Below the pieces are notes generated by a model. It was not told where the DNA came from and made no database searches. It saw only the letters and a program-made list of their open reading frames with translations. Below are positions 1 to 64,000 of a stretch of DNA of 64,000 nucleotides, in pieces. Made by a program: the position numbers and the translations under genes. Source of the DNA: Halichondria panicea (taxonomy: Eukaryota; Porifera; Demospongiae; Suberitida; Halichondriidae); contig NC_087379.1 in NCBI RefSeq assembly GCF_963675165.1, positions 4,667,442 through 4,731,441 of the forward strand. The letters are read 5' to 3'. Numbering within the stretch: the first letter of the stretch is position 1; each line of letters opens with the position of its first letter.

Positions 1-603
1 CGATTCTGCACAAAAGCCGAAACCAGTCGAATCCTTTTCTCTCGCCGATGCATGCTGAATACATCAGGAATAACAGTCAAAACACTTGCTAACACTACTG
101 GCTGTGAAGGAGTAGCCAAGATCCATGTTGAAGCATGCAGCGTCAATTTCAATGGAGATTTCTGCGCTCTAAAAACTTCCCAAGGCAGGATAAGTACCCT
201 GGTCCAAAACTGTGCACAAAGTTTAGTCTCTGGCAACGCTTGTTCTTTCTCATGCAAAGCTTCTCTGATTACACTTCATAGTGTGTTTGGATGCTGTATC
301 AACAGTCTCTTCAATGGTACTACCACTAAAATTGCTCCAATATCAGGTTCAGAAGAATTACTTCGATACTTCACTAACAGTTTCTGGTCAAAATGCAATG
401 TTGCTCCTCCTGGTATGTGTGAGAACCCTTTGTTGCTGCCCGAGATTAACAATGAGGATGTTACCACCAGTGAACCAAATGGGGGAATCAAGACCAGTGA
501 AACAAATGGGGGAGTCAAGACCAGTGAAACAAATGGGGGAGTCAAGACCAGTGGTGTGATCAGTGTGATGCTGATAGTTGCACTAGCTTTGTTCCTCTTC
601 TGA
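1..603 (+). CDS. 3' end of a Cys-rich secreted protein with a GPI-type tail (partial, unidentified)
   Basis: The frame is open from base 1 to the TGA at 601-603, so the start lies outside the window and the Met at 52 need not be the true start. The protein is rich in Cys, including an FGCC motif, and has several N-x-S/T sites, which suggests an extracellular domain with disulfides. Near the C-terminus a 27-bp unit repeats about three times and encodes a 9-residue motif of the type KTSETNGGV. After it comes a small-residue stretch (TSG) and a hydrophobic end (VISVMLIVALALFLF) with nothing after it, which is the usual form of a GPI-attachment signal. A single-pass anchor without a cytoplasmic tail is less likely. 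I do not recognise the family. I infer a lineage-specific surface protein. Confidence 0.6.
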   Translation, partial: RFCTKAETSRILFSRRCMLNTSGITVKTLANTTGCEGVAKIHVEACSVNFNGDFCALKTSQGRISTLVQNCAQSLVSGNACSFSCKASLITLHSVFGCCINSLFNGTTTKIAPISGSEELLRYFTNSFWSKCNVAPPGMCENPLLLPEINNEDVTTSEPNGGIKTSETNGGVKTSETNGGVKTSGVISVMLIVALALFLF

Positions 604-928
604 GACATAGAACATACATGTAAGAACTATAAGACTCTAGATATAATTATGATTATAATGCTAGAACCACTTGAGTGTGTTTAGTAGGGGATTATAAGTC
701 ATAATTTCATAGTTCCCAGTAAATCATTATAAGCTGAGGGTATAAAGTACATTTATATATACAGCCATGTTCAAAATTTTTATTACCCATTCTGTAGACT
801 CGATCTTGTGTATCAAAAGTGTTCGCTAATGTAGCAAGCCGTTCTTTGCCGTACATGCAGAACCGAGAAGCTTAGGCTGGGGGGTGGTCCCTCAGCCCTC
901 AGGTTACGCCCCCGTGCTTTGTATAGGA

Positions 929-1157
929 TACACCACACCTACGAGGATATATGGGGTGCATACGGAGGAGGTCCGACAGGCGCGGTGCAGCTCAAGCAAT
1001 TAACCTCAGCAAAAACATACGACGTTGGTGGATAATTATTGCTCAATCAAAGGCTAATTGGTTGAGCTGCACCGTACCGCACCTATCGTACCGCGCCTAT
1101 CGTACCGCGCCTATCGTACCTCCTCTGGAGTACATATCCTCTGAGTAGGTGCATGTG
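929..1157. repeat. Imperfect palindromic element (inverted repeat, ~230 bp)
   Basis: An inner pair of arms at 981-1003 and 1051-1073 matches over about 23 bp with two mismatches (core GGTGCAGCTCAA against TTGAGCTGCACC). Outer arms (CACCTAC...GAGGATAT against ATATCCTC...GTAGGTG) extend the symmetry. The right arm also carries the unit CGTACCGCGCCTAT about three times. A foldback MITE is the simplest reading. Confidence 0.55.
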
Positions 1158-2078
1158 GTAGATATTTGACTTATACCACGTGACTGAAGCACTATAAAGG
1201 ACCTCCCCCTAGCAACAATTCAATCCACGTTGCATACTGCAAAAAGAACAAGACTACGCCGGATTTTGTAGTTGTTGAAGAGCTAGTTAAGCAATAAGCC
1301 ATCTCTTACAGATGCTCAGGAGCTTCCTAGGTCCAAGTGTTGTGCATTCGACGTCTTTTGCTGCAGATGCAACTTCTTCTTGGTGAAAATGTATCTAAAG
1401 CACGCCCATGGACCCATGGAGGCTTAGCCAGAGGAGTCTGGAACCACTTGACCTTAGCTACATGTAATTAAGGTCACTAATTGGAAACTTCTCTTATAGA
1501 CTACTTCAAGCCAAGTTTTTAGTGTCTGTCAGTTTAAAACGTTATTTTTCAGGGGGAGTCAAATTTTATTTTTGCCAATTTTGCTCAGAAGCAGAGATAC
1601 AAGTCTCAAAGCCAGCTGTGTGGCGACCTCTAGAACAAGCCGCTCATGATATCGAGGCTAGTACAAGAGCAATGATTGTATCTCTGCCAACATTTTCCTA
1701 GCACATTGTATAGCATTGGGCAAACCACCACCATTGATTATAGCACTCCTGATTATAGTAAAGCATTGATTATAGTAAAGAGTAGCCTGCTATAAGCTTT
1801 AACTCCTAGCTGCAATATTGACTTTGCAATGTCTTACAAGTATACTTGTTTATGTTGGGTATGCGATGATCTTTACCATCTCATTACTGCTTTGCACTTT
1901 CCACTTTCACTTGTGGCCATCTTTACCAAGATTTCAATCCTCCAGTCCTGAGTTCTACACTGTTTTTGGCTCCTATTCCATCCATGCTCTACTTGTGGTC
2001 TAATAGGCACATAAAAGCCAGCATTGTATTTGCTGCATGTGGAATAGAAGACGTATTTAGGTTGACATTTACAATGTA

Positions 2079-2479
2079 CAGTAGACTCTCGTTAATCCGG
2101 CCACCTTTGGGACAGTGCAGCTTGGCCGGAATAGCAAGGTGGCTTCTGAAATACCCAGGGCTAAAAAACGACCTTACCTCGAATCAAATAACTAATTTTA
2201 CGTTTCTATTTCGAGGATACTGAATCATGGAATCATTCTGCTCTTTAATCTCTGCCAAACCACACCCAAAACGTCATATCCGGCCGTAATAAATGTAAAA
2301 TTTTACATTGAAAACCTAGTTTGGGGCAGCCAGTACTGCTAGTATACGGAATAGCCAGTGGCCGCATTTCAGGGCAAGTTTTGTGCAGTAAACATCTAGC
2401 TAGCAATCCATGCCAAACCAAATGGCCAGTATATCGAGGTGGCCGTACTTTAGAGAGCCGGGATAGTGAGCGTCTACTG
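2079..2479. mobile_element. TA-flanked pogo/Tc1-like MITE, copy 1
   Basis: The element begins CAGTAGACTCTCGTTAATCC and ends with the imperfect inverted copy (...GCGTCTACTG), with TA directly outside both ends (2077-2078 and 2480-2481). A related copy lies at 40743-41141 and shares internal segments such as GTGCAGCTTGGCCGGAATAG and GGCAGCCAGTACTG. It has no transposase, so it is non-autonomous. The TA duplication and the CAGTAGA termini point to the Tc1/mariner-pogo superfamily. Confidence 0.75.
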
Positions 2480-3225
2480 TACACACAAGTCCCAAGTCTA
2501 TATACATTAAATTTTTATTTCACCGTGTATGTACGTACATTGTTCCTATGCTATGTAATTAATTTGTAGATGTTCTCTGATGTCCAAGTAACTTTTGTTT
2601 TTGTACAATATAAAATCACTGTATGCCCTTCACTATGCATAGAACTCATTACTAGCCAGGTTGTGTAGGTAACTGTAATACCTAGATTTGATGCAACTCT
2701 CCAAATACCGTACGTATAGTACAAAATTGTCGCTGTTTTCGAGGGTTAGCAATCCTTTACGAAAATTAGGACCTTATAGCTAACGTAAAACGCAACGTCA
2801 TTGACCAAAAATGCATCAATGAGAGGCATTTTCAAATGCCTCGAAAATTTCGCACTACATTTGTATACAGTATGCGACACCCTCGAGCTTGGAAATGTTT
2901 GCCTAGCAACAGCTTGAGTTTACAAGTATTGTTTTTAGGTGGGAGGTCAAATGTTGTTACACCTGTCCTCGATTCTGTTTTTAAGCCTGAAATCTAGCTA
3001 AGCTATTAATTAAGTACATGTAGAGCCACCTCCAATGAAAGGTGACCCTTAAAATATACGACACCAGGACTTCTTCAGCGTAATTTTTGGCCTCCAAGAT
3101 AAGTGACCTCTGGCTTAATTTGTAATTATTAGCAGTATCGTCTTAAATCAAGGTATTATGGTAATTTAAAATCTGGCTACATGAACTTCATCTGTACACC
3201 ATTAAAATTGCCTTCCTTCTTACAG

Positions 3226-3292
3226 AATGAAGAGGTTCTCAGTGTGTACATCATCTCCCTTCTCACTGTTATTGGAACTCTCTTCTCTATTG
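3226..3292 (+). CDS. Candidate internal exon encoding a hydrophobic segment
   Basis: A pyrimidine-rich acceptor (cttccttcttacag) precedes an open segment that reads NEEVLSVYIISLLTVIGTLF and ends ATTG followed by gttagt. The reading is a plausible transmembrane helix with acidic residues before it. The exon ends in phase 1, which fits the phase of the candidate exon at 14175 (G|CC). It may belong to the gene whose last exon is 16313-17578, but that needs a ~10.9 kb intron or missing exons. No family recognised. Confidence 0.35.
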
Positions 3293-3599
3293 GTTAGTCG
3301 TTTACTGTACGTGTACTGTGGTCCTTATGTTCAGCATGTGTCCCTTGTGCGTTATGGTTATGACCTGGCTGTCATTTCGATAATGTAAGTGCCAGGCAGT
3401 AGAAGCCATTACATTGCCTATTACATGTATGTTAGGCCAATCAAATTTAATTGTTAGTTTCTCATCATCGCCCCACACCGTGCCTTCGATTTTTATTGCT
3501 GACTGTTCAAGATTTTGTCAAGTGATTAGTTGTATAAAGTTCATGCATAGCTTACCTTCAGTGTACATTGATAGCTAGAACATCACTGTCATGAAAATA

Positions 3600-3905
3600 A
3601 GATGCTCATAGAGCATTCACCCTGTGCGTTGAGCTTCATCGCACAGCGGAAAACAGATTATAAAGCTTTTACCGTAATGACCTTAACATTATGGGGAATG
3701 ATTGTGAATCGTGAATCTAGAAAGCAACGATTAGATCGATCAGAAAACAAGTGTTTTTTGGCGTCTTCAAACTACTGTCTCATTAGCCACTGTTTCATTA
3801 GCCATTAAAGCAGTCCATGAAAGTGTCTAGTTCGCTCAAACAGCTCATTTTTGTGTCCACACACACACCAATCACTCTACCCCTGCTGCGCACGCATGGG
3901 GTAAA
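3600..3905 (+). repeat. Dispersed repeat, copy 1
   Basis: This stretch resembles 30601-30860 in the same orientation: both share GATGCTCAT...GAGCA, GTGCGTTGAGCTTCAT, CACAGCGG, TTATGGGGAATGAT and ATGAAAGTGTCTAG in the same order. Small indels separate the copies. I see no terminal repeats that define its ends and no coding capacity. Confidence 0.65.
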
Positions 3906-6900
3906 GTTTAAATGCCCCTCCCCCTCCCCAATGTTTTGGATCCAACTTGATGAGAAACTAACAATTAAGGCTTTACCTACTGATGTCAAGGAGGTCACCT
4001 AAGTCCTTGTAATTTATGGTAAAGAAACAGCTGATATGTGGTGTTGTCTGAGTCTATGCTGTGATAACAGTGGCAATGTTTAGTAGAGCTTAAACCATCA
4101 GATTGGTAATTACTGTGTCTGATGTCCTGCTTGAGTAGCTGTGGACAGTGTGTTGGTAGTTGTGGTACATGTAATTTTGTAGACCACTTTTGTCCACTAG
4201 TATAGTGTGACTAGCAGTAACTGTGTGGGAATGTGCTCCACACTGAGAGATTATGGTCCTAGATAATTATTGCTCACTGTTTTGATCACTGTTTTGTGTG
4301 TAGTGTGCAGCTCCTCACTAGCCTCTCGATTAATTTTATTACTAGCTGTAATAGTATTTCGTTGTTGTCTGTGGACTGGTTGGTTGGGGCCCCAATGGCT
4401 GAACTACATGTACAGTATTGGCTCCTAAACCACGACCACTAATATCAACTGGGTGGATCTGAACAGATGCTCCTGTCCATTCTTTTAATTGGATTATAAT
4501 CTGCGGTGTATGTGTTCTATTGTTTTGTGTTCTGATAATCTCATTGCAAATCAACCACCCCTCTTGTTGTGCTGCTGTATCAAATCCTTCCACCCCTTTC
4601 TGTAAAAAGGTAAACTATTCTCTGTAACCCTCATCACATTGACATATTTATATAAAATGGATGATTGCTTGGTTTCCTGAGATTCATCTTGAGAAATAGT
4701 AATCCATTGTAGGTGGTTGATAGTACTCTGCCCACAAGAGTACAACCTTCTGGCTAGTTGTGAGTCCCACTGGAAATCCTTTCTACTAACACACTACCAG
4801 TTCCACTGCCATGCCTACATGTATGTAGCACATACATACATTGTACAACTCGTTGCTATAGCCCTAATAAAGTTAGTAAGTCCACAGTGTACTTGTGTGT
4901 GTATAGTGCCTGACTTGGTGTATTGTAGTGTGTGTACAGGAGTATTAGAGATGTGCATATACTGTACATCCAGTAAATGGTTTAGTACATGTGTATGTTC
5001 GCAAGTGCAAATTTGGTACAAATTGGTAGTGTGCTCGTGTGCCATGCGTTATGGTTCCATTTCTTTGTAGGGACAAACATAGATTGTGAGCCGTGTACTT
5101 AATGGTGTATCTTAGAGACAAACCCGTTAATCTGGTTAGGTTAGTGCATATGGTGCTAACTGCCCTCATTTTGTCCTTAAGTACTTGTTCGTTATGGAAA
5201 CTCACTACGGAGGGCCTACCGTTAAAAGGCCCCATTATACTGAGTAAGTAGATACATGGGTGTAGTGGAATGTGAAACAATAGGCAGCAGTAATGGATAT
5301 AACAATTACTGCAATTTTAATGGAGCTATTGGCTTACAGTGTGTCTCACTTTTAATGCATGCAACTGCAGCCTTGAGTACATGGGGCACTGATTAACTCA
5401 GTATGAGCATTGTTTGTTTACTATAGTATACGAATGTTATTATATGTTATCTGTGTGCTTTAGTTCTTGACTTGTGTGTTCTTAAACCACCCTCCTTTTC
5501 CTTAAGGTAGCTAACTACTGTATTTTTACCACTAATGATACTGGGCGGTAGCTTTTATGTGCCATCAGTTTCATATTCCAGCTGTAGGTAAACATTATAG
5601 AAGAGCACACACACACAACACACACAACATGAAACACTTCCCTAATGGTGCCCTTGAATGGCTTTACTCTTAATTAATCGGCCTTCTTTTCTCATGGTTT
5701 ATTGCCTCAGGGAGTTACAATTAAGCTCTGTGGTAGAGTAGTTTATACAGGCACAGCTGTGGGTTGTGTGTACTAAGTGTGTTTTGCCTAGCAACAACGT
5801 TTTGTTGTCCCATTACATTGTTTGAGCTAGTGGTTCTCATTGAAAATCACTTCTGACTCATTCCGTGTCCAGAATAGTATTTCTTGTATGCTCAGTTTCT
5901 AGTAATAAACACGCTATAAACACACACACTACAGCTTCCAAGAATGAAGTGTAGCATACATCCGTTATATGTATATACACAGAATATGATCCAGCTACAC
6001 CCCATATATACAAGTACCATCCTGTCTGTGGCCTGCACAAGAATTTACCCAGCCCAACCATTACCGTTCCATTATCTTTATGCATCCTAACACTTATACA
6101 TGTAGCTGCATGTACATATTGTACTTACATCGTAGAAAACCACTTTGTGCGCATGTTCACCTGTAGATTGTGCTCTTAATTTTTAAAACCCGAATTTGAA
6201 GGATCATGCATATACATTGTAGCCATAGCTGTGCGTAGTGTTCACGCACCTCCCATTTATGCTAACCCCCATAACTTAATTACAGCCCCCACAATCCATC
6301 CTTCCACTGTAACTTAGAGACTGCCAGCAGCATATGGTCACAATGCTTAATAATTCAATTACAGTGCCTTCAAGTGGAAGTAGCCTGCTCCACCAGTAGG
6401 GTATCTGTGCACGGCAACCTGCTGTAGTGGTCCGTTGGAATATTTGTGGGATATAAGATGCGATTTAGCAGTGCTTAGTCTATGTGTGGGCCCACCACTA
6501 TTGAGCGCATGTGCTTGGTGTGGGTTGGTTTGTTGTGTACTCGGCTCCTGTGGTAGCGTGTGTAGACTGTGCTACTTAATTGGTTTATAATTGGTTGCAT
6601 TCCGCATGACGCATGACGACTGACCTGGTTGTATGTGTTAAGTACTATCTAATTCTTGATACGTCAGTCACGGTCAATGGATCTCAGTTAATTTGCTTTT
6701 TTTTGTACGATCTTCTGTGCACTAATAATACATGTATGTACCAATTTCATTATTGCACTGATTTACTTTAAGCTGGAAGAGTGGCTTTAATTTAGGGGAA
6801 CCTACATGTACACTGTACATTAACGTGTGTGTGTACAATATACATGTATACATATCATGATATATGTATAATGATTGTTTTAATTGGGAGCAGTAACAAG

Positions 6901-8654
6901 CATTGTTGTGTGTGGTACTGTGGTAGCTAGTAGGCTGGCCTGGACTGAATAATGAAAGTTCTGGTTGGTGTGATGTGGTTTGACCTCCTACTCAACCAGC
7001 TGGACCTACTGTCAGAGTAGAGAGTGTAAAGGAAGAGTGTCCCTCATGCGTAACGATTGATGCTTATGCTGAACAATTGCATGAGGTGTGTCTGTATAAA
7101 TGTGCAATGAATATCTAGTCGCTTAATTGTACTAACCAGTGGGTGAATGTCTGCAGTCTACTCTGATATTGGCCACCTTTGAACCATTATACCCCCTCTA
7201 GGGATTAGCCCACAACTTACTATCGAAGACTACAATAGGGGCTGTCGTTTATGGCTAGTGTGTGTAATCCTACTCCTGTGAGTGGCAGTTTACTTTACTA
7301 AGTGGTTCTAACAATGAGTCATTATGACTTCAATTATCCATCCCAGTTGTCCATTTAAGATCCTGTTCACACAATGGAGTCTGTAGTAGGCTGCGTATAT
7401 ACTGTACATATGTACATAGATGCTTGTTGTTTCGAGATTGAGGCAAACTTATCTGCTATGAATATAACCACTGCCTGTTTGCTTTGTCAACAAGCTGGCT
7501 TCATTGTACAGATAACCACGCTTTCTATTTGGAAAGCTTTCATTGTTGTAGTCACCTACCCACTTCCATGAAAAAGTGGTAATCTGAGCATTTCATGTGG
7601 TCACCTGTGTCTTGTTCAATTTTGTTGCATGTTGTATTTATAGTTGTGCAGATCTTTGTGCAGATCATCTTATGAGTTTCAGTATGCTATTGTTCCCAAT
7701 GCCTTCCATTTTTAATTCCTATGAGTGCACGAGGTGGAGAAATCAGACTGCCTGTGTATTGCCCCACAATAATGCCTCATGGTTTGAGTATTATACTTCC
7801 AATAATTGTGTCTGCTGTTGGGGAAGCTATTATCAACACTTTAGGTGTGTATTCAATACGTTAATTGCATTTGTCCTCACAGTTTGTGTGGTAATTTGCA
7901 GTGTGAACATAAGTATGACTATACGTACATGTAGGCATACCATTACGAGGTACTTGCACAGTCTAATTGAAAGACTGCATGTTTCCACAACTTCCTACGT
8001 ATTAATATTTTTAACTTATTGTTCGCCAAATTTAATTTTGTATTATAGTTTCTTAAGTTGCCTGGGAAGATGGCTGTACCTCTATAGGGAGCAGTAGGTA
8101 ATTGGCCTGCAGCAATCCACTCCCTTGTCTAGGCAGCTTGTGGTCGAGTTATCAACAAGTCAGAACAGCTGATTCAACCACAGCCTTCAAGTGAAGTAAA
8201 GTGTGTTGATTTACTGTACCCATTTCACCTCACTCACTTGAAATACAAACCTCATTACTAGAGAAAATGTAAGTCAACCACTTACAGTGTACACAGTGGG
8301 ACCACACTGTAGACTCTGTACACTATTCAAACACACTTGAGGTCAATTAGTCAAGCATTATGCTTTTAGCTTACTGTAAGTGCAAGGTGAAAAGGGTTGT
8401 ATAGGTGCCCTAAATTAAAGTGTGTAATCACAGCACTTCACTTAGAGATTGGTTTTCGGCTGAGGTTTAAGTGGTTTCTATTCTATGATTTGGGTGTTAT
8501 TTACGTCTAAGAAACTGATTGCACCGAATTTGCATTAAGGCAGTACCTGTATTAGTACGTGTGTTACAATCATTATCAGCCAGGTTAATGGTCGTGGGGA
8601 GACCTTTGGTATGTACCATATACCCACGTACAGAGCATATTAGTGCTAGTACCC
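3906..8654. other. Gene-poor stretch, nothing supported
   Basis: I see no exon with convincing splice sites and domain content. The longest frame (7597-8097, 166 codons) encodes a Cys- and Ile-rich peptide without recognisable motifs and looks like chance. The palindrome TACATGTA is frequent here. Confidence 0.5.
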
Positions 8655-9175
8655 TCTATAAGCAGGTACGTAGGCTAGCTGCTATATGTACATGCACATG
8701 TATGTCAGCTTGTAGGCATACGTACATGATCCTCTTTAGTATGTAGTACATACCACAACTGCTATGTCAGCTTGTAGGCATCGCTACATAGCTGCTATAT
8801 GTACATGTAGACTACATGTATGTCAGCTTGTAGGCATACGGTACATGATCCTCTTTAGTATGTAGTACATACCACAATTGCTACATAGCTGCTATATGTA
8901 CATGTAGACTACATGTATGTCAGCTTGTAGGCATACGGTACATGATCCTCTTTAGTATGTAGTACATACCACAATTGCTACATAGCTGCTATATGTACAT
9001 GTAGACTACATGTATGTCAGCTTGTAGGCATACGGTACATGATCCTCTTTAGTATGTAGTACATACCACAATTGCTACATAGCTGCTATGATTATGTACA
9101 ATATGTAGACTACATGTATGTTAGCTTGTAGGCATACGTACATGATCCTCTTTAGTATATAGTACATACCGCAAT
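8655..9175. repeat. Minisatellite, ~98-bp unit, about five copies
   Basis: The unit contains CATGATCCTCTTTAGTATGT, GTACATACCACAA, GCTACATAGCTGCTATATG and CAGCTTGTAGGCATACG. The CATGATCCTC anchor recurs at about 8725, 8843, 8941, 9040 and 9141. The first interval is longer because part of the unit is duplicated. The middle copies are nearly identical. Confidence 0.85.
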
Positions 9176-12100
9176 TGCCACACCAATAACTTTACTCAGT
9201 AGTCAACGTTTCTGTTTGTGCGAATGGTTATACGTAACTTTGATTGCTGTCATTTAATTACTCTTTTAGTTGGCTGATGTACGTTCACTGATAATTATTA
9301 TAATTATAGTGTCTTATTGTCCCCTGTCTGGAATGTTAGGAAGAATGCAGGATCAGTTTTGACTCGATTAACTTACTAGTTCATAATTTGTCGTCAAGAC
9401 TAAATACGATCAATAAAACTACTGGCAAACAATATTTTGATACGACAGCTGATGTCCGTTAATATCGGAGCATGCTTGGTATGTGGCAAACCATGTACTG
9501 ACGTTATGCACATCCAGTTTGGCCTATGTTAGTTGTTGTTAGCAAAGCACTTTCCTTGGCTACCGGCATCATCTTAAACTGTACCTCCTTACTTCGTTAA
9601 TTTTTAAATCAGTTCCTGCTCACATATCAACCTTTCCGTAATCATCGTTATTGTTCCTGCATGGTTATAATTATGTATTTACTGGTTGTGTACAACCTGT
9701 GCTGATTTAATTTCGACAAGACTGTATAGGGTGCGTAATTGTTGGAGGATGCTAAAATTTAGTGTCTACTCTTATTAATTTAAAAAGGATTTCAAGACTC
9801 AGTTCTTAGGGGCAACAAAGTAGGACTTCATTGGTAGTACCACTAGTCTGCCTGTCACTAGGGCAACCACATGCTACCAATCTTGTGGCCACTCTGCTTA
9901 TCTCCTGTGTAAACTGGGCAGCCAATGAGGGCACCACGACCCTTGAGGCACCACGACCCTTGGGGACACCGACCCTTGAGGTCAACATCCAGGGAACACC
10001 TGGGGCAATCTTTGCCTGTACTATCTTGTCCCTAGCTAAACACACAATTTAATACGTTCCTCAAAACATTCACTGTTACAGCATTATTCCCATAGGGCCA
10101 AAGCACAGACGAAAACGTGTCAGGCGTCAAATAGGAATTATTCAGCTGGTGCTGGGGCTTAAAAAGTGTTGGGTGTGGTCAAATCAGAGTATCCCTACAC
10201 AAGCGATGAAGTGTTTAAGTACGACACATGGGATATCTTCCTCAGCAGCACTACATGACATGTACATGTATATGTACGTTTTTCCTTAACTCCATACATT
10301 AGCGTGAAACCTAACGTTAGCCTTAATCTATAGCTGTGAATTCATGATTAATGATGTACCACCCCTGTAGTGTTCTATATTTTTTGTGAAGCACTTGGAA
10401 CTAAACATTTAGTGGGGCTACATGAATTATGTAGAAACGCACTACTATTTACATGGTGTTCAGTATATAAGCGTGTAGCATTACAGGGTTTAGCCCTCTA
10501 ATAAGGTAAATACGCGTACGTGGTCTACTTAAAGCTTAGTACAGTGTGTGAAGGGTTTGTCGGTTACTTGGCAATAGATGCACCAGCAGACTATAAGGTT
10601 TCTGGCATCCCTTGTGTAGGCTATATACACTTCATCACTGATGTATTGTTTTTGCTGGTGCTTGCATTATGAGTTCATTCAATGCTGCACATGTGCCCCT
10701 TTCACAGAAGTCCATTCTTATAGAGCTTGATATGACACTAATTACTATGAGTTTGTGAACGTGATGTCATATTATGCATATACATCCGTACAGTCCTGTC
10801 TTATATTTTGTTGTTTATAGCTAGTGGTAACTGAAAAAATAATGTACAGTATACAGTAGAACCTCGATTATCCGGCCCTCCATTATCCGGAACCTCGATT
10901 ATCCGGCTTGGCAGTTTTATTGTTATCAGATCAGAAAATGGGCGTGTCCCTCAAACGAGCACGAGGGTTGCAGCTGTTACCATGGAGACATGCCTGCTTA
11001 TCTTCTGCGCATGCGCAGACAACCATGTGGCACTGCTGTTTATCAATAAAGTGGGTGGATCAAGGCGTGGTTATCTATTCGATTATCCGGCATATTCACT
11101 TATCCGGCCTGCTTCTGGAACCAAGGTGTCCGGATAATCGAGGTTCTACTGTAATTATGATTTGAAATTCAAATTAAACCCTCTGGTATCCGATGTTGGG
11201 ACACTTGTAAGGTGTTTGGTGAAGAACTTCAAGATGAGCTTCTACTAAAGCTCTCCCACACACCAGAATCCATAGTAGCAGATCCTCTGTCAGAATCCTT
11301 GGACGGTTTCAGGAAACTGGAGGGAATTAAAATTTAATAGCATTGCAATTTACATGTATACGTTAGCTCCTCACTATTAAAACGTTAACAATCAGTGTTG
11401 ATTTTAACAAAAATGCAGCACTTGTGTGTGTGTAATATCACAATTAATGATTAGATCTTCTGAACTCATACGTACGTAGGTTCTTCATTCATATTACTCT
11501 TTTTGTGGGGATCCAATCGGAAAGAGCTATACAATCGGTGTGGCCTAGCAACAGCTGGCAGTCCTGTGTTGGGGTGTCGCCTACCTAGAACACTTCTTGT
11601 GGCCTAGCTCATTCAATTATACATGCATGGGCACTTAAACACTTATATGTACAATCATGTAGGTACATTATTTGTACGTATATATGTAGTACAGCCCGAG
11701 GCAATAACTGAGATATGTCATAATTATTCTAAAATAGTGGTCGGCAATTGTATTGAAAAGGTTTCCATCCCTTAGATCTCACTGCAAAAAATGTCTGTTA
11801 TAGAGGAATGCTTTCTGAATTTGAAACCACTTATAAACCAATACACACACTCGTTGATAGTTTAGTCGCTCATGCACAATATCTCTATGATGTTAGATTC
11901 AAGTGAATTTAAACTACTGTCCTTATAGAAAACTGGTGTTTCTTCCTCACTTTTCTCTTGAATAGACCCCACTCCATGTTTGCTGCTAAGGCTAATCGAT
12001 ACCCAAAGGTTGTCAGCTATAATAGATTGCATACTGTGACACCCATTAAAGTAATTTAATTACTTTGTGGCTACAACTGGCTCTCACTATGGGCTGTGAT

Positions 12101-14174
12101 TCAGATAAGGACTCTGCCTTGAGGTGACAACCACTCTTCTCTCAAGGCGAGAACCACTCTCTCAGTAAAGGGCATAGCTAATTGGTAAACACTGGTAGGC
12201 TTGTTTGCAGTACACTTTCCTTAATGTCAGTAGCTCACCCTAGCTGATTACACATCTAAGCTATGTGTCAACATTCTCCCTACAAGGTTTGCATAACGTA
12301 CGTACATACTGTGACATTATGGTCTATTGGATTGCTTAACTGTCTGTATGGTGTAGCGTGCTGGTAATTGGTTACCCTCTTACTTGTTGACTATAATTAA
12401 TTAACGCATTGGATCCACATGTGTAAGTGTACATAATATTTGGCAGGCCTCAGATGTTTAGTCGTAATTTATCTCCTATTTTTATTTATCTCCTATTGTT
12501 TAAGTCTACTGAGCTGCTCAATCTGTCTTGTGGTTAAATGGAATTTCTCTGATTGTCAAATTTGTTCATTTTGAAGGACCTCTGTAATCAAAATTACAGT
12601 AATTTCATTCGAAGGTAATACCTATACAATAGTAATTCAATCAGGCACTGATTAATGAAGTATACATTTCTCTTGGCAATCACTACTTTCTCTGATATCA
12701 AAGCTTATAACCATGCAGTCCGAACTAACAACTGTAGCGTGTCCCTGGTTACCATCACTGGTTTGTTTTGCACAATTAAGTGCGTCGAGTGTACATAAGA
12801 GAAAGTTCGCTCTATTTCTCGATACTGAACCCTTGCTTGCCCTACACGTATATATACTGAATACAGCTCTCGTTCTACACGCTTTGTTTGTGGTCTAGAC
12901 TAGCTACCAGTTTACCACAGTACCACAGTTATTATTGTCACTTTGACTTAATTATTAATTAGGATCAAAGATGCGATCAAAGATACGTATTATAAATAGC
13001 GTACATAATATTCTGTTTGTCTGTCTGCATGTGACTAGTTACACTGTACTTGCATGTTTATTGCTAGCATAAAGCTTGACACTGCCTAAGAAGCTTGTAT
13101 TGACAGTGTTTTATGCAACATTGGCAAACACTCAGGCTTGTACTATTACCTTGTACTATACGTATCATTTGTACGTATGCCTTTGTGCTGATGGAATTCA
13201 CCATATTTGTAGCTGTTGAGTTGGTGCAGTGTTTCTTGATTGGGTGCAAGAACATTTCCTCGGCAAATACATGCTGTAAGAATTGCTATTATACTGTTAG
13301 CAAGCAAGTGTTCTGTGTGGTGTTTTTGCTAATTAAATCAGGCCATTAGTGGGACCCGATCTTACACTGGGAAACAATGCCTCCATAATGGCGTCTTGTA
13401 AACATCCAGATGGGCCTATAGTGAAAAGAAAGTGCTTCGTCTCTGTTAGAACCACTAAATGCACATATTTCACATGTGGCTTAATTAGATGTTTGCCTAC
13501 ATTTCTGATGATAGTCCACACAGTGAACCATTCTAACTATTGGCTATATATAATTATACTTACATGTCACTGTCTAAAGTATTCACTAAGCTAATTAAGC
13601 ATGCAGAAACCATAGGATGCGTAATGCCCCCCTCCCTGAAGTGGTAGCCTCTATATTTGCTCTAAATGGCTTTGACTGCTGTTTGTGGGTAGAATTAACA
13701 CTAATTTCAGAGCTTCTAAAAAAAGTTGGGGTCTGTGTGTATGTCTGCCTGATCTAATGTATTACGCTCACTTTTCGTTTGTAAATGGATGGTATTATTC
13801 CATCTTGTCTGTGCTTTGAAAGAGTGTTAGCAACTTCTGAACCAAGTGAGCTTACAAGATCACACATGTTGATTCAATAGTCTATCATTTATTCATTCAA
13901 AAGCCTGGTACATGTACCTTGTTCATCATCTCTGTAGATTGTTCAAAGTTTGTGTACGATTGATTCTTGGGAGCATGAACTATAATACCACAACATAACA
14001 TATCACTCTATAGAGATGTCTCTTGTGAATAGACTGTGTACTAGATCACGCAATCGAATTAACCAAGTCATTTAAAGAATCTGAGTAACGCATTACATGA
14101 TTACCCCCCACAGTTATTTGACACTGCATTTCACTTAAGTAGGCATCTAACTACCTATTCTACCCCCCACACAG
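9176..14174. other. Gene-poor stretch with one MITE
   Basis: Apart from the MITE at 10854-11151 I see nothing that can be supported. Short frames here (for example 9831-10052, 12713-12898, 13113-13349, 13349-13594) lack splice support and recognisable domains. It is probably a long intron or intergenic. Confidence 0.5.
10854..11151. mobile_element. TA-flanked pogo-like MITE, 'ATTATCCGG' family, copy 1
   Basis: It starts CAGTAGAACCTCGATTATCC and ends with its inverted copy (GGATAATCGAGGTTCTACTG), flanked by TA on both sides (10852-10853, 11152-11153). The motif ATTATCCGG is repeated inside both termini, which could be repeated transposase-binding sites. No coding capacity. A second copy lies at 26138-26372. 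Confidence 0.85.
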
Positions 14175-14280
14175 CCTATTTCGCCATCCTGGCTCCTCTG
14201 TGGGTACTGAACTCCCGGCTTGCACAGGGAAGGCTGGTGGACCCTGCTACCAAAGACAAGCCAGAGAAAGATACAACACT
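14175..14280 (+). CDS. Candidate exon (hydrophobic segment); 3' end uncertain
   Basis: After the acceptor ccccccacacag the phase-1 frame reads AYFAILAPLWVLNSRLAQG and then a polar stretch with VDPATKDKPEK. This looks like a membrane helix followed by a basic/acidic loop. The upstream candidate exon 3226-3292 ends in the matching phase. No good in-frame donor is clear: GTACTG after LAPLW and GTTTTG further on are weak, and the frame stops at about 14323. The boundary given is therefore approximate. No family recognised. Confidence 0.3.
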
Positions 14281-14283
14281 ATG

Positions 14284-14676
14284 CAACAAACTAATAAATG
14301 TTTTGCCATGCTTGTGGCATGTTTAGCCATGCTTAGCCTTTCTGACGTTGCCATCCCATTGCCATCACTCGCAGGTAGTCTTTGTTTTTTGTGTACAACT
14401 GTAACATTTTAGTAGTGTTGCAAATGAGGAACTTTGTTGAACACCCACATACTGCATTCCATTTCAGGGAGAGCAACAAACTAATAAACGTTTTGCCATG
14501 CTTAGCTTTCTGACTGTTGCCATCCCACTGCCGTCACTTACATTCACTTGCAGGTAGTTTTTGTTTTTATTTATTACACTAGTGACTCTCATGTTGCTTT
14601 GTGTATATACAACTGTAATGTTTTACTAATTTGCAAATGAGGAAGTTTATTGAACACCCACATACACATTCATGGA
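14284..14676 (+). repeat. Tandem duplication, ~190-bp offset
   Basis: CAACAAACTAATAAA, GTTTTGCCATGCTT, GTTGCCATCCCA, CTTGCAG/CTCGCAG-GTAGT, GCAAATGAGGAA and GAACACCCACATAC occur in the same order at 14284 and at 14474. The second copy carries about 20 extra bases before its GTAGTTTTTG. The duplication spans a possible splice acceptor (catttcag) and a donor-like GTAGT, so it may affect exon choice in the surrounding gene. Confidence 0.7.
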
Positions 14677-14800
14677 AAACCCCTATACCAGTTTACATTG
14701 AATAAAAGCTGTAAAAACCGCAGACGCCTCTCAATTCAGTCTCAGTGTACTGTGACAAAAGACAATTGCAAGTTCTGTAGTGCACTGTGTTTATTCTCAG

Positions 14801-14853
14801 CTCTCTCCAAAATGATGGCCGTGATGCAGCAAGATTCTTCCAATGACTTTGTG
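14801..14853 (+). CDS. Candidate internal exon
   Basis: The acceptor tttattctcag precedes a 53-bp open segment reading LSKMMAVMQQDSSNDFV, followed by gtgagt. It ends in phase 0, matching the start of the terminal exon at 16313. I infer that it is the penultimate exon of that gene. It is too short for a domain call. Confidence 0.4.
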
Positions 14854-16081
14854 GTGAGTGTTGCATTTGAAACAGCAGAGCAAATTGTGCAATGCAGTTT
14901 TATTATGGCCCTAGCTGGCCTACCTCTATTCTTGTATAGTGCTGTTATACCTAGAATTATATCCATAACACAGGCAGTATACTAGCTGTTTAGTCCGCTT
15001 TGCACTTGCAAGCTAAATACAAGTAGCTACCAAATTAGATTTGCATGGCTAACATTGAGCTATTGTTCCATTAAGCCTTTTGCAGTGTGCAGACAGTAGA
15101 ATTAGTATTATAGTACATGTCTGTCTGCCTGTGAGTGCATATGTACATGAAGGTAGCCCATTAACATTGAGAGAGCAGTTAAGCTGCATGAGGGGTCTCC
15201 AAGCAACACCCATTCAGTCTGATGGATAGTGGTGTTGTGGCTGGAGAATCATGCTATACTATTGACTTTTGCATTCCTTGTAAGATGTAAGCGTTGTAAG
15301 TTAAATGGCTGGCTGGAATAAATTCTGTAACTATAATTATAGCTATAATGTATAGACTGAATTATTTAACCTTCTTCACACGAGGTGCATGTGCAGATTT
15401 TATTACTTTTAGGGGCGTTAAGCAGAATACACTGGCATTGTTTTTCTTTCATAAATAATGTAATCATAGCTCTTAAATCTCTTAAACTGTTTCATTTTTA
15501 ATTATTTTGCTATGATTACTTTAGCAGTTAGCATACTCAATGTACGTAGTAGGTACACCATACACCTGCTTAGCATTCGGGTAGGTAGGCATAATTGTTG
15601 TCCCTAGGGTTATACAACAGAGAGTTAAGGATTCTTTGTTTTCAATATGCTGATTGCATTGCATGCCTCAGTTCCTCTGTAACTATAGTAGCATCCTCCC
15701 CTACCATTCTTAGTTTGCACTTGAAATTTAAATTATAGGCTGAATGAACCCGCTAATGAAGTGTACAGCAATCCCTCTAAGCTGCTATGTGTTTGGTAGT
15801 AATTACCTGTGCACTTAGTCCTGTTCAAATATTGTAGTAGCCAATTAGCAGATTGTGACTATATGTGTGACTTACTTGCAGCTGCTTTTCCCATTTAAAA
15901 GTTGCTGTTTGGCTAGTGAGTTATCGGTTAGGGTTGATTTGCAGACAATCAATGTGTTAATTTGAGTCACACTGCATCAAATATTCTTTGAAATATTGTA
16001 TGACCATGCATGCATACATCGATGCATGCATGGGTACCTTGTTACCAATAGCAGCTGACGTGTATGTAGATTATTGGCATG

Positions 16082-16121
16082 TAAGGGACATATTTGCTCC
16101 TAGTCTCAAATATGTCCCTTA
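16082..16121. repeat. Perfect 15-bp hairpin
   Basis: TAAGGGACATATTTG (16082-16096) and its exact reverse complement (16107-16121) are separated by a 10-nt loop. It lies about 190 bp upstream of the acceptor of the terminal exon at 16313, so it would be present in the intron RNA. Confidence 0.8.
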
Positions 16122-16312
16122 TGGGGAGTTGTACAAATTTGATCTGTCTCTTCTCCCATCATGTCATTGGTTTGGATTACTGTGTGAATGCATAGTTCCC
16201 TAGCTCCCCCGTATATAACTTGTTAATTGGATGATGTATTGTATACCATGGCCACATGCTTGACTCTGTGGAATGTAAGCTCATTAACCACCCAACATTT
16301 TCATCTGTACAG

Positions 16313-17578
16313 ATCACCACAGAGAAACTTGAAGAGCTTAAAGGAAACATCCCAAGAGCAGGACCCAAATACAGATTGGGCATGTACTTCGAAACAATTC
16401 ATGGAGTGTCAGATTTCGAAGAAGTGTACACACCCTCCGAGGATGGATACACTAGTTACTGGGAGACTGACACTGAAGTGGACACTGAACTAGGCAACTT
16501 GTTATTTACCGATGTAACAGGAGACTCGGCCTCTGTGATATGTATCGATGAAGCAGTGGACATACTCGCACTTCGAGAGCAGCGTTTGCAAGAGCAGGTT
16601 TTGCGACAAGAGCGGGCACGAGCTGCACAAGAATTGGGCCACCAGCAAGAAGAGCACGTTCTGGAGAGATCAACAGAAAGCAAACGATCAATGGCCTCTA
16701 GACAATCGAGACGATCACATAACTCCGGGTCGGATGGGATGTACGATGAACCGCCCCCTCTTCCCCCACGTCGTATCAGTACATGTACAGAAACCACGAG
16801 TGCCGAGGAACACACTTACGAGACTTTGGACGATTTGCAAGATGATTACAAAATGCATATAGAGAGAGGATCTGGTTCGCCAATGAACAAAGATGAGTGT
16901 GACAGCGATCAGAGCTCGGGGAAAGGAAGAACTCGATCACCACTATTAAACTTCACCAAGGCTAGGAGTAACAGTACCCCTACTTCAACAAACGATAGTA
17001 GCCACCAGAGACATAGAAGGAAGGTGTCTGACCCTCTCCACATTGCAGACTTCACTCAGAAGAGAAAGCGATCAGATAAAGTTTCCCCCAAAGGCACGTA
17101 CCCTCCTCCAGTGAAAGGATACTCAATTCCTTTGGGCATCCCCGAAGAGTACCCGGACTATATGACCATTCCCTCAGAGAAGAGACTGCAAGCTGCACCG
17201 CCAACCTCGCCTAACAGACACGCCCCCGAGAGACGATTATCAGATTGTCGCAAATCGTCAAAATTGCAACGATCTCCTTCCCTGATCATCAAACACAAGG
17301 GGCAGACTTTCATGATTCCTGTGGTCGATAAGAAGCTCCAGCAAAGACTAGAGAAAGTAAAAGGACCACCTAAAACGTCTCCACTCTACGCGACAGTTAT
17401 GAAGCAGAGTACGCATAGCAATCTGACCAGGGCCACTAGCGACCCTTACAATAGACACTCGGGTCGACAGATTAGCCCGCCAAAAGAAACACAAGAATTG
17501 TCTAAAAGCAAGTCAACCAAAAGACATTCGCAAACCAACGCAATGTCCAAACAAGTGACTCACTATGGTGTGTTATAG
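16313..17578 (+). CDS. Terminal exon of an unidentified gene: long Ser/Pro-rich cytoplasmic-type tail with SH3-ligand and Tyr motifs
   Basis: The acceptor catctgtacag is at 16302-16312 and the frame then stays open for 421 codons to the TAG at 17576-17578. The first ~75 residues are acidic and look folded (start ITTEKLEELKG; several Tyr). A Gln/Glu/Arg-rich, helix-forming stretch follows, with LREQRLQEQVLRQERARAAQ in it. After that the sequence is Ser-, Arg- and Pro-rich. Clear short motifs are EPPPLPPRR, a typical SH3 ligand, and the Tyr sites TYETL and LYATV, which resemble SH2-type docking sites. No TM segment or catalytic domain is visible. I infer the intracellular tail of a membrane or scaffold protein. 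Candidate upstream exons are 3226-3292, 14175-~14280 and 14801-14853, two of which are membrane-like. The open frame reaches back to 16256, but those bases precede the acceptor. Family not recognised. Confidence 0.7.
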   Translation: MTTEKLEELKGNIPRAGPKYRLGMYFETIHGVSDFEEVYTPSEDGYTSYWETDTEVDTELGNLLFTDVTGDSASVICIDEAVDILALREQRLQEQVLRQERARAAQELGHQQEEHVLERSTESKRSMASRQSRRSHNSGSDGMYDEPPPLPPRRISTCTETTSAEEHTYETLDDLQDDYKMHIERGSGSPMNKDECDSDQSSGKGRTRSPLLNFTKARSNSTPTSTNDSSHQRHRRKVSDPLHIADFTQKRKRSDKVSPKGTYPPPVKGYSIPLGIPEEYPDYMTIPSEKRLQAAPPTSPNRHAPERRLSDCRKSSKLQRSPSLIIKHKGQTFMIPVVDKKLQQRLEKVKGPPKTSPLYATVMKQSTHSNLTRATSDPYNRHSGRQISPPKETQELSKSKSTKRHSQTNAMSKQVTHYGVL

Positions 17579-18262
17579 TAGCCTCAATAATTATTTCTTT
17601 GTATCTGTGCTTTTGAGATATTATACTGTGAGTATGTATATTTCAAGACAGGTAGTTATATAATGTGAATGTCCTCCCTCTATTTCTTATCTCTCTTTCA
17701 ACTAACTTATTTTGTAACGCAGAACTCCTCATCTCATGTGTGAATTTTTCTTATGTTTGTTGCTTGAAACTGGAAGTTTGATGTATACAGTGTGTCTATG
17801 GGTGAAAGCTTAAATGTTCTGGTATATGGGATGCATGTCTGACTATATAACACATTGAGGAAAACAATATTGTTAACTATAATATAATTAATATAAGCTT
17901 TGATCATGATTGAGGGATGAAGAGCAAAGAAATCGAGGTCTATAGACATCGCTGCCAAGCATAACTAGACACATTGGAATGTTAAGGGAGTCATAACACA
18001 AACATTCCAGTGAATGAAAACTATAATCCGGTTAGAATGGAACACTATGTCTGGGCCAACTCTACCACAAGCATCGTGTGGTGTGTGTACATCAATCACA
18101 GCATTCTCTCTTTGTATTAAAACACAATGGAATGTACACATGCATCTTGAAAGTACAACCATTTATTCCATGTCAACAAATTGAATTGCGTGGACATGTT
18201 GCAAACAACAAACAATTTGTATACCATGTTGAAAATGACTAATATAAATACAACAATGAAAG
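17579..18262. other. Convergent 3' region between two genes
   Basis: This holds the 3' UTRs of the + strand gene that ends at 17578 and of the - strand GTF2H2 gene that ends at 18263. No further exon is visible. Confidence 0.6.
18162..18167 (-). terminator. Poly(A) signal AATAAA of the GTF2H2 gene
   Basis: TTTATT on the + strand reads AATAAA on the - strand, about 100 nt after the GTF2H2 stop codon. It is the first canonical signal downstream of that stop. Confidence 0.6.
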
Positions 18263-21200
18263 TTATGATATTATAGTTGTGTCCTGAACTTTGACACTGC
18301 TCACACAACCAGGGCAGTTGTGAAGCGTCTCGTGCACATAGAGGTCACAGTCGATACAGAACAGCTGTTCACACTCCGGACACTTGTACCCCTGTATGAG
18401 GGACATCGAAACACTTACACCAGTCAATGTACTGGTTTATTTTACGATATTATCCTATGGATACTGAAGATTAACACGAGTCTGTGCCTGAAACTGCAGA
18501 GTGCCTAATTAAGAAAAGGAACACCACTGACACGACACCATGCTTGGCTCATAATCACTGGAACCACCACTGACACCATGCTTGGCTCATAATTACTGGA
18601 ACCACGAGACAACATAATTATAACCTCCTCATAAAGGATAAAGTCAACACAAAGGACGCTCTAAACCAGACATCACATCATCCATTATCAATGCACGTAA
18701 CTTCTATCATCAGTCAATACGGTGTACATAACAACCTGTTAAGTCAGACGGTTGTTTATGTCATTCCCACCAGCAATTGCTAGTGAATTCCGTTACACCC
18801 CTCAGGCCGATGACACCATCCCATAGCGGAATAGGGAGGAAGCCACTCAAGTGCCATGCGTATTTGTTGTTTTGACTAATTTTAATTAACTATAGCAGAT
18901 TGAAGATTAAGATATCAATTCAACCTCAATCTTTCTAATCAGTCATCTATTCACATGGTCCCACACAACTATATTCATGCACAGCGAAAACATGCAGCTC
19001 AAGTTTTACGACTGTGAAACTTATTGGTATAAGGGAATCGAGTTGATAGAAACAGTCAAGCTCATGACTACACATAATGTTATCATAAAAGGATGATATC
19101 CGATGGCCTTTCCCACAATTATAGCCACTTTTGCCACAAGGTGTAAAAGTCTAAATGGACTCACTTAATAATCACAGTTGGTATATATATATATACAGAT
19201 GCTGTGATGAACACGAGGTATTTGATGGTATCATAATGTAAACACATATCAAGTATAGGCAGTGCCCGCCGCACACATAAGAAATGACATAACAGGTTGT
19301 CTTCTAAGAAAAAAATGCACAGGCAAGTCTAATGGTGATTGTGGGAATTCATTCATAAGAAGTGCAATTTTTAAGAACATAATTATTGTCTGATAGCACA
19401 TTAGAGGCTACATGCTGCAGACCAAGTGTGGCATGCTGTGAAGTTGCAAATAGTCAGCATGCATGGCCCTTCTTGGCATGCACAACAGCAGGCAGGCTTA
19501 TAAACAATTCTTGTTGGGTGATGAATTGATCAGATCAACATCGATACACAGTGAGAATTTTGTTTGGTGACAATGCAGCACGCATTCTAGACACGTACAA
19601 AACAATGAAACCGTCTAGTGATTATCAAAAAACATTACATTTATAACATATCTATACGTAATTATACAACCAAACGGAGAGTACGATACTGAGCTTCTGA
19701 AGCCGTTCATAAACGGACTTTGCACGAATGAAAACACCCGTGAAGGAAATATAGATGTGTTAACGATGCTCTATAAGTTGTTTGCTAACAGATCACCCAC
19801 AACCTCGATTCACAACATCATAGACACGCTGACTGACAGCATGTAGCTGCCTACATGTACTTGTATACCTCAAAGGTACATGTACTTGTATACCTTAAAG
19901 GTAGGTATCAAAGGATTCAGTTTGGTTATCGTACATTCTTATGACCATATCATCACATGCAGTTCAATGAGACCAGAATTGTAAGCTCTCTCTTTGGTCA
20001 GATGCAATCTATTTTAGTGTCAACGTAGTCTAAAATGCATGTAGTACGTAGGAGTTCATTCTAAAAGGCTAATAGAGGTTGCTTCTGTACACAGTCAAAC
20101 ATCAAGGGGCTGCTATAGTACACATCGTAAAAGCAACATTCATATGCCCATATCTCAATGCTGCACATCATTCAACACTCCTCCTCTCTAAGCCAGATAA
20201 CTGTATAATTCTCTCTGTCTACAGGGACATCGGTGACAGGCACTAGGATAAATCAGGTTACACCGTGTTTGCACTGTGCGTCTCGACAGACATATTTAGC
20301 TATCCACATGACAGCCACTAGCAAATGAGGAAATAATTGCTCCAATCATAACCTAGAGTCCCAACAAACATGCCCTTTCCTTTGTTGAGGTAAGCTCAGA
20401 AATTAATCATAAGCATATTTTTGGTCCCATTTAGAACTTGATACATACCCTGAAGCCATTTGGTCGTGGTCTACAAAGGTGAGGTGAGAAACACAACAAA
20501 CACTCAGTAATTGCATGAAAACAAACAGCTGACAATTACCTCCCACTACAAACTGACTGTTCTACCAGGAGTTTGCCGGGAAGCTACCCTGCCGCTAACC
20601 AGCAGGATCATCAACCACACACCGAGGTCATTAATTGACAAATCACATATTTACAATACCACTACACTTGGTAATTGATAGAGTGCAGACGTACAAGGTT
20701 ACCATAGCTACTGAATAGTAAGTTTCACTATCTTTAACTAATTGTACACCTCGAACCACCACCCTTTGTGTGGCCTAAAAGTCCCTACGTAATACCTGGA
20801 GAGATTAACGGGAAGGAAGCACTTACACAGCTAGTGCATACAAGGAAAAAGAATCAAGGTATGCGACATCCCTCAAATCCCTCACTACAGTGCGCTTTAA
20901 GTTATACACACCCATACAATGGGAACAAGCATCTCAAGTATGCACGGTTTACCCAAGGGAGATTATAGGATGGCCTAGTCTCTAGATTGCCTTAATTAGC
21001 TCGTTACCGCGTGAGTGCTATTACATGTACAAACCATTAAATCACACCGGACAATTACGCACGCTAGTCTGGCCACAATACAGCATTCACGGATTTTCCC
21101 GGGAAAACTTAGACGCACATAATTGGCGGCTCTAATGAGATTTAAAGTAACCGTTTAAGATGTTTGTGTACATTCAGGTACGCACTGACACGTGTCATTA

Positions 21201-24200
21201 ATTACTAATCTGGAACCCCAACCCAACGGGAAACTAGAACGATATATCACACTATCTGACATTGTTTAGACAAAGCTCTACATGACCTTGTTAAGACACA
21301 GACAGATTAGCTCACCTTGTTGCTGACAATCACTTGACATCCAGTGCAACTGAGCCTGCAGAAAAGCAATCAGTGCAAGTCTGCCCAAAGTATATTATTG
21401 TCACAGATATACTGATTCTAAGAAACCCCATCCCCTAATAGCCGAGTCCTAGAGATACGTAGATATCCCGCTACACGTATAATTAGATAAACTCACTTTT
21501 CTGTGAGTACTGTCTCTCTGAACATGGGCAGGGGGAAGAGGTGATGGTAGGAACGAGCCAGGTGGGGGGCCAGCACCAACGTCAGCCCTGTGGGGGAGGA
21601 GTGAATATGTAAGTAATATCGAGTTTCTCAGTTGTGTGGGTGGGTGAATAGATGTGAAATTGTGTATGCTCAAAGGATTACATGTATACGTGAAAAGAAC
21701 ATTTAACATACTTGCAGACAGACGTACAAACTGAGCTAAGGGGGCTGGAGGTGCTACAACACGGAGCAGCGTCTATCGTCGTCACATAAATATGTGCACT
21801 TACATGCATGCCCTATTTCTAGAGAGCCCTTGCAAAATCCCAAGTGAACATTTTTCTCTGCCAGAAAAACAGCTGCTATTACAGGTAGGTTGCTATCCAA
21901 CACCAATGGATAGGCACACATGCAGCAACCACATGTTAGCCTACGTATCACATATCAACCACAGTAGCAACCACTACTGAGAATTCAACCGTAAGCTAAT
22001 ACTTCACTGAAGACAAAGACAAGACAAATCCATCCATTCTCACTAAATGGGGTGCAATCAGTAGAAAAATAAACATACTGGTAATTATTCATAGCTGAGT
22101 GGCAGTCGACCAGTCATCATCACACGGTATCAGATGCTGGCGCCATTGAAACTCAACACGACACCCGAGGCATTCTAAACCCTCCCCCCTCATTACACGC
22201 TTCACTGAGCACTTAGGCAGCTGCGTTTCAAACTTGATAGCATGCTGTTAGGACCAAGTGAGCCTTGTCTAATGATTCAAGATAACATGTATGTATTATA
22301 ATTATCTCGGAAGACCTGTTTCTATTAAGAGGTCACCTTAGAAGCAGGTCACGTTCTTATAATACTAGGTCACTCCGCTATAATACAATACAGTGAGACT
22401 AGTCTATTGTGGTATGTTATAAGCAGGTCACCTATCTAGTAAGCACTGAAACCTCTGTGTTAGCAGGCCACCTATCTCGTAAGCACTGAAACCTCTGTGT
22501 TAGCAGGCCACCTATCTAGTAAGCACTGAAACCTCTGTGTTAGCAGGCCACCTATTTATTGTAGTTTCTGCTGGCCTGCCTGCCCAACGGTGATTGCTTT
22601 CACTGTATAAATCACCTAGAATCACACAAAATTAGAATTCAGTATTCAACAGATTTCCATAGTAAACAAAATGGTATTAATGTATGTAGATGTAGTTGTA
22701 GGAGGCTTATTTATTGGGGGAAGTTCCAGATTCCGAGAATTAGGTAATATAGGTGCAACAGACAGGTGGCCTGGTCTAAGTAGGTATGGTAGTGGTCTAC
22801 CATTATCGTATTGATCACAGACAGTGTGGCCTAGTCTAAGTAGGTATGGTAGTGGTCTAAGGCAGCTTCCATTGTCGTATTGATCACTGTAGGCAATGTT
22901 GCCTCAGGCAAGGTGATCGTCATCACATATGCATGGGACTGTGAACTAAAATAGTAAGGTTTCACATGACTTGAGGCTATAAAGAAAATGCAAATCTACT
23001 GGTATCAACACATCATTTTTGGGATTAGATTTCGACGTATCGTTTTGCAAATGCACAGCACTGCCCACAGCTGACACAACCATGAATACATACTAACTGT
23101 CAATGTCATGTGGTGGGGGATATCGATACACCGATAGAGTTAGGTACCACGGTAACAAACTGTAGACCTAGTCCGCTGACCGACATAAATTGTAATTTGA
23201 ATTCAAATCGAATTCCACATCTGGTATAAATACAAACACAAAAATGAGAGAAGACTTACAATTGTACGTAAAGCTCTGTGAATGAATACAACCACAAAGT
23301 CAGCTCTTTTTACATATCCACAAATGTGCGTTCTGCTATGCAATAATTATGTAGTACCAAGGAGGCATAAAGGAGAAGAGGGCATGCAACAGCTTGCGAA
23401 AGTGGGCGGAGGAAAAGTAGGGCAAATATCTAAAAATAAATGTCTATTAATAGATTTTTGGTACAGTATTTACATAGTATTCAGTCTGTGGCTTTAGTTT
23501 TGCTTGCATGCCCTCTTCTCCTTTACAAGCTTCTAACAGTGAATGCATGTAATAGTATGCAGGCTTACCGCAAACTTTGCACATGACTGGCAGTTCACAG
23601 TACTTGCTGCTACACTAGAAAAAGAGAGAGAAAAAATTCCACACATACATTCAACAATCATCAACAATTACAATGCTATGTAGAAAATTATTAATGCACA
23701 CCTGTACGTACTGCATATAACGCTCAACCGCTTGTTCACATAATTACTTTCTATTGTGAACCCGGACATTCCGTACCGGTACGAAGATTGTGAAGACATC
23801 CCAGTTACAATAAAATTCCACAAATACTGAACGGATTTAAGTCACACTCGAGTAATTAACGTAGCGATCAAATTGCACATTGCATTATGCTGAGTTGCTG
23901 AAATTGGATAAGTAGGGTCAAATTCCCAGTGTTACAACTCCAAGCTTAGCGTAGTAAACGACTAGTGTTTTGGAAAGAGAGAATGAACAACAGACATTCC
24001 TGTGAAATTACTGTCAGGTGTCAGCAGAGAATTTAATGGGTGGGCTCATCCCGAGAAAGGAAGATCAATTACGAAACTATGCAAAACAGACGACTATTGT
24101 CAAGACGACACAATACACAGTGCTAAAAACATACCTATCGGTTTATGATCACACAGTTCGAAATTTAATGGCACAACCATATATGGTTTAAGCAATAAGA

Positions 24201-27200
24201 CATGTACGCCACACCAAAGAGTCCTATTCTGCAGCTGATCCGAAATAGACCAACGGTACCACACAAATGCACTGGACAGAGCATAGACCCAACGGTACCA
24301 CACAAATGCACTGGACAGAGCGTCTGTCAGGAAATCCACAACAAACAGCCCAACTACCCACACCACGAACACACTGGAAGTTCATCAATGGACTCAGTAC
24401 TCATTAACAAGCACCTCAGGGGGATAACCTTCTGCCCATTAAACAGGGTGGCCATTGTTGAATATTGATGTGTAGATAACCATTGGAGATATGGGTGCAT
24501 ATAGGATCATTTCTTTAAGGGGTACACAGAAAGATTTCATTGCAGAATTTGAATATGAAATCAATGGGCTAATTATATCCATATTACATGCACATAATTA
24601 TAGCTGGAGACTATCGGTATCGACTACATTATTATTGAGTACTGAGCTTACTAGCCTAAATCGGACCAGTGAATCCACTTGGTGGCCTAAGCGTACACAG
24701 CTCATTGTGCTACGACAAAAGAGGAATAGCTTACCAATGTACTCACGTTGCTAGGCAACAGGTTATCCAACAAGCCAATCAATTATAGGGTGGTGACCTC
24801 AGTGTTTGTCGGTGCCAGCCGCAGAAATTCACGAAAGCATTAATTGTGACACCCCCAACAGGCCTGGGAAAGTGTAAGACAAACCCTCCCCATAATCATA
24901 GCAGGTCAAACTTGTAGTCTCAGATAGGATGATCAGGGTGGTTAAATGTAGGTAGAATCAGGAGTGCATGAATAAATGGTAGAATCTATTGAATATGTAC
25001 GTTGAAATTTAATAAATGGACGGTTGATTTCGCACAACCAGATATATTTTTAATGCATGGGGAGTGACCATTTTGCTCTTTATAGAGAAGCTGTTCATTC
25101 GTTAAGAGGATAAAGTGGTGCCTTGAAGACTCAGACTACTTTTATGGGAAGGTTGTCTTAGTTTCAAAGATTAGCTAAAATACGTCATAAACACAACTAC
25201 AAAACCTTACACATACATTACTAAGGACGAGAAAAAGGCACAAAATTACGTATACACATTCACTAAGCTTATAACAAAACGTGTGCTCCCATGCAATATT
25301 ACATAAGTTTCTAACACACACACATACACAACTTAGAGTGACTATATAACTACATGTCTTACATGTACGTATACTCTGACATGCCCACAGAAAGAAAGTG
25401 AAATGGACACTGATTGGCAAGCTCTAAAATATCACGACGGCTTCATTTATACAGGGTTTCTTATTCAGGAAACAATTACGGAATATGATTTAATGAACTA
25501 AGGGCAAACATCTCCAATGGAGCCACACAACGAAACACACTTATCTATAATAACAGAAGACATTATATACACGTGTAACTTGACACTAGTAGCTAATCTA
25601 ACAATTTAGTTCTGTTGGGTCACATGTACCGTAGAGTCTGATGGTGGTAGCACTCATTTCAGTCAGCACCAATAATTGATCAAACATACATTCATGTATC
25701 CCTTGCATTAACTATATAATTGTACTGTCTTGAAAATGTTCTATTAGGCACTAAACCAGCATTACGATACAGAATCGTTGCAACGTACATCAACAATAGA
25801 GTTGTGGGTTGAGCGTTCTTTATGGAAGACCAGTGGTGCAAAGTGTTCCATGTGAGGAACACTCAACCCATAACTCTATTGTTGATATTGCAAAGATTGT
25901 GCAAAACCCTGTAGTTAATCCAGGCCTCTCTTGGAGTGTACAACTGTGTGTGGTCCAGTGTTGGCTACGGGCGGTAGACAGACAACCAGCATTGGCATAA
26001 AATAAGCAGTATCCTCAATCCATATCCTTTGGCAAAACATTTTGCATACCACAAACTACAAGCACCCCCACACACGACACTCACAGTGTATGTACTGTAG
26101 CCAAACCTAAGCACTGTATAGTCACATTTTGGTGGTACAGTAGAACCTCGATTATCTGGACACCTTTGTTTCGGAGGCAGGTCGTATAACAAAATATGCC
26201 AATCAGGATAAGCACACCTATCTCCATGGTAACAGGCACATGCGGATTTAAAAAAGACACACCTGTTTCTTGCTTACTAGTTATACTTTGACCATGCTGT
26301 ACAGAAACTTACTCAGCCCAGATACTCGAGGTTCCCCCGATATTAGAGGGCCAGATAATCGAGGTTCTACTGGGTAATTAACTACATATTCATAGAGATT
26401 AATGCGCTCGAATCATGAAACACAAGATTACGGTAGGTACTCGGTACGCTAAGCAGTGACAAACAGCAATACCACTTTATGTGGAAAAGCCATAGACTTA
26501 TTTATGACATGAAACCATCAATTTGAATTAATATTCAATATACTTATGTAGACTGTTCCCATGCCTCATTAATGTAGCCATTAGTAAAACAAAATACATT
26601 AGTAAAGAAAACACACAAGTGAAGTAAACAAGAAGAGGAGAAAGCTATTAAGTACTACGTAGTACAGACTAGGTGTAATAGTTATACAGTACAACTGGGG
26701 GGAGGGGGGGGGGAGGCGTGTGTACAGCGATTACATAACTCTTGCGGGATGATCCAGGAGCAGGAAGGGAACTCCCCTCTCCCCACTTAATTATAGCAGT
26801 GGCTCTATACTTAGAACACTCTCAACTTCCGATAATTGAGCACTCTAGGAGTGTGATTTAATTTGCGACCACAATTGCTTCATGGAGGCAGAATTCTCCA
26901 CTTACATTGCTGCACTTAGTAACAACTAATCACTAGTGCATTATTATTTACACAACAATTGACCACAACCAATTATCGTGCTAAGCAATCCCACCAGTCT
27001 GCCAGAACAGGATGTCACTTTTTTATAGCCATGCAGCCTCATTCCCAGGCCCATAGAAACTAGATACCACCAACATCAACTAAACTAATTAGGCTGCAGT
27101 GAAATGCATGGGAACTTCCGTAATTAGTACAATGTTATATATACAATGTAGGAGCTCCCGAATACCAGAATCTCACAATAATTTAGCAATGGAATATTGA

Positions 27201-30200
27201 GGCCTAGAATGTAGGAGGCCTATATTCGTTAGAATCATTGTAACTATACATGTTAAGACGTACATTAATAATTGTATGTACGTGCTACACTTCAAACACA
27301 ACCACACCAAGGCGTCGTGGTAACAGTTCCCTCAACAATTCCAAGCAGTTCCCGAATCACTGAACCCAACAAAACCCTTGAGGCTATCCGTCTCAATCAG
27401 TCTGTCTGTCTCAATAAGGAATGCTGCATACACGTACATAGTTAGTTATGCACTCCTGGTTCACCATTAAGGATCGAACCAGAGTTCACTAAGTGCTCGA
27501 CAAAAGAAACAATGGCGAGGGAATTTAGACTCCATTGAGGTTTGAGTAATGAGCCGTGGATAAGTCGATCCTGTACTACATGCCAGGAAGTCATAAGCTG
27601 AAAGACTCGTATTGTACCTCACACACACCCACTGATGTCACCATTGAACTGCAATTATGATCTACATAATTATATGATCTACATGCAATCGGAGCTTATA
27701 GTTCCCTACATGCACATATACATACAGTACAGTAATACTGCACGTATACATTATGATACTTCAAACTAGAGCTGCAGGGCATTGCTCTGAGCATGTGCAG
27801 AAGTCCAAGGTGGAATTTCAGCCATAATTATGTACACACTGATCCAATAGTAGCTGTGCTTTGTTGTTGTGTGTTTATGCCACCCTGAAAGCAAACTAGT
27901 CAATCCAGAGGAAAATTATTACCATGCCTCTACAAAATCAAACCCCATTAGAATACTGCACCATTAATGCCATTAAGAGTTGCGTGCACTCAGTGCAGTT
28001 ACAACCTAGTAAAAAGGTCTACATAATTATGGTCACCCTCAGTCTGGGTACCAAATTGGTCCCAGGGACCATCAAAATTCTCAGCGATGAGCAGAAATAC
28101 GCACATTTATTTAGGTTTGCATTTTGTATGCAAACATACATAGCACATTATGTATCGTGTTCACACCAAGCCAAGACACAACGCCACATGCTTGTACACT
28201 TTCACACCCTCCAAATAGACATAGCCCGAGGCTTTGCATTCCATTGGTCAATCTTGCGTACATATGAAACATCATAAGTCAAAATTTCAAGATTAGAAAA
28301 TCGTGATTGCATTACGTACAAGCAAGTCAACAGACACCTACATGCATATGTACACAATTGACACGTCAGCACTTTCCAGGAAACATACTAAGTAACTTCT
28401 CAAAACTTTAAGATGGAACCTGGATTAGCTAGCCACTTTCCAGAAACGTACTATCAAAACTTTAAGATGGAACCTGGATTAGCTTATCATCCCACAGCTA
28501 TGCTAACACATAAACACATAACCATGCTGAATGACACATACACACTGGAATTCGAATTGTTTACTGATCTGAATCAAACGTATTTGATCATTAGAGGCCT
28601 CCTACGTTCCATTCTATATACGCGTACAGGTATGTCATATTCAGGTAATCTCTCTGTAGTCTGAATGTAGAGTCTAAGTTAAACACATAACCATGCTGAA
28701 TGACACATACACACTGGAATTTGAATTGTTTACCGATCTGAATCAAACGTATTTGATCATTAGAGGCCTCCTACGTTCCGTTCTATATACGCGTACAGGT
28801 ATGTCATATTCAGGTAATCTCTCTGTAGTCTGAATGTAGAGTCTAAGTTAGGAGCACTGAAGAGGTGATTCAATAATATCCTCTCCAGTCACAATGCCTC
28901 AATTATCATTAAAGGCCCACTCAAGCCAACGCAATCCCATTGTGCTACTAGCATACACACTGTATGAATGCAAGGCGGCATGATCTAAACTTACTACAAA
29001 AGAAACAAAAGCTTGTAATGTGGTTAAAACATAATCCTCGGCTTGGCAGAGAGGAGACTATATACACAGAAAAGTACTTGAGCTACAACCACAAACAGTG
29101 TGGAGGGTCAGGGAACCACCATGTTGGAGTGCGACAATGTACCCCTACATGTACATGCGATACAAATAAAGAACATGATTATGCACATGTACATGTAGGA
29201 CGTGTAGGTACTAGCACAAGTTATGTTTTATCGCCAAAGAGGATTCTTCACTACAAAATTCAACAAGTAAATTGCCGAGCACACACACACGCACACACAC
29301 ACTCAAATTCAACGGCCAGGTTGCCAGGTACATACACTGCAGGGCCGCATCCAGGATTTTGGGTCAGGGGGAAAATTGGGCAAATGAAAAACATAGGAGG
29401 GGCAAAGCACCCCGCAGTGTATGCATGCACAAAAGTGCACGTCAAACTATAGGGAGGTCCAGGGCATGCTCCCCCGGAAAATAGGTATTTGAGGGCCTTA
29501 GATCGATTCTGGTACAATTTTGTCATCATAAGCAGTACAAATGCCTTATATTAATGAATCTGCCAGATCCTGGGGGGGGGGTGAAACTAGGCCCAGGGGC
29601 AAATTACTCCCCTCAATGCAGCCACGCACTGCATTAAATGTAATCCATAATTCTAGTCCAAACCATTATGATAACAGGAAGAAGCCTACAGTATATATTA
29701 ATGTCTGACAACACAATTACCAACCATAGCAGTGGATGGATTCAGTTACCCCAAATTTAACTGAAGACATACAGTGAGGATAATCCAATTATGGATTACA
29801 CAGTTATAATAATCCCATAGAGGGGAAACTTGAACAAAGGACGCCCTTGAAAATTGTAACCAGGGAAACAGGGTTGCTTAGATAACAATGTTCTTCATCA
29901 TGTAGCTAGAACGCACAGTATGTGTTTTTAGAGTTAGAGTCTTAGAGGGTCTTAGTGCTATTGAGACAGACAAACAACCACATCGATTGAGCATAAGGAC
30001 TTTTTGTTCCGTTAACGACCACTTAAAATCTCATCACAGTGTTTTTTCACATTGACTATAGAGATATAAGAAAGAGGTATGCACATGTAGACAACAAGTC
30101 TAGTGTGGCACTTGTAATTAGGGGAGGAAAAGGATCAGAGGAAAACGCATACTTTAGCGTGCCCTTATACGAATGGTTCCCTGGCTAGGGCCCCAAATTG

Positions 30201-32248
30201 TTTGTCATATGAGACACCAACAATGCATAACTTTCAAGTGGTTTTTAACTTCCTACAGCCTTTTATAAAGTCAGGTACTTATACTTCTTGCCTAATACTG
30301 GTTATCATTACGTTGTATGCATATACACAATTAATAACTATTGGCCTACACTTAAGTCAAAGGAATTAGAATGCTTGATGAAGCCCCTGTGATGATGGTA
30401 GCCGGTTGTCTTTTTGTGGGGTTTGTTATCAAACAAGCAACACCCTAGCTACTAGTTACGGTTGTACTCACCCGAGGACAGAAGTAGCCGGACGTGGTCA
30501 CATGATCAATGGAGCGCTGATCCAAATGACTGCAGGAAATTAAGTAGTCAAACAATACATTACATACATGTACAATTGTGCAGGGGTTAATATTTACAAC
30601 AAGATGCTCATTGAGCACACCCCGTGCGTTGAGCTTCATTGCACAGCGGTAAACGGCAATAACTTTTTACCATAATGACAACATTATCATTATGGGGAAT
30701 GATCGTGAATCTAATTAGATCGATTAGAAAACAGTGTTTTTTGTCGCCTTCGAAGATCGCATACAAGCTAAACTACATTCTCATTAGCAATTAAAGCAGT
30801 CAATGAAAGTGTCTAGGTTTGCTCAAACAGCTCATAATTATGTGTGTCCACGCACGGGGTAATTATATAATTATCACTCAACATCCTTAAAACTAGTACA
30901 ATATATCAAATTTATCGGTATTCTATACAGATAACTGGTATGTACATCCGATAAGTGCCCCAGGGAATATTAGAATTAGGTAATACAGCAGGTGCACGTC
31001 CGACAGACCATAAATGATGCTGTTGTTTGTTGTAAGCTCTCGCACACGTTCCGAGACAATTAGCAATACTCGTAAAAGGACGTACCTGATTACAGCACAT
31101 ACTTATGCAGACTGGCCTGAGGCTATCCTCACTGACAATTAGTATCCGTTACATTAGACGAGATGAACATGTATGGATACGGATTACACGCATCTCGTAG
31201 GCAGGGAGGGGGAGGGGGTGGGTGTGAGGTACTTTAATAGTAAGTGGTGTTTAATTTGAGCACAAACAATGTTTCTACAGCTGCACTTGCTACGTACTTG
31301 CATAAGGGATATACATGTACGTAGGACTGTAGCTATACATAGAAGTGCTATGACAACTAATGGCTGTGCATACAGTATGCTGCACTTTGGCAACAAGTCT
31401 CTCGAGACAGAAGCCTCTCAAACCAGGCACTGTGTGGGGATGAAAATGGTCACTGCCATTAATTATTATAGAGCTTCATCGCAACGAGTCTTATAAACAG
31501 GTTTAATCTACATGTACATGTATGTCAGAAGGTAATAACAAACGGAGGATAACAACATTCCAAGGTATATGGAGGAACATCAATGAAAGGAAGTACAGAG
31601 CTCAGAATCACCCACACATACATTGCTTGCTGATTGATTCCCAGAAATCAGGAAGGGAAGGACTCCATCTTAGGGACAATAGTAAACTATTATAATAATT
31701 ATCAGATTATATCATTAGCGATATACAAGGTCATGGCCAGGTAGACCGTGACTCTTTAGAAACTCAAAGGATTGGGATATTTCCTGTGGCTGTGAAGCAT
31801 TTGTATCACATAGTGAGCCAGAGGCAAGAGTTGCTTAGCAATCAAGTTGCTTAGTAATGAACGTACCACAGACAGGCAGCCATAGGTCCATTCACAAGAT
31901 GCTTGGGAAAACCTGGTAGCAAGTGAGGGAGTCTTATGCAAACTGCTTAATCAAAATCCACCCTAGCTTACCCATCTTAATCATCGTAGCCTCAGCATTG
32001 GCCTGCAGTAGATGAATAGAATCATTATGAATGTGTTGTATTTATTCGAAGGATATTTATTTCGTTCCAAGGCACGGCTTTAAAGCAAGACCAAACTTCA
32101 ATACATCAAATATCTTACTGTGCTGATGTAGAGAACATACCTTGGCTGGTGGAGGTCTACAGTGCTGCAGCATAATGTCTCTAAAGTGGATCTCATCAGT
32201 TATGACCTGATAAGTACCTAAACGTGTGTGTGCGTGTGAGTGACTGTG

Positions 32249-32298
<50 letters not shown>

Positions 32299-35200
32299 GG
32301 GGGGGTGCACCTTGTGTTTTCTGAGAGATGGTCTTGCAGAGACGCACTTCAGCAGAGAGACCCACAATGCAGCATCGTATAGACTGCTTCACAAGCTCCT
32401 GTAGAAAACATCATTTAAAGCTTTTTCGTTTAATGACCCTTTAACAAATTCGACACAAGGCTTGTTTAGAGCTTTATTGCTTGAGGATCCTTTATCAAGC
32501 ACTAGGTACAGGGTCATCAAAGTAGAAAACCCTAAACATTGGAAGGACAGCACACTCACATCTATGGTGCTGAAAATGTTCCCGGGATCACATGAGGCGA
32601 TGGAGCCCATTATAATGACTGCTTCCTTGCTGGCATGGTTGGGCACGTGCCTAGAGCAGCAAAACAAATAACATATAATTCATGCACTCCTGCTATAATG
32701 TAAGGAGAGTCCAGCGCAATAAAAACCTAGCATGAACGTACTATCGTATAATTTGTTGGACAGCAAAACATCATGATTTTGGACGGGTATAATTGGAACA
32801 GCCCCACGTGAGACGTCCATAGAACAGGCATGCAGGTGCATGCGAGCTAGTATGCGACAAGACAGTTGCACTAAATATCTCAAAACCTTGTAATCCTCGA
32901 GCTATCTAACTGCAGACTCTTGCTAGCTATAAAGCTACGTTGCTTGGAATGTATCTTAACTTTTCAAGATAATTATTGTCCGGATATTTAGCACAAATGT
33001 AAATTAAAGCACCAGAGTATCCGCTGAAACACTATCATAGTGGGATAGCTAAATCATACAGTAATGAAAGCACCGCGGGTGCTGATGCCTCGGTGGAGGT
33101 GCCAAAGCTACATAACATAAGGCTACTAATAGCGTTTATACACACATTATACTATCATGAATTTGATTAATTTTGCTGCATGCAGGCAGAATCCAGAATC
33201 ACAGGGAAATTCAACGATCGATGCCAAAGTTCAAGCCTAAGATTAATGGCTGCATCAGCAGAGCCTTGAAGCTCTCTTCTCACTCTTGCAGCTACCAATA
33301 TAGCTAGCGTTCTAGTGCAGAGCTAACTACTAGTAGAGTAGCAACACTCCATGGACAAGTTTTGCTACACACTCTTCTGAAAAGGCTGTGCTGCAAAGGC
33401 ATTCCAAGTAAGCGAATTAAACTAGGCATAACTCGAGAACGAAGCATTATTTTGCAAATCCACGAATTAAAATCCAAGGAAACATGACTAGAAGCTCTTA
33501 CTTGCACTTGATTGATCCTTGAGCAGCTGCAGCCTACACACACACACACTACCGTATACCTCGCTTGCGCATGCGCATCGAGGCATAACTAGTGACTCAC
33601 TTGAGAGCTCTCATAGTCATCTCTAGTGAGTTCTGTATGGAGGGATCACCAGAGCAGGAGGGAGGTCTCTTGAGGGCTTCCATGAGAACACGGGAGTTGC
33701 CTGTGAGTGTAGGGATGGAGGGTTGTGACATGAGACACAATAATTATTATATCACGTAGTCAAGGAACAAGGGTGTCAGGCCTTCATACAGAAAAAATTG
33801 ACAGGGGCGAACAAAATTCAAAAATAGGGAGGCGAGGCAATTATCCGTGTGCGTTAGCGAGATATACGGAAGTGTGTTTGTGTGTGTAGACTGCTACAGC
33901 TGCTCAAGGATCAATCAAGTGCAAGCAAGAGTTTCTATAGGCTTCTAGCCATATTTTCTTGGATTTTAATTCGTGGATTTGCAAAATAATGCTTGGTTCT
34001 TGAGTTATACCTAGTTTTGTTTACTTGGAATGCCATTGCAGCCTTTTAAGAAGAGTGCGTAGAAAAACTTGTCCATCGAGTGTTGCTACTCTACTTAGTA
34101 GTTACGTAGCTCTGCACTAGAACGCTAGCTATTGGTAGCTGCAAGAGTGAGAAGAGAGCTGCAAAGCTCTGCTGATGTAGCCATTAATTTTAGACTTGAA
34201 CTTTTGGCATCGATCGTTTTTAACTACAATCATGGTCGATCATTACCCATGCACTCTTTGAGTTTCCCTGTGATTCTGGATTCTGCCTGCATGCACCAAA
34301 ATTAATTAATGCATCATGATATTATAATGTGCATGTGTATATAAAAGCTATCAGTAGCTTTATGTTATGTAGCTTTGGCATCTCCACCGAGGCATCAGGA
34401 CCCGCGGTACTTTTATTGTTATTAAGTACTAATAGTATTGTGGAATGTAATAAAAATGCAGAAATTAAATTAGTTTCAATTGCCTAGACTGAATGGTACT
34501 AGATAAAAGCCATAGCCTGAGCGACACAAGCCTTTCTCACTTAATGAAAGTCGCTCTTGAATCGCCCTCTGTACTTACAGATAGTGACTTAGAAGAAGAA
34601 ATTGTGAGCGTATGAAACAGAAAGAGTAGAAGAATAGCAGTTTAATTAAAGTAGCTTCGTAAAGAACTCATTATAGTTGTTGTTATGAATAGTTATTAAG
34701 GCAGAGCTCTTGGTTTGGTTGGTGTGTCACAGGCCATAACACTACTGTGTGTTATGGCCTGTACAAAAATTTACAATTGCCAGGGGGGGGGGGGCGAAAC
34801 CGTAGCCAATGGGGGCGAGCGCCCCTCCCCCCCTCTATGAAGCCCTGGGTGTAATAATAGTCCCTTCCGTCGTGTTATTATTACACAGTCGTGTAGCCTC
34901 GAGGTATGACTTGGTAAGGGGTTGTCGTGATATTATAGCATGTGCATGTATACAGGCAGCTCATCCTCTGGCTTGTGCCTGTATATTATCATACAACACT
35001 CGGTCTCATGCTGTGCATCTATTACATGTAGTAATTACGCCATAGCCGAGTGTTAGAAATGACTGTATGGTCAAATGTCATTTGTGCCAGGTCATACTGA
35101 CTGGAAACATGCAGGAATGCATGGTCATTCTAATGAAACGTCCGGTCAATGACCAATGGCAGTGAGTAATTTCTAACACTGCTAGCCGCCATATATAATT

Positions 35201-37257
35201 ACGGCGGCTAGCATAATTATAACTATATCAACAAAAATAGAGATTACATTCCACACCCAACGACGTGCTGAGATCTATCTGCTGGCATACCGTAGAAACT
35301 GGATTATTAGCGCATGCGCTTTTGGGGTCAATAGCAGAGCTCTATACACTTATATTCGAGAATGCGCCTATAATGCAGTCATTTCGAGCCTCACCCAGCA
35401 ACCGGATGTCTCTGTGATGAGAGCTGACTCGCAAGCTGGCTAGAAAGTGAGCAAGCAGGCTGGATCTATATCATACTATTATGTTACAGTTTATTTTACA
35501 GTTCATTTACATCATTTAAATTCATATTATAAAACATTCATATTGACCAGGAACTTGGAATAAAAGGACCTCATCCATGTCTCATGTGAGACTCACATTC
35601 TCTCAGCATGATCAGACAAGGTAACAGCATGCCCAGAGAGTCCTTCCAGATGGATATCACCAGCTATATAGCTATCATGCACTGTACAAGCTAACTAGCT
35701 CATAGATAAACAAAATTAGCTGAATCAATTCTAAAATTTCACTAATAACCTTCGCATAATTGGAAAAGCGCTTCACTTTGAGTATAAAAAGCCTGCAGTT
35801 GAGCATGTGCTTAAAATAAGATACGCTTATAGTCGAGTAAGCGCTAATAATCCAGTTTCTACGGTATCTTTTTAGCCTGATCTGATTGCTGTTGGCATAT
35901 CTTTTACATTTGTATATGTCTAGCCTGACTAAAAATTCAAACTATTTCGTGTGTAAACATCCAATTCAACAACAACATTTTAGGGTTATACTGCAGACTG
36001 CAGTATTATCTCATGTAAGCTAACCATTGAGCTCGAGTAGTTTTTCAGCCCTCCCGTCTCTGGTTATAATAAGACCGACCTGAGTAAAGAACACAGTAAC
36101 TGTACGTCTCATAGCGTGCTCACTCACTTGAGATATTGGATTCTGGTCGAAGAACTCAGCCAAGAAATTTTCAACTATCTATGCAAAAAACGATGATGTA
36201 TGAAATTATAATCCTGTTGCGCGAGAATAGTACAGTTCCTATGACTATAGTGTTCTACTAACAGAGCCAAAGGAACAATAGTACGTACGTAGAGGTACTT
36301 CCAACCATGTTGATCACATGCTCTACAATGTTACCTTGAGAGTGCAGCGAATTCTGTCAGGTTTCAAGTCCTTGTCAGCCATTGAGCGAGAGGCATCCAC
36401 TATCAGAAATAGATACCTCATCTGTACGAACAACATAGGATCATTGTAAGAGATACCGGATCCAGTGTGTATTAAATACAAGTCTGTGAACCAGTAATAT
36501 TATAAATTGGATAAAATTCGTTAATTTGTTTATTGACGATAAACAGTCCTAATGCACCACAAACAACAAACAACACCATGGTTACGTACCATTCCTAGAC
36601 GAGCAGAATTTGGCCTTTCAAACAACCTAACAGGAAGAATGTTCAAAATAAATCATCAGCTAAGGCAAGACACAGCAAATTACTTGGTTCTCGGTTTTTT
36701 CATCAAAATTTGAAGCGGGGAAGCAGTTTTTAAATCTTTGACAAGCATTCAGAAAAAAGTCACAAAAAGTTCACCGTCGTCAGGCATAAAAAGGTCAAAG
36801 TTCGTTATTTTAGGCCAACTGTTTTGATGATGTTTACAGCCCATCGCAATAAAAAATGAGCAAGCGGTGTAGAAGCAGTCTCAAAAAAATTAAGCGGGCG
36901 AGCCTGATAACCAAATAATTTACTTTGTCTGGCCTAATATGCTTGCTCTGTTTAGTACTGTACCTCCTCCTCTTTGCCTTGTAGAGCTCTTCATCCAGGG
37001 TGGAATGAAGTCGTCCCTCCCTGTCCTCCTGGAGCACCTCCCTACATGTGGTTAAATGTGAAAGAATATCTAGATATTTACGTAGATTTATATAGTAGAC
37101 CAAAGTTAATACAGATAGATATAATTATTATTTATCTGATTATGCTATTGTCCGTAGACTATACAGCTAGTTAAGTTGTACACTAAGTTTCTCACCAACT
37201 TCGCTCATACTCGGTCTCCCAAGGTTTGTGCACCGTGTCATCACCTTCTACCTCCAT
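18263..37257 (-). CDS. GTF2H2: General transcription factor IIH subunit 2 (p44/SSL1), complete, 17 exons
   Basis: p44 is a core TFIIH subunit that binds and stimulates the XPD helicase in transcription initiation and nucleotide-excision repair. Coding exons in transcript order: 37257-37196, 37041-36964, 36626-36590, 36421-36335, 36178-36128, 36079-36025, 33700-33601, 32650-32560, 32398-32311, 32217-32141, 32002-31972, 31912-31867, 30529-30472, 23614-23569, 21587-21497, 21355-21316, 18391-18263. All have GT/AG borders and matching phases. The 1167 nt give 388 residues; human p44 has about 395. The VWA-like domain runs from about residue 60 (start [13 protein letters not shown]) to 242 and contains [13 protein letters not shown] and the CDPGNIF segment. 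A C4 zinc finger (YFCPRC...YCELP...CKVCG) lies at about 283-303. The RING-like C-terminus ([20 protein letters not shown]) ends the protein. The start Met is the first in frame after the upstream gap. The introns are much longer than in neighbouring genes and rich in repeats. Identification is very secure. Confidence 0.95.
18392..21315 (-). other. GTF2H2 intron 16
   Basis: A 2.9-kb intron between exons 16 and 17. I see no other gene in it. A short direct duplication with the core ACATGTACTTGTATACCT lies near 19850-19910. Confidence 0.7.
22423..22557. repeat. Tandem repeat, 40-bp unit, just over three copies
   Basis: The unit begins GCAGGCCACCTATCTAGTAA and contains GCACTGAAACCTCTGTGTTA. Units start at 22423, 22463, 22503 and 22543 (the last partial). 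Copies differ by single bases. It lies in GTF2H2 intron 14. Confidence 0.9.
22766..22888. repeat. Tandem duplication, ~60-bp unit
   Basis: GTGGCCT[G/A]GTCTAAGTAGG, TATGGTAGTGGTCTA and TCGTATTGATCAC occur twice with a 60-bp offset; the second copy has extra bases near its end. It lies in GTF2H2 intron 14. Confidence 0.8.
25788..25889. repeat. Long hairpin (~40-bp stem, 18-nt loop), pre-miRNA-like or foldback element
   Basis: The arm at 25788-25827 pairs with 25846-25887. ATCAACAATAGAGTT faces AACTCTATTGTTGAT without mismatch; GTGGGTTGAGCGTTC faces GAACACTCAACCCAT with two mismatches; ATGGAA faces TTCCAT next to the loop (25828-25845). A small bulge sits between. Size and shape resemble a miRNA precursor, but a short foldback transposon gives the same pattern. 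It lies in a GTF2H2 intron and could be transcribed from either strand. Confidence 0.6.
26138..26372. mobile_element. pogo-like MITE, 'ATTATCCGG' family, copy 2
   Basis: It starts CAGTAGAACCTCGATTATCT and ends with the inverted form (ATAATCGAGGTTCTACTG). TA precedes the left end; the right flank (GGTA) has drifted. It shares its termini with 10854-11151. No coding capacity. It lies in GTF2H2 intron 13. Confidence 0.8.
26697..26716 (+). repeat. G-rich run, possible G-quadruplex
   Basis: Six G, an A, ten G, an A, then GG and GCG. The run can supply four G-tracts on the + strand, which is the non-transcribed-sense opposite of GTF2H2. Confidence 0.5.
28513..28850. repeat. Tandem duplication, 169-bp unit, two near-identical copies
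   Basis: The segment from AACACATAACCATGCTGAAT through GAATGTAGAGTCTAAGTTA occurs twice, offset by 169 bp, with only a few base differences. A smaller duplication (TTTAAGATGGAACCTGGATT) lies just upstream at 28405-28480. The high identity suggests a recent event. Confidence 0.9.
29339..29640. repeat. Probable degenerate transposon fragment with complementary ends
   Basis: The left end (GCAGGGCCGCATCCAGGATT) resembles the inverse of right-side sequences (CCAGATCCTGGGGGG, TGCAGCCACGCACTGC). A related G-rich segment with a GCGAAACCG/GTGAAACTAGG motif lies near 34775-34850. The ends are not well defined. Confidence 0.4.
30601..30860 (+). repeat. Dispersed repeat, copy 2
   Basis: Second copy of the repeat at 3600-3905 in the same orientation, within GTF2H2 intron 12. 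Shared blocks include GTGCGTTGAGCTTCAT, TTATGGGGAATGAT and ATGAAAGTGTCTAG. Confidence 0.65.
32218..32310 (-). repeat. 93-nt GTF2H2 intron 9 made almost wholly of C10 and (CA)n
   Basis: On the coding strand the intron reads gtgca, a run of ten C, a long (CA)n tract, interrupted CA-like repeats (CACTCACACTCACAG) and the acceptor cgtttag. Exons 9 and 10 on both sides are secure from the p44 sequence, so the borders are fixed by homology. There is no ordinary pyrimidine tract; the CA repeat occupies its place. Confidence 0.85.
33068..33583. repeat. Left arm of a large inverted repeat around GTF2H2 exon 7
   Basis: Reverse-complement matches to 33846-34409 run along the whole arm: GCACCGCGGGT, GATGCCTCGGTGGAG, CTACATAACATAA, CTGCATGCAGGCAGAATCCA, GCAGAGCC...AGCTCTCTTCTCAC, GCTACCAATA...TAGCGTTCTAGTGCAGAGC, AAATCCAAG, TGATCCTTGAGCAGCTG. 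Exon 7 (33601-33700) lies in the loop. A third, partial copy sits at 58187-58620, so the arms are copies of a transposable element in opposite orientation. Confidence 0.9.
33846..34409. repeat. Right arm of the large inverted repeat around GTF2H2 exon 7
   Basis: Opposite-orientation partner of 33068-33583. It starts near the TTAGCGAGATATACGG sequence (pairing with CCGTATACCTCGC of the left arm) and ends with GATGC/GCATC...ACCCGCGGT. It contains about 50 extra bases near 34220-34260, which are also present in part in the third copy at 58187-58620. Confidence 0.9.
34729..34762. repeat. Perfect 14-bp hairpin
   Basis: ACAGGCCATAACAC and GTGTTATGGCCTGT face each other across the loop TACTGT. It lies in GTF2H2 intron 6 just before a G-rich run. 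Probably part of a small element. Confidence 0.8.
35049..35180. mobile_element. Small TIR element (~132 bp)
   Basis: Bounded by AGTGTTAGAAAT and its inverted copy ATTTCTAACACT, with internal partly symmetric sequence (GGTCAAATG / CATGGTCATT). A separate hairpin, GCTAGCCGCC...GGCGGCTAGC, follows at 35182-35213. No coding capacity. Confidence 0.6.
35288..35866. mobile_element. 579-bp TIR element with TA ends
   Basis: Left terminus TACCGTAGAAACTGGATTAT and right terminus the exact inverse through GCGCTAATAATCC..., with about 25 matching bases at each end and TA at both outer borders. No transposase frame inside. Tc1/mariner-type MITE is the best fit. It lies in GTF2H2 intron 6. Confidence 0.85.
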
Positions 37258-37491
37258 AGCAACACTATTCTAATCCTAGTACACTGGACAACAGTGCTGT
37301 ACAGCTGCCAAGTTCATGAAGTTTTAATGATCAGTGGCCATGCTGTAATGGTCATCAAGCTCAGAAGCTACAAGCGCTAAGCTCCAAAAGCTGGGCGTGG
37401 CTGGTGCTGTTGCAGAGCTACAGAGGTGCTTACTTAAGTACTGGAATCTCTGCTTTTATCACCCAGGAGACAGTAGTAAGACCAAACCAAA
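37258..37491. promoter_or_regulatory. Bidirectional promoter interval (GTF2H2 / tolloid-like gene)
   Basis: The start codons of the - strand GTF2H2 gene and the + strand tolloid-like gene are separated by 234 bp. The interval contains GGGCGTGGC at about 37394, which matches a GC-box/KLF-type site. No TATA box is obvious. Promoter function is inferred from the head-to-head arrangement. Confidence 0.5.
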
Positions 37492-40400
37492 ATGCAACCT
37501 ACAAGCCCCTTGCAGAATCTAAGTTATTGGCTGCTCCTGCTGTTGTGTACAGCTGCAAGTATTATGGAAGGCAGTCCTACAGTGAGCAGCCTAGGGCACA
37601 TCTGCACTGAGCAAGGTAAATATGAACTGACTTTTAACTATGCTGGAGCTATATAGACTAGCTAGTATTAGTTACTAGATTTAGATAGTACACAGTTAGC
37701 TCGATATACGTTAAACTGTGATAGTTTATAAAAGGAGGCGTGCAATTTTACAAAGAGGCCTCTTGAATCAAACCAAAGACAGGCCAATTAGTGGTTTTGG
37801 TATCTTTCTATTGCTTATGATAAGAGTACACAGCAGATGGCCGGTGACCCGTTATCATAGTGCGAGGAGCCAATCTGATCAATAAGATCGTGGAAACATG
37901 TAGCTAAGCAACCTCCATTTGGAAACTGACGCTTTATGTTAATTTTCATAACAGTATGCAGTAGCACAGCTTGCTAGTAAACAGTATTCAAGAGGCCACT
38001 TGAAGTACAATGATATACATTACCTATAAGCATCATTGAACTACTGTACCTGGTTGATTTTAAATATTAATGTTTTGTTATGTTAATGAATTATATATTT
38101 CTCCGTTTCTCTGTGTAGATACTGGCCTTTTGGATCAGCCAACAGCACAGACATGGCCGAATGGTATCATACCTTACGAAATCAGCAACCACCTATCAGG
38201 TAGCTATTATGAATGTATGGAATCATTGCATGCATGAACAATAATTTACAATATGCTCGCCCTATAATTATAATTATGTCATACATGTACTTACAATATA
38301 ATACAAACAGCTTCTATTGAGCATCTGGTGACCAGCTGATAGCTACAAACAGTGGGTATCACGTGTTTCATCTTCCAGTGATGAATAGTGGCACATCAAT
38401 TGATCTCTGGAATGCTATATCTATCCTTCAAGTGCTTTCATGGCTCATGATTTCAATTGTGTGTAAAATCTTCAAACATTGTTCGAATTCTTGTAGTTCT
38501 CTTCACACAAGAATAATTTTTCATGACATGCATACAGCTGTGCTTGTAAAAGCATTTTGAGATAATTTCAAGAGCATACATTACATTCCATCCCTACTAT
38601 CTACTGTTCATGTGTCGAAAAATCACAAGTTGCATTATGCAATAAGCACTAATTTTTGTGTACCGCTCAAAATTGTTTGCACACAATCATTATTGCAATA
38701 TACAGTAATAAAAATGCTGAAGCTGTGATGTAATAAAAACATCACAGAAAGTAAATAAACTACATGATTGTCCTCAATTGTTTTTTAATCTGTAGGAGAT
38801 GTGAGAAGGAAACTGCTCTTAACAATGCAGGCCCAAGAGATAACTTCCTGTGTCATATTCACACCACACGGAAGCGAGCCCGACTTTGTATCGTTTGAGA
38901 CTGGAGAAAGGTGCTACAAAATGTTTATTGCATGTAGTTTAATTTGTTGGAATTAAAAGTTTAGTGGACGTGACTTTTATACCACAGAGGAACATGTACT
39001 ATAGCCGTATAGCGCTTTGAAAGGGTGATCCAGGAAACGAGCAGTACAGCGTTAGCATGTATATCTAAGCTTACAATCTAAGAATTTTAATTAAGTTAGT
39101 TTGGAGAGATTATGAGGTAACATTAAAGGTAATGAAATTAAAGAAGATTGCGAATCCATCAGTATAAACAACTTAGTAGCGTAGCAATGCTTAGCAACTA
39201 CCTATCAAATTAATTGCCATTTAAAGTCATTTACTTTTTCAGGTGCTGTTCGAACATAGGGTACATAGGTCAAGGTAGACAGGATGTGTTGCTAGGCAAC
39301 TCCTGCACAGAGTCTGGCTCTGAGAACCAACTGAGTAGCGTCATACACATGCTTGTCGGTATGAAAGATACGGGAATTGCAACTGATGGGAATCCTAAGA
39401 AACGACAAACATCAGCCAAACTTGAAAGTTTCTCTGCCACTATTAACCACAATTGTGATGGTACGTAGGTCATTTAGCTACAAAAATTAATATTAATTGA
39501 TGACATTAATCAAGCTAGCGCACTCGATTACATAAATGCCAGATATATACAGGAGATACAGATGCATGTGTTTATGACTTATATGCTTGACTTCCATACA
39601 CCGTATGCAGCAATTTGTGGAGGGTGTGCCATATTGGATAAATCGAACAATCTAATTGAGCACCTTCTGGGCACCCCCCAGTACCCAGGACACTATCAGA
39701 CCCATCTGGACTGCACATGGAAGTTGGCAGCACCCGAGGGCTTTTCCCTGAGGCTAAATTTCCACGACTTAGACTTGGAGGAACACGACAGTTGCAGACA
39801 CGACTATTTGAGTGTGCAGTACCTAAATGACCATGGTCAAGTGCTCAGGTGAATTTGTATGGCCTCTGTGTGCAGTGTTGAGGGATCAATAGGAGATTAG
39901 TAAACAAACTATGTGAAATAGATTGCGCTCTCAGACTATATGTTGTTACTAGGCGCCTGATAATGATGTGGTGGTATAATGACAGTGTTTTTATTAATTA
40001 TTGCATGTCCAAGAGCTTAAAATAGCAACAACAAATTAACAGGCATTTACAATAATTATTGTTTTGAGTGCCTCCTCCAATGCAGCAGTTGTGACAATGA
40101 GTGTCATGCATATGCAATTTGTACATGCAGGTCCTCCAAGCTGTGCGGGTCTCCAGACATGTTGACACTGAACCAACCCACCTCACATGATGTCAACATC
40201 AGCATCGCTGTCTTGCACTTCCACTCTGACAGCTCGTATGGGGGCAAAGGACTGTTGGTAGGATACACTGTAAGAGGTGAGACCACTGGATTAGTTACAG
40301 CCACTTCTGTTCATAATGGGGCAATCGAGGAGGTCGATATAATATAGTTCGTAAAGAGTGAAGCGATTATATAATAATCCTAGATATCGTACTGACTTGA

Positions 40401-41878
40401 CTTCTCTTGTACTTACAGAAAAACCGGTCAACAAAGTTGATCCCTGCTCGATGAACAATGGTGGGTGTGCTGGGGTGTGCACCAGTGATGCCTTTGGAGA
40501 CCATGTGTGCAGCTGCAAACCAGGGTATCGGCTTACCAGGAGAGGAAAGTGCTTAGGTAAGGACTTAGTTTTTGTCTCTTAGCTACCGTATAGCAGCTAT
40601 TCAGGATAGTGATGTTGAATCTCTATTAGTGTAGAATAATTTCGTAGTTTAATTTTCATGATGCTCTTCAATACGAAATATACACATTACGAAAATAACC
40701 CGCTATATACGGTATTGTGAAATGACCTTAGAAATACATGTACAGTAGACTTTTGTTAATCCGGCCACCCTTTGGACAGTGCAGCTTGGCCGGAATAGCG
40801 AGGTGGCCGAATTTCAGAAAATACGTGCGGCTAAAAATGACCCTACCTCGAATCTAATGGCAGTTCTGTCTCGAGTAAAATGAATCATTTTATGCTATCT
40901 ATTTAAGTGTAATCCATTTATCTGCCAAACTACATCCAAAACGTCATATATGGCCGTAATAAATATACATTAAAAACCTAGTTTGAGGCAGCCAGTACTG
41001 GCCAGTATACGGAACAGTGAGTGACCGCATTTCAGTTTTGTGCAGTAAACATCTACATTGTAGCTAGCAATCCGTGCCAACCAATGGCCGGTTTATCGTG
41101 CATGGCGGCCATATTTCAGAGAGCCGGAATAGCAAGAGTCTATATATAACTGAATAACGAGATAGTGAGAGCACTTAGCCCCGATCAGTTAGTTTATGAA
41201 AAGCTGTACATTATTATGTACATGTATATGTACACGTGTTCACGAGTTTCTGGGTACATTGCTAAAAGCTATACAAACGCTACGCCAAATTACAACCTAT
41301 TGGTCGTAGGATTGACAATTAACCAGGGAATTAAAGAAGCTATATCATGCAGAACTGAGGTGGAAGGCTTCAGCCTCTAAAGATCCCTATACTAGCTTCC
41401 TATCTTGCATATATGTGCTTATCAAATTAACCTTCATGTATAGATGGTAACTAAATCCTTAAGTGACGATTGTTTTGTTAATGCAGATATCAACGAGTGT
41501 AAGGTGAACAAAGGCGGTTGTGTTCACAAGTGCACCAATATTGAGGGATCTTTTTCCTGCCATTGTCGAATTGGATATGAACTGAGTCCAGATCAGAGAT
41601 CATGTCACAGTAAGTATACCACGATTGCATGTATAATATTATAAGTAATCCGTCTCATGCAACGTACTGTTTATGTATAAACGGGTATTACAACATTTGC
41701 ATGAATATCCACACACACGCAAGCACAAACACATTCCTCAAATTATGCGTACGCGTGCACTCATAATTAATAGCAGCTTCCAATTGGAAATGCTAGCAAT
41801 ACCCCCACCATCCATTCACACACACGCACGCACGCATGCAAGCACATGCACCATCTAAATTACCATACCACCCACCCA

Positions 41879-41960
<82 letters not shown>

Positions 41961-42622
41961 AACGCACACACACTACACACCACACACATACAGCTTGCAA
42001 CTTCACAATGAACCAGCGCACACACACACACGCACACACACGCACACACACTACACACCACACCACCTCACACCACACCAACGCACACACACTACACACC
42101 ACACACATACAGCTTGCAACTTCACAATGAACCAGCACACACACACACACGCACGCACGCACACCACACCAACGCACACACTCTACACACCACACACATA
42201 CAGCTTGCAACTTCACAATGAACCAGCGCTCAGGGATCATCTACCCTACTGGCTATCCCGTCTCATACAAACACAACCAAAACTGCCTCTGGTTCATACA
42301 CGCATGGCCTGAGCATCACCTCAAAATTACTATATCTAACTTTGACACCATCGATACAAATAGGTGCACAGCGGACTTTCTGAAGCTAGATCCCAGCAAA
42401 TTCCCATACCAGGGCCGACTGTGTGGCTACCATTCTCACATTGAGTACTATGTGCAGGGGAAGATGAAGCTGAGGTTTCGGTCAAAAATAGCTAACTCCT
42501 ATCACAGTGGATTTAGGCTGAGTTTTGAGCAGATGCCAACCAGTCAGTTAAATAGCTCTGCCATTGATTATGTTAATGTAGATGGGAAAACAGTGCCTTA
42601 TACAGAAAGATTATGGTTATGA
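37492..42622 (+). CDS. Tolloid-like secreted protein: degenerate truncated astacin - CUB - EGF - cbEGF - CUB
   Basis: Exons: 37492-37615, 38119-38199, 38796-38910, 39243-39460, 39611-39848, 40131-40276, 40419-40556, 41487-41609, 42204-42622. Phases match at all junctions; 533 residues. Residues ~12-22 (YWLLLLLCTAA) are a signal-peptide core. From W54 the sequence follows the astacin catalytic domain: WPNGIIPYEIS, TSCVIF, then CCSNIGYIGQGRQ. At the zinc site, where HExxHxxGxxH is expected, the protein has SSVIHMLVGMKD: only one His (about 142) remains and the catalytic Glu is lost. Exon 4 then joins directly to CUB1, so the C-terminal half of the astacin domain with the Met-turn is missing. 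CUB1 is ~180-307, EGF 307-353, a calcium-type EGF (DINEC...C...CTNIEGSFSC) 354-394, CUB2 395-533. Active astacin relatives (BMP1/tolloid) cleave procollagens and chordin; this one is predicted to be a catalytically dead extracellular binding protein. The CUB-EGF-CUB part also resembles MASP/C1r. Confidence 0.85.
40584..40714. mobile_element. 'CCGTATAGCGGG' MITE, degenerate copy
   Basis: Termini TACCGTATAGC and AATAACCCGCTATATACGGTA. It belongs to the family also seen at 45770, 50535, 52682, 53966 and 55588. It lies in intron 7 of the tolloid-like gene. Confidence 0.65.
40743..41141. mobile_element. TA-flanked pogo/Tc1-like MITE, copy 2 of the 2079 family
   Basis: It starts CAGTAGACTTTTGTTAATCC after TA and shares internal blocks with 2079-2479 (GTGCAGCTTGGCCGGAATAG, ACCTCGAATCTAA, GGCAGCCAGTACTG, TTTTGTGCAGTAAACATCTA). 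The right terminus (AGAGTCTATA) is degraded. Intron 7 of the tolloid-like gene. Confidence 0.75.
41881..42226. repeat. (CA)n tract with three tandem copies of an exon's splice acceptor
   Basis: A pure (CA)n run of about 78 bp (41881-41959) is followed by CA-rich DNA in which CACACATACAG plus the exon start CTTGCAACTTCACAATGAAC occurs three times, with the AG at 41993, 42112 and 42203. Only the third copy continues into the CUB2 exon. The first copy, if used, leads to a stop at the second copy; the second leads out of the CUB2 frame. Confidence 0.9.
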
Positions 42623-42668
42623 TCATGCAGATTAATTTCTTTGTGTATATAATTAGCTGACAACATTT

Positions 42669-42674
42669 TTTATT
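42669..42674 (-). terminator. Poly(A) signal AATAAA of the TTC17-like gene
   Basis: TTTATT on the + strand, 74 bp past the stop codon of the - strand gene. The intergenic space to the convergent tolloid-like stop is only 125 bp. Confidence 0.6.
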
Positions 42675-42747
42675 CACTGCACCACATTACCTTCCATTGA
42701 ATGATAATAATTGTTTGATAGTCACAAAAACTCATTTATATAAGAGG

Positions 42748-45183
42748 TTAAAGCTCGAGAGCACCAAGGAGGTAGTAAATGAGAATGAGCACAATTACAA
42801 TGAGCAAACATATTATAATGACTGTGTAAGTGTTAATAGAATGTTGCTGATCCAGTCCCAATTCACGGAGGTGTAACTCAGCAACGTGAAGTCCGGGATT
42901 CAACTCCAGCGTCTTTCTGAAGTACCATGCGGCTTCTTCGTATTTTTCCAGGGCCTTGTACACTTCCCCCAGGGTGAAATACTGTAGCCAGACATGATGG
43001 TCGGATGATTTCATGTGCAAGGAGCGTTTGGCAAGATAGACAGCATCTGCGTTATATTTGAGGTTGAAGAGAACCCGTGCCAGGTTGAGCAACAGGTCAG
43101 GGTGGTCGGGAGAGAGAGAGAGGGCTTTGCGGAAACACTCTATGGCCAGTTGTGTGTTGCCTTTGATTCGCCAGAAGTTGCCAATTTGGTTGAGGACAGT
43201 TAGCGAGTTTGGGGTCTGAGGGTGAGAAGGACACAACTTCATGTTATAATTATGCTTTACCTGATTATCCATGCACTATTGTTGGTGTTTAAATTAAGGC
43301 TATGACCTTTTTCATAGGGACCACAAGAAGGAATGATGTAATACACGTGTTTGCAGGCTGTAACAATGGGTTGCAATTTATATCATGGTCGTTTTAATTA
43401 GAAATTACGTACATGCACATTACACTTATACACGTACACTTCCGATACAAGATCCTCTGAAGAGGGCAGTGCTATTACCCCATAATTAATTATTTTCCTA
43501 CCAGCATAGAAGGCCGCTCTACAAAATACAGATTTATAGTACCCTAAAGAGTGATCTACTTGGAGGCTCCACTGCATGCAAGTATACACACCTCTTGATA
43601 AGCCTTTCTGAGTCCCATCTCCACCTCAAACAGGTCCACAGCATTGTCTGTCTCTGCCTTCTTGAATATCATGGCTACCTCCGGTTCAGGATAGTGACTG
43701 TGCTCGTGTCTCCGTGCTATACCTTCCAACCAATCGTAGGCCGTGCTCTCCACCGCTTCTCCACAGGTGAGGGGGGTGGGTTGGGCATCCTGCATTGCCT
43801 GCTGGCTCCTGGACATGGGTATTAAGGGAATTATACAGTTGGTTGTAGAGCAAGGTCTAAATAATTATGTGCATGCGTGTGTTCATTGTAAGGCATAGTG
43901 AAACCTCCAACAATAAACCTGCCCCAATAAGAGGTGAATTCTCTATATCCCTAACAATTAATGGACTGCCTGTATATAAGGACAAGGGCGCTCTTCATAC
44001 CAAGAACACACATGCATACTTAAATACAGTACTATACCTACTAGTGATTAAGGATAGTGACCCTGTTGCACATTACTAACTAAATGCTCTGCTGCACACT
44101 GTACGTAGGCACATACATCGGTCCAGATCCATCTGGGTTGCGTGGGCGTTTATGTTCACCGTCCTTACAGTTACCAGCTCCACACCTCACACTCTCACGC
44201 TGACACGCCCCCTTACGTCTCTCCTTGACTGACGAGGTCACCCCTGTAATTAAGCCAGTGATCAATCAGTTGTACACTACATCAACCATCAACATCATTA
44301 AACCTCCAAGGCAAGGATGGTTTGCATTGCCATAAATTCGAATATAGTGGACAATAAGTGTTATATACAAATGGTATGAAAAATGCTTGCAACCTAAACT
44401 ACGTATCTCACCTTGGATACAACTAGCCAACAGTCTTAAAAAAACTATTGAAACAAACGACAATCTTTGTGCGTATGAGTGCTATAAGCTTCTAGCTCTA
44501 CGTACTGACTTGTCCATGTCCAAGGATTGAGCCCCACCCTTATTTCCTGGTGTTTAGCGAGCAACTGTCCTGCCCTTGCCAACAAGTGCCTAGCTTCTTT
44601 CAAGGTAAGGGAGTTTATGAGAATGCTGAGTTTATGGTAGTTCAGTTGCTATGATATATACAGACCCCAAGAGGGGCATATAAAAAAATGTTATAAATAT
44701 TTGTGCGAAGCTAGATCTGGCTGTTTAACAGGTTACAGCCTCTGTAATTATATACGGACTACAGATTAAAGAGGATGTACGCTACAGAGGTGATGTTTTG
44801 AATACCGTATTCGCATTAGCATACACTTGATCCAACTCACCATCAGAGCTCAGGTCCACTGTCAATACAGGGCAGTGTGATCTCGCCTGACCACCACCAC
44901 CCTTTTGGCCCTCCACTGTAGTCCTGATTTGTGGGCGTGGCTTTCTATTAACCTCTCCACCTACACCACGCATTTTGGTTGTGTGTCGGACCAAAATGGC
45001 AAATTCCGGGTCGCTATTGGCCAGGTTGACGGCAAATACATCTCCCGTTTTCCCCTGAGAGTGATCGACTTCGAGAGGTGTAATGGAGTCTTCCTGTACC
45101 TTCCAATGAGTGACACCAGCTATGCTGGAGACACAGGCAAGCAGTAGGGCGTGTACTAGCACTGTGAGGGCTGCTGAGGCCAT
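42748..45183 (-). CDS. TTC17-like TPR protein with signal peptide and C-terminal membrane anchor, short form
   Basis: Exons in transcript order: 45183-44841, 44596-44506, 44434-44412, 44243-44117, 43808-43592, 43215-42748; phases agree and the sum is 1269 nt (422 residues). The first ATG starts a signal peptide (core TVLVHALLLACVSSIAG). Directly after it GVTHWKVQEDS matches the start of mature TTC17 (THW-V-ED). The last exon encodes tandem TPR-like repeats (IGNFWRIKGNTQLAIECFRK, FTLGEVYKALEKYEEAAWYF) that resemble the C-terminal TPRs of TTC17, whose human form is about 1,140 residues. The central TPR blocks of TTC17 are absent here. The end is a strongly hydrophobic segment (IIICLLIVIVLILIYYLL), a TM anchor not known to me in vertebrate TTC17. 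TTC17 has been linked to actin organisation and ciliogenesis. The 23-nt exon 3 is fixed only by phase, so it is the weakest part of the model. A divergent paralogue rather than the orthologue is possible. Confidence 0.7.
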
Positions 45184-45435
45184 GCTGTCCACAGATTCTC
45201 TTTAGGCTTGAATAACACAGGTATTATAAGGTAGTGTCTTATCATCTGAGCTTCCTAACCGGCATCTTGAGCCATGTAGAGCAATAGATTAATTAATACG
45301 CACAAAACGAGGTGTAATTAATTTGTTTGGAAGGGATCGTCACAATCATATTTAATTTCTTGTCCAGTTGAATTTCTATCTCTCTGAAAAGATCCTTACC
45401 ATATTTTATTATGAAAGTGAACTAGCAGCCAAGCC
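45184..45435. promoter_or_regulatory. Bidirectional promoter interval (TTC17-like / WDR70)
   Basis: 252 bp separate the start codons of the two divergent genes. It contains a YY1-like CGGCATCTTGA and a GATA-like TTATCATCT sequence. Promoter role is inferred from gene arrangement. Confidence 0.45.
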
Positions 45436-48423
45436 ATGAGTGATGATCTGCAAGCTGTTATGGGGTTCTCTGGGTTCGGTAAGTGCTCTATGAACAACTA
45501 ATAAATGTGCTAGCCTGCATCAGTTGCCACTAAGAGGGAACCATGGGCTAAGAAAAAGTATATCTCCTACAATCTACGATCCAATCCCACGTACATACAA
45601 TACATACATACATACAGGTACAAAGGGTGGTTCCAAGAAGAAGGCGGCCATGAAGTTTGATATTGAGAAAATGTTTGAGGAGACGAAAAGAACGGCCCGA
45701 AATTACTCTGAGCAGAAAACAGGTTCGCTAATGCAGGAGGTGGGGTGGGTGTAGTTTCACCATTCCTACTACCATATAGCGGGTTATTTTCGCGGTTTGC
45801 TGCAAACATTAATTTTTATTCAAATGACCACACCTCTACACCACACCCCTACAGTACTTTCAATACTGAAGTAAACCATGATTTCCAAGTTTTCGAGGCA
45901 CTAAATTTTCGAGGTTCGAGGTCAATCTGCGAAAACCGTGAACAATAATTTTAGTCTCTCGAAAATAACCAGCTGTACGGTATTAATGTTGTGTGTCAGA
46001 CATGGTTTTTAAATTTATTTTTTTCCAGCAAAGCAAATGATGGAAATGGTAGCAAGCGGTAGTGAAGTTGTGGATAGTGTGGAGGGTGGGCAGGAGAGTG
46101 ACGAGGATATAGGACCGCCCTTGCCCCCCGGTTTCTCAAAAGAAGTAAGTCATAGTATCAGTGTCCCAACATGGAGGCAACAATGCTGGTTGACATTAAA
46201 TAATCTAGCAGCGGTAATTTACTACTTTTGTAATTTTGTACTACTGATTTCAGTCCTATCATGAAGGACGTGCACGTGTGTGTACCGTGTACAATGTACC
46301 TGATGGTACACCTTGTGTTAGCCACACGTAAGTATATACTATTCTGTCAGCAAAAACAAAATAATGCGTCCTCGGTTAGAAAAAAGGGGGAACATACAAC
46401 TAAGTACTGTACGTCATATATACTCTCAGAGCTTATTCGATATCACTTCTCTCTCAGGAGCCCTCCTCACAACAGGACAGTGATGATGATGAAGGAGGCA
46501 ATGAAGAAGAAGAAGAAGAAGATGTAGAAGACTTTGACCGACGGTTCCCGCTCTCCCATGAGATCACTCTTTCCCACGGCTCCAAGCCCATCTCCGCCCT
46601 AACCCTTGACCCCTCCGGAGCCAGAGTGGTTACCGGGGGTTACGATTACAATGTGCGACTGTGGGACTTTGCAGGCATGGACTCTACCTTCAAATCTTTC
46701 AGGACCATCACCCCCTGCCAGAGGTGTGGTCAAGTGGGAATAGTTTATAATTAGTCTGCATTTCAGTTGATAATCTGTGTAGAGCTACAACTAGTTAAAT
46801 TCTATGCAATTGACTAGTGTGCAGTGGAGTAGAACCTCTACGATTCATAGAAACTTTGTGGAGAGACATAATTAATGGTAGATAGAGAAGCTATCCTTTA
46901 TTCAAACGGTCAGAGTTTCCACTGTAGCGTAACTTTTTGCACAATATGACATTCGCATTAATACATTTATTCTCATACAGTCACCAAATCAGCTCAGTGC
47001 AGTACAGCAACACAGGAGACACCATCCTTGTCACCTCAGGGAGTGCTCAGGTATGTGTGCACGTGTATAGTAGTACAGGCGTTTATGCAACATTTTGGGT
47101 CAACCTTAAACAAATTGCAACACAAGCTTTCTCAAGTACTTTCCCCTGAAGGGATTATATACAGACAGTATTATAGAAGACCATCTATATGGTACAACAT
47201 GTGTTGCTAGTGAGCAGTTTCTGGTTCCTGAATGTTATGGCTTGTGCAAGAGAGCAGCTCATTATCTAATGAATTATTCATGAGCACCCTAAGAACGTTT
47301 TAGGAATTTCTATACTTTCCACTAAAGGGATTCCTTAAGACTTTTAGTTGTTATAGAGCACATTTTTCTGTACTATACATGTAGGTGTTCACGGTTATTA
47401 TACTGCCTCTAAGGAGCCTTTGTTCAATCCTCATTTGCCTGAAACTAACAGGCTGAACGTTGGCCGACAAACAATTGCAACGTTGCTATGACAAGGCTCT
47501 TTTTGTGCTGATGCAATGCAATTTATGTAGCTACAAAACTACAGTTCGTTTGTTATTTCAAGTGGATTGGATGTTTTAATTTTTTTTTCGATATTATTAA
47601 AATTGGCCTCTATGTTACACATGAGCAGTCAGTGCTACTTATGATTGTATGTGGTTGTTTCCTTTAGGCCAAGGTGATGGACAGAGATGGGATGGAGAAA
47701 ATGGAGTGCCCCAAGGGATGGCCTTACATTGCCAACATGGCCAACACCAGTGTGAGTAATTCAGGAACTCGTTTTAGGCACCCAGCTGCAAGCGTGTACA
47801 TGTATGTGTGTGCAGTGATGTGCCGAGCATTTTCAAAGTGGTGGCTGTTTCAATCCTAATCCTCTTATGTAGTAAACTAGGACTAAGAGGTGGTTACTTT
47901 TGTCTAGAGGTGATCAGTACCAACCATCGCCGACCAGTGTGGGCACATCCCTGTGCGTATGAGGGGTTGAGAAATAGCTGAGATAAAAACTCAGCACTGG
48001 TTGTCTGACTCTTATTTCTGATCCAAGCATCTCACAGGCACTGCACTGTATGTATAATTATGCCTATTAAATCCACAACGTCCATGTGTTTGTGAAGAAC
48101 AGATTGTTGATTTCTCTTATTTAATATAATAATCGTGTTAGCTATTTTTTCGTCCTAGTTCTAGTGGTCCCTCCCCTTAACTGCAGGGTCACATTGCCAT
48201 GGTGAACTGCGGCTGCTGGCACCCCAGGATAAGAGAGCACTTCCTCACCTGTTCCAATGACGGGTGAGTGGGAGCTTTACTCTTTACTAGAATAATTAAT
48301 GCAATATGTTGTACTCACTCATACTAGGTAGCTACATCAGACTTCACAATAGGTTTGGCAATTTAATAGGAGGAGGTGTTCTCCATTTTTTGCAATAGAT
48401 GTGTACACTGTTTTATCCCCCCC

Positions 48424-48481
<58 letters not shown>

Positions 48482-51400
48482 TGCACAGTTCTCTGAGAGT
48501 GTGGGACGTGAACGAGAAAAAGAAGCAGCTCCATGTTATAAAAGGAAGGGATAAGCAAGGTACAACAGGGCAAGTTGGTGGGAAATGCAGATTGTGTTAA
48601 ATTATAATAGCTGTAAAATAAGCTATTGTGACAAGATTGCTTTGTCCCCTCAGGTCGTAAGATAGCTGTGAACACGTGTGCATACAGCAGGGACGGAGGG
48701 CTGATAGCGGGGGCACTGTACGACGGGAGCATCCAGATATGGAAAAACAGTTCGCCATTTGTGAGTTTTGTGGTGTGGATAATGCGATAGTGTACAAGCA
48801 GCTGTAGAATGAGATTCCAATAATACAGATTTCCGTGTCAGTGTACATAATTATTAAAATCACGTATATACATGTACGTACATAATGAACCCACCTCACC
48901 CATCAGACGCGGTCCCAGTTCCAACACTTCACAGCTCACACTGCTGGCAGTGAGACATGCTCTCTCTGCTTCTCCCACGACAATCACACGCTCATCTCAA
49001 GGGGAGGTGAGTGGCGCTAACCATATATACCCACCAGTGGTTAAAGTACTGTATATGAACCAATGCTACTGCATGTGTATAATTATAGCTAGAGAGGTGT
49101 TTAAAGCATTCCCTGGAGCTATAATAGTGTGTCTGGGACTTCCCCTACTCATTGTGTTTACTTACCTTAAGGTGACATATTTTCGCGTGTATTAATTTCT
49201 GCTATTTCTGCGAATGAGAGTAAAATCGCAAAAATTAGTACTCGCAAATAATTGGCCGCCCTCTTGTTTAATGTATCCAGATCGACATTTCGCAAAAAAT
49301 TATACCGCAAAATGTACAAAACTGTAAAAACGCAAACAAATCTACCGTGAAAATATGTCACCTTAAGGTAGTCCAACTTTCACTCTTCAGTTTGTTTTTA
49401 GCTTGGACCGGCTGGCAAAGGACCGTGTCTTTTCACACAACCTCCGCATGTGAAATACGCACTTAGACGAGCCTAACACCCTCATTCAATGTGTATGGTC
49501 CACTGACTGCAGGTGACAATACTCTGAAGTTATGGGACCTGCGATCATTCAAGAGACCGGTGAATGTTGTCACAGAACTGGATACTTTCTTCTCGGGGTG
49601 AGTGGAGATGCTAGTCTGACAGACGGCTGCTTAAAAGTGGTGCTGAATAGAAGCGCTTAGGAATGTGGTTTCAACACTGTGTTGTGGATTATGTAATTAA
49701 CATGCATGTGTACTTACAGTAAGATAATTATATTTCAGTAATAACAATTATTATTATTGTTGTTTCAGTCTCTTCACATAATTATGTGTATGCCTTGCAG
49801 CACTGACTGTGTGTTCAGCCCCAACGAGCAGGTGATCATGACTGGTACCTCAGTCAAGAAGGGACAGGTAAAGACAGACGTGCGTGACCAGGGGGATTCC
49901 CCACACCCGCTTGCCTACATTGAAAACACAAACAACATTCTTGCGCTTTTACGGCTCTTTGTTATGCTAATGATAATTTCTTTGATGTATGAAGACTGCA
50001 TGCACGGCCTCATGTGCTGTAAACAAGCCACATTGTATTATAATTATTCAGCTGTGTACTCCCACGTGTGTTTCTGCCTCAGGGTAAGGGGAAGCTGATG
50101 TTCTTTGACCGAGAGCTGAATGAAGTGTACCAGCTGGCTGTTTCTGACGCAGTGAGTAAAATCACTACGTATATTATAATTATGTACTACATGACTTAAT
50201 GCATGCATAGTAGAATAGAAGCGCTTATGAGCTATGTAAGGACTGCATGTTGCATACGTACATGCACACGTACATGCACACGTACATGCATATGTACATG
50301 CATACGTACATGCATACGTACATGCATACGTACATGCACACGTACATGCATACGTACATGCATACGTACATGCACACGTACATGCACACGTACATGCATA
50401 CGTACATGCACACGTACATGCATATGTACATGCATATCTATTGCATACGCACCGTATATGTACATTCCAGTTAACTGGTTTAACTTAAACGTAATGTACA
50501 GTGTTTGTACAATGTCTTGTGTTATGCTATAAACTCCCGTATAGCGGGTTTTCGAGGATATAAATAATTTATACCCATGAATATTAAGGTATGGTTAATA
50601 ACTAGTCCACGAAATCTTTTATATAACGGTCTTTCCGCAAAACCTTCGAAATATACCCGTAATACGGTATGAAAATGGGAAGTATTTGGTGTGGCTTGGC
50701 AACATTGTACAGTTACGTACCAAACACAGAGTGTGGTGAGGTGTATCTGGCACCCCAAGCTGAACCAGATAGTAGTGGGCTGCTCAGACGGTCAGGCCAA
50801 AGTCTACTTCAGTCCAAAGCACAGCTTCAGGTGAGAGACATGTACACACTTGTATTGTTGCTAGGATACGTGGTATAAACCTTGTCGTAGGTTGAGTGCG
50901 TATTAGTATTTGTATATATTTTCCTCATAGTGACTTAACAACACTGATAATAGTTTCATGAATGACTGTACCTGTAACTGAAAGGGCTTTTGCCACGTCT
51001 ACACTGTGTTTGGTGGTGGCTTACGTCGTTGCTTTGCTGCTGAGTATCGTTGTTTCACTGTTGTTGGTATTTCATCATAAATGATACCAGCTACTTATGG
51101 AAAACACTCTGTATAATTATGTATGCCAAGCGTGGTTGGACAGAACTCCAAACATGGTCAGTCGACTACTGGTACATGTAGACTGTTAGACTCACTGACT
51201 CAATGTTTCATTAAGCTCCCTCAGGAGTTTCACACAGTGACACCATACGTTATAATACCTCCTCTAATACCGCCTCCTTTTTTTCCTTCCCAAATTAGGT
51301 CTTTGTAAACACTTCTCTAGTTCATGCAAAAGATTGTGTTAGAGTCTCTTGTGTGGTTTCCATGGTGTCTGACTTGAATCAGGGATTCCCTGTCATCAAA

Positions 51401-54400
51401 GCTACGGATATGGTTATTGTTTGAAATTACTCTTTTGCTGTCTGTACTTCCCATATCTAGACAATCATTTGCTAGTTTGCATCACCATGCATCACTATGC
51501 ATACTCTCTTAGTGCTTAATCTTTTGCCGTTTAATTGTCCCACCCTACTGACATTACCACCCTTTCGTTAGTTATTAGCCTTTGTGTAAACTATTTTTTT
51601 GTTTTGTGTTTAACCTAGCTAGGAGTAGGCTAGATTTGTCAGATTTCTAACCTGTTTGGCACTGCAATTTATATTTTAACGCCATACAGTACACAGACTG
51701 TAGCACTAATACTAGTATATTGCATAGCTTGGTTAATATTAGTTGAAAATATACAGCTAAAAGGCCATCTACATGGACATATTAAACTTAGCTACAGTGC
51801 ACCATCTGTTAGAATGAAGTATATCGTTCAACTTTGACTAATGTAGTTTGTGGAATGGTTGCACTTACTATGTTGCTATAGATACACGACCACACTATCT
51901 GTTGCAATCTCACAATGTCTTGTTTTCCTGTAATGGCTTTGGTCTGTGCTTTTGTAATTGTAATGTGCTGGTTAATATTTCCCTGAGACTTGGCAGTGTG
52001 GTCTGAAGTTTCATAGTTAAGACGATCTGTGCTTTTGTAATTGTTGTGTGCTGGTTAGACTGCATGGGCAGTGTGGTCTGATGTTCATAGTTAAGACGGT
52101 ACAAAATAAAAATGCGTACATAAACTCAACACAGTACATGTAGGTACATGTAGCTGGCAATTCCCCTTTTCTCTGGTGAATGATTTCCTGTCCAGCAAAA
52201 TTTACCGTGCAAATGAGAGAAATATAGTGTGTCGTTTGTATGTAGAATTTCTCTTCTGTGTATAGAAGTTCTTATTTGTATGTAAAACTTCTCATGTGTG
52301 TGTAGAACTTTACCATGCAAATGATTTAATCACCCCCCCCTCCCCCCCCATATTACATACATGCTTCTCTTACTCATGGTGGCTTAAACTGCTGCACTGT
52401 ATGTTTACCTAATGTGGGGGGGGGAAGGGGTAATGTACTGTACTGTGTTTATACATTAATTTGTAGATATTACATGTAGTACCATGCAGGGGGACCTATA
52501 ATGTATAGCCATGTACTGTACTATACTGCATACATGTAGTACCATGCAGGGGGACCTATAATGTATAGCCATGTACTGTACTATACTGCATACATGTAGT
52601 ACCATGCAGGGGGACCTATAATGTACTATACTGTATACATGTAGTACTATACAGGGGCCGGGGTGTATGTACTGTATTATATACCGTAATTATAGCAGGT
52701 AATTTTCGGGGGACAAAATATTCGTGGTTGAGCAGTATTTAGTCATTTCGTGGATAAGTGGTTGCTGCTTGCACTGCAGGTAAAGGTAGACAAGGTCGCT
52801 TCATTCGTGGGTAAAACATTCGTGGTCAGACCTTCAACCACAAAAACCACGAAAACCACGAATACTTTGCCCCACAAAAATTACCCTCTATACGGTACAT
52901 GCTTGTAGTACCCTGCAGGGGGAGCTTATGTAGCCATGTACTGTTTTGTATTTAATACAGGGGAGCTAAGCTGTGTGCCAATAAGAAAAAGAGAAAGAAG
53001 GATATTTCCGAGATTTCTCTCAATACAAGGATCATAACACGTGAGTCACTCCTAACCTCGTTCCCAGGTCTTCCTTTTTCTTGCTGTTGTCATTGTTCAT
53101 ATAGAAGGCAGCAAAAAAAGAAATGGGTGTACAGTTAAAGAAAAAGTAAGGCCTCGTTTGGGAAATCACGTGATCCACAAGGATTTTTATGAATGTGGGC
53201 GATATGTGAGCCCATAATCGTGACGTAAGGTATTCTCCCACGCATTCGGAGTTAATAAGACTGTACTGAGACAACTATCAAGCTACTGCAAGTCAGGGAA
53301 CCATGCAGCAAGGCGCAGCTCTGGACTGGTGGCAGTAGCTACCTGCTAGATGATAATGATGACCAAGCTATTAGTTTAGATATAGCATTTAGAAAGACAC
53401 AAGAAAATTTTACTATGGGTATAGAATCTAAACACACAATCTTAGACTAGTATATCTAGCTAAGATATAGCTAGCTAGCTTATATAAACTGCTTGCAAAC
53501 TTCCAGTTCCAGGTCCATGTCCAGCTTGCAGGCTAGGTTGCAGGCAAAGTTTTAGTCATAGATATCTGCGTGGGCAGTCCAACATTTCTATAGCTCTGCA
53601 TGCCCATGCTCATTTTCACCCTTCTACTACTCTTCTATCCTCATGCGACTTCCCGATACAGGTTCTCCTTTTTCCTAACTCTACCTCTTTATATTCCTCC
53701 AATTAATACCGTATTTTATCTTATTGAACGATTAATACAGTTATTGAACAATTCAGAAAAAGGAGAACCTGTTTAGCTCGGCTAAGTCACTTCCACCATG
53801 CAACCTAACCTGTGACATCAAAAATGCTTGGAAACTGGCTTCCTCTTTCGGAAGTTAAGACGTTCTTTTTGAACTTGAAATTGTATTTGTTGCATGACTG
53901 GATTTAACTTGTTTTGTAGTGGTACGCATTCAATTTGCAAATACTTTAGCATGTACTTATTATGACACCGTATAGTGGGAAATTTTCGCTATTTAGCTTC
54001 AGAGCCCTCAGCAGAAATGTTCGTGGGTTCTAATATTCGCGGTTCAATGCCAGGAAACCACACCCACCAATAGCTTTGCATGTGAAATTACCAGTGCATG
54101 GGAGTTTATCCCGGTTTTAGTTTTCGTGTTACTTCTCTGCCCTCGAAAAACGCAAAAATTTGCACCACACGAAAATTTCCCTCTATACAGTACATGCATT
54201 GTGCATATACGTATGTGTACGAGGGTACGTACATGTGTATTATTTTGTGCACCTTAGTAATAATATGCATCCATTTGCTCACACACAGCCACTCTATTTC
54301 TGTTGAGCTTATATTTATCACGACGTTTCATAACTAAAACAATATAAGCGTGACCACACATCACTAAAACTGTCATTGATTATACCTCAGTCTTTCCATA

Positions 54401-54931
54401 TCCGCCTTTACCACCAACCATTGGTGTCACAGAACAACATTCCCCTACTATAATACATACGCACACATACAGCCCATGCACTGCCATTGTTCCGAGATGA
54501 CGAACAACAGTCATTGAAAAGAAAACGGGAAAAAGCGAGGGCTGATCCGAAAATTTCACACAAACCTGACCCCCCGCTACACAAGGGAGCAGGTGGGCGT
54601 GTTGGTACCGGAGGAAGTTCCATTGGGGCGTATGTGCGTAAGATAGCAGCTCTGGAACGGCCTGTGACTGTGGAGAAGGACGTTGATCCAAGGGAGGCAC
54701 TGTTGAAGTATGCCAAGAAAGCAAATGAGAAGCCATTTTGGGTGACACCAGCCTACACAAGGTATAACGCTACATTGTCTGCTTATTATACCTCACGACG
54801 TACAGAGATTTGCTGTAATCACGAATTCATGAGCAGTTATTCTAACCATATTCTCCACACCCACACTCCATTTTAGCACACAGCCGAAAGTAATATTCCA
54901 AGAAGAAGAAAGCAGTGAAGAAGAGGACTGA
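45436..54931 (+). CDS. WDR70: WD repeat-containing protein 70, complete, 17 exons
   Basis: Exons: 45436-45478, 45618-45722, 46029-46144, 46458-46723, 46981-47050, 47668-47751, 48187-48263, 48489-48559, 48654-48760, 48907-49006, 49513-49597, 49801-49867, 50083-50151, 50730-50830, 52961-53040, 54473-54761, 54877-54931. All junctions keep frame; 594 residues. Family landmarks in order: MGFSGFG near the N-terminus, KFDIEKMFEETKRTA, IGPPLPP, an acidic stretch, HEITLSHGSK, GGYDYNVRLWDFAGMD, SVQYSNTGDTILV, CYS-type WD repeats up to LWHP/IWHPKLNQIVVG, IITPHALPLFRD, SHKPDPP, GGRVGTGGSS, and the end WVTPAYT...QPKVIF. The WD repeats form a beta-propeller. WDR70 is nuclear; in yeast and human it works with the CUL4-DDB1 ubiquitin ligase in histone H2B ubiquitination at DNA breaks. 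Start chosen as the ATG that gives MSDDLQAVMGFSGFG. Several introns hold MITEs or satellites. Confidence 0.95.
45770..45982. mobile_element. 'CCGTATAGCGGG' MITE
   Basis: Left terminus TACCATATAGCGGGTTATTT, right terminus TCTCGAAAATAACC...TGTACGGTA, TA at both ends. Within WDR70 intron 2. Same family as 55588-55780. Confidence 0.8.
48417..48478 (+). repeat. C10-(CA)n tract in front of a WDR70 splice acceptor
   Basis: Ten C are followed by about 26 CA units, then gcatgcacag and exon 8 at 48489. The exon is fixed by homology (GSLRVWDV). The tract takes the place of the normal pyrimidine tract. Confidence 0.9.
49163..49370. mobile_element. 208-bp TIR element in WDR70 intron 10
   Basis: Left end TACCTTAAGGTGACATATTT and right end the inverse (AAATATGTCACCTTAAGGTA), about 23 matching bases out of 25. 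The outermost 10 bp are themselves palindromic (ACCTTAAGGT). No coding capacity. Confidence 0.85.
50251..50437. repeat. 12-bp minisatellite, strictly alternating pyrimidine/purine for 187 bp
   Basis: Units CGTACATGCATA / CGTACATGCACA repeat about 15 times in WDR70 intron 13. Every step from 50251 to 50437 alternates pyrimidine and purine, so the block is a candidate for Z-DNA. It yields long spurious frames in several readings. Confidence 0.9.
50535..50669. mobile_element. 'CCGTATAGCGGG' MITE, short copy
   Basis: Left end CCCGTATAGCGGGTTTTCGA, right end AATATACCCGTAATACGGTA. WDR70 intron 13. Confidence 0.65.
50831..52470 (+). other. WDR70 intron 14, 5' part
   Basis: No exon seen. It holds a tandem duplication at about 51945-52090 (CTGTGCTTTTGTAATTG, GTGCTGGTTA, GGCAGTGTGGTCTGA, CATAGTTAAGACG, each twice). 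Confidence 0.6.
52471..52650. repeat. 60-bp tandem repeat, about three copies
   Basis: The unit TACATGTAGTACCATGCAGG, GGGACCTATAATGTATAGCC, ATGTACTGTACTATACTGCA repeats exactly at 52471 and 52531 and in shortened form at 52591. Confidence 0.95.
52682..52896. mobile_element. 'CCGTATAGCGGG' family MITE, diverged copy
   Basis: Left end TACCGTAATTATAGCAGGTA, right end AAAATTACCCTCTATACGGTA (inverted), with AATTTTCG-type sub-terminal sequence. WDR70 intron 14. Confidence 0.65.
53659..53775. repeat. Inverted-repeat element (~117 bp)
   Basis: CAGGTTCTCCTTTTTC on the left and its exact inverse GAAAAAGGAGAACCTG on the right, in WDR70 intron 15. No coding capacity. Confidence 0.65.
53966..54192. mobile_element. 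'CCGTATAGCGGG' family MITE, diverged copy
   Basis: Left end ACCGTATAGTGGGAAATTTT, right end CGAAAATTTCCCTCTATACAG (inverted). WDR70 intron 15. Confidence 0.65.
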
Positions 54932-55005
54932 TGAAAAATAAATTAGGCTACAAATTCACACCAACTTTCTTTTGTGCACTTGTTCTCTTTTTCGAACTTA
55001 TCACC

Positions 55006-55011
55006 AATAAA
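55006..55011 (+). terminator. Poly(A) signal AATAAA of WDR70
   Basis: AATAAA 75 bp after the WDR70 stop codon. An earlier AATAAA near 54938 is too close to the stop to be preferred. Confidence 0.55.
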
Positions 55012-55587
55012 AATTAATTGATTATAATAATTGATATTATAATAATTGAAACTGCATGCATGAGTGATCATACAGTCATCATTGTAGGACATGCACACCT
55101 GTGAGTTTACTGATTGAATGTGTATTATATATAATGCTGTTTGCGGTGCATTGAAGGTAGTGTTTTTTGATAGCTGTCTATATTATGCTGCATGGTCACA
55201 CAGGGCCAAAACAGTTCATTTACAGAAGTATACAACGTTGTACACTATCAACTTTCTTTGTAAACTATGAAGGAAACTATTGTAGATGAACTAAAATTCA
55301 ACAACATTGTAAACTATGATGTACACTCGCAAGTACAAACATAGTTTACAAGCTGTAAACTACCACTTCTGGCCCTGTGTCATAAAAAGAGATCGTCGGT
55401 ACATTTTCATCTGTGTTGGATGTCTACGCCCACTGAATCTCATGTGTCCTTGCTCTCTGATACCCAGCCAATTCCAGCACTGTAAAATTATGAAAAGAGA
55501 ACAATACGCAGAAGAGTTAAATAATAATATTGTTATGAAGATGCTTGAGATCATGCATGAAGTGTTCGGTTAAATATAATTGTAGCA

Positions 55588-55780
55588 TACCGTATAGCTG
55601 GTTATTTTCGAGGCACTATAATAATTAATATTTGAGGATTGACCTCAAACCTCGAAAATTGGCCAGTTAAAACACCTCTCTATATTGTAGGGGTGTGGTC
55701 ATTTGAACCTCTATCCTCGAAAATAACAATCTGCGAAAATTTGTCCCTCGAAAATAACCCGCTATACATTTTGTACGGTA
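55588..55780. mobile_element. 'CCGTATAGCGGG' MITE overlapping the 3' end of the CARD gene
   Basis: Left end TACCGTATAGCTGGTTATTT, right end AAAATAACCCGCTATAC...GTACGGTA, TA at both ends. The - strand CARD reading frame enters the element at 55780 and stops inside it at 55680-55682. Confidence 0.8.
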
Positions 55781-56499
55781 TATTGAACCATTGTCTCTGT
55801 TTGAAGGCTTGTACGTAAGGTACTAATTTTTTGACAACATTTTTATTATTACCGTATTTGTCTTCCAGAATTTTAGCCAGCTCCCAATGTCCAATATGCT
55901 CCTCATCTTCCTTCAAACTCTCAATGAGCTTGTAGATTCCTTCCTTACCTTTTGTTTCCAAGATGGCTACTAGTTTACCCACTTGAATTGTCCTTGACTC
56001 CTGATATAGCTTGTGTAGCATGCTTAGGTCACTGCAGCACAACACACGGTTTTTACAGAGAATAGGAACGAGTGTGTTCAAATCAATGAGCTTCTGGAAA
56101 TCCAAATGGAATGCGGATAGTGGCGACGTGTGCCAATACTCAAATACTGTTTTATCAGCTGATTCTGTGTTGAAATTTAAAAGGTAAGTAAACACATGCA
56201 TACAGTCATAATTCAGTATAAGTGTATACTCAAGAGTTGATGGTCTTGTATAATTGATCGAATATATGCAACTTACCAGCTTGACCTAGGTAGTACACAA
56301 CCAGCAAGCCCAGAAATAGTACAGCTCCGAATATAACAAGCAAAACGAAAGTGCAGGCAGCCCATGCACACAAATGATAGTCCAACTCTGTTCTTTGTGA
56401 CAACAGCAAAAGATAAACCAATATCGAGACAAGTACAAGCCAGTACGTGAATCCTATGACCAGTAGAACTCTGAGTGTGTAGTGGAGTTGTCCACTCAT
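55680..56499 (-). CDS. Two-TM protein with a CARD-like death-fold domain
   Basis: Exons: 56499-56277 and 56164-55680 (phase 1 junction), 235 residues. The ATG at 56499 (MSGQLHYTL) is the first in frame; the frame is open further upstream without another ATG. Exon 1 encodes two hydrophobic spans, VLLVIGFTYWLVLVSILVYL and an even longer one ending FLGLLVVYYLG, so the protein should be membrane-anchored. Exon 2 encodes a helical domain of about 90 residues with the CARD pattern: LDFQKLIDLNTLVPIL, LVAILETKGKEGIYKLIESL, HWELAKILED. It resembles the CARD of BCL10 and caspases (a GKLL-x-L-x-x-KG segment followed by L-x-x-L). CARDs build signalling complexes for apoptosis or NF-kB-type responses by CARD-CARD contact. 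A DEATH or DED domain is a less likely reading. The final ~32 residues come from a MITE. Confidence 0.65.
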
Positions 56500-56721
56500 G
56501 ACACCCGAGAGCTTCCAGGTATACAACTTCGGAGACAGGACTAGTCTAGAACTAGTTAGATAAATAAGGGATAGACTAGTTCACATGCAGCATTGGAGCT
56601 CCAGAAGAGGTGAGCTAAAGTTCTACTGATTGTAGTGTTTTATAGTGTAATCCTTCTGCGATGCGCATGCGGATCGAAGTCTGCTCAAACCATCACAGTA
56701 GCCTCGAATCCACGCCGATTA

Positions 56722-56881
56722 AAATGGAATTTAATAGCATATTAAATGGGGTTAACAACAAGGAGCAGGCCGCAATGACGTCACTCATCTCAACGCATGT
56801 GCACTAAAGTTGAAGCCTCGTGGCAGTCTCAGAACTATTAGCAGTCACTTTGTGAGCATATCAGATGTCCATCATTCATTC
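56722..56881 (+). repeat. Split direct repeat A1
   Basis: 160 bp starting AAATGGAATTTAATAGC and ending CCATCATTCATTC; same sequence and orientation at 62073-62232. The frame at 56810-57082 that starts inside it is not supported as a gene. Confidence 0.95.
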
Positions 56882-57165
56882 ATTCATTCATCTTCTGTCT
56901 ACCAATTCTCTCTACCGATTAGTGCCCGGTCATCGGCCATGGACCCCCCCCCCCCCTCAGTTGGCAGGTACAGAACACCTAAGCCTTTAGCCAAAAGTTA
57001 CTTCGACACCACCGCAGCTGGCACGTCGATAATAACCCCTCTCCATTCTAATACGAATGTGAAAAATCAGGGGCACAATTGACTGCCAAGGTGGTGTAGG
57101 ATCAATACATATAGTCGCTAACCATGCCTTATACGTACCTCATGCTCAGTGTAGCTATAGACAAT

Positions 57166-59120
57166 AAATTAATAAATTATATCATGTCGCTGCATGGAGA
57201 GTATGGCAAACTCAACAAGTAGCAACAGAGTATGGCAAAATCAACATAGCAACAGAGTAAGCCTATGTACGTGCATATAGATGCTTTATTCGTATACCTG
57301 TATAGACAATACCTATAATGATCATGTCGCTGCATGGACTCAAACAGATAAGAGTATGAGTATGGCAAACTCAACAAATAGCAACAGAGTATGGCAAACT
57401 CAACAATGGCAGGGTATAGCAAACCACTGCCAAGGTGGTGTAGGATCAAATGCTTTATACGTAGTTAAGTACCTAGCTATATACAGTACATGTCATGTCG
57501 CTCCACGGACAGCGGCCAACTCAACAAGGTACGGCAAACACAGCAAATGGCAGGGTGATGGCAGACCCAACAAATGCCAGGTACCGGCAGGGTGATGGCA
57601 TACCCACAAATGCCAGGGTGATGGCATACCCAACAAATGCCAGGGTAATGGCAGACCCAGGGTGATGGCATACCCAACAAATGGCAGGGTGATGGCAGAC
57701 CCAACAAATGCCAGGGTGATGGCATACCCAACAAATGGCATACTAACAAACTGCCGAGTGTGTATGTTAATAAATGCCGACTGTAGCAAACGCAACAACT
57801 GGCAGGGCGTGGCAAACCCAGCAAATGAAAGCACCGCAGGAGACACAAAGCTATTATACCAGGCAGACTAGATCAGTAATTTCTCATCAGCCCCCTCATC
57901 ACTTTTAGCCTTCCCCCCAAAAGTTTATTATTCATTATTTGTTAGGTGTGGCCTAAATTAATGAGCCACACCCACTGTATATTAGGCAGTGGTTTACAAT
58001 TAATGAGTTACACCCAGCCCACACGGCAAATTAGAAACCGATTACTGATGATGTAATGGTTGTGTACCGAAATATTGCATTGTCAGCATAATGAAGAGTG
58101 ATTAGTGACCCCTCATGGCCTCATCAATTTTTAAAAAACCATGTGGTGGTGGGAGGCTGCTGGTCTGCTTTGCCTGGTCTGGTGAACATTTTTGCTGCAT
58201 GCAAACTCAGAGTGGGTAATGATCGACCAAGATTGTTGTTAAAAAGTTCAAGTCTAAAATTAATCGTCTCTGTCAGAAAATTAATGACTGCCATCAGCAG
58301 AGCCTTGCAGCTCTCTTCTCACTCTTGCAGCTACCAATAGCTAGCGTTCTAGTTCAGAGCTAACTACTTCGCAGAGTAGCAACACTCGGTAAACAAGTTT
58401 GGATACATGCTCTGGCATTCCAAGTAAGCAAAACTAGGCATAACTCGAGAATGAAGCACTGATTATTTTGCAAATCCAAGAAAACATGACTAGAAGCCTA
58501 TAGAGAAACTCTTACTTGCACTTCATTGATCCTTGAACAGCTGTAGCAGTCTACACTGACACACACACACAAACATACTACCGTATACCTCGCTTGCGCA
58601 TGTGCACTGAGGCACAATAATGGCGAGTATGGCAAAACCCAACAAATGGCATACTAATAAACCAGAGTATAGCAAATGCAAACTCAACGAATGGCAACAC
58701 ACTCAACAAATATAGCCGAGTAGGGTGTGGCAAACCCTGGTATTGCAAGTTAACCTCAAGTAGCGGGGTATGGCATATATACCCCCCTGGGCCCATCCCC
58801 CAAAATAAATGTCGGGGCAGGTCAATCAAACACAATAATAATACACCTCAGCAAGCAAAGAGCCACAGTACACTTTATGAACTGCTCCTGCACGCACCAC
58901 AGGTATCTCGCAAAGTTCGCAGGTATGGAAAACTCTGAGTATGGCAAACGCAGCAAAACTCAGTAGGGTATAGCTATGGCAAACTCAACAAATGGTACCA
59001 ACAACAGGAGGGGTATGGCAAACTCAACAACATTTAGGAACAAGTGCAGGGCAAACTCAGAAAATGGCACCGACAAAAGGCGGGTTATGGTAACTGGCAG
59101 CAAACTCAATAAAATGGCAG
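57166..59120. repeat. Quasi-periodic 'ATGGCAAACTCAACAA' repeat field
   Basis: Short units of about 26-27 bp of the type GGGTGATGGCATACCCAACAA / GTATGGCAAACTCAACAA recur dozens of times, densest at 57195-57840 and again at 58620-59115. A higher-order anchor, ATCATGTCGCTGCATGGA, appears at about 57180, 57319 and (altered) 57493. Frames across it are repeat artefacts. It is interrupted by a copy of the GTF2H2 inverted-repeat element at 58187-58620. Confidence 0.8.
58187..58620. mobile_element. Third copy of the element that forms the GTF2H2 inverted repeat
   Basis: Matches the left arm at 33170-33590 in the same orientation: GCTGCATGCA, CAGCAGAGCCTTG, AGCTCTCTTCTCACTCTTGC, GCTACCAATAGCTAGCGTTC, AACATGACTAGAAGC, CTTGATCCTTGA-like, ACTACCGTATACCTCGCTTG. 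It is nested within the split-direct-repeat element. Confidence 0.85.
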
Positions 59121-60774
59121 GGTAGGCGGTATTGGCAAACCTACATGTCTTGATAGTAATGGCCTTAAACGATGGTCGCCACCCATCACAGCCATGGGAG
59201 ATATAAGTGCACCTCCCTACAGCAAGCAAGCAAAGAGCACTTTAAAATTATACACGGCTCACCGCAGGTACCGGATCAATGCCCCGCCTGCTAAACACCC
59301 TGACAATCAGGAGTTCTCAACTACGGATACTCAGCTTCCTACCCAACAAAGAAGAAAGTAGTCTCGATCTAACACCATCATTATAGTCAAACGCTCCATG
59401 GTGGAATCGATTGCCATCATGAAGGGGGGGGGGCTGAGGGCTGAGCAAGCCACTATAATATACATTGCTAGTGGCACTATTATAGGGTATAAACACATTG
59501 GAACTAGGCATACATGCACAGCCGTTATTCTCAGCCATGCAAGCCATGCCCCTTATGCTTACTAATGTACACGGCTATATACAATTGCCAAGCTCAGCAA
59601 AAAGTAAAATTCCATCATGGACCACGTATGACCACAACCTTCGGGAGGACGCAGCAGCAATATAGGACAGCGTGATTGGTAAAAAAAAAAAAAAAAAAAT
59701 GGAGGCTGGAATATTATATGTCGGGCTGGTGTCACATTTGCAACTCCTCAGACCCATTCCCAAGCATGCAGCCGCTCCAAAATAGCCCAGTATAAGGGGC
59801 ACTAGCGTCGCTCGGTGTTGTCGACTCCACCCCCCAAAGCAGCTACGGCTGGTGGGACTGGAAACCTACAGCTCCGATTTCTGTATGTATATATAGGTGC
59901 AAACCAAAATAAATTAAACCATGCTGCCCACAAGTGCATGTATAACCCCAAAGAGAGCGATATACTCTCTTGCACAAAAACAATGAAACAGCTAGCTTGT
60001 GCACGTTTAGTATACTTACTCCACTTCCCAGGTATTTGTTTACATTTTCTAGTTCATCCCCATGTTATCACTACATTCACCACAATCATTTTTAATTTAC
60101 CCGTATTTCCTAACTTTAATGGTAACCTATATCTATCTGCAACATGCCTGGCAGCAAGGGGCCAGCCTACAAAAGACATTACCATGCATGCATGATCTGC
60201 AGGCCAAAAACTAAAGGGTACCATTTACACTCAACAGCTGGAAGCGCGGTAATGCATGCACACCATTAAAAGCCGAAACCTGGGAGGCAGAACCGAGCCA
60301 CCACCCAGATAATACCCAATGTAGTTAGTATGTCGTAAACAGATTGGAATATAGTCAAAGGCTCCTTACAAATTACATGAAATTTCCGCCCAAAGACTAC
60401 ACCTGCAGCAGCATGCATGGTGATAAAACCTCAGGGACAGGTCCCATATATTAACATTGCAAAAAAGGCAAATGGCATGGCGGCTTATTATTGATCTATT
60501 ATAACGCCAGCGTCAATATGTTGCAGTATAATTATCGTATCAGTATTATATGATTGCTATATATAGGTGCGCATGCAATGGAATAGTAAAGTGCTCATCT
60601 CCCGCAGACGCGTTATACAGTGGATATAATGAAACAACCGCGGAACAGGCAACGGCCCCCCCCCCCCTCTTGGAGCTTAGCAAATTCTCAGGGATGGGCG
60701 GATGGCCAATTAAATTGGAATTCACTATAATATTGTAGAGCACTAAACTAAATAAAGGCGGGGAGGACAAGGGG
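59121..60774. other. Internal region of the retroelement, nothing further recognised
   Basis: No intact frame of note. It includes an 18-nt A run near 59680. Upstream reverse-transcriptase blocks were looked for but are not recognisable by eye. Confidence 0.5.
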
Positions 60775-61290
60775 TTGCTGTCCCTCATTGGATATACCTC
60801 AGCATGTTTGTGACTGATTGATGCATCTACCACATTCCATCACTTAGACGGCTTTCGCCGCCTGAATGTCGCTGCACGTTCTGACATTCAATGGTGGTCA
60901 ACATTTGCTTCACAGTGGAATACATGCCACTTCCTGCTCGTTCGCTGCATCAAGGACAACCCTATAGTTTCACTGTTATACATGGGGCTGCGGTGCCTAT
61001 GAAGCAGGACAATGGTTCCAACTCCAATGGCCTAACCCAAGGGAGGATTGCCATATAGTTATATATCGATAAAAGAAATGATCATAGCAGCAGGCAAACG
61101 CTGGGTTAGACATTCGGTTCGTTTCCAATCAGATAACTCAGCCGTGGTATAGCCTCAGGTGCTAGCAGACCTGAGGAGAGATGTCTGGTCTCTATTACAG
61201 CCAAATTTAACTTTACAGTGTTGGCATCCCATATTAGAGGAATACATAACTAATTAGCCGACGCTCTCTCTCGCAACAATCACTTCTGCA
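60775..61290 (+). pseudogene. Relic of a DIRS-like reverse transcriptase/RNase H region
   Basis: In changing frames the DNA reads LLSLIGY...LIDAS, then RLNVAARSDIQWWSTF and QWN, then WGCGAYEAGQWFQLQWP after a frame change, then FQSDNSAVV followed by a stop, and finally SHIRGIHN(stop)LADALSRNN. This order is typical of the connection and RNase H part of DIRS/Ngaro-type polymerases (SLIG, RSD-WW, WGCG, SDN, ADALSR). At least three stops and at least one frameshift make it non-functional. Confidence 0.75.
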
Positions 61291-61848
61291 TATGCTATGT
61301 TATATTAGCTTACATGGCGTTTTAGTCAGTTCAACGACGGTAGACTACTCAGAAAATCTCGCTTTGTCCACGCATATCCACAATTGGCCTGAATCCTCTT
61401 TACTATACTGGCCACTCCTTTAGAATCAGAGCAATAGTGCTAACAGCAAGCGTTATTTGCATGGTCAAGCTCTGCATGCACATGCACTCCTTGGCTACGT
61501 TTTTCCCAGCATCATAATTATAGAAAGAGCCGAGAAGTAATCGTTCTTCTCTAACTTTGGTTGTCGTGTCTTGTGTCTTGTGTCTGAATTATGGAGCTAA
61601 TTCCGTCATGCCCTTAGTACATTATCTATATAATGATGATTATACCGGTATACATGAAATCAAGATAGGCTTCCTATACACTAACTAAAGAAAGATCTGT
61701 AATATCATGGAGATAATATAACATACGTCAGACTGAGTAAATAAAAGGTACATAAATGACAATAAAGGGTTGTTTGGGCTCAGCTTGGGAGTATTTGTGA
61801 GTCGAAGGGACTCATTCCTCACCCAAACAAAAGATAGACGTAAAGATA

Positions 61849-62076
61849 TGTGGTAAAATACCATTTTAAAGAAAACAAGATCTGGCTAAAATATAACCCC
61901 CGAAAGGCTGAGGGGTTAATCCCCTAGGCGGGGATGCCCATTCAGATGAACAATGCTCTTGAACCCCAACCAATATCATTATGCTATTGGTTTGCATATA
62001 ATATTATTAGCAAGTAATTCTGCATAACGATATACTCGTAGAATTATACCCGATACTGCGACACAAGTTGTTAAAT
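61849..62076 (+). repeat. Split direct repeat B1
   Basis: 228 bp from TGTGGTAAAATACCATTTTA to CACAAGTTGTTAAAT; contains the inverted motif CCCCGAAAGGCTGAGGGG and GGGGTTAATCCCC. The same block is found at 62438-62665. Confidence 0.95.
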
Positions 62077-62232
62077 GGAATTTAATAGCATATTAAATGG
62101 GGTTAACAACAAGGAGCAGGCCGCAATGACGTCACTCATCTCAACGCATGTGCACTAAAGTTGAAGCCTCGTGGCAGTCTCAGAACTATTAGCAGTCACT
62201 TTGTGAGCATATCAGATGTCCATCATTCATTC
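62073..62232 (+). repeat. Split direct repeat A2
   Basis: Copy of 56722-56881. Its first four bases (AAAT) are also the last four of B1. Confidence 0.95.
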
Positions 62233-62437
62233 CCCTCCTCATTCCCACCCCTTGTACTTATAATTATGCTTAGTTCTTTTAGTTCATTCCCCTCCTCATT
62301 CCCACCCCTTGTACTTATAATTATGCTTAGTTCTTTTAGTTCTTTTTGTATCTCCAGTGTCGGTCAGTTTGCACCCTGTCTGGCACTGTGACAAGAGCAT
62401 ATCATGTGCATGGGCACCAGATTGAGTAATAGGTTAC
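62233..62437 (+). repeat. Spacer between A2 and B2 with a 57-bp tandem duplication
   Basis: TCCCCTCCTCATTCCCACCC...TTAGTTCTTTTAGTTCAT occurs twice, at 62231 and 62288. The rest is unique in the window. Confidence 0.85.
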
Positions 62438-62665
62438 TGTGGTAAAATACCATTTTAAAGAAAACAAGATCTGGCTAAAATATAACCCCCGAAAGGCTGA
62501 GGGGTTAATCCCCTAGGCGGGGATGCCCATTCAGATGAACAATGCTCTTGAACCCCAACCAATATCATTATGCTATTGGTTTGCATATAATATTATTAGC
62601 AAGTAATTCTGCATAACGATATACTCGTAGAATTATACCCGATACTGCGACACAAGTTGTTAAAT
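62438..62665 (+). repeat. Split direct repeat B2
   Basis: Second copy of B, ending in AAAT at 62662-62665, which marks the right end of the element. Confidence 0.95.
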
Positions 62666-62805
62666 ACGTGTAATTATAATAATACCGTAAGTGTTCCAAT
62701 TATAGAACCAGCCTCGGTTAGGACACCCTCTTTTATAACGCCCATAATTATACTACCATAATTATTATTTTGACTGGTTAGAAGACTTCAGAATCAGATC
62801 ACACA

Positions 62806-64000
62806 ATGTCTTTTTCAGTAATGAGACTGGCTTTTTGCTTTCTCTTCAGTACCCTGATTTTGTCTGACTATTCAGTCTATTGTAAAGTAAACCAGCAAGA
62901 CACACAGTCAAAAAAGAAGATTCAGACTGATGTAGTTATTGTAGGAGCTGGATATGCTGGTCTCACAGTTGCAAGAAAGCTCAGCCAAATGAATTTCACC
63001 GTACATGTGCTGGAGGCTAGGAATGCAACTGGTGGCAGAACAAAGAATTTCTGCTTGAAGAATATGAAACCAGATATTGAGAGTGACTACGTTGTCGAAC
63101 TTGGTGGTCAATGGCTTGCCAATAAAACTGTGCAACCTCATTCATGGGAGTTGATAGTTGAAGAATTGGGGTTTAAGTTGTTTGATGCTAGTTACACACC
63201 GTCTGACTCCCGCTCTAGTGTTGTGTATGTATCTAATGGCCAGTATAATTTCACAACATTGATTGATGCGTTTCATAAACTACCACAGGATGTGCAAGCT
63301 GAGCTGGCTAAAGCTTGGGCTCTCTTGGACAGTATGGCTGCAAAAATAGACTTGGTTTCTCCATATTTGTCTCCTGAAGCTAGAAAATGGGATAGTCAAA
63401 CGTTTACCTCTTGGATAAACAACACCGTTCAGTTGGAGGAGTCTCGAAATGCCCTCCAAATTCTCAGCACGTCAATAATCGCTCAAAGCGCTGATGTCGT
63501 ATCATTTCTTCATATGCTTTTCTACATACGTGCTTCCAAAGGAATGACCAACCTTGTTGCGAGCGAACAACAATACCGTGTTGTTGGAGGAACACAAGCT
63601 CCAACTTTCAAAATGGCACAGGAGTTGGGCAGTGATCATGTTCTCCTGTCTACTCCAGTCCGTAGGATAACTCAAAATAGTAATGATGGTTGTGCGATAG
63701 GTTCTGTGGTAGTGGAAGCTTCTGAAGGTGAAGTAGTTGTTGAAGCGAGGTATGCTGTAGTAACTGGAGCACCTTCAGTATCTGGTAAGGGAATTCGATT
63801 TATTCCTCCACTCCCGTTTGAAAAGAGTCAACTTTTCCAACAAATGCCGATGGGAAATTCTGTCAAGGGAACACTGGTTTATCCAACTCCTTTCTGGCGC
63901 AAAAATGGTTTTACTGGGACACTTTTTGCATCAACACCATTTTTTGGAGATCCCAAAAATATTCTTCTCAGCAACTGCTTTGATAACACACCATATGCTG
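62806..64000 (+). CDS. Secreted flavin-containing amine oxidase, 3' end outside the window
   Basis: An uninterrupted frame of 398 codons runs from the ATG at 62806 to the window end. A second ATG at 62821 (MRLAFCFLFSTLIL) could also serve; both give a signal peptide. The FAD-binding Rossmann motif is VVIVGAGYAGLTVARKL (Gly 47, 49, 52), with Glu70 after a beta strand (VHVLEAR) positioned to bind ribose. GGRT (76-79) and ELGGQWL follow. Further on come QYRVVGGTQ, a VVTGAP segment, IRFIPPLPFEKSQ, MPMGNSVKG and TPFWRKNGF, all typical of the MAO/flavin monoamine oxidase family. These enzymes oxidise amines to aldehydes with release of H2O2 and ammonia. N-glycosylation sites (NAT, NKT, NFT, NNT) agree with secretion. 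No intron is seen in 1.2 kb, unlike every complete neighbour. Which amine it uses cannot be told. Confidence 0.85.
   Translation, partial: MSFSVMRLAFCFLFSTLILSDYSVYCKVNQQDTQSKKKIQTDVVIVGAGYAGLTVARKLSQMNFTVHVLEARNATGGRTKNFCLKNMKPDIESDYVVELGGQWLANKTVQPHSWELIVEELGFKLFDASYTPSDSRSSVVYVSNGQYNFTTLIDAFHKLPQDVQAELAKAWALLDSMAAKIDLVSPYLSPEARKWDSQTFTSWINNTVQLEESRNALQILSTSIIAQSADVVSFLHMLFYIRASKGMTNLVASEQQYRVVGGTQAPTFKMAQELGSDHVLLSTPVRRITQNSNDGCAIGSVVVEASEGEVVVEARYAVVTGAPSVSGKGIRFIPPLPFEKSQLFQQMPMGNSVKGTLVYPTPFWRKNGFTGTLFASTPFFGDPKNILLSNCFDNTPYA

What the first reader, a model, noticed from the sequence alone, without database searches (positions are those of the whole stretch)
56722..62665. Split-direct-repeat retrotransposon (A1-pol relic-B1-A2-B2) with identical terminal blocks but a dead polymerase
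Two unrelated repeats are arranged exactly as in Ngaro/PAT-type tyrosine-recombinase retrotransposons, with a shared AAAT at both outer ends and at the B1/A2 junction. The terminal blocks look identical, which implies recent movement, yet the RNase H relic has stops and a frameshift and no recombinase is visible. A non-autonomous family mobilised in trans would explain this. The internal repeat field and the 205-bp spacer between A2 and B2 are unusual.
Basis: partly seen in the sequence, partly recalled or inferred. Interest (0 to 1): 0.75.

Follow-up and report, generated by a model that had tools for sequence, protein, structure and literature searches.

The report
Polymerase-dead Ngaro retrotransposon that still jumps
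This is a genetic parasite that has lost its own copying and pasting enzymes but has recently spread to several places in an animal-like genome, apparently by borrowing the enzymes of relatives, and its copies show where those enzymes cut and join.

Summary
Window 56724-62663 is an A1-interior-B1-A2-spacer-B2 element with A1=A2 and B1=B2. Seven copies found in this genome have all five blocks; another lacks only the left end. All 10 copies with the RNase H relic share its four in-frame stops, yet differ there by only 0-1.75%, W and L004 by 0/1148, and the flanks compared share only short or common repeats. So the family moved after it died, in trans. One diverged relative, L018, shares A and B and keeps a pol frame and a frame-broken tyrosine recombinase (YR), without room for a methyltransferase: Ngaro-type, not PAT. 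Empty sites for three copies join exactly at ATGG...GTTAA, nothing duplicated or lost; AAAT is not a target. The B1|A2 junction carries a TTAA-rich motif found in other Ngaro families here (23 places, control 0), whose outer arms differ between families but stay complementary, like a recombinase site. Solo A-spacer-B and A-interior-B forms occur. No intact partner with these ends was found; cross-family mobilisation or an unseen master remain open. New member of a known kind.

The parts
56724..56881 (+). A1, left terminal repeat (left border ATGG; 56722-56723 are ambiguous A bases)
   Evidence: identical to A2; border from empty sites of L001, L008, L009
56882..61848 (+). interior: decayed, roughly colinear remains of a Ngaro-type element
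   Evidence: piecewise match to L018; 96-100% identity to the other complete copies
57198..57740 (+). internal repeat field (17-71 bp units)
   Evidence: homologous field in L018 about 1193-1571
59579..60464 (+). relic of the gag/nucleocapsid region up to the start of pol
   Evidence: 60% DNA identity to L018 2234-3084; protein match weak (E 0.001)
60812..61283 (+). relic of the C-terminal pol (RNase H) region, with shared stops and frame changes
   Evidence: 69% DNA identity to L018 3752-4205; tblastn E 6e-22 to the L018 pol frame; four in-frame stops (60811, 61000, 61033, 61251) shared by 10 of 10 copies
61312..61454 (+). last remnant of the YR gene (His-x-x-Arg box); the rest is missing
   Evidence: 76% DNA identity to L018 4928-5063 (61312-61433, E 4e-23); ends of the L021 and L027 YR frames, weak E 0.05-0.07
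61849..62074 (+). B1
   Evidence: identical to B2
62067..62110 (+). putative recombination site across B1|A2: arm GTTGTTAA 62067-62074, core 62075-62102, arm TTAACAAC 62103-62110
   Evidence: motif in several families, 23 places vs 0 control; covarying arms
62075..62232 (+). A2
   Evidence: identical to A1
62233..62437 (+). spacer, with most of a 57-bp tandem duplication (62226-62282 / 62283-62339)
   Evidence: L003 has one unit, giving a 148-bp spacer
62438..62663 (+). B2, right terminal repeat (right border GTTAA; 62664-62665 are ambiguous)
   Evidence: identical to B1; border from sister empty sites

Best explanation
A non-autonomous family of Ngaro-type tyrosine-recombinase retrotransposons. 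It descends from an element like L018 by loss of the RT core and nearly all of the YR gene and decay of gag and RNase H, while A, B and the B1|A2 junction stayed intact. Inferred cycle: a transcript that includes B1A2 is copied by RT and RNase H from another Ngaro element; B1A2 supplies the sequence missing from the transcript ends, so a circle closes with the right end joined to the left end as GTTAA|ATGG; a YR acting in trans at the TTAA-rich site around that joint inserts the circle without target duplication. Shown: the architecture, the shared defects, recent independent insertions, exact borders and absence of target duplication for three copies, and B1|A2 as an exact joint of the two outer ends. 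Inferred: RNA intermediate, circle, YR as the enzyme, identity of the donor.
For: Repeats identical. Seven complete copies plus one lacking only the left end. Four in-frame stops of the RNase H relic are kept in 10 of 10 copies, and nine stop triplets in any frame too, one as TAA instead of TAG in L011, while this piece differs by 0-1.75% over 45 pairs. Flanks (450 bp each side) of the seven complete copies and L002, and the right flanks of L007 and L011, share only short or common repeats. Exact empty sites without duplication: L008 (2 paralogs), L009 (2), L001 (5 of 14 matching places fetched). A1/A2 share the diagnostic base within each complete copy: T/T in 3 of 3, C/C in 4 of 4. Coding relative L018 with the same ends: RVT_1 E 2.3e-12; its YR frame reaches SAM-like models only below cut-off, the YR frame of L021 reaches one above cut-off. 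Other elements here have long open RT and YR frames; L024 and L025 are 98.9% alike over 4.7 kb, so enzyme sources exist.
Against: No intact element with these A and B ends was found among the places the searches returned: 33 of 33 A places and 32 of 33 B places were fetched and compared; the searches are lower bounds and the assembly has withheld stretches. No transcript or circle was observed. Of 12 joined flanks, 8 (this window's copy included) gave no empty site and one (L002) only an inexact one; that search scored 40 of 2609 candidates, so it does not show absence. B1 and B2 differ by one or two changes in 3 of 7 complete copies, A1 and A2 by one in 1 of 7 (end columns trimmed).
Confidence: 0.9

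Rival explanations
1. On the donor (within the best explanation): cross-family mobilisation. The enzymes come from other Ngaro families of this genome (L024/L025, L027, L021/L022 types) that recognise the common TTAA-rich core, since the cognate lineage is dead.
For: No intact element with these ends found; L018 is the only close coding relative, next RT matches 54-61% and YR 59-62%; the core motif is shared; other families have open genes.
Against: The outer arms differ between families, which argues for family-specific recognition; the core spacer length differs too (7 versus 5-6 bases).
Confidence: 0.4
2. On the donor: a cognate autonomous master with the same A and B exists, or existed until recently, but is absent from this assembly (other haplotype, gap, withheld stretch, lost).
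For: Usual situation for non-autonomous families (general knowledge); a single assembly with N stretches was searched; arms are family-specific.
Against: None seen among the A and B matches.
Confidence: 0.5
3. Each copy was autonomous when it inserted and died later.
For: Identical terminal repeats alone would allow it.
Against: The copies share the same stops and the same interior without RT core and YR.
Confidence: 0.02
4. The copies spread by segmental duplication or assembly duplication, not by transposition.
For: L014-L017 are indeed one mini-element with duplicated flanks.
Against: The seven complete copies have flanks that share only short or common repeats, and exact empty sites exist for three of them.
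Confidence: 0.02
5. A PAT-type (DIRS group) element with a methyltransferase.
For: Same split direct repeats.
Against: In L018 the pol and YR frames are 85 bp apart; in L027 they overlap and about 157 bp remain before B1, so no methyltransferase fits. Judged by space; no search for the domain was run on the gaps.
Confidence: 0.03

Closest known systems
Ngaro retrotransposons (PMC4157794, PMC8547959, PMC9210276: passages read)
   Same: A1-[ORFs]-B1A2B2, gag-like, RT/RNase H and YR in relatives, no methyltransferase; solo AB repeats as reported in Cafeteria (PMC8547959)
   Different: this family has no working genes; a 205-bp spacer separates A2 and B2; the borders are shown by empty sites
VIPER and its short derivative SIRE of trypanosomes (PMC6681497, section 6 read)
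   Same: SIRE corresponds to the A2-B2 region; compare the A-spacer-B minis here
   Different: the main form here keeps the whole architecture; sequences were not compared
TOC1 of Chlamydomonas (recalled; no paper on it was read)
   Same: as recalled: a transposon with split repeats, internal tandem repeats and little coding capacity
   Different: alga, filed with PAT/Toc elements; sequence not compared
DIRS1 integration model (PMC3266345, passages read)
   Same: circle junction, YR integration, no target duplication
   Different: DIRS1 has inverted terminal repeats and recombines at a 3-bp sequence identical in the target; by eye no trinucleotide is shared with GTTAA|ATGG at the joints of the three exact empty sites here

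Membership tests
Ngaro | split direct repeats A1-[]-B1A2B2 | tested here: met
Ngaro | RT/RNase H and YR genes in the element | tested here: not met
   the window copy has only an RNase H relic and a YR end; genes are present in the relative L018, YR broken. Hence filed as a non-autonomous derivative, not as an autonomous Ngaro
Ngaro | no methyltransferase domain | tested here: met
   no room between RT, YR and B1 in L018 and L027; judged on relatives and by space only
Ngaro | RT/YR phylogenetic position | not tested
   no reference sequences were fetched and no tree was built
PAT/DIRS | methyltransferase domain | tested here: not met
   as above
DIRS1-like | inverted terminal repeats with internal complementary region | tested here: not met
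   terminal repeats are direct; the only inverted pair of 25 nt or more in 55500-64000 lies outside the element
YR-mediated integration | insertion without target duplication | tested here: met
   three copies with exact empty sites; not shown for the other nine of 12 flank pairs
Non-autonomous family mobilised in trans | several recent independent insertions sharing the same disabling changes | tested here: met
Non-autonomous family mobilised in trans | identified enzyme donor | tested here: inconclusive
   open candidates have other ends; the only coding element with matching ends, L018, is broken

The most novel reading that the evidence does not exclude
The B1|A2 junction is itself a working recombinase site: a TTAA-rich core with outer arms, one at the end of B and one 28 bases inside A, that co-evolve as a complementary pair in each Ngaro family. 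Since the integrated element holds a full site inside and half sites at its ends, YR can split it or its circle into A-spacer-B and A-interior-B, which would account for the solo AB (SIRE-like) forms by site-specific rather than homologous recombination; and the shared core lets one family's YR move another family's dead copies.
Probability: 0.3. Interest if true: 0.65.

Novelty: new member of a known kind. Interest (0 to 1): 0.45.

Why it matters
I know of no precise definition of the recombinase site of Ngaro-type retrotransposons (recall, plus the passages read). This genome offers a recently mobile dead family, exact empty sites, solo halves and several families whose site arms covary. Together they let one predict the site by comparison and test which YR moves which family. 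The origin and mobility of short A-B derivatives such as SIRE is left open in PMC6681497 (section 6).

Tried and rejected
AAAT as target or duplication: rejected, since the exact empty sites (L001, L008, L009) have none at the joint. Segmental duplication: rejected for the complete copies, true for the mini L014-L017. PAT: rejected (no room for a methyltransferase). An intact master among the weaker A matches: L068, L070 and L071 look like relics, L069 gave no match above 45 bases beyond the core motif. Whether minis arose by A1 x A2 homologous recombination or by YR could not be decided: both leave the same product, and the solo copies of a second family (F1: 12 solo A sites fetched, 8 of them A-spacer-B in whole or part, 4 complete) do not separate the two. 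Conservation of the F1 core (34 of 34 in 13 of 16 loci) is partly an artefact, since those loci were chosen by an exact pattern; a case not chosen so is W versus L018, where 51 of the first 52 bases of A1 agree against 72-78% over the repeats. Against it, A2 of L018 has lost eight bases of the inner arm, and the mini L014-L017 has lost that arm. A 4-bp repeat around L010 and a 17-bp repeat around L018 were seen by eye, not in other copies. A target-base preference (C after GTTAA) was considered by eye and is too weak. The host was not identified; a zf-AD domain (above cut-off) in an insert and a CARD-like match (below it) beside the element suggest an animal. Structure prediction and trees were not run.
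Full report
OBSERVATION. The five blocks lie as described: A1 56722-56881, B1 61849-62076, A2 62073-62232, spacer 62233-62437, B2 62438-62665; A1=A2 (160/160), B1=B2 (228/228). The interior holds a repeat field and a stop-ridden RNase H relic. The longest stop-to-stop frame inside the element is 131 aa.

FAMILY. Searching the window's own genome (131 Mb, 39 contigs) gave 33 places for A and 33 for B; these counts are lower bounds. 33 of 33 A places and 32 of 33 B places were fetched and compared (not fetched: C15:1788010). Complete A1-interior-B1-A2-spacer-B2: W, L001, L003, L004, L006, L008, L009. L011/L012 lacks only A1 and the first 47 bases of the interior. L003, L008 and L011/L012 carry insertions. 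A-interior-B without A2-spacer-B2: L002 and the rearranged L007. L005 keeps the left part only. A-spacer-B minis: L010, L013, and L014-L017, which have the same flanks and so are one event. L018 is a diverged complete relative; L019, L020, L068, L070, L071 are fragmentary; L069 has only the core motif.

DEAD BEFORE IT MOVED. Ten copies keep the 1.1-kb end piece with the relic. Over 45 pairs they differ by 0-1.75%; W and L004 by 0/1148, and L006, L008 and L009 by 0/1129. The four stops that lie in the aligned frames (60811, 61000, 61033, 61251) are present in 10 of 10 copies; so are nine stop triplets taken from all three frames, one of them as TAA instead of TAG in L011. Flanks of 450 bp of the seven complete copies and L002, and the right flanks of L007 and L011, share only short or common repeats (longest 63 bp between copies); the flank of L005 and the left sides of L007 and L011 were not compared. 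So insertions happened after gene loss, by enzymes supplied in trans. A1 and A2 carry the same diagnostic base in 7 of 7 complete copies and are identical in 6 of 7; B1 and B2 are identical in 4 of 7 and differ by one or two changes in L003, L006 and L009 (end columns trimmed).

BORDERS. Flanks of 12 copies were joined and searched. Three had exact empty sites: L008 (C8:1779941, 259 of 260 bases identical; and C8:2353723), L009 (two places) and L001 (14 places of a repeat family, 5 fetched, all exact at the joint; their similarity reaches only 30-50 bases to the left). The element is ATGG...GTTAA; nothing is duplicated or lost. L002 had two related places, not exact. Eight, including the window's copy, had none; only 40 of 2609 candidates were scored, so absence is not shown. 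The internal B1|A2 joint reads GTTAA|ATGG, exactly the right end joined to the left end, as a circle intermediate would give. AAAT at both outer ends is seen in the window copy only, among copies printed with both ends.

ORIGIN. L018 (C2:4895700-4902300) has A1...B1 A2 B2 at 72-79% identity to the window's repeats, a frame with a cysteine-rich stretch that looks like a zinc knuckle by eye (Pfam finds nothing above cut-off), a 376-aa pol frame (RVT_1, E 2.3e-12) and a YR region split over two frames. YR is named from similarity to L018-related frames such as that of L021, which matches Phage_int_SAM_4 above cut-off and Phage_integrase just below it. The window interior is roughly colinear with L018: gag region at 60%, RNase H at 69%; about 723 bp of L018, most of YR, correspond to 29 bp, followed by a remnant of the YR end; about 668 bp of the RT core correspond to 348 bp without a match. 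The repeat field is also in L018. The genome has many more RT and YR matches to L018: 110 and 38 at E up to 0.001, the weakest RT ones probably other retroelements. Ten of these loci were fetched. L024 and L027 have long open RT and YR frames together with B1-A2-B2 (L027 also A1); L021, L025, L026 and L028 have such frames without the whole repeat set in the stretch fetched; L022, L029 and L030 have B1-A2-B2 with interrupted frames; L023 has a long YR frame but no repeats or full RT frame. L024 and L025 are 98.9% alike over 4.7 kb. In L027 RT and YR frames overlap and about 157 bp separate YR from B1, so no methyltransferase fits.

RECOMBINATION SITE. The B1|A2 joints of different families share TTAA-N-TG-NNN-TTTAA-N(5-7)-TTA-N-A-Y-NNN-GTTAA. 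I drew this pattern from four joints (W, L022, L024, L027), so their hits are by construction; it occurs 23 times in the genome, 8 of them this family, and the reversed control 0 times. Without the leading TTAA it occurs 93 times, control 0. Immediately outside the two TTAA, bases differ between families but are complementary: W GTTG/CAAC, L058 CTAG/CTAG, L059 GGCG/CGCC, L024 CTTA/TAAG, L029 CTG/CAG, L030 ATG/CAT, L022 CA/TG, F1 GA/TC, L027 G/C; none for L060 (perhaps a chance AT-rich match). Over the ten joints this makes 27 contiguous complementary positions (capped at four each) against a mean of 7.2 when arms are dealt among joints, 0 of 200,000 deals reaching 27. L058, L059 and L060 are pattern hits whose surroundings were not examined; over the seven joints shown to lie in Ngaro-like elements the sum is 19 against a mean of 6.1, reached by 47 of 200,000; over the five of these that fit the pattern exactly it is 13 against 4.2, reached by 1661 of 200,000. 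L029 and L030 were aligned by hand (L030 has TTAG for TTAA inside A). Families are treated as independent although some are related (L027 and L059 have similar cores). The simplest reading is a pair of YR-binding arms. That is inference: no protein was tested.

HOW IT WORKS. Best reading: trans-mobilised retrotransposition with circle formation templated by B1A2 and YR integration without target duplication (model for this group partly recalled; passages on DIRS1 in PMC3266345 and on Ngaro in PMC8547959 read). Transcript, circle and donor are inferred. Open: the donor. The only coding element with matching ends is broken and 21-28% diverged in A and B.

COMPARISON. Ngaro elements and solo AB repeats are reported in Cafeteria (PMC8547959, passages read). 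SIRE as the A2-B2 region of VIPER, with origin and mobility undecided, is in PMC6681497 (section 6 read). I saw no description of covarying arms in the listings or in the passages read; those cover open-licence papers only, and the original Goodwin and Poulter papers cited there were not looked up.

VERDICT. A real, recently mobile, non-autonomous Ngaro-type family: a new member of a known kind. Its added value is the exact borders, the missing partner and the covarying site.

Noticed in passing
L014-L017 (C1:15.68, 16.74, 16.94, 17.04 Mb): The same A-spacer-B mini with about 450 bp of 99-100% identical flanks on both sides at four places of one chromosome; its A lacks the inner TTAACAAC arm. 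The right flank of L010 is the same 400-bp repeat (95%), inverted.
   Followed up: partly
L008:5710-6159 and L003 about 1930-4120: Insertions inside two copies; the one in L008 has a zf-AD domain (Pfam E 1.4e-7), the 2.2-kb one in L003 has short frames without a Pfam match above cut-off.
   Followed up: partly
window 55683-56285, minus strand: A 201-aa frame with a CARD-like match just below the Pfam cut-off (E 9.8e-5), beside the element.
   Followed up: partly
L007 (C1:17963300-17972300): Rearranged copy with two left ends in opposite orientation.
   Followed up: no
L042-L057 (family F1, C3/C5/C7/C8/C11/C13/C17): A second Ngaro family with several solo A-spacer-B copies, about 73-99% alike, its core almost unchanged (loci chosen by pattern).
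   Followed up: partly
L018 about 601-640 and 6048-6070: A 17-bp sequence is repeated on both sides of L018, three to four bases off the left border; not seen at other copies.
   Followed up: no
L025: Downstream of its YR frame L025 holds a large irregular array of direct repeats up to 474 bp long.
   Followed up: no
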